DNA of 39,965 nucleotides from a virus. The notes below the pieces were generated by a model. That model saw nothing but the letters and a program-made list of their open reading frames with translations. It was not told the DNA's origin and did not search any database. Position numbers and translations under genes: made by a program. Within the stretch, counting starts at the first letter, position 1. Each line of letters starts with the position of its first letter. This document shows, piece after piece, positions 1-39,965 of this stretch. The stretch is taken from the IMG/VR virus record IMGVR_UViG_3300021371_000042, positions 1 through 39,965 of that record. The stretch is one strand, 5' to 3'.

Positions 1-149
1 ACGTTGACCAAGCCCTCTCAGGGGGCCAAGGTGCCTTCAATGGCGTCTTAGACACAGGATACTACCAAGGACCCACCTACGCTGGACCTAACGCATTCCA
101 GACAGGCACAGCTGGCAACATGGGTAACTTTGGTCTCGACATGCAGCGC
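1..149. repeat. Left copy of the terminal overlap (matches 39817-39965)
   Basis: Bases 1-149 match 39817-39965 without gaps except for five substitutions at 17-20 and 23. The shared sequence is coding (internal virion protein), so it is more likely an assembly overlap of a circular or circularly permuted genome than a natural T7-type terminal repeat, which lies outside genes. The mismatches change one residue (Ser here, Glu in the right copy) and are otherwise synonymous. Confidence 0.9.
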
Positions 150-920
150 GGTGGCTACAACATGATGGCTAACAACGCAGGCTTTGGCGCCAACGCCAAC
201 AACATGTATAACCAGTTCCAAGGCCTCTCCGATGCAGCACAGGAAGACCGCTTGTCTAAGGCTATCGGCTATGCTGGTGACAACGCTGGATCCTTAGTTG
301 ACGCTGCTATGCGTGACAGCACCAGACAGCTACAAGAGCAAACGCTCCCCGGTATCAACACAGCTGCTTCTGGGTCTGGTAATGTCAACTCAAGCCGTGC
401 TGGTGTAGCCGATGCTATCGCCCAGCGCTCTTATGATGACAGACGCTCCGATGTTACCTCTAACATCACGAACAACCTGATCGACAGGTCCCTCAACCAG
501 CAACAACAACAGTTTACTGATCAGTCTAATGCACTCACCAGTGCAGGCAACATGAACAACCAGATCTCCAATGCCTACAACACTGGTCTCAACACGATGG
601 GCTCAGGGTTTGGCTACGGTATGCAGGGTGGCCAGGCTCTGCAGGGTTATGACCAAGCTGCTCTCAATGATGCTCGCAACCGCTTCGAGGGCAACCGAGA
701 CTTTGGTTACAACATGTACAAGGATTACATGGGTGGAATGCTAGGTGCTGCCCCGACCACTAACAACCAAGCTGCAGCCAACATGGCTAGCCCAACTACA
801 GCGACACTGGGTGGAATGCAGTCTGGCTTTGGGTTTGGTCAGGAGTACTTAGGTAATGGCTTTAATAGCAAAATGTTTAATCCTCTGTTTGGGGGATCTG
901 GGATAGGAGGGTTTGCATAA
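3..920 (+). CDS. Putative internal virion (DNA-ejection) protein, 5' part missing at window edge
   Basis: The reading frame enters the window open at base 3 and stops at 918-920. It is the continuation of the frame that starts at 39678, and joining the two across the junction gives about 352 residues. The N-terminal part (seen at the right edge) has a glycine/alanine-rich hydrophobic helix. The rest is rich in Gly, Asn, Gln and Met with a central Gln run, and has no catalytic motif that I recognise. Such low-complexity, helix-leading proteins next to two other large virion proteins are typical of podovirus internal core or pilot proteins, which leave the head with the DNA. The internal ATG at 120 is not the true start because the homologous frame continues upstream. 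The function is inferred from composition and position only. Confidence 0.6.
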   Translation, partial: VDQALSGGQGAFNGVLDTGYYQGPTYAGPNAFQTGTAGNMGNFGLDMQRGGYNMMANNAGFGANANNMYNQFQGLSDAAQEDRLSKAIGYAGDNAGSLVDAAMRDSTRQLQEQTLPGINTAASGSGNVNSSRAGVADAIAQRSYDDRRSDVTSNITNNLIDRSLNQQQQQFTDQSNALTSAGNMNNQISNAYNTGLNTMGSGFGYGMQGGQALQGYDQAALNDARNRFEGNRDFGYNMYKDYMGGMLGAAPTTNNQAAANMASPTTATLGGMQSGFGFGQEYLGNGFNSKMFNPLFGGSGIGGFA

Positions 921-2002
921 TGATGAACTTGCCCAACTACAGTAACCCAGAAAACAGAAACATGGGCGTCATGCCATATTTCACGGGTATGCACCAAAGA
1001 GAGCAAGACCAAGCATTACAAGCAAACACTATTAACCCCATGACTGCCCCAGTCTTAAGTATCCCAAGTGAAACCAACGTCATGCAGCCCCTAGGCCAAG
1101 GCATGGATTCGTCTGGTATGTTTCCCGTTGAAGCATCTGCATTGCCACCAGTATTAGAACCACAGAGTGCTGCACCGCCGCCACCCATGCCCAACCAAGG
1201 TCCTAACCCGCACTCAGGCTTACCCATACCCCCACAAGGGCCAGTCTTAAGTAATCCAGCGCAACCACAGCCCCGGGCACCAGCACTGTCTGTACCCTCT
1301 CAGGGTGCAACAGGTAACGCCCGTGGCTCAAGCCGTATGCCAAACCAGAAGATTGGCCTAGGCGAAGCTATGATGCGTATGGGTGGTGCCACGATGGCAG
1401 CTAGCTCCCAAGGTGCCTTGGCTGGCTTAGGTGCAATGAGTGATAGCTACGGTCAGATCCAAGACTACAACCGTGCCCGTGAGATGGAAGCCTTTGAGAT
1501 CGAAGAGGCGCGTAGGAAGGCCATTGCTGATCGCCAAGCTAGAGCACAGGCAGCTGCAGCTAAGGCAAACAAGGGTGACCCAGAGGCATCAGCTAAGGCA
1601 AGGCTTTCACTTCAGAATGCTGATGCCGTACTTCAGGGGTTTGATGACTTTGATGGTGTCACTGGGTGGGGCTATTGGTTCAACCAGACTTGGGATCGTT
1701 TGACAGGCAACGAGCGTGAAAACATCCGACTTAAGATTAACTCTATGAAAGTAGACAGGGTCTTAGCAAACATTGCCCAAACCAAAGGTGCAATCTCTGA
1801 GAAAGAGATGGAAATCTTTATGTCTGACCAACCAGCTTGGACTGCAAGCGAAGACATTTGGCGTAAGTGGGTTACAGACTACAGAAATGCCCTGCTTGTC
1901 ATGAATACTAACCTTGCCAACGGTACGACTGTGGGTCCTTCAAGTAAAAACGATATACCCACCTTTGACCCTGCCACTGGCAAGTTCAGTGACGAGGGGT
2001 AA
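920..2002 (+). CDS. Putative internal virion protein 2 (proline-rich N-terminus)
   Basis: The 360-residue protein starts at an ATG that overlaps the stop of the preceding gene (TAATG), so the two are translationally coupled. Residues 1-140 are rich in Pro, Gln and Met and look disordered. Residues 150-230 hold a Met/Ala-rich segment followed by a charged coiled-coil-like helix. The C-terminal third is a compact helical region that includes the sequence KGAISEKEMEIF. From memory, a similar element recurs near the C-terminus of podovirus internal virion proteins. Its neighbours (another ejection-type protein upstream, a giant one downstream) give a three-gene set comparable to T7 genes 14-15-16. 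No enzymatic motif is seen. The role as a core/ejection protein is inferred from synteny. Confidence 0.6.
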   Translation: MMNLPNYSNPENRNMGVMPYFTGMHQREQDQALQANTINPMTAPVLSIPSETNVMQPLGQGMDSSGMFPVEASALPPVLEPQSAAPPPPMPNQGPNPHSGLPIPPQGPVLSNPAQPQPRAPALSVPSQGATGNARGSSRMPNQKIGLGEAMMRMGGATMAASSQGALAGLGAMSDSYGQIQDYNRAREMEAFEIEEARRKAIADRQARAQAAAAKANKGDPEASAKARLSLQNADAVLQGFDDFDGVTGWGYWFNQTWDRLTGNERENIRLKINSMKVDRVLANIAQTKGAISEKEMEIFMSDQPAWTASEDIWRKWVTDYRNALLVMNTNLANGTTVGPSSKNDIPTFDPATGKFSDEG

Positions 2003-2004
2003 AC

Positions 2005-5000
2005 ATGCCACAGATACAAACCCCAGATGGTCAGGTCTTCAACTTTCCTGACACGATGAGCCGTGCCCAGATAGCTGAGGCACTTCAGCGTAGACTAGGC
2101 AACAAGACGGAACCTCAAGCGCAGCCCCAGCAACAGCAAGCTATAACTCCACAAGATACCTCTATGGGTTCTGCTTTTAAAGTAGCCGATGCCCAATCAC
2201 AGGGTGCGTCTATGTCTGGTACTGCATCCCTTCAGCGCAACCTATCTCAAGGGCCCTTTGGTCAGTTCTTACAGAGTGCCACCGACAACTATGTTAACCC
2301 TATTCGTGAGGGGTTAGGTTTTGATCCTATAGATCGTGACCAAGTAGATGCAGATGCGTCTGCTAGGCTTCAGGCTGGTGCTGATAGAGCCAATGCAGAA
2401 GCTGAAAAGATTGCAGAGGACCTAGACTTCTACAACATGACCACCTCAGACATTAACAGTGTCGGTGACTTTGTTAACTTTATTGGTCAGAAGACAGCCC
2501 AAGCAGCCCCATACATGGGCGCAGCCTTGGCATCAGGCGGTACTCTTACATATCCATTTGCTGTCGGTGAGATCAGCCAAAACCTGTCAGAGATCGAGGG
2601 TTTACCCCAAGAGAAAGCAGACGATATTGCCGCCGCTGGTGGTGCCATCTCAGCTGCCTTAGAAACCCTAGGTATCGCCAAGCTTTTACCTAAAGGTACG
2701 TCTAATAGCATCCTAGGTGGTATTGCGAGCGGTGTAATAACCGAGGGCACAACCGAGGGCCTTCAAGAGCTAGTTAACATCGGATCTGAAGCCGTAGGTG
2801 GTAAGCAGTTTTCAGAAGGTGAAATCCTAAACAGACTGAAAGAGGCTGCAGCTGCGGGTAGTGTTGCTGGTGGTGCCTTCAAAGGTAGTACACAGGCCGC
2901 TTCTAAAGCTAAGAGTTTATTCACCTCTGATGGTAAACTTAACGTAAACAACCTTGATGACCCTACCAAGCTTGCAGCTGGTGATGTCGCTAGACAACTA
3001 CAGCAAATCGCTGCGGCTGAAGGCTTTAATCTTAAAAACGTAAACATCAGTGCACAATTTGGTGCCAAAGGTGCACTAGAAGAAGCTCGCAAGCAGAACA
3101 ATGGTGAAATCACAGAGCTAGTGAAAGCCCTCAAGGGTAAACTGAACAGCAAGAACGCTAAATCTCTTGATCAAGTGTTATCTGACTATGCGCCTGCCAA
3201 TGCTGCAATAAAGCAAGGTAAGAACAAAGTATCTGGATATGTCAACAAGGCAGATATGGCTGCATTAGCTCGCCTGGTGGGTCCTTACCAAGAGGGCGCT
3301 GCCCTCATGAATGCTTTAGCCAAATCTAATGTAATCACCGGGTTGTTCAAAGACGGTATGAAGGGCGGCGTCAGTCAATTCACTGACTACTTCAATCCCC
3401 TTGGCACATCTGGTGCTGTATATGACCCCACACGCCTTGGTAACATTGTCCTTGGTGGTGGTTTAGCCGCAGCCACCCTAGGCCAGTCAGTTCCAATCCA
3501 AGCAGGCATAGTAGGCTTAGGTCGCCTGGTTGATGCAGCCACTGGTCGCCGCAATAAGCTATCAAGGTTCGTCAACAAGAACGTCAACGCACAGGGCCTA
3601 CCCTCGCCATCTGGAGTCTCTCTGGTAGACAAGGCTAAGACAGCTGAATCGGATGCAAAGGTCCGTAGAGAAGCTCTAGCTCGCATAGCCACCCAGATCG
3701 ATGCTCCACCCAACGCCAACTCCCCGGTAGGAACCATCCTGTCTGGCACAGGCCTCTCACGGGATGGTCTCTCTCAGACAATCAACAGTATGGCCCAAGA
3801 CTTCGCAGGCCAACCTGAGTTAGCACCTGTCTTGGAGAGCATCCAACAGAATATGGACGGGGATACCAACCCTGTCTTAGAGCTCAACGAGATCATCCCG
3901 ATCATCGGTCAATACGCCCAGATGACTGCCCCAGAACTCATTGTGGCAACCCCGGACAATCCTCTGTTGGCTCGCGGTGTGCAACAGTCTCCAACGCAGA
4001 CTGATGTACAAACTGAAGCACCTAGTCAGCCCCAGTCTGGCAACCAGTTCACAACCCCAGAGAACTACCAAGCAGGCAAGAGCGACAACAACAGCTTCGC
4101 CAGATCCTTAGCAGCCCAAGTATCCGAAGATGCTGGGGTATCTGTGTCTGACAAAGCGCAGCTGATGACCGCCCTAGAAGACGTACAGTCTAGCCTAGGA
4201 CCAGACCCTGTTGCAGCACTCGATGAGATCACCACAGAGCTCCAGAACATCGGTGTTAACCGGGATGTCATAGACACATACTTCAAGCCTTACAGAGACC
4301 GTGTGGCGCTCCAGCAAGCCCGTGTGGGCCGTATGCAAGCCCCTGAGACTGAGGACAGCCCTAGGTTTTCTATGGGTCCTCAATTTGATTACCGTATGCA
4401 GCACCAACCGTCAGCACCAGAAGATGGTGCAGCACCCCTCTGGGACATGACTGGTAATGGTGAAGTCTTTCCAGATGACATATATTCTCAAAATGGTCTT
4501 AGGTATTACGGTAACCCAAACAGCCAAGCTGACCGTGAATCCTATAAAATTATAACGGAAGTAATGGGTAACCCAGAGGCTGAAGTTACTATCTATAGAG
4601 CAGTCCCTGATGAGGCAGATATAGACACAATTAACCCTGGTGACTTTGTAACCCTCAGTCGTACATATGCTGAACAGCATGGCGAATCTGGCTATGGGCC
4701 TATGGGCGAAGATAGAGGGAAGATCCTATCTAAGAAGGTAAAAGTCAAAGAAGTCTTCTCTGAGGGCAATGACTTAAACGAGTTTGGTTATTTCCCTGAG
4801 ACTGAGGACAGCCCTAGGTTTGCTAGAATAGCGCCTGTCCCGTTTAACAACGATAGAATGCAACAGATGTTTGGGGTCGAGGACCCTACACCTGGCGGTA
4901 ACTATATTGACCTAGATACCAAGGAAGATCTCACAGGTAATACTTATGCAGGCGGTAAGGTTTCTATCGTTGACGGTAAGCCTGTCTTAGATACTAGTGA

Positions 5001-7809
5001 TGACTTCTCTGAGCCAGCCACGAAAGCTGATGGCCGCAAGGTAAAGGTCAACCTATTTAAACAAAAAGCTGGCTGGAAGTGGATTGACTATGATGGCCCA
5101 GCCACCATTGTTTCAACTGAAGTAGGTGGCAAGCACCACTACGCTTTGTCTTCTGACTTCCAGAACCCAGTAACACTTCAGACATACCCCAACCAACCTA
5201 GTGAACCAAGGTTACGCCCGACCACCCAAGGTGAGGTGGAGCTTGGAAACAAGATTGGCAACATCAGTGTCCGAGGGAAGATTCACCCGGTATATGATGA
5301 AGTGCGTATTGTCTCAAAAAGCCCAGAGCGCCCTCAGGTTTCTACAGATGGCCCCCTTCTCAGTATACCAGAGATCCCACGCGGTGAATCTACAAATATA
5401 CAAATGCCTAACCAATTAGGTACAGCCTTTGGTTTTGCTAAAGACTCCAACTTTGCCAAAGGTAGGGACCTTAAACTTGCGCTCCAAGAGAAATCATTGG
5501 CTGCACAGAAAGAAGAAGGTGTAGATTTAACCGAGCTATCTACAGAAAACGTAAGCCGCCTTGCAGATCACGTTGTCTCTGACGCTCTAGAAGCCCTCAA
5601 AGACAACTCAAATGCCATTGGTTGGTATGATCGCACGGTAACTGACGCTCTTAGTAGCCTGTCAGAAATCTACCCAGAGATCCAAACCAACCCAGTTAAC
5701 AAATTGCAGTTCATTTGGGCTCTAGCGGTCACATCTAATGGCACCAAAGTAGATAAGAACTTTGAGTTAGCTGCAAATGCCTACGATACACTGCAAAGAA
5801 CTGGTCGGTTTCCTACAAACATAGGTATTGGGGAGGCAGCTAAAGCAATTAATGGTGGCCTGCAGCAATATCACACAATGCTTGAGAAGTTTGAGCGTCA
5901 AACGAACAGCAACGAAGGTGATCACCAGTTACTTGCTGACTTTATGAACTCTCAAGTCCCCGTTAAGCAGATTGAACAAGAATACAACGTCCAAATCAGT
6001 GGAGAAGGTAAAAATACCTTAGTGCGGGGGGCATCCATCTTAGGTCCTAAGATTGGCAATGGTTTCTTCAGTAATCTCTATGGTAACTTTGATGCTTTAA
6101 CTATGGACCGCTGGCTAATGCGTACAGTTGGCCGTATGCGCGGGTCTTTAGTTAAAATCAACCAGCCAATGGTTAAGAAGAAGAACACAGAGATAAAGTC
6201 TCTCATTTCTAGTGCTGATAAGGATACTCTTAAGTCTTTACGGTCTTATCTAAAGCCATCAGGTATTAAGATTGGTAAAACAATGTCCCAGCGAGACATA
6301 AATGATCTTGCGGCGTACATTGCAAAACAATCTACGTCTAAGGAGTGGCGGGTTGGCTTAAATGGGATATCTGAAGACCTTAGAAAAGCTGGTAATGGGT
6401 TGGCAAAGTATCTTGATGGTCAAGTAGAGGCCCCAGCTGGTGCTAAAGAGCGTGACTTCATCCGCTCTGTGTTTACTGAAGCACTAGGAAGGTTAAACTC
6501 AGAGCCTACAGTGACTAGGGCCTCAAACGCTGGCCTTACGATGAGTGACTTGCAGGCTCTCTTGTGGTATCCAGAAAAGCGCCTATATGATACAGCAAAG
6601 GCCCCCGAAGGTCAGGAAAGCAGAGGATATGCAGATGACGAAGCGCCAGACTACGCAAACGCAGCCCGAAAACTTGTCGAAACAAGGAAAGCAATGGCTG
6701 TCGGAGGTGGACTGGGATCTACTGGAGCAGCTGGACCAGGAGGAAGAGGGCCAGTCGATTCCGATGCAAGATTCAACAGAGAACCCACAGGAGTCGCAGG
6801 CATCCTCGCCCAGCGGATTCAAGGAAGTCCTGATGGACCCACCGCCAGGGGTGCTGTCCCCGGCGTTCAAGAAGTAAAAGGTCACGTAGAACACGCACGG
6901 TCTTTAGTCGAGATAGGTAAGCCCGGATCTCAGTACGAAAATGGCATAAAAGACCAACAAATGGTTGAACATCTAGCTGAGGCTGTCGGCATTACCCTGA
7001 AGATGTTTGATGACCACAACGCTATGCTAGACGATGGTAAAATCGGCGACGATTTCCGAGAAGAAGGTGAGGCCTCTAGTGGTTTTTATAACCGTAAAGA
7101 AAACACAGCAAGAGCCTTGCTACCAGGCACCGAGGTAATTGCCACAAGTAAGATAGTAAATTCTTTTGATTCCTACATTACTGCACTTCATGAGGTTGCT
7201 CATGGTATTGCTGGTCGAGACATTGAGGGAAACTTAACTGGTACATATGATATCGGTAAAAACTATCTTACTGGCCGTAAGGATGCTGCACCCGTAGATA
7301 CCTTAGAGATAATGATTGGCGGCTTCATTACTATGCCAAACGCAAAGAAGCGTAAGATTGTCCAAGAGATTATGTCTTTGCAAGATGATAGCGCCTACGA
7401 CAATGGTGGTTCTAATTATCGACCAGTGAGGCCGACAGGCCCTGCTAAACTACGCCTTGCAGAAATGAAACCTGGGCTTGCAAAAAACAAGTTTAGGGAT
7501 CGCATTAAGAACTTTGAGAAATACTCTCGCAGCGTCCCAGAGTTTACTGTCGATCCTCTCATCATGTATCTTCAAGATCCTAGGAAGATGAAGAGCGTTG
7601 CACCTGAGACAGCCAAAGCTATTAGGGCCTTCTTTGTGAATAGCTCTAAGATCCGCTTCTACAGCCACCCACTAGCGATGGCCTTTGCTGTCGTTATGGC
7701 AATGCTCATGAAGCAAGAGCAAGCTGAAGAAGAGCAAGAACGCCAGAAGCAACAACAGATGGCACCAGGGGCTCTAACGCCCCCACCGGGCGCACTATCA
7801 GCCGCCTAA
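2005..7809 (+). CDS. Giant polyvalent internal virion protein with ADP-ribosyltransferase-like and HExxH metallopeptidase domains
   Basis: The 1934-residue protein starts 2 bases after the preceding stop. Its first 32 residues carry the 'TPDGQVFNFPD...' type motif that often opens large phage ejection proteins. Residues about 165-275 hold hydrophobic Gly/Ala-rich helices. Residues about 850-930 resemble the ADP-ribosyltransferase (ART) domain of polyvalent proteins: YRAV with Arg865, a following Ser-rich strand, and GNDLNEFGY with Glu926 as the candidate catalytic Glu. Residues about 1130-1400 form a conserved helical region with a 'GPKIGNGFFSNLYGNFD' signature that I have seen in similar giant phage proteins. 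Residues 1729-1733 are HEVAH, a zincin HExxH motif. The C-terminus has a hydrophobic helix followed by a Gln/Glu-rich tail. It probably travels in the virion and enters the host with the DNA, where the enzymatic domains could act on host proteins. The domain calls come from motifs and the delivery role is inferred. Confidence 0.72.
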   Translation: MPQIQTPDGQVFNFPDTMSRAQIAEALQRRLGNKTEPQAQPQQQQAITPQDTSMGSAFKVADAQSQGASMSGTASLQRNLSQGPFGQFLQSATDNYVNPIREGLGFDPIDRDQVDADASARLQAGADRANAEAEKIAEDLDFYNMTTSDINSVGDFVNFIGQKTAQAAPYMGAALASGGTLTYPFAVGEISQNLSEIEGLPQEKADDIAAAGGAISAALETLGIAKLLPKGTSNSILGGIASGVITEGTTEGLQELVNIGSEAVGGKQFSEGEILNRLKEAAAAGSVAGGAFKGSTQAASKAKSLFTSDGKLNVNNLDDPTKLAAGDVARQLQQIAAAEGFNLKNVNISAQFGAKGALEEARKQNNGEITELVKALKGKLNSKNAKSLDQVLSDYAPANAAIKQGKNKVSGYVNKADMAALARLVGPYQEGAALMNALAKSNVITGLFKDGMKGGVSQFTDYFNPLGTSGAVYDPTRLGNIVLGGGLAAATLGQSVPIQAGIVGLGRLVDAATGRRNKLSRFVNKNVNAQGLPSPSGVSLVDKAKTAESDAKVRREALARIATQIDAPPNANSPVGTILSGTGLSRDGLSQTINSMAQDFAGQPELAPVLESIQQNMDGDTNPVLELNEIIPIIGQYAQMTAPELIVATPDNPLLARGVQQSPTQTDVQTEAPSQPQSGNQFTTPENYQAGKSDNNSFARSLAAQVSEDAGVSVSDKAQLMTALEDVQSSLGPDPVAALDEITTELQNIGVNRDVIDTYFKPYRDRVALQQARVGRMQAPETEDSPRFSMGPQFDYRMQHQPSAPEDGAAPLWDMTGNGEVFPDDIYSQNGLRYYGNPNSQADRESYKIITEVMGNPEAEVTIYRAVPDEADIDTINPGDFVTLSRTYAEQHGESGYGPMGEDRGKILSKKVKVKEVFSEGNDLNEFGYFPETEDSPRFARIAPVPFNNDRMQQMFGVEDPTPGGNYIDLDTKEDLTGNTYAGGKVSIVDGKPVLDTSDDFSEPATKADGRKVKVNLFKQKAGWKWIDYDGPATIVSTEVGGKHHYALSSDFQNPVTLQTYPNQPSEPRLRPTTQGEVELGNKIGNISVRGKIHPVYDEVRIVSKSPERPQVSTDGPLLSIPEIPRGESTNIQMPNQLGTAFGFAKDSNFAKGRDLKLALQEKSLAAQKEEGVDLTELSTENVSRLADHVVSDALEALKDNSNAIGWYDRTVTDALSSLSEIYPEIQTNPVNKLQFIWALAVTSNGTKVDKNFELAANAYDTLQRTGRFPTNIGIGEAAKAINGGLQQYHTMLEKFERQTNSNEGDHQLLADFMNSQVPVKQIEQEYNVQISGEGKNTLVRGASILGPKIGNGFFSNLYGNFDALTMDRWLMRTVGRMRGSLVKINQPMVKKKNTEIKSLISSADKDTLKSLRSYLKPSGIKIGKTMSQRDINDLAAYIAKQSTSKEWRVGLNGISEDLRKAGNGLAKYLDGQVEAPAGAKERDFIRSVFTEALGRLNSEPTVTRASNAGLTMSDLQALLWYPEKRLYDTAKAPEGQESRGYADDEAPDYANAARKLVETRKAMAVGGGLGSTGAAGPGGRGPVDSDARFNREPTGVAGILAQRIQGSPDGPTARGAVPGVQEVKGHVEHARSLVEIGKPGSQYENGIKDQQMVEHLAEAVGITLKMFDDHNAMLDDGKIGDDFREEGEASSGFYNRKENTARALLPGTEVIATSKIVNSFDSYITALHEVAHGIAGRDIEGNLTGTYDIGKNYLTGRKDAAPVDTLEIMIGGFITMPNAKKRKIVQEIMSLQDDSAYDNGGSNYRPVRPTGPAKLRLAEMKPGLAKNKFRDRIKNFEKYSRSVPEFTVDPLIMYLQDPRKMKSVAPETAKAIRAFFVNSSKIRFYSHPLAMAFAVVMAMLMKQEQAEEEQERQKQQQMAPGALTPPPGALSAA
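4341..4368 (+). repeat. 28-bp direct repeat, copy 1, upstream of the ART domain
   Basis: These 28 bases are identical to 4794-4821. Both copies are read in the same frame and encode PETEDSPRF. The repeats flank the ADP-ribosyltransferase-like segment, and the repeat period is 453 bp, exactly 151 codons. Confidence 0.95.
4794..4821 (+). repeat. 28-bp direct repeat, copy 2, downstream of the ART domain
   Basis: Exact copy of 4341-4368 at the 3' edge of the ADP-ribosyltransferase-like segment. It encodes the same PETEDSPRF linker in frame, so recombination between the copies would remove the domain without breaking the gene. Confidence 0.95.
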
Positions 7810-7828
7810 GACCACCCAAGGAGAGCAA

Positions 7829-8095
7829 ATGTTACTAACAGTCCAAGACCTGGTCGAGGTCATGGAGACGATAGAGGTCATCAAGACGTCTACGCTTCTG
7901 ACCGATGCCCAGCGCAAAATCATGCTGGATGAACTCAAGCAAGACATCCCAGCCCCTGTCTTCTGCAAAAAGTGTCCTGAGACACTCTCTATCATAAACT
8001 CACTAGTGGAGACGAGAGATGCCAAAGCCAAACCAGCCCCGAAAAAAGGTCGCAAAAGCACCAAAGGGAACTCACTACAACTCAAGGACGGGTGA
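7829..8095 (+). CDS. Small hypothetical protein upstream of terminase small subunit
   Basis: An 88-residue protein with a strong Shine-Dalgarno (AAGGAGAGCAA just before the ATG). The first 50 residues look like two amphipathic helices. A CxxC pair (FCKKCPE, residues about 50-53) sits in the middle, and the C-terminal 25 residues are Lys-rich and basic. Its 3' end overlaps the next gene by 77 bases in another frame. I do not recognise the family. Its position immediately before the terminase small subunit suggests a packaging or head-completion accessory, but nothing in the sequence proves that. Confidence 0.6.
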   Translation: MLLTVQDLVEVMETIEVIKTSTLLTDAQRKIMLDELKQDIPAPVFCKKCPETLSIINSLVETRDAKAKPAPKKGRKSTKGNSLQLKDG

Positions 8096-8561
8096 ATCCA
8101 ATTACTTTGCGCGTCTCCAGAAGACGCCAGAAGGCCGAGCACTTCATAGGTCTTGGATGAAGAAACCTAAGGGGCCGAATGTTGGTAGACCCTGGGGGAC
8201 CCATGACGGCCACACGGCTGAGGGTATGAAGCCAATAAGGGATAAAGCAAAACAAGAAGCCAAGAAGGTAGTAAAGATCATGTCTGAGAACCCAGAGTAC
8301 AACATTGATGACAAGTATTCAGTGGAAGCATTGGAAACATCTGTCGAAATCATGCGTACAGCCCCTGCATCAGCAAGAGATCGCCTTACGGCTGCGCGTC
8401 TGATCTTGGACTTCACACGGTCCAAACCAGCTGCCAAGAGTGAAGTAACAATCGGCAAGGCAGAAGCCTTCTTAAGTTCGCTCTTAGATAGCGAAGAAGA
8501 GGAAGAGCAAACCGATGCCAACCCAGAAGCAAGTGAAGGCGATACGCAAACGTCTGTATGA
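8019..8561 (+). CDS. Putative terminase small subunit
   Basis: A 180-residue protein whose ATG is preceded by GGAGACGAGAG. The N-terminus is basic. A central region (about 20-60) contains the KKPKGPNVGRPWG stretch. Residues about 95-160 form a helical domain (repeats of Ala/Arg/Leu ending in LDFTRSKPAAKSEVTI and an AEAFLSSLL helix) that looks like the C-terminal part of podovirus small terminase proteins. The tail is acidic. It overlaps the start of the large terminase gene by 47 bases, the usual arrangement for a TerS-TerL pair. It would recognise the phage DNA and load the large subunit. The assignment rests on synteny and on the 'LDFTKSKP'-like motif, not on a full domain match. Confidence 0.7.
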   Translation: MPKPNQPRKKVAKAPKGTHYNSRTGESNYFARLQKTPEGRALHRSWMKKPKGPNVGRPWGTHDGHTAEGMKPIRDKAKQEAKKVVKIMSENPEYNIDDKYSVEALETSVEIMRTAPASARDRLTAARLILDFTRSKPAAKSEVTIGKAEAFLSSLLDSEEEEEQTDANPEASEGDTQTSV

Positions 8562-10092
8562 AGACTTTAGCTTTTACGCCAATGCAGCACTAAAGATCCG
8601 CACCAAGCAGGGGGACATAGCGCCCCTTAAACTCAAGCCAGCCCAAGAGATCCTAGACGATGCTGTCTGCAAACAGATGGCTGACGAGGGCAAGGTGCGC
8701 GTGATTATCCTTAAAGCTCGCCAGCAAGGCCTAAGTACCTACGTTGGCGGCTACTTGTATTTCGCTGTGTCTCAGAGGGCAGCATGTAAGTCTCTGGTGA
8801 TTACTCACCACGCAGACTCCACCCGTGCGCTCTTTGATATGACCAAGCGTTACCATGAGAACTGTCCAGACATCTTGAAGCCCCACACAAAGTATTCTTC
8901 TAGACGAGAGCTTTCATTCGATGTCTTGGACAGTTCTTATGTGGTTGCCACGGCTGGTGGTGAGGCTGTTGGTCGAGGGGAAACCCTGACCCACGTTCAC
9001 GCATCAGAGATTGCCTTCTGGCCCAAGAGTACAGCCCAAGAGAACTGGAACGGCCTGACACAGGCTGTCCCTAACGCCCCTGGCACAGCTGTCTTTGTCG
9101 AAAGTACAGCCAATGGTGTCACGGGTATCTTTTATGACCTCTGGAAGGGTGCTGTTGATGGTACTAATGGATATATACCAGTGTTTATACCTTGGTATGT
9201 AGACCCAGAGTATCGGGAGAAGGTTCCAGAGAACTTTGAGCGCACCCCAGAAGAAGAAGACTTAGTCGAGCAGTATGACCTAGACGATGAGCAGCTAATG
9301 TTCAGACGTAGGAAGATTGCACAGAACGGCTTGGATCTCTTTAGACAAGAGTACCCTGCAGAGCCCGAAGAAGCCTTCCTGACAACTGGTCGCCCTGTGT
9401 TTAACCCAGAGCTCCTACAGAAGCGCCTACCTGAGGCTGAGGACGTCAAGCAGCGTCTAGCATTAGAGGCCGAAGAGTGGCTGGAGAATGCCAGAGGTGA
9501 GCTAACGACCTACAGACCCCATGACCCAGGCGAGCTCTATGTCATAGGTGCTGATGTCGCTATGGGCGTCCGGGGTGGTGACTACAGTGTCGCTCAGGTC
9601 CTCGATAGCAAGAAGCGACAGGTTGCAACGTGGAGAGCTCATGTCCACCCAGACCACTTTGCTACGGTCCTCTATCACTTAGGTGAGTACTACAATGAGG
9701 CCCACATTGTTGTCGAGAATAACAGCCACGGCATTCTAACGTGTACTAGGTTGGGCAAGGATATGGCCTATCCAAACTTCTACACCGAGGTCCAAGTGGA
9801 CAAGCTTACAGATCGAGAGACGATCAAGCTTGGGTTCACTACGACAGCCAAAACCAAGCCCCTAGTCATCGATCAGCTACGTGCGGAAGTGCGTGAAGGA
9901 AAGATCGAGCTCAACGACAAAGTAACGATACGAGAGATGCTGACATACATCGTCACAGAAAGCGGTTCTATGGAAGCTGAACCCGGATGTTTTGATGACT
10001 GTGTCATGTCTCTCGCCCTAGCCAACCACGTACACCAGGGAGCTTGGGAACCAATAGAGAGTGGCGATGAATTTTACATTGAAATGGTCTAA
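8515..10092 (+). CDS. terL: Terminase large subunit (packaging ATPase and nuclease)
   Basis: This 525-residue protein is the motor that pumps DNA into the procapsid and cuts the concatemer. The ATPase domain shows a Walker A-like ARQQGLST at residues 68-75 and a Walker B strand ending in HASEIAFW with catalytic Glu165. The C-terminal RNase H-like nuclease shows GADVAMG with Asp348, Glu401 in VVENNSHG, and a late Asp pair in CFDDCVMS. The length is normal for the family. The gene overlaps the small-subunit gene and is followed after 2 bases by the portal gene, the classical packaging order. Which terminase subfamily it belongs to, and therefore whether packaging gives headful ends or fixed ends, cannot be settled from motifs alone. 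Confidence 0.93.
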   Translation: MPTQKQVKAIRKRLYEDFSFYANAALKIRTKQGDIAPLKLKPAQEILDDAVCKQMADEGKVRVIILKARQQGLSTYVGGYLYFAVSQRAACKSLVITHHADSTRALFDMTKRYHENCPDILKPHTKYSSRRELSFDVLDSSYVVATAGGEAVGRGETLTHVHASEIAFWPKSTAQENWNGLTQAVPNAPGTAVFVESTANGVTGIFYDLWKGAVDGTNGYIPVFIPWYVDPEYREKVPENFERTPEEEDLVEQYDLDDEQLMFRRRKIAQNGLDLFRQEYPAEPEEAFLTTGRPVFNPELLQKRLPEAEDVKQRLALEAEEWLENARGELTTYRPHDPGELYVIGADVAMGVRGGDYSVAQVLDSKKRQVATWRAHVHPDHFATVLYHLGEYYNEAHIVVENNSHGILTCTRLGKDMAYPNFYTEVQVDKLTDRETIKLGFTTTAKTKPLVIDQLRAEVREGKIELNDKVTIREMLTYIVTESGSMEAEPGCFDDCVMSLALANHVHQGAWEPIESGDEFYIEMV

Positions 10093-10094
10093 TC

Positions 10095-12125
10095 ATGAAT
10101 AAAGATGAATACACTAAGCTGGATGACGATAAGATTGTCACGATACTTGATGACAACATCAGACGCAGCGTAGGCTATTATGATTCACAGATCTCTAGAG
10201 AGCGTAAGCGTGTAGTAGACTTCTACAATGCCTCACTCCCTAGGCCAGCACATGATGGCAACAGCAAGTATGTCTCTATGGATGTCTATGATGCTGTAGA
10301 AAGCATGAAGGCAGCGCTGTTGGAGACATTCAGTACGGGATTCCGTACGGTTCGCTTTGCAGCCCAGTCTCAAGAAGACGTCCCCTTGGCAGAGATTAGT
10401 ACCAGCTATTGTGACTACGTGGCTAACCGCCAGAACAACCTTTACAACACGATGAACACCGTCATCCACGATGGCCTAGTCGCTCGCGTTGGTATTGCCA
10501 AGGTATTCTGGGCCACACAGGAAGACAGCCACCTAGAGACCGTCTCAGACCTTACTGAGGAAGAGCTTGATACTCTGCTTGCACAAGACAACGTAGAGAT
10601 CGAGGAGATCGAAGAGGATGCGCTGGGCCTATACTCAGGTGAACTGCGTGTCTTTGAAGATACCAGCCAAGTTATCATCGAGGCTGTAGCCCCTGAGGAG
10701 TTCCTGATCGAGCCCCAGAGCAAGGATTTGGAGTCGGTAAGCTTCTGTGCCCACAGAACCACCAAGACGATCTCAGAGCTACGTGAGATGGGCTACGACG
10801 AGGACATCATCAGTAAGATCGGTGACCACGAAGACGTAGACATGGAGACAGACCCAGAGGTCCTCAGCCGCCACGAAGAGATCGGCAGTGACCGTGGTTT
10901 CAACACCAAAGGCTACCAAGATCAGGTGCGCTCCGTGACGGTATACGAAGCATACATAATGTTAGACAAGGAAGCGACAGGAACTGCCGAGCTCTACCGT
11001 GTTATCAAGGCAGGCAATGTGGTTCTGGAGTGTGAACTGGCAGACCGTAAGCCATTCATCCCGTTTATCCCGCTGCCCATCCCTCACGCCTTCTTTGGTA
11101 ATAACTTTGGTTCCAAGGTTGTCCCAATCCAGAATGCTCGGACGGTGTTGACCCGGTCGATCCTCGATCACGCCATGATCACCAACAACCCACGATACAC
11201 AGTGGTCAAAGGTGGTCTTACGAACCCACGCGAGTTGATAGACAACCGGGTAGGCGGGGTGGTCAATGTATCACGCCCTGATGCAATCAATGCGATGCCC
11301 CAGGCACCTTTGAACCCGTTTATCTTCCAGACCATCCAGATGCTCGATGATGACAAAGAGGACACCACAGGCGTCTCTCGGTTATCTCAAGGCCTCAACA
11401 AGGATGCCATCAGTAAGCAGAACTCAGCGGCTATGGTTGAACAGCTGGCAACCATGTCCCAGCAACGCCAGAAGATCATTGCACGCAACTTTGCGAACAA
11501 CTTCTTAAAACCTCTGTACCAGCGCATCTACCAGCTGGTCGTGGAGAATGAGTCTGAAGACAAGGTCGTTGAGATTGCTGGTCAGTTTGTACCAGTGAGC
11601 CCAGGGCAGTGGAGTAGCAAGCGTGATGTGGTCGTGGAGATGCACCTTGGCTACGGTGAGCAAGAGCAAGAGGCCCAGAAGTACCTGGCGCTGCATACGT
11701 TGATGGTGGGGGATCCAAACCTGTCTGCAATGTACACACCACAGAACCAGTACAAGCTGATGGCTCATGTCATGGAGAACAATGGCATTAAGAACGTCAA
11801 TGACTACCTGACGCCACCAGATCAGCTACCAGAGCAACAGCCTGACCCAGCACAAGAGATGCAACAACAGGCAGCAATGAAACAACTAGAACTCCAAGAG
11901 CGTCAGACAGCCGTGGCTGAGATGAAGGCTCAGATGGATGCCCAAATCGCCCAGATGAAACTACAGCTGGAACAGATGAAGGCAGAGCGCAGCTTTGCAA
12001 TCCAGAGCGACAGCATGGATCTCAAAGAAGCACAGCTAGAGCACAAACAATACGTTGACGGTGAAGAGCTAGAGATAGCGAAGACTGCCGATGATGTACG
12101 TGCGATAGCATCACCAACGGGCTAA
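10095..12125 (+). CDS. Portal protein (P22/SIO1-like)
   Basis: A 676-residue protein placed directly after the large terminase. It forms the dodecameric ring through which DNA enters and leaves the head. The N-terminal half is the portal wing/clip type: an opening 'RERKRVVDFYN' helix, 'NSKYVSMDVYDAVESMKA', acidic strands near residues 150-200, and 'NNPRYTVVKGGL' and 'KQNSAAMVEQL' segments that are usual in P22-type podovirus portals. Residues about 575-665 are a long Gln/Glu/Lys/Met-rich coiled coil, matching the barrel region of long portals. The size and the coil fit P22-like rather than T7 gp8 portals (about 535 residues). The family call is from recognition of these segments. Confidence 0.9.
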   Translation: MNKDEYTKLDDDKIVTILDDNIRRSVGYYDSQISRERKRVVDFYNASLPRPAHDGNSKYVSMDVYDAVESMKAALLETFSTGFRTVRFAAQSQEDVPLAEISTSYCDYVANRQNNLYNTMNTVIHDGLVARVGIAKVFWATQEDSHLETVSDLTEEELDTLLAQDNVEIEEIEEDALGLYSGELRVFEDTSQVIIEAVAPEEFLIEPQSKDLESVSFCAHRTTKTISELREMGYDEDIISKIGDHEDVDMETDPEVLSRHEEIGSDRGFNTKGYQDQVRSVTVYEAYIMLDKEATGTAELYRVIKAGNVVLECELADRKPFIPFIPLPIPHAFFGNNFGSKVVPIQNARTVLTRSILDHAMITNNPRYTVVKGGLTNPRELIDNRVGGVVNVSRPDAINAMPQAPLNPFIFQTIQMLDDDKEDTTGVSRLSQGLNKDAISKQNSAAMVEQLATMSQQRQKIIARNFANNFLKPLYQRIYQLVVENESEDKVVEIAGQFVPVSPGQWSSKRDVVVEMHLGYGEQEQEAQKYLALHTLMVGDPNLSAMYTPQNQYKLMAHVMENNGIKNVNDYLTPPDQLPEQQPDPAQEMQQQAAMKQLELQERQTAVAEMKAQMDAQIAQMKLQLEQMKAERSFAIQSDSMDLKEAQLEHKQYVDGEELEIAKTADDVRAIASPTG

Positions 12126-12149
12126 CGCCCATCCCCCTTAGGAGAGCAA

Positions 12150-12416
12150 ATGACTACCCAAGAAGAGCAACTAGTGCAGGCTGGTGATGACGCTGAGACG
12201 TTATTGTCAGCTGATGCATTCGACCGTGTAATCAACAGCCTTGTTGAGTCCACCTTCCAGACCTTTGTTAACTCAAAGCCCGAAGATGGTGACAAGCGTG
12301 AGCGCACGTTCTCCCACTACAGAGCATTAGTCGATGTAGTGAACACCTTGAAGCAGCAAGTGTCCGTCCGTGACGAGATCCTTGCTAAAGGCGACAACAG
12401 CCAAGAGGAAGCATAG
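12150..12416 (+). CDS. Small hypothetical protein between portal and scaffold
   Basis: An 88-residue acidic protein with a good Shine-Dalgarno (TTAGGAGAGCAA). It is predicted all-helical: residues 1-30 are acidic, then an amphipathic segment 'FDRVINSLVESTFQTFVN', then another helix near the C-terminus. Small genes of this kind are common between portal and scaffold in related podoviruses, and head assembly is the only hint of function. There is no recognisable domain. Its stop lies 5 bases before the scaffold ATG. Confidence 0.65.
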   Translation: MTTQEEQLVQAGDDAETLLSADAFDRVINSLVESTFQTFVNSKPEDGDKRERTFSHYRALVDVVNTLKQQVSVRDEILAKGDNSQEEA

Positions 12417-12420
12417 GACC

Positions 12421-13497
12421 ATGAATAACGTCCAAGATACCGCCCCTCAGATGCGAGCATTAGATTTAGACGATGCCGCAGATGCCATCCTAGACCGCTG
12501 GACAGACGGTGAAGACCTATCTGAAGAAAGTGATGAACTAGAGGCGACAGACAGCACCCTCGAAGACGAGACTAATGAGGATGATCTGTCTGAAACTGAC
12601 GAAGACGAAGACTACCAAGAAATCGAAGAAGAAACTGACGAGGACCCTGATAGTTCCGATGAAGACGAAGAGGATGACCAAGAAGAGGATCAAGATGACG
12701 ATGAAGAGGCTCAAGAAGCAACTCTGTCAGAAGATACTCTGGTCGAAATCCAAGTCGATGGTGAGAACAAACAGGTATCCGTAAAGGATCTGAAGCGGCT
12801 CTATGGTCAAGAGGCGTCTTTAACCAGAAAGTCTCAAGAAACCGCTGCCAAACGCAAAGAGGCCGAAGAGGCCTTGAGCAAAGCAGACCTACGATATCAA
12901 ACACTTCTGCAACGTGCCGAAGCCCGGTACAAACCTTATTCCGAAGTGGACATGCTGGTCGCTAGTCGCCAGATGACACAGGAAGACTTCTCTGCACTAC
13001 GCAAGGAATCCAAGGAAGCAGAAGATGACCTCAAGTTCCTAAAACAGGAAGCAGATCAGTTCTACCAAGAAGCCCAGGCACAATCCCGGCAACAGCAACA
13101 AGCAGCTGCCCAAGAGTGTGTAAAGGTTCTCCAAGAACAGATGCCTGACTGGGGCAATGAACTGTATAACGACATACGCACATATGCCGTGTCGCAGGGA
13201 TTACCCTCGGAACAGGTTGATCAGTATGTGGATCCTCAAGTGATCATGATACTGAACAAGGCCCGTCTTTATGATCAAACAAAAGCCTCTGCCTCTGAAA
13301 AGAAAGCGAAGGCCAAAGTGATCAAATCCAAGACATCCAAGGGCAAGGTCTTACGTTCAAAGAAAGCACCAGCTTCCGACCAAGAAGTCCGGGTTCGCAA
13401 ATCACGCGAAGCCTCAAAGCGTCTAAGGGATAACCCAAGTCGCTCTGGTGATCTCGATGATATCGCAGATGCATTGCTAAGGCGTTGGGAGCAATAA
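12421..13497 (+). CDS. Capsid scaffolding protein
   Basis: I take the ATG at 12421 (GAGGAA about 10 bases upstream) over an earlier GTG inside the previous gene. This gives 358 residues. The protein is strongly acidic from about 30 to 105 (Asp/Glu-rich, disordered) and then has long Gln/Ala/Glu coiled coils (about 125-235). It ends in a basic Lys/Arg-rich stretch (about 290-340) and a short acidic helix. This architecture and its place just before the major capsid gene are typical of a scaffold, which directs procapsid assembly and then leaves. The same 13-residue pattern occurs near both ends: DLDDAADAILDRW at residues 15-27 and DLDDIADALLRRW near the C-terminus, 10 of 13 identical. Confidence 0.88.
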   Translation: MNNVQDTAPQMRALDLDDAADAILDRWTDGEDLSEESDELEATDSTLEDETNEDDLSETDEDEDYQEIEEETDEDPDSSDEDEEDDQEEDQDDDEEAQEATLSEDTLVEIQVDGENKQVSVKDLKRLYGQEASLTRKSQETAAKRKEAEEALSKADLRYQTLLQRAEARYKPYSEVDMLVASRQMTQEDFSALRKESKEAEDDLKFLKQEADQFYQEAQAQSRQQQQAAAQECVKVLQEQMPDWGNELYNDIRTYAVSQGLPSEQVDQYVDPQVIMILNKARLYDQTKASASEKKAKAKVIKSKTSKGKVLRSKKAPASDQEVRVRKSREASKRLRDNPSRSGDLDDIADALLRRWEQ

Positions 13498-13520
13498 TCA
13501 CCCAGCGAAAGGAGTAGCCA

Positions 13521-14646
13521 ATGGCTACCTATACTACATACAACCAAGTCGGCCGCGCCGAAGACGTCAGTGATATCATAAGTGATATTACACCCACAGA
13601 CACTCCAATGTTCAGCATGATGAAAACTGAGAAGGTTTCAGCACGTAACTTTGAGTGGCTTGAGGATTCATTGGCTGCAGCGGCTAACAACGCTCAAGTT
13701 GAAGGGGCAGATGCTTCAATGGCAACATTGACTGCAGCTACTTCACGCACGAATCAATGCCAGATTCTGCATAAGGCCTTCCAAATTAGTGCAACAGCCG
13801 ACCAGATTAAAACCTATGGTAGAGCGAAAGAGACCGCATATCAACTTGGCCGTGCACTTAAGGAAATCAAGCGCGATTTGGAACGGGCTTTGATTGGCGT
13901 GGACAACGCTGCAGTAGCTGGCGATGCCTCTACAGCGCGTGAGATGGCTTCGATCTCTCAACAGATCTCAACTACAGTAGACGCGGGTTCTAACTCAACC
14001 GATGCGTTGACTGAAGCTAAACTGCTTGAGCTAGGCGAAGACTGCTTCAACAACGGGTCTGACCCAAGTGTACTCATGATTAAACCAGCTGACGCCCAAA
14101 TCGTTGCTGGCTTTGCGGCATCTTCTGGTCGCAACCGTGAGTTTGCGCAGGGTAAATCCTTGGTGAACGTGATTGATCTGTACGTTGAAGTGGCTAGCGT
14201 ACATTAAACCTGGTGAATTCAGGGGAAGCCTAAGTCGAAAGATATGGTAATCCTGAGCCAAGCCCCAAGAGGGGAAGGTGCAACGACTATTCCGCGAGGA
14301 AGTACACCCAAGTGGGTGGAAGCGCCAGGCACTGCAAATAGTAGTGATGATATAGTCTCATCTCATGTGAAAGCATGAGCAGTCGAAAGACGGTCTAAGG
14401 TTAACGCCCTTAGGCGAAGATCCGTGTAGCCCATACGGAGAATACAAAGTGGTCTTGAACCGCCACCAGTTGACTACACATGCCTTCTTGATCGACCCAT
14501 CGATGTTCAAGACATGTGTGCTGCGTCCATTCTCACGCACACTGTTGGCTTCAGCTGGCGACAGCGAGAAGCATTTTGTGGTCGGAGAGTACTCTTGTAA
14601 GCACTCTAACTTCTCAGATTCTGGGATGATCACAGGCTTGTCATAA
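13521..14646 (+). CDS. Major capsid protein, split by a group I intron (join 13521-14185, 14430-14646)
   Basis: Exon 1 (665 nt) and exon 2 (217 nt) join to an 882-nt frame of 293 residues. The family looks like the SU10-type HK97-fold capsid (DUF5309). Recognised segments are the early 'TPTDTPMFSMM', 'EGADASMATLTAATSRTNQCQI' in part, 'GRAKETAYQLGRALKEIKRDLERAL', and 'NGSDPSVLMIKP'. The junction reads DLYV-PYGEYKVVLNR, as expected in this family. Without splicing, translation ends at a TAA inside the intron after 228 residues and loses the conserved C-terminal strands. The Shine-Dalgarno is AAAGGAGTAGCC. A large terminator follows the gene, as after T7 gene 10. The exon borders were set by reading frame, P1 pairing and family alignment together. 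Confidence 0.9.
14186..14429 (+). ncRNA. Group I self-splicing intron in the capsid gene, 244 nt, no ORF
   Basis: The core contains GGTAATCCTGAGCCAAGCC (about 14246-14264), very close to the P-Q core of cyanobacterial and plastid tRNA-Leu introns, and GATATAGTC, the usual S element. Visible pairings are: P1, TGTACG 14179-14184 with CGTACA 14198-14203, with U14185 opposite G14197 as the obligatory U-G at the 5' splice site; P2, CCTG/CAGG; P5, CCCC/GGGG at 14263-14274; P7, GACTAT 14285-14290 with ATAGTC 14352-14357; P8, CACCC/GGGTG at 14305-14318; P9, CTCATG/CATGAG at 14362-14379; and two further 3' hairpins (14382-14391, 14395-14413). The intron ends in G14429. It encodes no endonuclease. P3 was not resolved by eye. 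Confidence 0.92.
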
Positions 14647-14673
14647 GTCTAAACGAATAGGTCTCGGCCTATG

Positions 14674-14752
14674 AAAGGGCCACCTTAGGCGGTCCCAGGG
14701 TTTTTGTTTGCTCTCCTTCCCTGGGCTTCCTTTGGTGGCCCTTTTTCTTTGT
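14674..14752 (+). terminator. Strong two-tier intrinsic terminator after the capsid gene
   Basis: AAAGGGCCACC (14674-14684) pairs perfectly over 11 bp with GGTGGCCCTTT (14734-14744), followed by a T-rich tail. Inside the loop a second stem CCCAGGG (14694-14700) pairs with CCCTGGG (14719-14725). The position directly after the capsid gene is that of the T7 late terminator, which limits expression of downstream genes. Confidence 0.88.
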
Positions 14753-14768
14753 CTAAAAGGAAAGCTTA

Positions 14769-15077
14769 ATGTCAGATAAGAAGACCCCCAGCCTACTCGG
14801 TGTTCAAACAGAATACCTAGAGAACCTAGGCAACATCATTCAAAAGAACACACAGAACATCACTCAAGACTTCATGGACGATCTGAAGGACAGTCGTAAT
14901 GCCTCAGACAACGCCAGAGAGGGTGACTACATGCGTGTTGCAAGCATCCCCACAGCCGTAGCTGAGCAGTGGATGCGCGAAGGCTTCAACATTTGGGAAG
15001 CCACAGGACAAGAGATTGTCAAACGCCTTAAAGACCAAGCCCTCGATGGCTTCATGGCAACCAACAAGAGGATCTAA
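14769..15077 (+). CDS. Small hypothetical head-region protein
   Basis: A 102-residue protein with an AAAGGAAAGCTTA leader before the ATG. It is helical throughout, with Asn/Gln/Asp-rich residues 18-45 and an amphipathic helix ('GFNIWEATGQEIVKRLKDQAL') near the end. I recognise no domain. It is the first gene after the capsid terminator and lies in a run of small genes before the head-tail adaptor, so a head-completion or decoration role is possible but unproven. Confidence 0.65.
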   Translation: MSDKKTPSLLGVQTEYLENLGNIIQKNTQNITQDFMDDLKDSRNASDNAREGDYMRVASIPTAVAEQWMREGFNIWEATGQEIVKRLKDQALDGFMATNKRI

Positions 15078-15079
15078 CG

Positions 15080-15166
15080 ATGGCAGACGGAAAAGGTACA
15101 TGCAAAACCTGTAAGACCCCCAAGACCTGTTCTCTAGCTGGCAAGTGTCTGAAGGAGGGCATGTAG
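15080..15166 (+). CDS. Cys-rich 28-residue microprotein
   Basis: ATG at 15080, 2 bases after the preceding stop; TAG at 15164-15166. The product is 28 residues, Lys-rich, with four cysteines arranged CKTC (8, 11), Cys17 and Cys23, a spacing that could hold a metal ion. It sits in a tightly packed series with the next ATG 1 base after its stop, which supports it as a real coupled gene. Codon choice looks like that of its neighbours. The function is unknown. Confidence 0.6.
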   Translation: MADGKGTCKTCKTPKTCSLAGKCLKEGM

Positions 15167-15167
15167 A

Positions 15168-15329
15168 ATGGGTCTCTATGCGAATATCCACGCCAAGCAG
15201 AAACGCGGTGAGAAGCCCCGGCGCAAGGGTGCCAAAGGTGCACCCACTGACGCGGCCTTCCGGGCAGCTGCCAAGACAGCCAAACCCAGAAAACCAAAGG
15301 CCCCATCCAAGAAGAAAAGGTATGCCTAG
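15168..15329 (+). CDS. Small basic protein (53 residues)
   Basis: ATG at 15168, 1 base after the previous stop; the stop at 15327-15329 abuts the ATG of the adaptor gene. The protein starts MGLYANIHAKQKRGEKPRRK and is very rich in Lys, Arg, Ala and Pro, with a Lys-rich C-terminus. I recall short basic proteins with the same opening as recurring in podoviruses and siphoviruses beside head-tail genes. The charge suggests DNA binding or a virion-associated role, but no function is established. Confidence 0.72.
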   Translation: MGLYANIHAKQKRGEKPRRKGAKGAPTDAAFRAAAKTAKPRKPKAPSKKKRYA

Positions 15330-15938
15330 ATGAACAAAGGTGAACTCAGGGTCCACTTCAAGGACCTACTCAACAGAAGTGACCTGACTGATACCTTAGC
15401 GGATACTTTTGTTGACCAAAGCATAACCCGGATCCAGAGACAGCTGCGTATTCCGTCTATGGAAAAGACTTTCAACTATGCAATCACATCGTCAACTACA
15501 TCACTGACGGTCCCCGCAGACTTCCTAGAGGTCTTGGACTTTTACCATACGAACACAAACATCCAGCGGATACCTTTGTCTACTATGGTGAACTACAAGC
15601 AAGGTGGTGAATCGGGCACACCCCAGTACTTTGCTCGGCAAGGTGATGAGTTCTTGATCTACCCCTACCCAAGCTCTGGCACTGCAGTCTTGAACTACTA
15701 CGCTCAGTTCACCGACATGACTGCAGACACAGATGAAAACGACCTGGCAATCATTGCGCCTGACCTGATTACCTATGGTGCCCTAAGCTATGCCAGTGAT
15801 TACTTCATGGATGAGCGTGGTCCCCTCTTTGAGCAACGCTTCAGTCAATTCCTGAGCGAGCTACAAGGTCAAGCTGATGACGCTGAGACGTCAGGCTCAG
15901 TCCAGTCCATCATGCCCTCTCGATCATTAGATAACTGA
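15330..15938 (+). CDS. Head-tail adaptor protein (SU10-type)
   Basis: A 202-residue protein starting at the ATG that abuts the previous stop. It opens with an amphipathic helix (NKGELRVHFKDLLNRSD) and 'FVDQSITRIQRQLRI', then beta-rich segments ('SLTVPADFLEVLDFYHT', 'GTPQYFARQGDEFLIYPYP', 'LNYYAQFTDM') and a final helix 'ALSYASDYFMDE'. This is the pattern of the phage adaptor proteins that sit beneath the portal in SU10-like and P22-like phages. It pairs naturally with the SU10-type capsid upstream and joins the portal ring to the tail. Confidence is good for the family and lower for exact stoichiometry or partners. Confidence 0.8.
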   Translation: MNKGELRVHFKDLLNRSDLTDTLADTFVDQSITRIQRQLRIPSMEKTFNYAITSSTTSLTVPADFLEVLDFYHTNTNIQRIPLSTMVNYKQGGESGTPQYFARQGDEFLIYPYPSSGTAVLNYYAQFTDMTADTDENDLAIIAPDLITYGALSYASDYFMDERGPLFEQRFSQFLSELQGQADDAETSGSVQSIMPSRSLDN

Positions 15939-15950
15939 GGATCCCAATAG

Positions 15951-18374
15951 ATGCCAAAGACATCCTTTTACTCTGGCACTGGCCTGAGCTCTGAAGACGT
16001 CAGTACACTCACCCAGTTAAAAACAGATGCAGAAACCGCAGCTACCAATGCTGCAACCTCAGAAACCAATAGTGCTGCCAGTGAAGCCTCCGCCACAAGC
16101 TCTGCCTCAGACGCAGCTGCAAGTGCTGTAGCTTCCGCAGCCAGCGCCACATCCAGCGCCACCGCCCAGACTGCTAGTGAAAGCGCAAAACAAGCTGCAG
16201 AGACCGCCGAGACCAATGCGGAAACTGCAGAAACTGGTTCTATTACCGCTCGCCAAGCTGCAGAGACCGCTGAGTCCAATGCTGCATCAAGCGCAACCTC
16301 TGCGTCTGGGTCTGCTTCCACAGCTACTACTAAAGCCTCTGAGGCGGCTACAAGCGCTACTGCCAGTGAGACATCCAAGGTAGCCTCAGTAGCTGCCCAG
16401 GCGGCTGCAGAGACCGCCGAGACTAATGCTGCATCAAGTGCTACTGCTAGTGCGTCTAGTGCATCCTCGGCGGCAACATCGGCTACAACAGCAACTACAA
16501 AAGCGTCTGAGGCTGCAACATCCGCAAGCAATGCTTCAACTTCAGAAACCAATGCGGCAACAAGTGCAGCAACAGCAACAACAAAAGCTGGTGAGGCTTC
16601 TACATCGGCAACAAATGCTGCAACCAGTGAAACAAATGCGGGTAACTCTGCAACGGCTGCGGCTTCATCAGCTAGTGCTGCTGCGACTAGCGAAACAAAT
16701 GCAGCTAACAGTGCTGCGGCTGCGGCTGCTGCCTTTGATAACTTTGATGATACCTACCTCGGCAGTAAGACTTCTGATCCAACTGTAGACAATGATGGTA
16801 ATGCCCTTGTTTCCGGTGCTTTGTATTTTAATAGCACTGCTAATGAGATGCGCGTCTATGACGGAGCAAACTGGATTGCTGCATCCAGCGCTGGTACTGC
16901 AAGCCTTATCTTGTATGAATACACAGCGACATCTGGGCAAACTACATTCTCAGGTGCAGACGATAACAGCGCAAGCCTTTCGTATTCTGTAGGTAATATT
17001 CAAGTCGTAATGAACGGGATTGTTTTAGATCCATCAGATTTTACAGCCACATCAGGTACTAGCGTGGCCTTGGCGTCTGGGGCTGCAACAGGTGACTTAG
17101 TAAACATCTATGCATTTAAGAGCTTTACTGTGGCTGACACTGTATCAGCTAGTGCCGGTGGTACATTTGCTGGCAATGTGGCTATGACTGGTGATCTGAC
17201 TGTAGACACAAACACGCTTTATGTTGACAGCACGAATAATCGGGTGGGCATTGGGACGAGTTCGCCTAGTGCTGACCTTGACGTGGCCTCCTCAAATGCG
17301 ACGATACATCTGACTGATACGGATGACACAACATACGCAGAGATACGCAATAATGGCGGGACATTTACTATTGCGTCTGATGAAGGTGCTGCGGCAACCA
17401 ACTCTAGCATTAACTTTAGGGTTGACGGCTCAGAAGCCATGCGCATCGACAGCAGCGGTAACGTTGGGATCGGCCTTACTGGCCCTAGTTCAATTTTACA
17501 GCTATCTCATGAGGATCCAGAGCCTTACAGCGCCTCAAGCGTTTTGGCAAGTAATGCGAGGCTGCGTGTGCGGAACTCCAGTGCAACTACTACTTCTTAT
17601 TCTGCCCTTACTTTACAAGCATTAAACGATAGTGGTTCTGTTGGGACGTGGAATATCGCATCTCTTGCCACATCCAATAACTACGACAATCATTTAGTTT
17701 TCCATACCAGAACAGGCTCTAGCACATACGCAGAACGTATGCGGATTATTTCAAGTGGAGCTTTGGCATTAAATGATGATACGACAACGAGTGCAAATTA
17801 TGTTCACAAGTTTTATATCAACGATACCAGAACAGGGTCAACATCGTGTGTTATAGGGTCACGATTTGGCTCTACGGGAACACGCCGACACATAAACTTT
17901 ATGAACCCGAATGGAATTGTTGGTCGAATACAAACCAGTGGCACGGCTACTTCCTACGTCACATCCTCTGACTACCGTTTAAAGGAAAATGTAGTCGATA
18001 TTACTGATGGTATTGAGAGAGTAAAACAGCTTTTACCAAAGCGATTTAATTTTATTGCAGATGCTGATTTAACTGTTGATGGCTTTATCGCTCACGAAAC
18101 TCAGACAGTAGTTCCTGAGGCTATTGACGGTGTGAAAGATGAAACACAGGCTGTTGGTAACGTAATCGATGCAGCGGGTGAAATTGTTGAAACAGGTATT
18201 GCTGAACCAGAAGATTTACAAGAAGGACACACTTGGACTGCGACAGGAAGCGAACCTGTGTATCAAGGGATTGATCAAAGCAAAATCGTTCCTGTTTTAA
18301 CGGCGGCTTTGAAAGAGGCTATCGCTAAGATAGAGGCTCTTGAAACACGACTAAGAGCATTGGAGGCAGTATAA
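15951..18374 (+). CDS. Tail fibre/spike with C-terminal S74 chaperone-peptidase domain
   Basis: This 807-residue protein has three parts. Residues 1-265 are an Ala/Ser/Thr/Glu repeat region (recurring SETNAA, ATTKASEAA and AAETAETNA units) that should form a long trimeric coiled stalk. Residues about 268-680 carry 'SGALYFNSTANEMRVYDGANW' in part and fibre repeats. From Ser672 the intramolecular chaperone (peptidase S74) begins with SSDYRLKENV: a Ser-Lys pair (Ser673, Lys678) that normally self-cleaves after trimerisation. The protein ends in a coiled-coil helix. The 3' half of the gene is clearly AT-richer than the packaging genes, as expected for an exchanged host-range module. It would bind the host surface. 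Confidence 0.88.
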   Translation: MPKTSFYSGTGLSSEDVSTLTQLKTDAETAATNAATSETNSAASEASATSSASDAAASAVASAASATSSATAQTASESAKQAAETAETNAETAETGSITARQAAETAESNAASSATSASGSASTATTKASEAATSATASETSKVASVAAQAAAETAETNAASSATASASSASSAATSATTATTKASEAATSASNASTSETNAATSAATATTKAGEASTSATNAATSETNAGNSATAAASSASAAATSETNAANSAAAAAAAFDNFDDTYLGSKTSDPTVDNDGNALVSGALYFNSTANEMRVYDGANWIAASSAGTASLILYEYTATSGQTTFSGADDNSASLSYSVGNIQVVMNGIVLDPSDFTATSGTSVALASGAATGDLVNIYAFKSFTVADTVSASAGGTFAGNVAMTGDLTVDTNTLYVDSTNNRVGIGTSSPSADLDVASSNATIHLTDTDDTTYAEIRNNGGTFTIASDEGAAATNSSINFRVDGSEAMRIDSSGNVGIGLTGPSSILQLSHEDPEPYSASSVLASNARLRVRNSSATTTSYSALTLQALNDSGSVGTWNIASLATSNNYDNHLVFHTRTGSSTYAERMRIISSGALALNDDTTTSANYVHKFYINDTRTGSTSCVIGSRFGSTGTRRHINFMNPNGIVGRIQTSGTATSYVTSSDYRLKENVVDITDGIERVKQLLPKRFNFIADADLTVDGFIAHETQTVVPEAIDGVKDETQAVGNVIDAAGEIVETGIAEPEDLQEGHTWTATGSEPVYQGIDQSKIVPVLTAALKEAIAKIEALETRLRALEAV
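16021..16735 (+). repeat. Degenerate Ala-Ser-Thr codon repeats in the fibre gene
   Basis: A tract of imperfect short repeats (recurring GCTGCA, GAGACCGC, GCAACA and ACTACTAAAGC-type units) encodes the stalk of the tail fibre. It keeps the reading frame throughout and is a likely site of length variation by recombination. Confidence 0.75.
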
Positions 18375-19354
18375 TGAGCAAGGCAAGGCAACTAGCCGAC
18401 TTAGGTAATCAGGTAGATGATGGGGCTATCACTGGCTCCAACATGGTGACTAACGGCGCTATGACCGTGGCTCAGAGGGGGGTGACAAACACATACAGCG
18501 CTTCAGATACTTTTGTCGTAGACCGCTTTTTAGCAAGAGGTAGTTCTACGGGTCAATTAGTAATAACTGTTACACAAGAAGATGATGGACCTGCTGGTTT
18601 CAATAAGTCTTTAAAGGTAAACACTGACACAGCAGAAACTGACCTTGCTTCCAATGAGCAGTTTAAGATGGAACATCGTATGGAAGGCAACACTATATCC
18701 CATTTAGGCTGGGGTACAAGTAATGCAAAGACGGTAACTTTATCTTTCTGGTTTAAATCTAGCACGACTGGAACAACGGCGGTTTCATTTCACAACCAAG
18801 ATAAGAATAGAAGTTTTGTATCTACCTTTACTGTAAACTCTGCAAACACTTGGGAATATAAAACAATTACAGTTGCTGGCCCTACTGATGGCACATGGGC
18901 AACAGGAACAAGCATAGGTATAAGGATTAGATGGGGTTCTTTTGGCACTGAATTTCATACAACGTCCACAGATCAATGGATCAACACACAAGATATGTCT
19001 GTTTCTGGTGCTATTGACTGGTCTGATACAGCTAACAAATACTTCCAAATCACAGGCGTCTGCCTGAACGTTGGTGACAGTGCTATCGACTTCCCGCACG
19101 AAAGCTATGGGGAGACATTGGCGAAGTGTCAGCGGTATTTTCAGAGACTTGATGGTGGAGCTTATAACCATACAATGGGTGACGGTTATGGTAGAGCATT
19201 TGCTTGGTACCCTGTTAGTATGAGAGCAAACCCTACATTTACAAACGTAGGCGGCAATGGAACAGCATCTACTACAATCAACAGACTTTATGTTTTCCAA
19301 GCATCTGCGGGGGCTAACATTGGTAGCGGTTCTTCCTTAGATGCGGAGTTATAA
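18374..19354 (+). CDS. Second tail fibre protein, probable receptor-binding
   Basis: A 326-residue protein whose ATG overlaps the previous stop (TAATG). It starts MSKARQLADLGNQV, a common opening of short marine phage fibres, then 'NMVTNGAMTVAQRG'. Residues 80-230 look like a beta-sandwich (jelly-roll, carbohydrate-binding type: 'KTVTLSFWFKSSTTGT', 'WEYKTITV', 'ITGVCLNVGDSAIDFPH'). Then comes the conserved ETLAKCQRYFQRL helix and a short beta region ending DAEL. The gene is AT-rich like the 3' half of the gene before it. A role in host recognition is inferred. Confidence 0.75.
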   Translation: MSKARQLADLGNQVDDGAITGSNMVTNGAMTVAQRGVTNTYSASDTFVVDRFLARGSSTGQLVITVTQEDDGPAGFNKSLKVNTDTAETDLASNEQFKMEHRMEGNTISHLGWGTSNAKTVTLSFWFKSSTTGTTAVSFHNQDKNRSFVSTFTVNSANTWEYKTITVAGPTDGTWATGTSIGIRIRWGSFGTEFHTTSTDQWINTQDMSVSGAIDWSDTANKYFQITGVCLNVGDSAIDFPHESYGETLAKCQRYFQRLDGGAYNHTMGDGYGRAFAWYPVSMRANPTFTNVGGNGTASTTINRLYVFQASAGANIGSGSSLDAEL

Positions 19355-19356
19355 CT

Positions 19357-19539
19357 ATGGATACTATGAACATCACATCGGCACAGAATACTGTTGACCC
19401 AGAAGGTAACAACACTTCCATTCAAGCCACCATCGACGGTCAGGAACTATCCGTCCCCTTAGACTTAGCCAACCGCCACTACGCAGAGATCATGCGGCAG
19501 GTTGAGGCTGGCACACTAACGATTGCAGAGGCAGACTGA
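19357..19539 (+). CDS. Small hypothetical protein after tail fibres
   Basis: A 60-residue acidic protein that starts 2 bases after the fibre stop. Its composition (NTSIQATIDGQELSVPLD then a helix AEIMRQVEAGTLTIAEAD) suggests a short beta hairpin plus helix. Its stop overlaps the next ATG (TGATGG region), so it belongs to the same transcript as the fibres and lysis genes. It may be a fibre-assembly helper, judged by position only. Confidence 0.55.
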   Translation: MDTMNITSAQNTVDPEGNNTSIQATIDGQELSVPLDLANRHYAEIMRQVEAGTLTIAEAD

Positions 19540-19778
19540 TGGAGACAGAGGTCATCTGGTCGGGAGCCCTCACAGTCGTATTAGCCTTGGTAGGCTGGAT
19601 CCTCAGATCCGCTTATGAAGAAATCAATAGAATATCTATACTACTCTCTAGAACACGTGAAGAGTTCGCCCGTGACTACGCCCGGCGCGACGAAGTGAAC
19701 CAAGCCATGTCTCGCGTCATGGATCGCTTGGACACCCTGGATGCTAAGATAGACCGCTTGATTGAAGCGGGTCGCTAG
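19539..19778 (+). CDS. Membrane-anchored coiled-coil protein (lysis region)
   Basis: A 79-residue protein with one N-terminal transmembrane segment (about 7-25, GALTVVLALVGWILRSAY) followed by an Arg/Glu/Asp-rich coiled coil to the end. A short N-out helix with a long cytoplasmic or periplasmic coil fits an i-spanin-like or holin-accessory protein at the start of the lysis cassette. No lipobox is present. The start ATG overlaps the previous stop. The function is inferred from topology and neighbours. Confidence 0.6.
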   Translation: METEVIWSGALTVVLALVGWILRSAYEEINRISILLSRTREEFARDYARRDEVNQAMSRVMDRLDTLDAKIDRLIEAGR

Positions 19779-19821
19779 CACCCCACCCGTATAACAAATG
19801 TAATAACATGGGGTTCAACCT

Positions 19822-20289
19822 ATGATCGAAGTACTCGCCTTGGCGGGTGCTGTCGCTAAGATTGGCGGCGGCATCTCCACGGCCATTAAGGCAGGCCGAG
19901 ACATCAATGACTTACTACCGCACTTTGGTAAACTTGGGCAGATCGATAGTGAGATCCAGCTGGCCGAGTCAGGTAAACACAAGGGCCCACTGGGGCGTCT
20001 CTCTAGCCCCGAGCAGGAGGGTCTGGCGATAGCCCAAAGCAAACTCAAGTACGATGAGACCATGAAGGAACTGGAGTCTGTCTGCAGGCTCTATGGCCGA
20101 CCAGGGACTTGGGACACCGTTGTCCGGGAAATGGGCGCAGCTAGGAAGAGACACGCAGACGCACTGAAGGCCCAAGCAGCCGCCAGAGACAAGCTGTTTT
20201 GGGGCCTATCCATGACAGCTGGTGTCCTGATCTTTGTAGGCGGCTGTGTCTTCATGTTCTGGGGTCTCGACAAGGCCGTGAACGGCTAG
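19822..20289 (+). CDS. Conserved marine-podovirus membrane protein
   Basis: A 155-residue protein. It has an N-terminal hydrophobic/Gly-rich stretch (about 5-20), then a charged helical middle with 'DINDLLPHFGKLGQIDSEIQLAE', 'KHKGPLGRL' and 'RLYGRPGTWDTVVREMG', and a C-terminal transmembrane helix (about 130-150) with a short tail. I recall proteins of this layout beside lysis genes in marine cyanopodoviruses, where the function is unknown. It is preceded by a 43-base spacer and a GGGG-containing leader. A role in lysis or membrane remodelling is a guess from location. Confidence 0.65.
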   Translation: MIEVLALAGAVAKIGGGISTAIKAGRDINDLLPHFGKLGQIDSEIQLAESGKHKGPLGRLSSPEQEGLAIAQSKLKYDETMKELESVCRLYGRPGTWDTVVREMGAARKRHADALKAQAAARDKLFWGLSMTAGVLIFVGGCVFMFWGLDKAVNG

Positions 20290-20292
20290 CCC

Positions 20293-20496
20293 ATGAAAGT
20301 CTCTATGCCCTTCCATACACACCAGAACATTGTCTTCAAGCCATACCAGGATATCCAACCTGAGCCACCTAAGGCCTACCAAGACAATGAGAAACCTAGC
20401 CCGATTCAATCGACATACACCAGATATGACAAGAACGGGCGCATCATCCCCCCGCCACCTCTCATGGGTGACACAGTAGATATTGAGGTAACTTAA
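20293..20496 (+). CDS. Small proline-rich hypothetical protein
   Basis: A 67-residue protein starting 3 bases after the preceding stop. It is rich in Pro, Gln, Tyr and Asp, has no membrane segment and no cysteine pair, and ends in 'PPPPLMGDTVDIEVT'. It probably stays unfolded or binds a partner by its Pro-rich tract. It sits between membrane proteins of the lysis cassette and has 1 base before the next ATG. I do not recognise a family. Confidence 0.55.
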   Translation: MKVSMPFHTHQNIVFKPYQDIQPEPPKAYQDNEKPSPIQSTYTRYDKNGRIIPPPPLMGDTVDIEVT

Positions 20497-20497
20497 G

Positions 20498-20704
20498 ATG
20501 ACTATAGCAATGGAACGCATACTGGCGTGGAAGCTACTGCCCCGCATCATGATGCTCACCATGACCTACGCCTACCTAGACGTCTTGTGGTGGTTCATGG
20601 GTCTAACCCCAGAGGCCATGACGTCCCAAGCAACCGCACTGACTGCTACGGTCACAGGAGCCATGACAGGAGCATTTGCTGTCTGGTTGGGGCATGAGAA
20701 ATGA
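20498..20704 (+). CDS. Two-helix membrane protein, candidate holin
   Basis: A 68-residue protein with two hydrophobic segments (about 12-32, LLPRIMMLTMTYAYLDVLWWF, and about 46-64, TALTATVTGAMTGAFAVWL) separated by a short turn. The size and topology match small class II or III holins, and the 'GAMTGAFAVWLG' end recurs in small marine phage membrane proteins as I recall. Its stop overlaps the ATG of the next, three-helix holin candidate. Either one could form the lysis pore. Confidence 0.6.
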   Translation: MTIAMERILAWKLLPRIMMLTMTYAYLDVLWWFMGLTPEAMTSQATALTATVTGAMTGAFAVWLGHEK

Positions 20705-21078
20705 GCTTTCTATCAGACTTAATCTCACCGGCAACAGAGCTTGCTAGCAAGTTTATCAAAGACAAAGATCAGGCGGCACGATTAGCGCATGAGCTATCAA
20801 CGATGGCTGACCGTCACGCTCAAGAAGCTTTGCTTGCTCAGATTGAGGTCAACAAAGCCGAAGCTAATGGTAACTGGTTTGCGGCAAGCTGGCGTCCGTT
20901 GTGTGGGTATGTGTGCGTCCTTGGGCTGATGGTAAACTTTCTGGTTTCACCAATCGCCGCGGGCTTTGGATTCATGGTTCCACAGGCTGATACCTCAGTG
21001 ATGCTTCCTATTCTCACAGGGATGCTTGGATTGGCGGGCATGAGGTCATTCGAGAAAGTAAAAAAGGTAGCGAAATGA
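20701..21078 (+). CDS. Holin of the GTA/3TM type
   Basis: A 125-residue protein. Residues 1-50 are an amphipathic charged helix (FIKDKDQAARLAHELSTMADRHAQEA), followed by 'NWFAASWRPLCGYV' and two to three transmembrane helices to about residue 115. This matches the 3TM holin family seen in gene transfer agents and many alphaproteobacterial phages, with the signature 'A.WRP..G'. It is encoded directly upstream of the endolysin and overlaps it by 4 bases (ATGA). The holin would open the inner membrane for the endolysin. Confidence 0.8.
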   Translation: MSFLSDLISPATELASKFIKDKDQAARLAHELSTMADRHAQEALLAQIEVNKAEANGNWFAASWRPLCGYVCVLGLMVNFLVSPIAAGFGFMVPQADTSVMLPILTGMLGLAGMRSFEKVKKVAK

Positions 21079-21584
21079 AGAAAAACTTTGATAAATGCCT
21101 GTCTATGCTTTTGCACCACGAAGGAGGCTTCATAAATCATGCAGATGATCCAGGTGGCCCTACTAACCTCGGTGTGACCCAGAAGGTCTATGAGGAATGG
21201 GTAGGGCATAAGGTGACTATCGAGGACATGAAGAACCTAGATTTCACTAAGGTGGCCCCGATTTACCGAAAGAACTACTTCGATGGTGTACGCTTTGATG
21301 ATCTCCCCAGCGGCGTCGATTGGTCGGTGGTGGACTGGGGTGTAAACTCAGGTCCTAGTCGAGCAGCTAAAGCACTACAGAGGATCATAGGATCCACAGC
21401 TGATGGAGCCATCGGTCCTAAGACCCTGCAGGCTGTGGCTGACATGGAGCCCCGTGAGATCATCGAGAAGATGCATGATGCGCGTCAGAGGTTCTATGAG
21501 CGCCTAAGCACCTTTGAGACATTTGGCCGTGGCTGGACCCGGCGAAACAAGGAAACCTTAGAGCAGTCACTAAGAATGCTTTGA
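21075..21584 (+). CDS. Endolysin, glycoside hydrolase 108 (N-acetylmuramidase-type)
   Basis: A 169-residue enzyme that cuts the glycan strands of peptidoglycan at the end of infection. The catalytic signature HHEGGF with Glu16 is followed by 'HADDPGGPTNLGVTQ', the diagnostic stretch of the GH108 family. A C-terminal peptidoglycan-binding-like helical part ('GSTADGAIGPKTLQAV', about residues 110-125) follows. No signal peptide or SAR helix is present, so release depends on the holin just upstream. The length is typical for the family. Confidence 0.9.
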   Translation: MKKNFDKCLSMLLHHEGGFINHADDPGGPTNLGVTQKVYEEWVGHKVTIEDMKNLDFTKVAPIYRKNYFDGVRFDDLPSGVDWSVVDWGVNSGPSRAAKALQRIIGSTADGAIGPKTLQAVADMEPREIIEKMHDARQRFYERLSTFETFGRGWTRRNKETLEQSLRML

Positions 21585-21593
21585 GGCTATAGT

Positions 21594-21620
21594 GGTGACC
21601 GAGATCGATCCCCGGTCACC
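21594..21620 (+). terminator. Hairpin after the endolysin gene
   Basis: GGTGACCG (21594-21601) pairs with CGGTCACC (21613-21620) around an 11-base loop, 9 bases after the endolysin stop. No T-run follows, so it is either a weak terminator or an RNA processing/stability hairpin. Confidence 0.5.
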
Positions 21621-21647
21621 CACAACCACAAGAGAAAGGGGGTATCC

Positions 21648-21728
21648 ATGATCTCTGGATTTCCTGTCCCAATAACCGACGCCATTCTGATCGGTATGAT
21701 GGTTGTCTTACTACTTAAGAAAACTTAA
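21648..21728 (+). CDS. 26-residue single-helix membrane microprotein
   Basis: ATG at 21648 preceded by AGAAAGGGGG, one of the strongest Shine-Dalgarno sites in the window; stop TAA at 21726. The product is 26 residues: MISGFPVPITDAILIGMMVV then a Leu run and Lys-Lys-Thr, i.e. one transmembrane helix with a positive C-terminal end. It lies between the lysis and integration modules. Function is unknown; a small lysis regulator or membrane effector is possible. It is easily missed by gene finders because of its length. Confidence 0.55.
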   Translation: MISGFPVPITDAILIGMMVVLLLKKT

Positions 21729-21918
21729 ATGGCTTTGCCTTAGGAAGATGACCCAACTAACATCGGAGCTTCCATCAGTTTACGCTGACGAAGTGATCGG
21801 TGTTTTTTCAACTGGGGTTAGACTAAGAGCCCTCTATATACATTTGAGACAAAAACTTCTTGATTTATGCATCAGGAATTACTATCTGATGATTAAGGGT
21901 CGATGGCCCGGAGATGAC
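21729..21918. other. 190-bp intergenic region upstream of the tRNA-like site
   Basis: I see no convincing gene. The open frame that crosses it also runs through the tRNA-like sequence and looks spurious. The stretch is AT-richer than the surroundings, has a T6 run near 21803 and TTGA boxes near 21843 and 21860. It could hold integrase arm sites or a host promoter, but no clear repeats or promoter pair could be assigned by eye. Confidence 0.4.
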
Positions 21919-21980
21919 AGGGGTAAGCAGCGGAATCATAATCCGCGTGTCGGGGGTTCAAGTCCCTCCTCCGCTACCAA
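21919..21980 (+). other. Candidate attP: 3' half of a CAT-anticodon tRNA gene
   Basis: Bases 21930-21979 fold as the 3' half of a tRNA: anticodon stem GCGGA/TCCGC around ATCATAA (anticodon CAT at 21937-21939), variable loop GTGTC, T-arm GGGGG-TTCAAGT-CCCTC, acceptor strand CTCCGCT, discriminator A and an encoded CCA. The bases before it do not give a proper D-arm or a full complementary acceptor strand, so it is not a complete tRNA. With an integrase gene 850 bp downstream, the simplest reading is an attP core matching a host tRNA-Met or tRNA-Ile2 gene, so that integration would restore the tRNA. The elongator tRNA-Met of Alphaproteobacteria looks similar from memory. Confidence 0.78.
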
Positions 21981-22030
21981 CCAAAGTCATCATCGGAAAC
22001 ATCAGAGCCCTTGTACAACAAGGAGACTAG

Positions 22031-22240
22031 ATGATGGACTACCGTGGTTACAAAATAGAAGCACTTCATGGGAACTTTTTACATAAGACGTATTCGGCGT
22101 CTGGTGTCATTTGGCAGATTGTAGATCCAAATAAGTTTGAAGACTGGAGCTTAGGTACTGTCCCTATGCTTTTAGCTTCTGGGTTTGCAAGTGAATCAGA
22201 GTGTCGGTCTTGGATTGACAATCTTGAGGTGCCAGCATGA
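22031..22240 (+). CDS. Small hypothetical protein 1 between attP and integrase
   Basis: A 69-residue protein with AAGGAGACTAG directly before two adjacent ATGs (22031 and 22034). It looks like a small alpha/beta fold: 'YRGYKIEAL', 'ASGVIWQIVDP', then 'GFASESECRSWIDNL', which resembles small phage proteins with a C-terminal helix. There is no catalytic motif. It overlaps the next gene by ATGA. A role in lysogeny or excision control is possible from its place beside the integrase but is unsupported. Confidence 0.6.
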   Translation: MMDYRGYKIEALHGNFLHKTYSASGVIWQIVDPNKFEDWSLGTVPMLLASGFASESECRSWIDNLEVPA

Positions 22241-22428
22241 CTTGCAATTGCATAACCTACGTTGACGATAGCCGCTGGGGTAACGCCATTACCGTCACCG
22301 AATACTGTCGTGTCTGCAGCCTAGATAGCTACCAGACCACCTTGAGCCGCGATGAGGCTATAGACCAGATACTCAAGGATGCTGCCTGGGATACACACAG
22401 GGATACACACAACGTCATAACGTCATAA
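22237..22428 (+). CDS. Small Cys-containing hypothetical protein
   Basis: A 63-residue protein coupled to the previous gene. It contains CNC at residues 3-5 and CRVC near residues 24-27, a possible metal site, then an acidic helix 'SRDEAIDQILKDA'. The 3' end has short tandem duplications (GGATACACACA twice, then ACGTCATA twice, 22389-22427), so its C-terminus may be length-variable. Its stop touches the 20-bp repeat that precedes the GIY-YIG gene. No family recognised. Confidence 0.55.
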   Translation: MTCNCITYVDDSRWGNAITVTEYCRVCSLDSYQTTLSRDEAIDQILKDAAWDTHRDTHNVITS

Positions 22429-22447
22429 GTTGGGAGACTTACAGATG
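22428..22447 (+). repeat. 20-bp direct repeat, copy 1, at the start of the GIY-YIG gene
   Basis: Identical to 22816-22835. It contains the Shine-Dalgarno GGGAG and the ATG of the downstream gene. The two copies flank the GIY-YIG gene exactly. Confidence 0.95.
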
Positions 22448-22816
22448 GACTTATGTGAACGATCAACTGAAATCAAAAGTAAATACAAGTACCTCTACAT
22501 AATTAAGTGCCGTGAGGACGATAGCGTTTTAAAGGTGGGCATAAGTAAGCACCCCAAAGGTAGGCTTCGTTCTTTACAGTCTGCCTCATGGAATGAGTTA
22601 TTCATCTGGGCTTATTTTGGGATGTACTCTGAAAAGGACTGTTTTCAATTAGAGCAACGTATCCACTCAAAACTTAGAAAGCATAGTATCCGTGGTGAGT
22701 GGTTCAGAGTTCAGCCTCATTTCATATGGAAGATATTAGATACATCACACTGTGTATTTTTAGATGGCTTTGGTTCCGTTGAGATGACCGAAGACGATGT
22801 TTTACCTTGTCACTAG
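22445..22816 (+). CDS. GIY-YIG nuclease of the T5orf172/MUG113 type, probable mobile gene
   Basis: A 123-residue protein from the ATG at 22445, which sits 9 bases after GGGAG. Motifs in order: YLYIIKC (the GIY strand), LKVGISKHPKGRLRSLQ (the YIG-equivalent with the catalytic Arg), 'EKDCFQLEQRIHSKL' and 'RGEWFRV' with the expected Glu. This fits a compact GIY-YIG endonuclease of the T5orf172/MUG113 group. One sampled 60-base line of the gene has 20 G+C against 34 in the integrase by hand count, so it differs from its neighbours. It is flanked by 20-bp direct repeats that include the ribosome binding site, as if inserted between the previous gene and the integrase. It may be a free-standing homing endonuclease. 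Confidence 0.8.
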   Translation: MDLCERSTEIKSKYKYLYIIKCREDDSVLKVGISKHPKGRLRSLQSASWNELFIWAYFGMYSEKDCFQLEQRIHSKLRKHSIRGEWFRVQPHFIWKILDTSHCVFLDGFGSVEMTEDDVLPCH

Positions 22817-22835
22817 TTGGGAGACTTACAGATGA
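22816..22835 (+). repeat. 20-bp direct repeat, copy 2, at the start of the integrase gene
   Basis: Identical to 22428-22447, and carries the GGGAG and ATG used by the integrase gene. Confidence 0.95.
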
Positions 22836-23653
22836 TTACTTTTATTGACTTCGTAAACAAAGAGGCCACTCGGATGTGGTCTGGTAAACACCTAGCAGAA
22901 ACCACAGCCAAACTAGCGCGGTTCAGTGCCTTCCAAGATACTGGCAAGAAGCCACTCGATAAGATCACTGCAGTGGACATCCACGACTACGTGGGCCACC
23001 TACAAGAGCAGGGGCTGTGTGAGAACACGATTAACCACTACAAGGCAGCTATCAGCCGCGTCTACAAGCAGGCCTTGGATCTAGAGCTTGTCGAGAAGGC
23101 ACCCAAGATTACCTTTGCTAAGATCAAGGGTGGTCGTGTGCGCTGGATGGATGCTGAGGAGCTCGACCTACTGAAGGCTTTCTTTGATGGGCACCAGCAC
23201 TGGTGGATGAAGCACCTGGTTGCCATTGGTGTTGGCACTGGTATGCGCTTGGGTGAGATCCTTAGCATAACCCCAGAAATGGTTGTCACCGATTCGGCTG
23301 GCACTTGGATATCCCTGACTGACACTAAGAACGGGGACGATAGAATGGTCCCTTGCCCTAAAAGTGTATACCTAGCTTTACAGGCGTTAGACTTCTGCCC
23401 AAAAAAGCACCACTCGCACCGTAAGTTTTACAATTCGTGGGCAGAAGCACGTAGACATATTGCCCCTGATGACGGTAGCTTTGTGTTTCATACCCTACGT
23501 CACACAGCGGCTACCTACATGGCTAACGACTTACAAGTAAACACGGTGCTGATCGGAAGAATCTTAGGTCATCGTAGTGGTCAAACGACCGCTAAGTATG
23601 TCCATTCCAAGCCCGAGACGCTCCAAGAAATAGCACAACAGATGCTCTCTTAG
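22833..23653 (+). CDS. int: Tyrosine integrase
   Basis: A 273-residue recombinase from the ATG at 22833 (GGGAG 9 bases upstream); an upstream in-frame TTG is unlikely because the Shine-Dalgarno lies after it. The N-terminal SAM-like core-binding domain covers about 1-95 ('ENTINHYKAAISRVYKQAL'). The catalytic domain has GTGMRLGE (Arg), the beta-hairpin Lys in TDTKNGDDR, HTLRHTAAT (His-x-x-Arg), GHRS (His) and the nucleophile Tyr in AKYVHS near the C-terminus. All residues for strand exchange are present. It should integrate the genome at the tRNA-like attP candidate upstream. No separate excisionase or repressor was recognised. Confidence 0.93.
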
Positions 23654-23699
23654 GGGCCTATTTTGGAATCTAAAATAATCTAATGATATCAAGGGTTTG

Positions 23700-23720
23700 A
23701 CTAAGAGACCCCTAAAGAAG
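23700..23720 (+). promoter_or_regulatory. Phage RNA polymerase promoter 1 (upstream of the RNAP gene)
   Basis: ACTAAGAGACCCCTA followed by AAGAAG. It matches the site at 26400 at 19 of 21 bases and resembles the SP6 promoter in layout (conserved upstream part, CTA near -4, GAAG at the start). It lies 22 bases before the microgene at 23742 and 132 bases before the RNAP gene, so the polymerase would transcribe its own gene. Confidence 0.72.
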
Positions 23721-23741
23721 AAATACACGGGAGAACTATAG

Positions 23742-23855
23742 ATGCAACAGCCTAACCTAGAAGGTAGCTGCCACGGTCGCAGCGCAAGTAGTTGGAGTGA
23801 CCCACACCAAGCTCCACCCAAGACAGGGTGGTCATTTGAGGGGGGCGTGAAGTGA
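23742..23855 (+). CDS. 37-residue protein coupled to the RNA polymerase gene
   Basis: ATG at 23742 with CGGGAGAAC upstream. The stop overlaps the GTG of the RNAP gene (GTGA). The protein is 37 residues, with 'HGRSASSWSDPHQAPPKTGW' then an acidic end, lacks helices or membrane segments and has one Cys. It is the first frame after promoter 1 and its Shine-Dalgarno and overlap suggest that it is translated and couples to the RNAP. It could be a leader peptide or a small regulator. Confidence 0.55.
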   Translation: MQQPNLEGSCHGRSASSWSDPHQAPPKTGWSFEGGVK

Positions 23856-26335
23856 ATACACTTACTACCCTAAGCGAGCATCAGGCTCGCATCGAGCAGC
23901 AAATGAAATCTAAAGGTTTCGATAGATACCAGGGAAGACAAGAGAAACAAAAACCAAGCCAACAAGAGGTCCCACATCGGATCATCGTAGAGGCACTCCC
24001 GAAGGTATCACAAGCAATAACATTAGCACTCCAAGAAGACTTACAGAGGTTCTCTAGTGGCTTTGGTAAGAAGTCAGTTTGGTACGAGGAGTTAGAGAAC
24101 CAAGATCCTGACGTCCTAGCATACATTGGTCTCAACTGTTGCTTTGACGCTGTCTTACATACGAACCTACTCACGGGTGCCCTAAGTAACATTGGCTCTA
24201 GGGTCGAGCATGAGAAGTGGGCTGAAGGCCTGCAGATGCATGACAAGGACCTCTTTAAGCGTTTGTCTACCCAAGTCACTAAGGCTCACTCCAGTGAACG
24301 CTATAGGTTCAAGGCCATGCGTATTATTGCAGACAAGGAAGGCTACAGTGTCACTAAGTGGTCTATGAGAAAGAGAGTAGCAGTTGCTGCTCCCATCCTA
24401 AGCGCCATCCTAGAGTATTCTGGTGTCTTCAACCTCACTGAGACAACAGTAAACCTCAAGACTCTAAGGTCACTTGAGTTAACCAATGAGGCCAGTGAAC
24501 AACTACTCTCGATGACTGAAAGAGAGGCTTGGGCCACACCTATGTTTGGTCCAATGGTAGTTCCCCCAACACCCTGGGAAGACTTTGACACTGGTGTCTA
24601 CCTTGATGACGTCTTGTCTTCTCTGGTTCCTCTAGTTCGTAAGTCTACTGGGGAGCAACGCAGAGCTATAGACAACAGTCTGAAGTATGGTCAACCTAAG
24701 TATCTTCAAGCTTTGAATGCACTTCAAGCCACCCCTCTCAAGATAAACCCTACTACCTTAGCTGCATTGGAATGGGTGTCTGAAGAAGGGAAGCGCTTTG
24801 GTAAGTTTCCAGAGATGGAGCCACCAGAGTTACCTAGGTTACCTGAGGACACCTCGGGTCTGTCTGAGGAATACATTCAGCAAATCAGGAAAGACCAGAA
24901 GGCTTGGCATGTCAAAAGGATTGAGGCGAAGGCCAACGTCCAAGTCATAGCCTGTGATCTCCATGACGCTAGAGAGATGTCTAAGTTTGATGAGTTCTAC
25001 ATTGGTTGGTCTTTAGACTTTAGAGGACGAATGTATCCTGTCTCTAGTTTCAACTACCATCGCAATGATCACATCAAGTCGCTCTTCATGTTCGCTCGAG
25101 GCAAGAAGATCGAGGAGAGTGATGCCGGGTGGTTGTCTATTCACTTAGCCAACGTAGGTGACTTCGATAAGATCTCTAAGAAGTCTTTAGAAGACAGGAT
25201 CCAATGGTGCTTAGACAACGAGCCTATGATCCTTAGTGTGGCTGAAGACTTTAAGGCATCCTTTGACATCTGGTCTAAGGCTGACAAGCCCTTCCAGTTC
25301 CTAGCTGCCTGTGTCGCATACAAGAAGCTTCAAGATGAAGGCATCGAGGATTACGTCTGTCACCTACCGATTAGCCTAGATGGCACTAACTCTGGTGTTC
25401 AACACTATGCAGCTGCCTTGCGTCACAAGGATGGAGCTATGGTTAACCTGACCCCATCAGATGAATGCCAAGACGTCTACCAAGTGGTTGCTGATGAGGT
25501 AAACAGGTTGCTTAATCTGGATAACTCTGAAGAGGCTAAGGTCTGGTTGTCTTTTGGTGTCGGTAGATCCACGGTCAAGCGTAACGTCATGACTTACGGA
25601 TACAGTTCAGCTGAGAGAGGCTTTGGTGATCAACTGATCGAGGACCTCATGCAGCCACTACAGAAGGCTGTAAGCTATGGTGAGCTTAGTGAGCATCCGT
25701 TTGGGGTAAGCCGTAGAGAACAAGAGTCCTATGCTAGGTTCTTGGCTAAGGTAAACTACCAGGCGGTCCAGACGGTCATCAAGTCAGTGGCTTCTGGCAT
25801 GGAGTTCTACCAAGCATATGCGGATGCTCTGGCTAGGGAAAGCAAGTCGGTACGCTGGACGTCACCCTCAGGCTTTCCTGTTGTCCAGCGCTACACCAAG
25901 GCTGACGTAAAGCGTGTGAGGATCTTCTTGTGGGATCGAGAGGCCAAGCTGCGGAAAGAGACTAGGGTCAACGTGAGTAGCTTTGGTTCTGTGTTTGACA
26001 CACGAAAGTCTAGGAATGGGGTTAGCCCTAATGCCATCCACAGCCTAGATGCCGCCCACATGCACTTGTCTATCTGTGAGGGCCTAGAGAATGGCGTGGA
26101 GGACTTCTTTATGATTCACGACAGCTTTGGGACGTCCATAGATAAGACATGGAAGTTCTACCACTGCATCCGAGATGCTTTCGTAAACATGTATGAGGAC
26201 CAGTGCGTCTTTGCGAACTTTGAGAAGGAATGCAGGGATCGATTGTCTGACCCAGACATGGATCTACCCCCGGTGCCAACTAAAGGTGACCTAGACATCA
26301 GCGCAATCCGCGACAGTGAATACTGTTTTTCTTAA
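23852..26335 (+). CDS. T7-like single-subunit DNA-dependent RNA polymerase
   Basis: An 827-residue enzyme (T7: 883) starting at GTG with GAGGGGGG upstream. It transcribes the phage genome from its own promoters without host sigma factors. Catalytic residues align with T7: Asp510 in PISLDGTNSG (T7 Asp537), Lys576 in STVKRNVM (T7 Lys631), Tyr584 in MTYGY (T7 Tyr639, sugar selection) and Asp757 in MIHDSFGT (T7 Asp812). LDFRGRMYP (about 388-396) and SPNAIHSLDAAH (about 725-736) are also conserved. The segment about 690-720 should be the promoter-specificity loop. The C-terminus ends in an aromatic DSEYCFS foot. The gene is bounded by promoter 1 and a terminator, so it forms its own unit. Confidence 0.96.
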   Translation: MNTLTTLSEHQARIEQQMKSKGFDRYQGRQEKQKPSQQEVPHRIIVEALPKVSQAITLALQEDLQRFSSGFGKKSVWYEELENQDPDVLAYIGLNCCFDAVLHTNLLTGALSNIGSRVEHEKWAEGLQMHDKDLFKRLSTQVTKAHSSERYRFKAMRIIADKEGYSVTKWSMRKRVAVAAPILSAILEYSGVFNLTETTVNLKTLRSLELTNEASEQLLSMTEREAWATPMFGPMVVPPTPWEDFDTGVYLDDVLSSLVPLVRKSTGEQRRAIDNSLKYGQPKYLQALNALQATPLKINPTTLAALEWVSEEGKRFGKFPEMEPPELPRLPEDTSGLSEEYIQQIRKDQKAWHVKRIEAKANVQVIACDLHDAREMSKFDEFYIGWSLDFRGRMYPVSSFNYHRNDHIKSLFMFARGKKIEESDAGWLSIHLANVGDFDKISKKSLEDRIQWCLDNEPMILSVAEDFKASFDIWSKADKPFQFLAACVAYKKLQDEGIEDYVCHLPISLDGTNSGVQHYAAALRHKDGAMVNLTPSDECQDVYQVVADEVNRLLNLDNSEEAKVWLSFGVGRSTVKRNVMTYGYSSAERGFGDQLIEDLMQPLQKAVSYGELSEHPFGVSRREQESYARFLAKVNYQAVQTVIKSVASGMEFYQAYADALARESKSVRWTSPSGFPVVQRYTKADVKRVRIFLWDREAKLRKETRVNVSSFGSVFDTRKSRNGVSPNAIHSLDAAHMHLSICEGLENGVEDFFMIHDSFGTSIDKTWKFYHCIRDAFVNMYEDQCVFANFEKECRDRLSDPDMDLPPVPTKGDLDISAIRDSEYCFS

Positions 26336-26362
26336 CTAAGACCAACAAACCTAAGTGAACCA

Positions 26363-26390
26363 AAGAGGCCCCCTAAGTGGGGCCTTTTTT
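26363..26390 (+). terminator. Intrinsic terminator after the RNAP gene
   Basis: AGGCCCC (26366-26372) pairs with GGGGCCT (26379-26385) around a 6-base loop and is followed by T6, with AAAG before it. It ends the RNAP transcript 10 bases before promoter 2. Confidence 0.9.
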
Positions 26391-26399
26391 GCGTCTGGG

Positions 26400-26420
26400 A
26401 CTAAGAGACCCCTATCGAAG
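26400..26420 (+). promoter_or_regulatory. Phage RNA polymerase promoter 2 (upstream of the replication genes)
   Basis: ACTAAGAGACCCCTA followed by TCGAAG, the same element as at 23700, placed between the RNAP terminator and the first replication-region gene. It matches the SP6 consensus at about 13 of 21 positions, including GAAG at the start site. Confidence 0.75.
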
Positions 26421-26444
26421 AAGTAACAGAAAAGGATCGTCGAA

Positions 26445-26609
26445 ATGCACCCAAGAGAGAAAATCTTGGGCTTGTGTAGCCTGTTCCAAAACCAAGGACA
26501 GGACATCCCCGACTGGCTTCTCAAGCAAGCCAAAGAGGCGAAGGTAACTTTGCCTGGGGCTAAATCAAACCAAACCAATCAGGAGACTAAAAAAGATGAG
26601 CAAGACTAG
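26445..26609 (+). CDS. 54-residue hypothetical protein at the head of the replication operon
   Basis: ATG at 26445, the first frame after promoter 2, with AAAGGATCGTCGAA upstream. The protein has an N-terminal helix with 'EKILGLCSLFQNQGQDIPDW', a basic middle and a Lys/Asn-rich tail. It overlaps the SSB gene by 14 bases in a different frame. No family recognised. The position after a phage promoter, an acceptable ribosome site and ordinary residue composition support it as a real gene. Confidence 0.6.
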   Translation: MHPREKILGLCSLFQNQGQDIPDWLLKQAKEAKVTLPGAKSNQTNQETKKDEQD

Positions 26610-27144
26610 ATTTACAAGCCCAGCTGGAACAGCCCAATATCCTTGGTTGCAACCAGGACGCCCAGACACAGCCTTTGACGCTGAGGGCAAATACAAGGTG
26701 CAACTCAAGATATCCCCAGAGAACGCCGGGTCACTTAAGGAAATCCTAGAGAACGTCAAAAGCGAAAGCTTCGGTGCTAAGGACAAGGTGATGATGCCGA
26801 TGGATCAAGATCCAGAGACCGGCGAGATCGTCTTCAAGTTCCAATCCAAGTACGAACCTAAGTACTTTGATGCCCAAGGTAACCCCATCCCCCGCGACCA
26901 AGTTCCATCCATGTTTGGTGGGTCTACCCTTCGTGTCTCTGGCATTGCGGATGGCTACACCTCAGCGGGGAAGAAGGGCATCAGCCTGCGCCTAGGTGCC
27001 GTACAAGTGATTGACCCAGTGTCGAGTGGTGGTGGTGACGGTGGTGGCTTTGATGCTGTCGAGGGCGGCTATGTAGTCAACACAGTAACAGGAGCTCAAA
27101 GCTTTGAGACCAAAGACGCTGAAGAAGATAACTACGACTTCTAA
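26596..27144 (+). CDS. Single-stranded DNA-binding protein (T7 gp2.5-like)
   Basis: A 182-residue protein with AGGAG upstream of the ATG. It protects single-stranded DNA during replication and recruits the polymerase and helicase. The core (about 5-140) is an OB-fold type with 'FTSPAGTAQYPWLQPGRPDT', 'YKVQLKISPEN' and 'GISLRLGAVQVID'. A Gly-rich linker (about 142-150) leads to an acidic tail that ends in an aromatic residue (DAEEDNYDF), the hallmark of gp2.5 and bacterial SSB interaction tails. It is followed in T7 order by endonuclease I and primase-helicase. The 3' end overlaps the next gene by 41 bases. Confidence 0.88.
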   Translation: MSKTRFTSPAGTAQYPWLQPGRPDTAFDAEGKYKVQLKISPENAGSLKEILENVKSESFGAKDKVMMPMDQDPETGEIVFKFQSKYEPKYFDAQGNPIPRDQVPSMFGGSTLRVSGIADGYTSAGKKGISLRLGAVQVIDPVSSGGGDGGGFDAVEGGYVVNTVTGAQSFETKDAEEDNYDF

Positions 27145-27553
27145 ACAGGTTAGTCTTAAGTATGGGTTTCGCTCTGGTCTTGAAGACAAGGTCGCCCAGC
27201 AAATCAAAGAAGCTGGCATCGAGCTACTCTATGAGACCGAGAAGATCCTCTATGTGATCCCTGCCCGACAATCCAAGTACACCCCCGACTTCAAGCTGCC
27301 AAAACCTGGCGGCTTTTTCTATGTCGAAACAAAGGGGCGTTGGACTGTCATGGATAGAGCTAAGCACCTTCTGATCCAGAAGCAACAGCCTGACTTAGAC
27401 ATCAGGTTCGTCTTCAGTAATCAGAATGCAAAGCTCTACAAGGGCTCCAAGACCACCTACGCAGCCTACTGCGAGAAGCATGGGTTTAGGTATGCCAACA
27501 AGGTCATACCTGATGACTGGCTGAAAGAAGCCACAACAAAGGAGAGCGTGTGA
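27104..27553 (+). CDS. Endonuclease I, Holliday-junction resolvase (T7 gp3-like)
   Basis: A 149-residue nuclease that resolves branched DNA and can degrade host DNA. The family pattern is clear: FRSGLEDKVAQQI (catalytic Glu), 'YVIPARQSKYTPDF' (Asp), 'FYVETKGRW' (Glu and Lys), 'DIRFVFSNQNAKLYKGS' and 'YCEKHGFRYANKVIPDDW'. T7 gp3 has the same motifs in the same order at 149 residues. No ATG precedes the conserved core in frame. The likely start is the TTG at 27104, with AGGAG 9 bases before it, so the gene begins within the SSB gene. Confidence 0.93.
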   Translation: MRPKTLKKITTTSKQVSLKYGFRSGLEDKVAQQIKEAGIELLYETEKILYVIPARQSKYTPDFKLPKPGGFFYVETKGRWTVMDRAKHLLIQKQQPDLDIRFVFSNQNAKLYKGSKTTYAAYCEKHGFRYANKVIPDDWLKEATTKESV

Positions 27554-27619
27554 ATGGCACATATCCGAGAGCGAGAGACCAGGCGTCTTAAGAAACCTGG
27601 GCATCTCCACAAAAAGTGA
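27554..27619 (+). CDS. 21-residue basic microprotein
   Basis: ATG at 27554 right after the endonuclease stop, with AAGGAG about 9 bases upstream; stop TGA at 27617. The peptide is MAHIRERETRRLKKPGHLHK plus one Lys: highly basic, no Cys. A terminator follows within 10 bases. The good ribosome site and exact fit between gene and terminator suggest it is translated; function unknown. Confidence 0.45.
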   Translation: MAHIRERETRRLKKPGHLHKK

Positions 27620-27623
27620 GAGC

Positions 27624-27653
27624 AAGGGGGCGGCTTAGGTCGCCCCTTTTTTA
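27624..27653 (+). terminator. Intrinsic terminator after endonuclease I
   Basis: GGGGCG (27627-27632) pairs with CGCCCC (27641-27646) around an 8-base loop and is followed by six Ts and an AT-rich tail. Confidence 0.9.
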
Positions 27654-27670
27654 TTATTGGGAGAAACCAC

Positions 27671-28084
27671 ATGACGACTAAAAGAAAAACTACCCCGAAA
27701 TCTACAAAAGCCAATGACCTTGTAAAGCCTACTAGGGAGCAAAAGCTTTCTATCATTGGCCTACTGCAGGACGTCTACGACACTGAAAAGCAGAGATACA
27801 AAGGTAAAGACACCGACCAAGCTGTGGCTGAATGCTTAGACATCACCAGGTGGGGCTGGGTGTCAGAGATTAGAGAAGAGTTCTTTGGTCCAGACGGTAA
27901 CCAAGAAGACCAAATAAGTGAAAAGCTTGTTGTTCTCCATAAAGAACTCAATTCCTGGATGGCTAAAGCCGACAAGGAAGTAGAGTCGGCAAAGGAAGCA
28001 ATCAAGACAATGATCCTGTGCCAGACCCAAGCTAAGAAGCTTATGGATCAGGTGACTGCTTGGGTTAAAGCAGGTGCTCCATGA
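27671..28084 (+). CDS. Hypothetical protein in the replication region
   Basis: A 137-residue protein with TTGGGAG upstream of the ATG and a basic Lys/Thr-rich start. Residues 20-75 contain 'LSIIGLLQDVYDTEKQRYKGKDTDQAVAE' in part and 'RWGWVSEIREEFFG'. Residues 80-135 form one long coiled-coil-like helix. The first part could be a winged-helix type fold, so DNA binding is possible. It is the first gene after the endonuclease terminator and overlaps the next gene by ATGA. The family is not identified. Confidence 0.6.
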   Translation: MTTKRKTTPKSTKANDLVKPTREQKLSIIGLLQDVYDTEKQRYKGKDTDQAVAECLDITRWGWVSEIREEFFGPDGNQEDQISEKLVVLHKELNSWMAKADKEVESAKEAIKTMILCQTQAKKLMDQVTAWVKAGAP

Positions 28085-28281
28085 AAATCAAACGCAAGTC
28101 ACCTTTGACAGGAAAAGAGTTAACGCTCGATTTAGATGTCACTGAAGAACAGATGTCTCGCTGGATGGAAGGCGAATTATCACAGAACGTCTTCAGTCAT
28201 CTGACGGTAGATGAGCGTGAGTTTATCATGACTGGGGTCGTCCCTTCCGAGTGGGAAGCTTTGTTTGGGAGATACAAATGA
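28081..28281 (+). CDS. Small conserved phage protein upstream of the primase-helicase
   Basis: A 66-residue protein starting in the overlap with the previous stop. It reads 'MKIKRKSPLTGKELTLDLDV' then 'EEQMSRWMEGELSQNVFSHL' and 'DEREFIMTGVVPSEWEALFG'. I recall short proteins of this exact layout as widespread in T7-like and marine phages, near primase-helicase or polymerase genes, without known function. Its stop overlaps the primase ATG (ATGA), which ties the two in translation. Confidence 0.72.
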   Translation: MKIKRKSPLTGKELTLDLDVTEEQMSRWMEGELSQNVFSHLTVDEREFIMTGVVPSEWEALFGRYK

Positions 28282-29891
28282 CTGAGCTTATCGAAAGCGA
28301 CTTTGTTGCCCATGTCCCCTGCGAAACCTGTGGATCTAAAGACAACGCCGCCTTGTATGACGATGGTCATACATACTGCTTTGGGTGCGCCACCTATGGC
28401 AAGGAAGAGTTTGGATATGAGCGCACTATAAGTAAGACACCGCCTAACCGTGACCTGATCCCCGGCGAGCACTTGCATCTAGCATCACGTAAGCTGAGCG
28501 AGGCCACATGCAGAAAGTTTGACTACAGCGTCGGTAAGCACGGTGGTCAAGTGGTGCAACTTGCGACCTACCGCGACAAGAACGGCCAGCGCTGCGCTCA
28601 GAAAGTACGCACGAAAGACAAGAAGTTTTCCATCGTAGGTGATGCCAAGGCCATGACCCTGTTTGGGTCTCACCTTTGGTCTAACGGCAACAAGCTAGTG
28701 ATAACCGAGGGCGAGATAGACTGCATGTCGGTGTCTCAAGCCCAAGGCAACAAGTGGCCGACCGTCAGTGTCCCCAACGGATCTCAGTCAGCCAAAAAAG
28801 CCCTCATGAACAACTACGATTACCTGTGTGGCTTCAAAGAAATCATACTGATGTTTGACAACGACAAGGCAGGACAAGAGGCGGCTCTGGAGTGCGCTGA
28901 GGCCCTTCCGATAGGCATGGCTAAGATAGCTAACTTAGGCTCCTACAAAGACGCCTCAGAGGCTCTGGTGGACGGTAATGCCAAAGCCATCATGGATGCT
29001 ATCTGGCAGGCGCGTGAGTACCGCCCGGATGGCATCGTGAGCGCATCAGATTTACGTGAGACCATAGGCGAACAAGAGGCCGTGTCTCCTATCCAGTACC
29101 CCTATCAGCGGCTCAACGAGATCACCAAAGGGTTGAGGCTTGGATCCCTTGTGACAATAGCCGCTGGTAGTGGTGTGGGTAAGTCAACCTTCGTCCGAGA
29201 GATTGCCTACCACGTTCACATGGGTGGCTTTCAGATCGGCATGTTGATGCTGGAAGAGACAACCAAGAGAACCGCCCAGGGCATGGTTGGTCTACACATG
29301 GATAAGAACATCAGTGTGGATCCTGACTGCACCACCAAGGAAGAGATCGAGGCGTCCTTTGATGACCTAGTCAAAGACCGTCAGTTCTATCTGTTCGATC
29401 ACTTTGGTTCGACCGACATAGACATCATCTTGAATCGCATTCGCTACATGAACAAGGCGCTGGGCGCTGAGGTCATCTTCTTAGACCACATCAGCATCCT
29501 AGTGTCTGGGCTGACGGGGCAAGTGTCAGACGAAAGACGCCTGGTAGATGACATCATGAACAGGCTACGTGTCTTAGTTCAAGAGCTCAACATCTGTCTG
29601 ATCGTCGTGAGCCACCTACGCCGCCCCCAGGGCGACACAGGGCACGAAGGCGGTGCCAAGGTAAGCCTTAGCCAACTCCGTGGATCCCATGCAATAGCCC
29701 AGCTGGCTGATTGCTGCATTGGCATCCAAGTAGACCCAGATGAACCCACAGCTGGCCTGCGAAACCTAGTGGTTTTGAAGAACAGGCACACTGGGGAAGT
29801 CGGTGCAGCTGGTGTCCTTCAGTACAGCCAGACCACAGGCAGGCTCAAAGACGCCGAGGGTAACTTTGGTGCCTTCGACGCACCATTTTAA
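28278..29891 (+). CDS. Primase-helicase (T7 gp4-like)
   Basis: A 537-residue bifunctional enzyme (T7: 566). I choose the ATG at 28278 because it overlaps the previous stop and the zinc ribbon begins 14 residues later: CETC (15, 18) and CFGC (34, 37). The TOPRIM primase core follows: VITEGEIDCMS with Glu near 145 and MFDNDKAG with Asp near 196. The RecA-like helicase has the Walker A AGSGVGKST near 295, a Walker B strand VIFLDHIS near 405, and the LIVVSHLRRP motif. It unwinds the fork and lays down primers for the phage polymerase. All catalytic elements are present. Confidence 0.95.
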   Translation: MTELIESDFVAHVPCETCGSKDNAALYDDGHTYCFGCATYGKEEFGYERTISKTPPNRDLIPGEHLHLASRKLSEATCRKFDYSVGKHGGQVVQLATYRDKNGQRCAQKVRTKDKKFSIVGDAKAMTLFGSHLWSNGNKLVITEGEIDCMSVSQAQGNKWPTVSVPNGSQSAKKALMNNYDYLCGFKEIILMFDNDKAGQEAALECAEALPIGMAKIANLGSYKDASEALVDGNAKAIMDAIWQAREYRPDGIVSASDLRETIGEQEAVSPIQYPYQRLNEITKGLRLGSLVTIAAGSGVGKSTFVREIAYHVHMGGFQIGMLMLEETTKRTAQGMVGLHMDKNISVDPDCTTKEEIEASFDDLVKDRQFYLFDHFGSTDIDIILNRIRYMNKALGAEVIFLDHISILVSGLTGQVSDERRLVDDIMNRLRVLVQELNICLIVVSHLRRPQGDTGHEGGAKVSLSQLRGSHAIAQLADCCIGIQVDPDEPTAGLRNLVVLKNRHTGEVGAAGVLQYSQTTGRLKDAEGNFGAFDAPF

Positions 29892-29907
29892 CTAAGAGGA
29901 GAGCAAC

Positions 29908-30177
29908 ATGGGAGCACACTCTCACAAAAGCAAACAAAGGCACCCTAACCCCACCACGTTTAAGCGTGAGCGGTATGAGGTCGGGCATATAACCTTTGAG
30001 GTCATAGACCACCCAGATGACGGTAAAACCTTTGCTCTGATTGCTGGCGAAGCACTTAGCGCTAAGGACCGCCGACCATTGTTCACAGGTTACGTCCAAG
30101 AGGGAATGGGTAAGCAAATGGCGCGCCTAGCATTGAGGCTAATGGATCTAGAAAAAGGAGAGCAACATGAGAAATAG
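29908..30177 (+). CDS. Hypothetical protein downstream of primase-helicase
   Basis: An 89-residue protein with GAGGAGAGCAAC before the ATG. The His/Lys-rich N-terminus ('GAHSHKSKQRHPNP') is followed by a beta-rich middle 'RYEVGHITFEVIDHPDDGKTF' and a C-terminal helix 'GKQMARLALRLMDLEKG'. No known domain. It overlaps the MazG-like gene by 11 bases and reuses the GGAGAGCAAC ribosome site at its own 3' end for that gene. Confidence 0.6.
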   Translation: MGAHSHKSKQRHPNPTTFKRERYEVGHITFEVIDHPDDGKTFALIAGEALSAKDRRPLFTGYVQEGMGKQMARLALRLMDLEKGEQHEK

Positions 30178-30538
30178 AGAGACAGACTATCTGTATTCCC
30201 TGACCATGAACGACTACCAGGCAGACACAGCTGCCACGGCCATCTACAAGTGGAAGGTTGTCTATCCAGCACTGGGGTTGGCCTCAGAAGCAGGCGAGGT
30301 CTGTGACAAGATCAAGAAGCTTATCCGAGACCACGGGATCGACCAAGGTGGTCTAGAGGACCTCAAGGATGCCCAGCGCGTTGCGATAGCTAGTGAGCTT
30401 GGTGACTGCCTTTGGTATATCGCTGCACTGTCACGTGACCTAGGCATCAGCCTTAACGAGGTCGGCCACATGAATCTGGAGAAGCTTAAGTCACGCCAAG
30501 AGCGTGGAAAGCTGGAAGGGTCAGGTGATAACAGATGA
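30167..30538 (+). CDS. MazG-like nucleotide pyrophosphohydrolase
   Basis: A 123-residue protein with the MazG fold pattern: 'YQADTAATAIY', then GLASEAGEVCDKIKK (the ExxE metal site) and ELGDCLWYIAALS (the second acidic pair). It hydrolyses nucleoside triphosphates to monophosphates plus pyrophosphate. In phages it may clean the nucleotide pool or lower alarmone levels during infection. The ribosome site AAGGAGAGCAAC lies in the previous gene. The next gene starts in the overlap ATGA. It fits the nucleotide-supply genes of the region (MazG, RNR). Confidence 0.87.
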   Translation: MRNRETDYLYSLTMNDYQADTAATAIYKWKVVYPALGLASEAGEVCDKIKKLIRDHGIDQGGLEDLKDAQRVAIASELGDCLWYIAALSRDLGISLNEVGHMNLEKLKSRQERGKLEGSGDNR

Positions 30539-30726
30539 ACCTAGTAAACTCTTTTGTAGCCATTGTGGCTTTTGAATCCTTTGATGACTGTGTGTCTTGG
30601 GCACACCAAAAGGACCTATATCAACACTCGCTAGACCAATGCTTCAAGGCCCAGCTGGTACAGCCAGCTAAGAACTTAGCACCCGTGACTAGCCTACGCC
30701 CCAAGGCAAGGCCAACTGAAGAGTGA
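30535..30726 (+). CDS. Small hypothetical protein upstream of the DNA polymerase
   Basis: A 63-residue protein coupled on both sides: its ATG overlaps the MazG stop and its stop overlaps the GTG of the polymerase. It opens with 'NLVNSFVAIVAFESFDDCVSWAHQKD', and is then Gln/Lys/Pro-rich with a basic C-terminus. No domain recognised. It may simply couple translation of the polymerase. Confidence 0.55.
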   Translation: MNLVNSFVAIVAFESFDDCVSWAHQKDLYQHSLDQCFKAQLVQPAKNLAPVTSLRPKARPTEE

Positions 30727-32489
30727 GCCGCTGGGTCTTTGACCTGGAGAGCAACGGCCTACTTGATACTGTAAGCACCGTACATTGCATTTGTCTAAGA
30801 CACGTTGAGACCAACGAAAAGCTATCGTTTGGCCCCGATGAGATAGACCGTGCGCTGTATGTCTTGATGAATGCCGAGGAAGTCATCGGTCATAACATCA
30901 TAGCTTACGACATACCTGTTCTTCAGAAGCTGTATCCAGACTTTAGCATCCAAGGCAAAGTCTCAGATACATTAGTTATGTCCCGGTTAATGAGAACTAC
31001 GTTAGCCGAGACGGATACAATCAAGCATCAACTCAAGCCTCATGAGTTCCCCCGGAAGCTCATAGGTAGCCACAGCCTCAAGGCATGGGGTTATCGCATC
31101 GGTATATACAAAGGTGAATACGATGGTGGCTGGGAGAACTTCAGCCAAGAGATGCTAGACTACTGTCTTCAAGACACCGCTGTCACTATGACCTTGTACC
31201 AGGTGTTTATGGACAGCGGGTTCAGCCAAGAAAGCATAGACCTAGAGCACAGGTTGGCTGAGGTTTGCTTCCGCATTGGCAACAATGGTTGGACCTTCGA
31301 CAAGGCTGCAGCCACCAAGCTCTACTCTGAGTTAGCACAGAAGCGGCAAGAGCTAGAAGATGGTTTGCATGAGCTCTTCCCGCCCTGGGAAATAACCGAA
31401 GACTTCTATCCTAAGGTCAACAACAGAGCCCGTGGCTACAAGAAGGGTGAGCTATTTGTTAAACGTAAGACCATCCATTTTAACCCTAGCTCACGGCGGC
31501 ACATAGAGTTCTGTCTCAAGCAGAAGTACGCCTGGAAACCTAAGAAGTTCACAGACAACGGACACGCCCAGATAGACGAAACAGTGCTGGCTGGGCTGCA
31601 CTACCCTGAGGCACAGGCGTTGGCTGAGTTCTTCTTAGTACAGAAGCGCATCGGCCAGTTAGCTGAAGGTCCACAAGCGTGGCTTAAGAAGGTCGATGAC
31701 GATGGGCGCATAAGACACACAATCGTGTCTGGGGGCACTGTCAGTGGCCGAGCATCTCATCGAGGGCCAAACCTCAGTCAAATTCCAAAATGTGGCCTTC
31801 CGTATGGCGCAGAGTGTCGTAGTCTATTCACGGTGCCTGAGGGCTGGTGTTTGCTTGGGTCTGATTTAGCTTCTTTGGAGCTTAGGTGTCTCGCGCATTA
31901 CTTAGATGACGGTGGTGAGTATGCAAAACAGGTGCTCGATGGTGATATCCATACGCACAACCAGAAGGCAGCTGGTCTAGCCACCAGAGATCAAGCCAAG
32001 ACGTTTATCTATGCCACCATGTATGGCGGTGGTGATCAGCTGATTGGTAAGATTGCCGGTGGCAACGCTAGGCAAGGCAAGGAGCTTAAAGACAACTTCA
32101 ACAAAGCCATCCCAGCATTCGCACAGCTTCAGACAAACCTTCGCAGGGCATACCAGCGCGGCCACCTCAAAGGCCTCGATGGACGTCTGTTGAATGTCCG
32201 TAGTGAGCATAAGCTGCTTTCTCAGCTTCTACAGTCAGCTGGCGCTGTCATCTGCAAGAAGTGGGTAGACTTAGTAGATGCTGAGTTAACCAGGCATCAC
32301 GAAGGTGACGCATACATCGTTGGGTGGATCCACGATGAAGTTCAAATCGCATGTAAAACAGAAGAGGTAGCTGCCGATGTCGGTGATATCACTAGAAGAA
32401 TGGCGCAAGAAGCAGGGGTTGCTCTCAAAACTAAAATACCCATCACCTCAGAACATTCCGTGGGAGCAACTTGGGCTGCTACACACTGA
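30723..32489 (+). CDS. Family A DNA polymerase (T7 gp5-like)
   Basis: A 588-residue replicative polymerase (T7: 704) starting at GTG in the overlap with the previous stop. The 3'-5' proofreading exonuclease is intact: Asp7 and Glu9 (FDLES), Asp63 (GHNIIAYD), Tyr147/Asp151 (DYCLQD). Polymerase motif A is GSDLASLELR with Asp381, motif B is RDQAKTFIYATMYG with Lys426 and Tyr430, and motif C is HDE at 537-539. Tyr430 is the position called 762 in E. coli Pol I, which sets speed and fidelity. The shorter length suggests a reduced thioredoxin-binding or thumb region. It extends primers made by the primase-helicase. Confidence 0.95.
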   Translation: MSRWVFDLESNGLLDTVSTVHCICLRHVETNEKLSFGPDEIDRALYVLMNAEEVIGHNIIAYDIPVLQKLYPDFSIQGKVSDTLVMSRLMRTTLAETDTIKHQLKPHEFPRKLIGSHSLKAWGYRIGIYKGEYDGGWENFSQEMLDYCLQDTAVTMTLYQVFMDSGFSQESIDLEHRLAEVCFRIGNNGWTFDKAAATKLYSELAQKRQELEDGLHELFPPWEITEDFYPKVNNRARGYKKGELFVKRKTIHFNPSSRRHIEFCLKQKYAWKPKKFTDNGHAQIDETVLAGLHYPEAQALAEFFLVQKRIGQLAEGPQAWLKKVDDDGRIRHTIVSGGTVSGRASHRGPNLSQIPKCGLPYGAECRSLFTVPEGWCLLGSDLASLELRCLAHYLDDGGEYAKQVLDGDIHTHNQKAAGLATRDQAKTFIYATMYGGGDQLIGKIAGGNARQGKELKDNFNKAIPAFAQLQTNLRRAYQRGHLKGLDGRLLNVRSEHKLLSQLLQSAGAVICKKWVDLVDAELTRHHEGDAYIVGWIHDEVQIACKTEEVAADVGDITRRMAQEAGVALKTKIPITSEHSVGATWAATH

Positions 32490-32766
32490 GGTTAACCCCC
32501 AGATGGCACACTTCATGTGCTTCTACTTGGTCTTGGATAGGGCGTGGAGACAGCCCTTCAGTATCAGTGGTGACTTCTCACGTAAAGGTGCCTTCTACGT
32601 TGCCATAGCTGCCAGCGAGGGACTGATCACAACCAATGTTGGCGACGAAACCTATGCCCATAAGTGGATCATCACAGAGTACGGCATGGAAGCTAAAGGA
32701 GAGCTAGATGAGCTACTTAAAGAAGTATTTGCAGTCGCCTCAGGCAGAGACAGTACTCCTCATTGA
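32377..32766 (+). CDS. Hypothetical protein overlapping the 3' end of the polymerase gene
   Basis: The frame opens at an ATG inside the polymerase gene and runs 129 residues, 113 bases of it overlapping the conserved polymerase C-terminus in another frame. A later ATG at about 32502 would give an 88-residue protein without the overlap. The part after the polymerase stop has normal coding character ('HFMCFYLVLDRAWRQPFSI', 'GAFYVAIAASEGLITT') and a C-terminal acidic helix. It looks like a small winged-helix or MarR-like fold, with low certainty. It overlaps the exonuclease gene by 59 bases. The start is uncertain. Confidence 0.6.
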   Translation: MSVISLEEWRKKQGLLSKLKYPSPQNIPWEQLGLLHTEVNPQMAHFMCFYLVLDRAWRQPFSISGDFSRKGAFYVAIAASEGLITTNVGDETYAHKWIITEYGMEAKGELDELLKEVFAVASGRDSTPH

Positions 32767-33496
32767 TGGAGACTTGTATCTCTACAGAGCCTGTGCGGCC
32801 TGTGAGACTGAGATAGACTGGGGTGATGACATATGGTCCCTGTCTACAGATCTGAAGGAAGCTAAGAAGGTATTCCAGAAGAGTATAGATGACTTCTGTG
32901 ACCACCTAGGCACTGGTAACTTTATTGTCTGCTTGTCTGACAAAGGTAACTTTAGAAAAGAACTAGATTCCACATACAAAGGTGGACGCAAGAAGGTCAG
33001 GAAGCCTGTTGGCTACCTGGAGATGCTGAGGTGGGTCAAGAAGACTTACCGATGGCACATAGAGCCGATGCTGGAAGCCGATGATGTCATGGGCATCTTA
33101 GGTTCAGCACCGGGTCATCAAACCATAGTCATCAGCGATGACAAGGATCTCAAGTCGGTGCCATGTAAGCTCTTCAGACCTATGTCTGGTGAGTTCCAAA
33201 CGATCAACAAGGCCCAAGCAGATCTATGGTTCTACACCCAAGCACTCACTGGCGATGTCACCGATGGCTACACTGGGTGTCCCTCGGTTGGCCCTAAGAC
33301 AGCCGAGAAACTGCTCAAGCAAAACCCTAGTTGGCCCACAGTGGTCAACGCATATGCCAAGCAGAAACTAAACGCGAACTATGCGCTTACCCAAGCCCGA
33401 CTAGCGCGGATCCTCAGGTATGAGGATTGGGACTTGGACAACAACACAATCAAACTATGGGAGCCAAGACATGAAACTAATGCCACGAAAACGTAG
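32708..33496 (+). CDS. 5'-3' exonuclease (T7 gp6-like)
   Basis: A 262-residue flap/exonuclease-family protein that removes RNA primers and trims recombination intermediates. It starts at an ATG with GGAGAGCTAG upstream in the preceding gene. Metal-site motifs: LLIDGDLYLYRA (Asp20), 'FIVCLSDKGNFRKEL', 'EADDVMGIL' (acidic pair), 'VISDDKDL' (Asp pair) and the helix-hairpin-helix 'GCPSVGPKTAEKLL'. The order and size fit T7 gp6 (300 residues), slightly shortened. It completes the T7 order polymerase-(small gene)-exonuclease. Confidence 0.9.
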   Translation: MSYLKKYLQSPQAETVLLIDGDLYLYRACAACETEIDWGDDIWSLSTDLKEAKKVFQKSIDDFCDHLGTGNFIVCLSDKGNFRKELDSTYKGGRKKVRKPVGYLEMLRWVKKTYRWHIEPMLEADDVMGILGSAPGHQTIVISDDKDLKSVPCKLFRPMSGEFQTINKAQADLWFYTQALTGDVTDGYTGCPSVGPKTAEKLLKQNPSWPTVVNAYAKQKLNANYALTQARLARILRYEDWDLDNNTIKLWEPRHETNATKT

Positions 33497-33701
33497 CACA
33501 GGGATGACTGAAGCCTCAGTGCTGTCCCAGTGGGACCGCTACCTTGAGGTTTGCAAAAGAGACAACGACAGAGTCGTGGAGCTCAATGGTGGGCGCAATG
33601 CTATGTCACGGCTCTCTGACCCCCTCAAGGCTGACTATGCAAGACACGCTGGGCAGCGCGGTGGACGCCCCAGGAAAGCACTGGAGACAGCCCATGACTG
33701 A
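33471..33701 (+). CDS. Small basic hypothetical protein
   Basis: A 76-residue protein from the ATG at 33471 with GGGAG about 8 bases upstream. An earlier in-frame start lies inside the exonuclease gene and lacks a ribosome site. It is basic with 'SVLSQWDRYLEVCKRDNDRV', then 'SRLSDPLKADYARHAGQ' and a GGRPRKA motif near the end, resembling an AT-hook-like basic patch. DNA or nucleic-acid binding is possible. It overlaps the DUF3310 gene by 8 bases. Confidence 0.62.
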   Translation: MKLMPRKRSTGMTEASVLSQWDRYLEVCKRDNDRVVELNGGRNAMSRLSDPLKADYARHAGQRGGRPRKALETAHD

Positions 33702-33936
33702 CTCAGTAAAGAACCCATCACACTACACCCAGTGGTCTATACAGCCCGTCAGATACATCATGAGAAACGGCATGGAGTTCTGGCGTGGTAACGTCATCAA
33801 GTACGCCAGCCGCGCAGGCAGTAAGACATACGATGGGCTAACCAAGAACGAATCCGAAATCACAGATCTAGAGAAGTGCATTCGCTACTGCGAGATGCGT
33901 ATCAATATGCTTGAAGGTAATAACCCCAATGAATGA
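33694..33936 (+). CDS. DUF3310 family protein
   Basis: An 80-residue protein from the ATG at 33694 (GGAG about 9 bases upstream). It carries the family signature: NPSHYTQWSIQPVRYIMRNG, then 'FWRGNVIKYASRAG', 'YDGLTKNESEITDLEKCIRYCEM'. DUF3310 proteins are common in phage nucleotide and replication operons. Their role is not settled; kinase-associated functions have been proposed. Placed between the exonuclease and RNR genes, it fits nucleotide metabolism. Its last codons overlap the RNR start. Confidence 0.85.
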   Translation: MTDSVKNPSHYTQWSIQPVRYIMRNGMEFWRGNVIKYASRAGSKTYDGLTKNESEITDLEKCIRYCEMRINMLEGNNPNE

Positions 33937-35698
33937 CATGAAGAACGACTTTGGCCCAGCCCTGCCAATCTCAGAGGAAATACATAAGATGAAGTATCGC
34001 TCAGTAGGCGAGAGCTTCAAAGAGGCTATGACAAGGGTAGCTAATGCCCTCAAGGACAGTGACGATCACTTCGATACCTTTAGAAACATACTGTACAACC
34101 AGCGCTTCCTACCAGCTGGCAGGGTACAGAGTGCTATGGGCGCACCCCGGACCGTGACGCCCTACAACTGCTTTGTGTCCCCTACCATCGAGGACAGCAT
34201 GGAAGGCATCATGGCGGCTGCTACCAACGCAGCTAGAACCATGCAGCTTGGGGGTGGCATAGGTTACGACTTTAGCACCCTACGACCGAGAGGTGCCCTG
34301 ATCAAAAGCCTCGACAGTAAGTCATCAGGCCCCATCAGCTTCATGGGTATCTTTGATGCTGTATGCCAGACCATAGCCTCAGCGGGACACCGTAGAGGGG
34401 CTCAGATGGGTGTCTTACGTGTAGACCACCCAGACATCGAGGAGTTCATCAGAGCCAAGAACAACAGCACTAACCTGACAGGGTTTAACATTAGTGTCGG
34501 GGTTACTGATGCCTTCATGAACGCAGTCAAGACTGGTGACTTCTTTGACCTGACCTTTGAAGGCCAAGTGTACAAGACAGTGGATGCACGGGCTCTATGG
34601 GATGATATCCTCAGGTCTACCTGGGATTGGGCAGAGCCAGGCATCTTGTTCATCGACCGTATCAACCAGAAGAATAACCTGTGGTATTGTGAGACCATAG
34701 CAGCCACTAACCCATGTGGTGAGCAGCCCCTGCCACCTAACGGCGCGTGCTTGCTGGGGTCATTCAACCTGACCAAGTACATCAGACAAGACCCCTACAC
34801 CGATGAGTTCTCCCTGGATATCATGCAGCTGTCTAGAGACATCCCTTCAGTCGTGAGAGCGATGGACAACGTAGTGGACCGTGCGGTCTATCCTATGCCA
34901 GCCCAAGAGAAGGAAGCTAAGGATAAACGTAGGATGGGCCTAGGTGTGACTGGGGTAGCCAATGCCCTGGAGACGCTGGGTCTAAGGTATGGCTCTGAAG
35001 AGTTCCTAGATAAGCTAGGTGAAGTCATGGGCGTCATAAGAGACCAATGCTACTTGGCATCAGTGGTACTTGCAGCTGAAAAGGGGAGCTTCCCCCTCTA
35101 TGATAACGTCAAGTATATGGAGTCTAACTTCATCAAGACACTACCAGACCACATCCAAGCAGCCATCGGTATGCATGGGATCCGCAACAGCCATCTGTTG
35201 TCTGTGGCCCCAACTGGGACCATCAGTCTATCAGCTGACAATGTGTCCTCAGGGATAGAGCCAGTCTTCAGCCACTACTATGACCGCACGATCCAAACCT
35301 TTGATGGACCTAGGATAGAACGAGTAGAGGACTACGCTTACCGAGTGCATGGGATCGAAGGAGAGAAGGCCGATGATCTTTCTGTGTTTGACCATGTGGC
35401 AGTGCTCAACCTAGCATCACACTACGTGGACTCTGCTTGCTCTAAGACATGTAACGTAGGTGCTGATGTCACCTGGGAACAGTTCAAGGACGTCTACATG
35501 CAAGCCTATGATGGTGGTGCCAGTGGCTGCACAACCTTCAGAGCCAGTGGTAAACGCTATGGCATACTCAATGCATCAACCAGTGAGGACACAGCTGAAC
35601 CACAGGTCGAGGAAGGCACAGGTACTGACATCGGTGGTGCTGAGGGTGCTGAGGCCTGCTACTACGACCCACAGACAGGCCAGAGAACATGCGAGTGA
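33929..35698 (+). CDS. Ribonucleotide reductase, probable class II (adenosylcobalamin-dependent)
   Basis: A 589-residue enzyme from the ATG at 33929; an upstream in-frame TTG is less likely. It reduces ribonucleotides to deoxyribonucleotides for phage DNA. Motifs: 'RFLPAGRVQSAMG', the first active-site Cys in TPYNCFVSP, 'MQLGGGIGYDFS', NPCGEQPLPPNGACLLGSFN with the thiyl-radical Cys and partner Glu, and APTGTISLSADNVSSGIEP, which is characteristic of class II. No NrdB or NrdG gene is nearby, as expected for a B12-dependent enzyme. The C-terminus has two Cys 11 positions apart (CYYDPQTGQRTC), the likely redox pair. Dependence on host B12 is inferred. Confidence 0.9.
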   Translation: MNDMKNDFGPALPISEEIHKMKYRSVGESFKEAMTRVANALKDSDDHFDTFRNILYNQRFLPAGRVQSAMGAPRTVTPYNCFVSPTIEDSMEGIMAAATNAARTMQLGGGIGYDFSTLRPRGALIKSLDSKSSGPISFMGIFDAVCQTIASAGHRRGAQMGVLRVDHPDIEEFIRAKNNSTNLTGFNISVGVTDAFMNAVKTGDFFDLTFEGQVYKTVDARALWDDILRSTWDWAEPGILFIDRINQKNNLWYCETIAATNPCGEQPLPPNGACLLGSFNLTKYIRQDPYTDEFSLDIMQLSRDIPSVVRAMDNVVDRAVYPMPAQEKEAKDKRRMGLGVTGVANALETLGLRYGSEEFLDKLGEVMGVIRDQCYLASVVLAAEKGSFPLYDNVKYMESNFIKTLPDHIQAAIGMHGIRNSHLLSVAPTGTISLSADNVSSGIEPVFSHYYDRTIQTFDGPRIERVEDYAYRVHGIEGEKADDLSVFDHVAVLNLASHYVDSACSKTCNVGADVTWEQFKDVYMQAYDGGASGCTTFRASGKRYGILNASTSEDTAEPQVEEGTGTDIGGAEGAEACYYDPQTGQRTCE

Positions 35699-35772
35699 TA
35701 TGGAAGACATGTGTCAGCTGCAGAGGTCCATCTAAGGATGACTTCTGTAGCTTCTGTCTTACTGAAGAGTAA
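35689..35772 (+). CDS. 27-residue double-CxxC microprotein overlapping the RNR gene
   Basis: ATG at 35689 inside the last codons of the RNR gene, in another frame; stop at 35770. Residues include CVSC and CSFC, about 12 apart, which is the spacing of a zinc ribbon or a redox pair set, followed by LTEE. The overlap implies coupling to RNR translation. It is too short for gene finders. It could be a metal-binding peptide or a thiol partner of the reductase; both are guesses. Confidence 0.55.
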   Translation: MRVIWKTCVSCRGPSKDDFCSFCLTEE

Positions 35773-36003
35773 CTAGGTAAGGCAGCTGGTGCGGGGGTAA
35801 CACTAAAGAGTACTAAAGGTTAGCTCTCCCGCACCAACCTAGGACCTAAGTCCCTTCTAGGCCACATAGGCCTTAGTTCTATGGTTATCAAGGTATTTTA
35901 CCCTAAGATAACCGATGTTCACTATTTGCCCCTTATCCGATGACTAATCCTGTGAATCCGATGCCTCTTAAGTAGACAAAAGACCCCCAAATACAACTTA
36001 GGT
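35773..36003. other. Intergenic region after the RNR operon
   Basis: No gene is seen. GGTGCGGG (35788-35795) pairs with CCCGCACC (35828-35835) over a 32-base loop, an RNA hairpin without a T-run that may end or protect the RNR transcript. The sequence TATCCGATGAC (35934-35944) recurs in inverted orientation at 36353-36363. GTTCACTAT occurs near 35918 and 36334. Confidence 0.55.
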
Positions 36004-36025
36004 ACTAACAGACCCCTATACGAAG
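36004..36025 (+). promoter_or_regulatory. Phage RNA polymerase promoter 3
   Basis: ACTAACAGACCCCTA followed by TACGAAG: the same element as at 23700 and 26400, with one substitution in the upstream part and one extra base before GAAG. It reads towards the repeat arrays and the tail genes at 36973, so it may serve the late region and the putative origin. Confidence 0.65.
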
Positions 36026-36035
36026 GAAGCTACCA

Positions 36036-36146
36036 GTGACGACGACCTGTGATCTACCGATGACCAAACCCCTTGACGCTACAGTCCTCTCCCAGACTGT
36101 CTCATGTCTTCTCCCAGGGTGGTTTGGTCTTCCGTGGATCAACTGA
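36036..36146 (+). CDS. Possible 36-residue microgene after promoter 3
   Basis: GTG at 36036 with GGAAG 7 bases upstream, directly after promoter 3; stop TGA at 36144 inside the first decamer repeat. The product starts MTTTCDLPMTKPLDATVLSQ and ends in a Trp/Leu/Pro-rich segment. Tiny frames also follow promoters 1 and 2, which is the main reason to list it. No family; coding status uncertain. Confidence 0.35.
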   Translation: MTTTCDLPMTKPLDATVLSQTVSCLLPGWFGLPWIN

Positions 36147-36260
36147 GGTAGACTGAGGTAGACTGAGGTAGACTGAGGTTTACTCTGGTGGGCTTAGGTA
36201 GACTGAGGTTTACTCTGGTGGGCTTAGGTAGACTGAGGTTTACTCTGGTGGGCTTAGGTC
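36141..36260 (+). repeat. Array of 12 consecutive decamers, consensus nnCTnnGGTn
   Basis: Three units of the (a/g)actgaggta type are followed by a 30-bp unit repeated three times, and each 30-bp unit is itself three related decamers (gactgaggtt, tactctggtg, ggcttaggta). All twelve decamers keep CT and GGT at the same phase, so the array has a 10-bp period, close to one helical turn. Six units contain CTGAGGT. This is typical of iteron-like or looping protein-binding sites rather than coding sequence. Confidence 0.95.
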
Positions 36261-36522
36261 CCGATTTGTCTTAAAGATTATGACTGTTAGCCTAACAATT
36301 CTGACGACAATGGATCTAATGTCTTAGGTCTGGGTTCACTATCCTACGTTTTGTCATCGGATACACTATCCGTTGACCTATGCATCCAATGATATCAATG
36401 ACTTAGGAATGTCTCAGTGATTTCACGGGTCCCATGCCCAGCTTTCGTGGCCCCCAGTACCCAAATCAATCAATAGATTTCAAAAGTCCGTTAAAGACCT
36501 TCGTTGTTGTTGTTGTTGTCCC
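36261..36522. other. Spacer between the two repeat arrays
   Basis: No supported gene. It holds GTCATCGGATA (36353-36363), the inverse of 35934-35944, and a run of GTT trinucleotides at about 36503-36519. It is fairly AT-rich around 36270-36310. This could be a DNA-unwinding stretch of an origin, but that is speculative. Confidence 0.45.
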
Positions 36523-36690
36523 ACCTCAGTTAACAGAGGCTCCACCTCAGAAAACAAAGGTCTTCCTAGTTACCTCAGTTAACAGAGGTCCCCACCTCAG
36601 AAAACAAAGGTCTTCCTAGTTACCTCAGTTAACAGAGGTCCCCACCTGAGAAAACAAAGGTCTTCCTAGTTACCTCAGAAAACAAAGGTC
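36523..36690 (+). repeat. 50-bp-period array with ACCTCAG heptamers
   Basis: ACCTCAG starts at 36523, 36544, 36572, 36594, 36622 and 36672, with one variant (ACCTGAG) at 36644. Spacing alternates about 22 and 28 bp, giving a 50-bp period. Most copies belong to one of two forms: ACCTCAGTTAACAGAGGT, an imperfect palindrome with ACCTC/GAGGT arms, and ACCTCAGAAAACAAAGGT. ACCTCAG is the reverse complement of CTGAGGT in the decamer array. The array looks like a set of protein-binding sites. Confidence 0.93.
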
Positions 36691-36697
36691 CCCCAGC

Positions 36698-36862
36698 ATG
36701 TACCTAAGCGTCATCACCCCAGACCTAGACAACTGCATCCATGTCTTCCCATCCCTGAACCTCTATTGGGGACCCCCGGATGACATGGGGTCTACCCGCC
36801 TACGTCTCACCAGTGTTGAGCTAGCGTGGCTGGGGTATGGCGCATGGCTCCACCTCGCATAA
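36698..36862 (+). CDS. Possible 54-residue hypothetical protein
   Basis: ATG at 36698 right after the second repeat array, with AAAGG about 9 bases upstream; stop at 36860. The protein has a mixed hydrophobic composition with 'LSVITPDLDNCIHVFPSLNL' and a C-terminal 'SVELAWLGYGAWLHLA'. It has no membrane helix of full length. The coding look is ordinary but the ribosome site is weak, so it is listed with reserve. It would be the first gene of the tail transcript. Confidence 0.45.
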   Translation: MYLSVITPDLDNCIHVFPSLNLYWGPPDDMGSTRLRLTSVELAWLGYGAWLHLA

Positions 36863-36972
36863 CCTAGCTTACGCGTTCCACTGGCCTTTAGGCCTTCAGT
36901 AGACCCTGGGGGCCCACCTAGGTCTACCTAAGACACCTAGGACACCATAGTAACCATAGATAGGACACCAGT
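36863..36972. promoter_or_regulatory. Leader of the tail genes
   Basis: A non-coding 110-bp stretch rich in CCTAGG-type words. It contains GTCTACCTAAG (36922-36932), the exact reverse complement of CTTAGGTAGAC found at the 30-bp unit joints of the decamer array (36193-36203). It may therefore be a third, outlying binding site for the same factor. No -35/-10 pair or phage promoter was recognised. Confidence 0.45.
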
Positions 36973-37710
36973 ATGGCCTTAGAAACCGGCACTTACATCA
37001 GTGACCTCAACTCTAGCAATCCAGTAGCCACCGATGGTCTCGCCCAGGCTGATGACCACATCCGTCTAGTCAAGAGTACCATCAAGGCTACTCTCCCCGG
37101 TATCACTGGTGCAGTCACCAGCACCCAAGATGAGCTCAACACCTTAGATGGTTACACTGGTAACACAGCTGACCTAAACATCTTGTCTGGTGCAGCTGCA
37201 GCTGGTGTCACTGGTACTGAGTTCAACCGTCTCAATGGTGTCACCAGTTCTATCCAGACCCAGATAAACAATATATCCAGTGTACCCTCTGGTGTTATCA
37301 TGATGTGGTCTGGGTCCAACAATAGCATTCCATCAGGTTTTGTCCTGTGTAACGGTAGCAATGGAACCCCCGATCTCCGCAACAGGTTTATCGTTGGTTC
37401 TGGCTCTAGCTATAGCACAGGTAACACAGGTGGTGCCTCTAGTGTGACCCTCAGTATCTCCCAGATGCCCTCGCACAACCACAGTGCCAGTTCCAGTGTA
37501 AGTGACCCAGGGCACTCTCACTCATTTAAGGGCGCTACTGGATCCTCTGGTTCTGGGACCAGTAGTAGAGACTCTGTCCCTGAAACCCAACAAACAGGTA
37601 GCTCAACCACAGGTATCTCTGTGTCTACAAGCATTGGCTCCAAGGGTGGTAACTCTAGTCACGAGAACAGACCCCCCTACTATGCATTAGCCTTCATCAT
37701 GAAGACATAG
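36973..37710 (+). CDS. Tail fibre protein with collar-like C-terminal domain
   Basis: A 245-residue protein. The N-terminus 'GTYISDLNSSNPVATDGLAQADDHIRLVKSTIKATLPGI' (shown in part: DHIRLVKSTIKATLPGITGA) is common in marine phage fibres and attaches to the tail. A coiled middle follows (about 45-100). From about 105 there is the phage tail collar type domain: 'PSGVIMMWSG', 'IPSGFVLCNGSNGTPDLRNR', 'FIVGSG', His-rich turns (MPSHNHSA, GHSHS) and the final 'NRPPYYALAFIMK'. The His residues usually bind metal in the trimer. It is the first gene of the tail module. Confidence 0.87.
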   Translation: MALETGTYISDLNSSNPVATDGLAQADDHIRLVKSTIKATLPGITGAVTSTQDELNTLDGYTGNTADLNILSGAAAAGVTGTEFNRLNGVTSSIQTQINNISSVPSGVIMMWSGSNNSIPSGFVLCNGSNGTPDLRNRFIVGSGSSYSTGNTGGASSVTLSISQMPSHNHSASSSVSDPGHSHSFKGATGSSGSGTSSRDSVPETQQTGSSTTGISVSTSIGSKGGNSSHENRPPYYALAFIMKT

Positions 37711-37721
37711 GATACACATAG

Positions 37722-39341
37722 ATGCCCCTGCTCCCCATTAGAAACCTAGGTGCTGCAGGGGTAATCACTGATGTTGACCCCTTCAACCTACCGTTTAATG
37801 CCTTCACCAGAGCTAAGAACGTCAGGTTCTCAGATGGCAACGTAGAGAGATCACCAGTCTTCAGGACTGCATATGACTACACTAGCTCCAGCACCAAGGT
37901 CCCATCCTTTGTCTTTGGCTTAAGTAACCCCGGCACCTTCGACACAGTACTTATAGTCAACGATGACTTCTCAGTGGAAGAGTTTGCCAATGGTGCTGTG
38001 TCTTCAGTACACACAGACACCCAGTCTGCATCCCCCGCCCCAGTCACCGGCACCACCCTAGCCTCAGTAGAGTACCTCAACAGGCCCTCTAGAGTACCAA
38101 TCGCTAGAACCCCATCCGCCAGTAACTTTAGTGACCTAGCCAACTGGGATAGCACATGGCGCACTAGGTCCCTGAGGTCCTTTGGTGACTTCATGTTAGC
38201 CTTGAACCTAACCGAGGGAAGCACAAGTTACCCCAACCGGGTACGCTTCTCAGATATTACCTTAGCCAACCAGGTCCCCGGATCTTGGGATGCAACAGAC
38301 ACCACCAAGTCTGCAGGCTTCAATGATCTTGTGCAGCTTAGGACCCCCATAGTGGACGGGGCCACCCTAGGTTCCAACTTCCTGATCTACTCCAGTGATC
38401 AAGTGTGGAACATGGAGTTCGTAGGTGGCACCTTCATATTCAACTTCCGTAAGGTCTTTGATGATGCTGGTGTAATTAACCAGAACTGCATCTTAGAGGT
38501 CGAAGGTAAGCACTACGTCTTCGATACAGATGACATCTATGTCAACGATGGTATCACCAGGCAGTCCATCTGTGACAACCGTGTCCGAGACTACATCTTC
38601 AATGGTATCGATATGTCTCTACAAGAGGCCTGCTTTGTCATGCATGTGGCCGACCTAGAAGAGATCTACTTCTGTTACCACTCAGGTGATGACCTAGCTG
38701 TCTATGGTGACGTAAGTGGCTGCAACAGGGCGGCTGTCTACAACTATAGATCAGACACATGGTCCTTCGTGGATCTCCCTAATGTAACCTCAGGATCCCT
38801 AGCTAACCTAGACGCCGTGACTACCTATGCCACCACAGGGTTAACCTATGATGCAACAGGTGGCACCTATCACGCTCAGGAATCCAAGTTCACCAGATAC
38901 CCAGTCATGGTCTCCAAGAAGGACACCGCCGCTGGTATCACTAGCCCCCGTCTCTTAGGTCTCGACCTTGTAGACTCTGGGTCCTTAAACTTACCTGAGA
39001 CCACTGAGGTCAATAAACCTGTGTACCTAGAGCGCACAGGTATTGACCTAGACCAAGAAGCCCAGCTTCCCTTGAGTAGCTACAAGATCATCAAGAGGCT
39101 ATATCCTCAGATATCCACGCCATCCACTGATAAGTTCTTTGACTTCACCTTTGGTGCTGCCGACTTACCACCCAACGTCCCTCTCTATGAGGCCCCAGTG
39201 AACTTTGATAGCTCCACTGAGTATAAGGTGGATACACGTATCAGTGGTCGATACCTCAGCTACAAGGTGCAGACGTCAGAGATCAAAGACTTCACCCTGT
39301 CAGGCATGGACGTCGAGGTTGTAGCCACTGGGAGACGTTGA
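37722..39341 (+). CDS. Large tail protein, probable tail nozzle/tubular protein
   Basis: A 539-residue beta-rich protein. It opens with 'PLLPIRNLGAAGVITDVDPF', then 'FTRAKNVRFSDGNVERSPVF', then alternating short strands such as 'RSFGDFMLALNL', 'SDQVWNMEFVGGTFIFNFRK' and 'GKHYVFDTDDIYVNDG'. This beta-propeller-like pattern fits podovirus nozzle proteins (functional counterparts of T7 gp12 or P22 gp10) and, from memory, SIO1-like phages carry the same opening. It forms the lower part of the short tail. It has no signal peptide. The next gene starts 2 bases after its stop. Confidence 0.72.
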   Translation: MPLLPIRNLGAAGVITDVDPFNLPFNAFTRAKNVRFSDGNVERSPVFRTAYDYTSSSTKVPSFVFGLSNPGTFDTVLIVNDDFSVEEFANGAVSSVHTDTQSASPAPVTGTTLASVEYLNRPSRVPIARTPSASNFSDLANWDSTWRTRSLRSFGDFMLALNLTEGSTSYPNRVRFSDITLANQVPGSWDATDTTKSAGFNDLVQLRTPIVDGATLGSNFLIYSSDQVWNMEFVGGTFIFNFRKVFDDAGVINQNCILEVEGKHYVFDTDDIYVNDGITRQSICDNRVRDYIFNGIDMSLQEACFVMHVADLEEIYFCYHSGDDLAVYGDVSGCNRAAVYNYRSDTWSFVDLPNVTSGSLANLDAVTTYATTGLTYDATGGTYHAQESKFTRYPVMVSKKDTAAGITSPRLLGLDLVDSGSLNLPETTEVNKPVYLERTGIDLDQEAQLPLSSYKIIKRLYPQISTPSTDKFFDFTFGAADLPPNVPLYEAPVNFDSSTEYKVDTRISGRYLSYKVQTSEIKDFTLSGMDVEVVATGRR

Positions 39342-39343
39342 CC

Positions 39344-39622
39344 ATGTCTTTGTCAGATAAGCTTAACATTCTCACTAGGGTCTACACTAGGCGACCCACC
39401 CCCGCCCTAGAGGCTAGCTTCAAGAACTTCATCCAAGATGAGCTTAGAGAGATTGAGGCATCAGTAAAGTCTATAGCTGACGCAGCACCCCAGGTAGCCA
39501 ATGATGCACCTAGCAGCCCTCGGAAGGGCATGGTTCGCTATGCCGTGTCACCTTGGAACCCTCTGGGTAACAGCTACCAAGGGCTGGTTGTCTACAACGG
39601 GACAGCCTGGGTCCAAGTGTAG
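39344..39622 (+). CDS. Small tail-associated conserved protein
   Basis: A 92-residue protein from the ATG at 39344 (GGGAG about 9 bases upstream). Residues 1-50 form a helix ('PALEASFKNFIQDELREIEASVKSI' in part). Residues 58-92 are 'SPRKGMVRYAVSPWNPLG' then 'GLVVYNGTAWVQV', a short beta module common in phage tail and fibre proteins. It lies between the tail nozzle and the internal virion proteins, so it is likely a virion protein. Exact role unknown. Confidence 0.72.
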   Translation: MSLSDKLNILTRVYTRRPTPALEASFKNFIQDELREIEASVKSIADAAPQVANDAPSSPRKGMVRYAVSPWNPLGNSYQGLVVYNGTAWVQV

Positions 39623-39677
39623 CTACCCAAAGACCAATAAAAATAAAAAGCCAACAAAGGCTAAAGGAGTATCCAGC

Positions 39678-39965
39678 ATGTGGGGCCAAATCATTGGTGC
39701 CGTTGCACCAGCTGTCATAGGCGGCATCATGGGCAACAAGGCCGCTAAAGAAGACCGCAAGAATATGAAGGCCATGAACGATGCCAACATGGCAGGCTTT
39801 CGACAGTATGAGCCCTACGTTGACCAAGCCCTAGAGGGCGGCCAAGGTGCCTTCAATGGCGTCTTAGACACAGGATACTACCAAGGACCCACCTACGCTG
39901 GACCTAACGCATTCCAGACAGGCACAGCTGGCAACATGGGTAACTTTGGTCTCGACATGCAGCGC
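39678..39965 (+). CDS. 5' part of the internal virion protein gene that continues at base 3
   Basis: ATG at 39678 with AAAGGAG 8 bases upstream. It encodes 96 residues and remains open at the window end. The N-terminus MWGQIIGAVAPAVIGGIMGN is a hydrophobic glycine-rich helix, followed by a charged segment 'KEDRKNMKAMNDANMAGFRQ' and the region repeated at the left edge. The first 46 codons are unique to this end. With the left-edge part, the full protein has about 352 residues. The helix suggests membrane insertion when the protein is ejected into the host. Confidence 0.7.
   Translation, partial: MWGQIIGAVAPAVIGGIMGNKAAKEDRKNMKAMNDANMAGFRQYEPYVDQALEGGQGAFNGVLDTGYYQGPTYAGPNAFQTGTAGNMGNFGLDMQR
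39817..39965. repeat. Right copy of the terminal overlap (matches 1-149)
   Basis: Same 149 bases as the left end except at 39833-39836 and 39839, where the codons read CTA GAG GGC instead of CTC TCA GGG. Removing one copy gives a circle of about 39,816 bp. Confidence 0.9.

Follow-up and report, generated by a model that had tools for sequence, protein, structure and literature searches.

A predicted self-splicing group IA2 intron in the SU10-type major capsid gene of an uncultured phage, and related introns at further sites of the same gene

Introns within phage capsid genes have been described previously. The capsid-gene intron of LittleE is spliced, as demonstrated by RT-PCR and N-terminal sequencing (PMC3706429), and a passage of the same paper cites splicing of the capsid intron of the lactococcal phage Tuc2009, whilst in crAss-like phages several introns are possible within one major capsid protein (MCP) gene (PMC7886860). 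A 2025 study reported that phage group I introns prefer genes of nucleotide and DNA metabolism, a preference it termed mysterious (PMC12350094), and the presence of P7.1 and P7.2 joined by GUA has placed a phage intron in subgroup IA2 (PMC3428280). The novelty that an initial annotation of the DNA studied here had implied for a capsid-gene intron does not stand, since LittleE, Tuc2009 (PMC3706429) and the crAss-like MCP genes (PMC7886860) precede it, and the designation of a first capsid intron is ruled out by these published cases. Within the open-access literature, no report was found of a capsid-focused intron lineage or of this SU10 hotspot.

The locus resides in IMGVR_UViG_3300021371_000042, a single IMG/VR virus record of 39,965 bases that was analysed as a whole and is hereafter referred to as the window. 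The window encodes a terminase, portal, scaffold, single-subunit RNA polymerase, primase-helicase, DNA polymerase, ribonucleotide reductase and integrase, with Roseobacter phage CRP-7 being the top match of the terminase (40%). A GTDB scan for relatives of the capsid gene retrieved four loci in all, the nearest of which (77% identical) was found on a Gammaproteobacteria MAG contig, possibly one of viral origin.

The capsid frame opens at 13521 and, if unspliced, terminates after 228 codons at a UAA (14205-14207) inside an insert, the premature stop having been recognised in the initial annotation. The features of the gene, its intron and the intron's helices are as follows.

13521..14185, plus strand: MCP exon 1 (codons 1-221 plus 2 nt); Pfam SU10_MCP PF17236
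14186..14426, plus strand: predicted group IA2 intron, ORF-less, 241 nt, beginning UGAAG and ending in omega-G G14426; RF00028, intronless alleles, P10
14427..14646, plus strand: MCP exon 2, ending in TAA; V-S-PYGEYK...GLS* frame, with the same register in intronless relatives
14179..14203, plus strand: P1, UGUACGU (14179-14185) with GCGUACA (14197-14203); sequence and MFE fold; 7 pairs in all site-665 introns
14192..14196, plus strand: P10, IGS half GGCUA; pairs with UAGCC (14427-14431) and covaries with exon 2
14209..14329, plus strand: P3, CCUGGUG (14209-14215) with CGCCAGG (14323-14329); MFE fold, four pairs with double changes
14219..14256, plus strand: P4 (14219-14224 with 14251-14256) and P5 (14228-14230 with 14246-14248); Rfam, covariation, fold
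14257..14280, plus strand: P6/P6a; Rfam, covariation, fold
14285..14357, plus strand: P7, the G-binding site, GACUA (14285-14289) with UAGUC (14353-14357); sequence at the conserved Rfam P7 positions
14290..14304, plus strand: P7.1, UUCC-GCGA-GGAA (14290-14301), and linker GUA (14302-14304); fold, covariation
14305..14318, plus strand: P7.2, CACCC-AAGU-GGGUG, after the GUA linker; fold, covariation
14330..14346, plus strand: P8, CACUGC-AAAUA-GUAGUG; covariation, fold
14362..14415, plus strand: P9 (14362-14379), P9.1 (14382-14391) and P9.2 (14393-14415); covariation, fold

The search with the Rfam group I intron model that the initial annotation had proposed returned a single match in the window (RF00028; 14104-14379, 98.3 bits relative to a gathering score of 50, E 7e-26), which spanned the whole model (1-253). 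The match begins at 14104, upstream of the intron start at 14186, only because the alignment pulled the model's variable 5' part into exon 1. No plus-strand ORF of at least 60 aa was located wholly inside 14186-14426 and, together with the Rfam score, this upholds the original proposal of a group I intron without an ORF inside the MCP gene. The MFE fold had an energy of -93.5 kcal/mol (z = -4.15), and RNA folding alone yielded P1, P3-P6, P7.1, P7.2, P8, P9, P9.1 and P9.2. RNAalifold, applied to 36 introns, showed that 36 of the 51 consensus pairs carry double changes, and both RF00028 and this covariation identify the conserved catalytic core P3-P8 by which group I introns are recognised.

Only five unpaired bases separate P1 from P3, and the P2 that had been listed amongst the visible elements is therefore not present. 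Judged by its P7.1-GUA-P7.2 arrangement and the lack of P2, the intron belongs to subgroup IA2. Introns of subgroup IC3 (the tRNA-Leu type) are not known to have a P7.1/P7.2 extension; since both helices are present and covarying in the window, the earlier suggestion of kinship to tRNA-Leu introns was rejected.

A first IMG/VR protein scan retrieved 80 loci, in most of which the capsid gene was uninterrupted. The intronless loci L002-L007 were 93-96% identical in DNA to the window's spliced coding sequence (CDS), with the differences being densest within 10 nt of the junction. In L002, six differences fall within the 10-nt interval that spans the junction (CDS 660-669), none of them protein-changing and including a TCT/AGC serine swap, whilst CDS nt 625-740 was otherwise identical. 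The window's intron was also found in two other contigs (L059/L082/L206 and L083/L209), and with such intronless relatives and recurrences the MCP insert is far beyond chance. The L059 intron had 2 differences from that of the window over 241 nt, and exon changes relative to the window were mostly synonymous (43:6 codons in L059, 27:6 in L002 and 41:8 in L006). At site 665, the introns of L244, L246 and L249 were 94-97% identical to the window's and that of L181 93%, whereas the exons of these four loci beyond the first 10 nt were mostly about 60-80% identical. As introns of 93-97% identity thus reside amid much more diverged exons, with flanks that changed along with the intron, these introns move; we take the pattern to mean that introns recently moved horizontally into the same site, accompanied by short co-conversion.

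A second scan, with a 102-residue protein stretch (about residues 120-222) that excludes most of the intron sites, demonstrated that the window's intron is not a solitary case. The 80 nearest loci contained 54 distinct full-length MCP genes, of which 27 carried at least one intron, not counting the intron at nt 19 described below; 19 genes had one, four had two, two had three and two had four. A total of 69 distinct introns of 239-308 nt were mapped, to CDS nt 56, 68, 75, 152, 167, 259, 319, 347, 665 and 673 (the single cases at nt 347, 68 and 167 being the least secure, and nt 68 possibly a shifted call), and their removal restored the conserved protein. Site 319 was set by motif and reading frame in L229, L230, L250, L252, L276 and the C72C1-like loci, and the mapped set excludes L105, L086 and one additional event in L133. 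Four introns within one MCP gene were found in L216, L218 and L279/L085. One more intron beyond the 69 was read by hand at CDS nt 19 of L258 (record G019), whose nt-19 and nt-319 introns (about 2100-2380 and 2687-2959) have the common guide GCGUAGU, a possible jump between sites of similar sequence. In Phage C72C1 (L001, OQ984150), GenBank lists two 'major head protein' fragments at 3665-4866, which seem to be two parts of a single gene, interrupted by an intron of ~251 nt at the position equivalent to CDS nt 319.

When RF00028 was searched over 31 virus records, matches in this phage group coincided with MCP introns. Because the partial contigs had been chosen for holding an MCP gene, the long records alone bear on gene preference: six of them, 31-40 kb in length (G000, G009, G010, G013, G014 and G028), had introns in the MCP gene alone, and no RF00028 match was obtained anywhere in four records of 39-42 kb with an uninterrupted MCP gene (G021, G025, G026 and G027). 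On a tree of the 69 introns, the site label changed 14 times, where shuffling gave 39 on average and the minimum is 9. The introns thus group by site and mostly stay at their site, with repeated jumps, though individual jumps are unclaimed because many inner branches of the tree are weakly supported. We regard the window's intron as a member of a mobile lineage that has invaded the MCP gene again and again, in most cases at allelic sites and now and then at new ones whose sequence suits the guide.

The window's intron has no endonuclease inside it, and the other mapped introns are, at 239-308 nt, too short for a usual one. Across 22-28 related records, the HNH_3, HNH, LAGLIDADG_3 and NUMOD4 profiles gave no match above cut-off, and the GIY-YIG and T5orf172 profiles matched only at 22487-22738 of the window, making this T5orf172/GIY-YIG-like ORF the sole, distant endonuclease candidate in these records. 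The ORF (22430-22813) lies upstream of the integrase, and a direct repeat of 26 nt (22422-22447 and 22809-22834, 92% identical) brackets it and includes the start of both ORFs; just upstream is a perfect 12-nt tandem duplication, GGGATACACACA (22388-22411). Searches of 21 related records, fragments among them, did not turn up the ORF, and with its flanking repeat it looks like a recent insertion.

The lack of an endonuclease in the window's intron, the failure to find one in most related records, the concentration of the introns in late capsid genes and the fit of the L258 guide to both nt 19 (ACUACGU) and nt 319 (ACUGCGU) would agree with spread at the RNA level, in which the intron would reverse-splice via its guide into abundant late capsid mRNA and then be copied and recombined. 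However, reverse splicing alone leaves unexplained the ~10-nt exon flanks that change along with the intron, and no reverse transcriptase is known for such a route in such phages; we therefore regard this route as rather unlikely. Homing at double-strand breaks made by an endonuclease in trans, for example from a co-infecting phage, with short co-conversion, is tentatively put forward as the most likely route, ahead of reverse splicing.

The distribution of the same intron core in other genes and phages was surveyed with a pattern taken from the capsid introns, which matched at least 120 IMG/VR loci on contigs that were not de-replicated. Among the matches listed, an SU10-type MCP was present on 40 of 120 loci, 35 of these with a mapped MCP insertion. 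In 37 more of the 120, an ORF that runs into the intron or emerges from it fell in a cluster matching other major head families (PHROGs 267, 3437, 27239, 1357, 334, 283, 371, 10, 9953 and others), as assigned via the cluster representative and in some cases on one side only. Hence, the core was in or beside MCP genes of several families in about 77 of the 120 contigs among the matches listed, with tail sheath, terminase, primase-helicase, RNA polymerase and tape measure genes as the minor hosts. The control pattern GAGCCAAGC...AAGGTTCAGAGACTA gave zero matches. Of 119 loci with a sister core variant (control pattern GCCAAGC...AAGGTTCAACGACTA), 12 had an SU10-type MCP on them; among 90 ORFs, memberships in the other head families listed, which overlap, came to 25 at the most. 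The capsid share there is smaller, at roughly a quarter to a third, and HNH or LAGLIDADG neighbours of the sister-core introns were numerous. As contigs were not de-replicated and the pattern derived from capsid introns, the capsid preference constitutes a strong lead and not a measured rate.

In cultured phages, similar cores were found under DNA polymerase, thymidylate synthase, terminase and endonuclease annotations. In seven contigs (L094, L098, L103, L104, L107, L145 and L200), a homing-endonuclease ORF lies on one side of the core and an ATPase-like ORF (PHROG 1297) on the other, a separate non-capsid niche of the same intron family. In L108, an ORF with HNH-like features, as seen by eye, is situated just downstream of this family's core (5629-6042), and the intron could be an endonuclease-bearing relative. 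The initial annotation had named terminase, polymerase and ribonucleotide reductase genes as the usual targets of phage introns, which agrees with the published survey (PMC12350094) but does not describe the nearest relatives of this intron, which mostly reside within or next to capsid genes. There is an even chance, in our estimation, that capsid genes are the main home of a small, mostly endonuclease-free IA2 lineage that invades one and the same gene at some ten sites, with up to four copies within a single capsid gene of fewer than 900 coding bases, that is present in or next to several capsid families unrelated in sequence, and whose spread needs no intron-borne endonuclease.

The 5' splice site of the window's intron was placed as in the initial annotation, with U14185, the last base of exon 1, opposite G14197 at the end of the 7-bp P1 (UGUACGU/GCGUACA). 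The intron end had been put at G14429 (244 nt), 3 nt too far downstream; an end between G14426 and U14427, for an intron of 241 nt, fits instead. A tblastn search, with a query spliced as initially proposed and so without a residue after V222, revealed a Ser (73) or Thr (6) codon after V222 in 79 of 79 relatives aligned over the junction. Amongst the four in-frame candidate G's, only 14426 has an adjacent P10, of 5 bp (GGCUA 14192-14196 with UAGCC 14427-14431) and directly beside the U.G pair. As V-S-P and a perfect 5-bp P10 are both restored only at the G14426/U14427 boundary, G14426 was taken as the 3' splice site. Exon 1 thus ends in a U.G pair in P1, the intron ends in G and a P10 forms on exon 2, as is expected of group I introns. 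The claim that splicing restores the C-terminus held, but the junction is DLYV-S-PYGEYK, as in the 79 relatives, and not DLYV/PYGEYK. Splicing of the same intron between G14429 and C14430, to give DLYV-PYGEYK, would likewise use a guanosine and keep the frame, yet it drops the conserved Ser/Thr and has no adjacent P10; it is very improbable, and 14429 was ruled out as the 3' site by the relatives and P10.

The spliced protein matched SU10_MCP PF17236 (DUF5309-like) almost end to end (E 3e-77; profile 7-291 of 292), in a search that used the protein spliced at 14429, the corrected protein being one residue longer. Guides also proved to be fitted to their own exons: over 48 non-redundant guide/exon sets, the mean runs with own exons were 6.08 for P1 and 4.31 for P10, and with the exons of other sites swapped in 2.65 (sd 0.21) and 2.74 (sd 0.13), a contrast slightly inflated because the choice of site used P1 and P10 as minor score terms. 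At site 665 the guide covaries with exon 2 (GGCUA/UAGCC, GACUA/UAGUC and ACUG/CAGU). In the proposed mechanism, P1 and P10, formed from one internal guide sequence, would hold both exons side by side; exogenous guanosine would attack after U14185, which would in turn attack after G14426, joining GU to U AGC CCA (V-S-P) and restoring a capsid protein of 294 residues. The predicted spliced RNA would read ...CUGUACGU joined to UAGCCCAU..., with the cDNA junction GUUAGCCC and the junction peptides DLYVSPYGEYK and VNVIDLYVSPYGEYK; splicing at the initially proposed site would instead read ...CGU joined to CCCAUA.

We are highly confident that this SU10-type MCP gene is interrupted by a functional, self-splicing group IA2 intron that encodes no endonuclease of its own; this confidence applies to the intron and its splicing and not to the homing route. 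Splicing, its efficiency and its timing late in infection are predictions. Given that the contigs are metagenomic, the intron might be a degenerate one that splices inefficiently in a defective phage or a minority allele; this is most unlikely, as every core element is intact and the L059 intron has changed at only 2 of 241 nt while its exons diverged, mostly synonymously. That the insert stays unspliced, the capsid ending early at 228 aa or the gene being read by ribosomal bypassing, is barely credible, for although the frame is open to the UAA at 14205-14207, the group I core is complete and covarying, guides are fitted to each exon site, exon 2 is kept as coding sequence in exact register and further sites in the same MCP gene show the same behaviour.

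With its relatives, the intron forms a large related set with an apparent preference for capsid genes, unlike the known preference for metabolism genes, and some members have close intronless alleles. The causes of intron target choice thereby become testable, the candidates being guide fit, endonuclease cutting, transcript abundance and protection by an essential gene. Capsid genes in two to five pieces, such as that of C72C1, are also easily missed, and capsid-based environmental surveys are therefore biased.

In comparison with known systems, the window's intron resembles the Pf-WMP3 DNA polymerase intron (PMC3428280) in its U.G pair in P1, lack of P2, P7.1-GUA-P7.2 arrangement, P10 of 4-5 bp and terminal G, but it has no endonuclease ORF and resides in a capsid rather than a polymerase gene. 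With mycobacteriophage LittleE (PMC3706429) it has in common an intron in the major capsid gene, the splicing being efficient in LittleE and predicted to be so in the window. The LittleE intron differs in being 820 nt long, in having an endonuclease ORF on the other strand, in belonging to an unrelated phage and in being 'most likely' group I (PMC3706429). Several group I introns per MCP gene are also a feature of crAss-like phages, which are large gut phages whose introns were found mainly via endonuclease domains (PMC7886860), whereas the window's group comprises phages of roughly 40 kb with small introns that have no endonuclease. The Phage C72C1 record (OQ984150), in which the MCP is divergent and the intron unannotated, holds an intron core 83.6% identical to that of the window, at CDS site 319 of the same MCP family.
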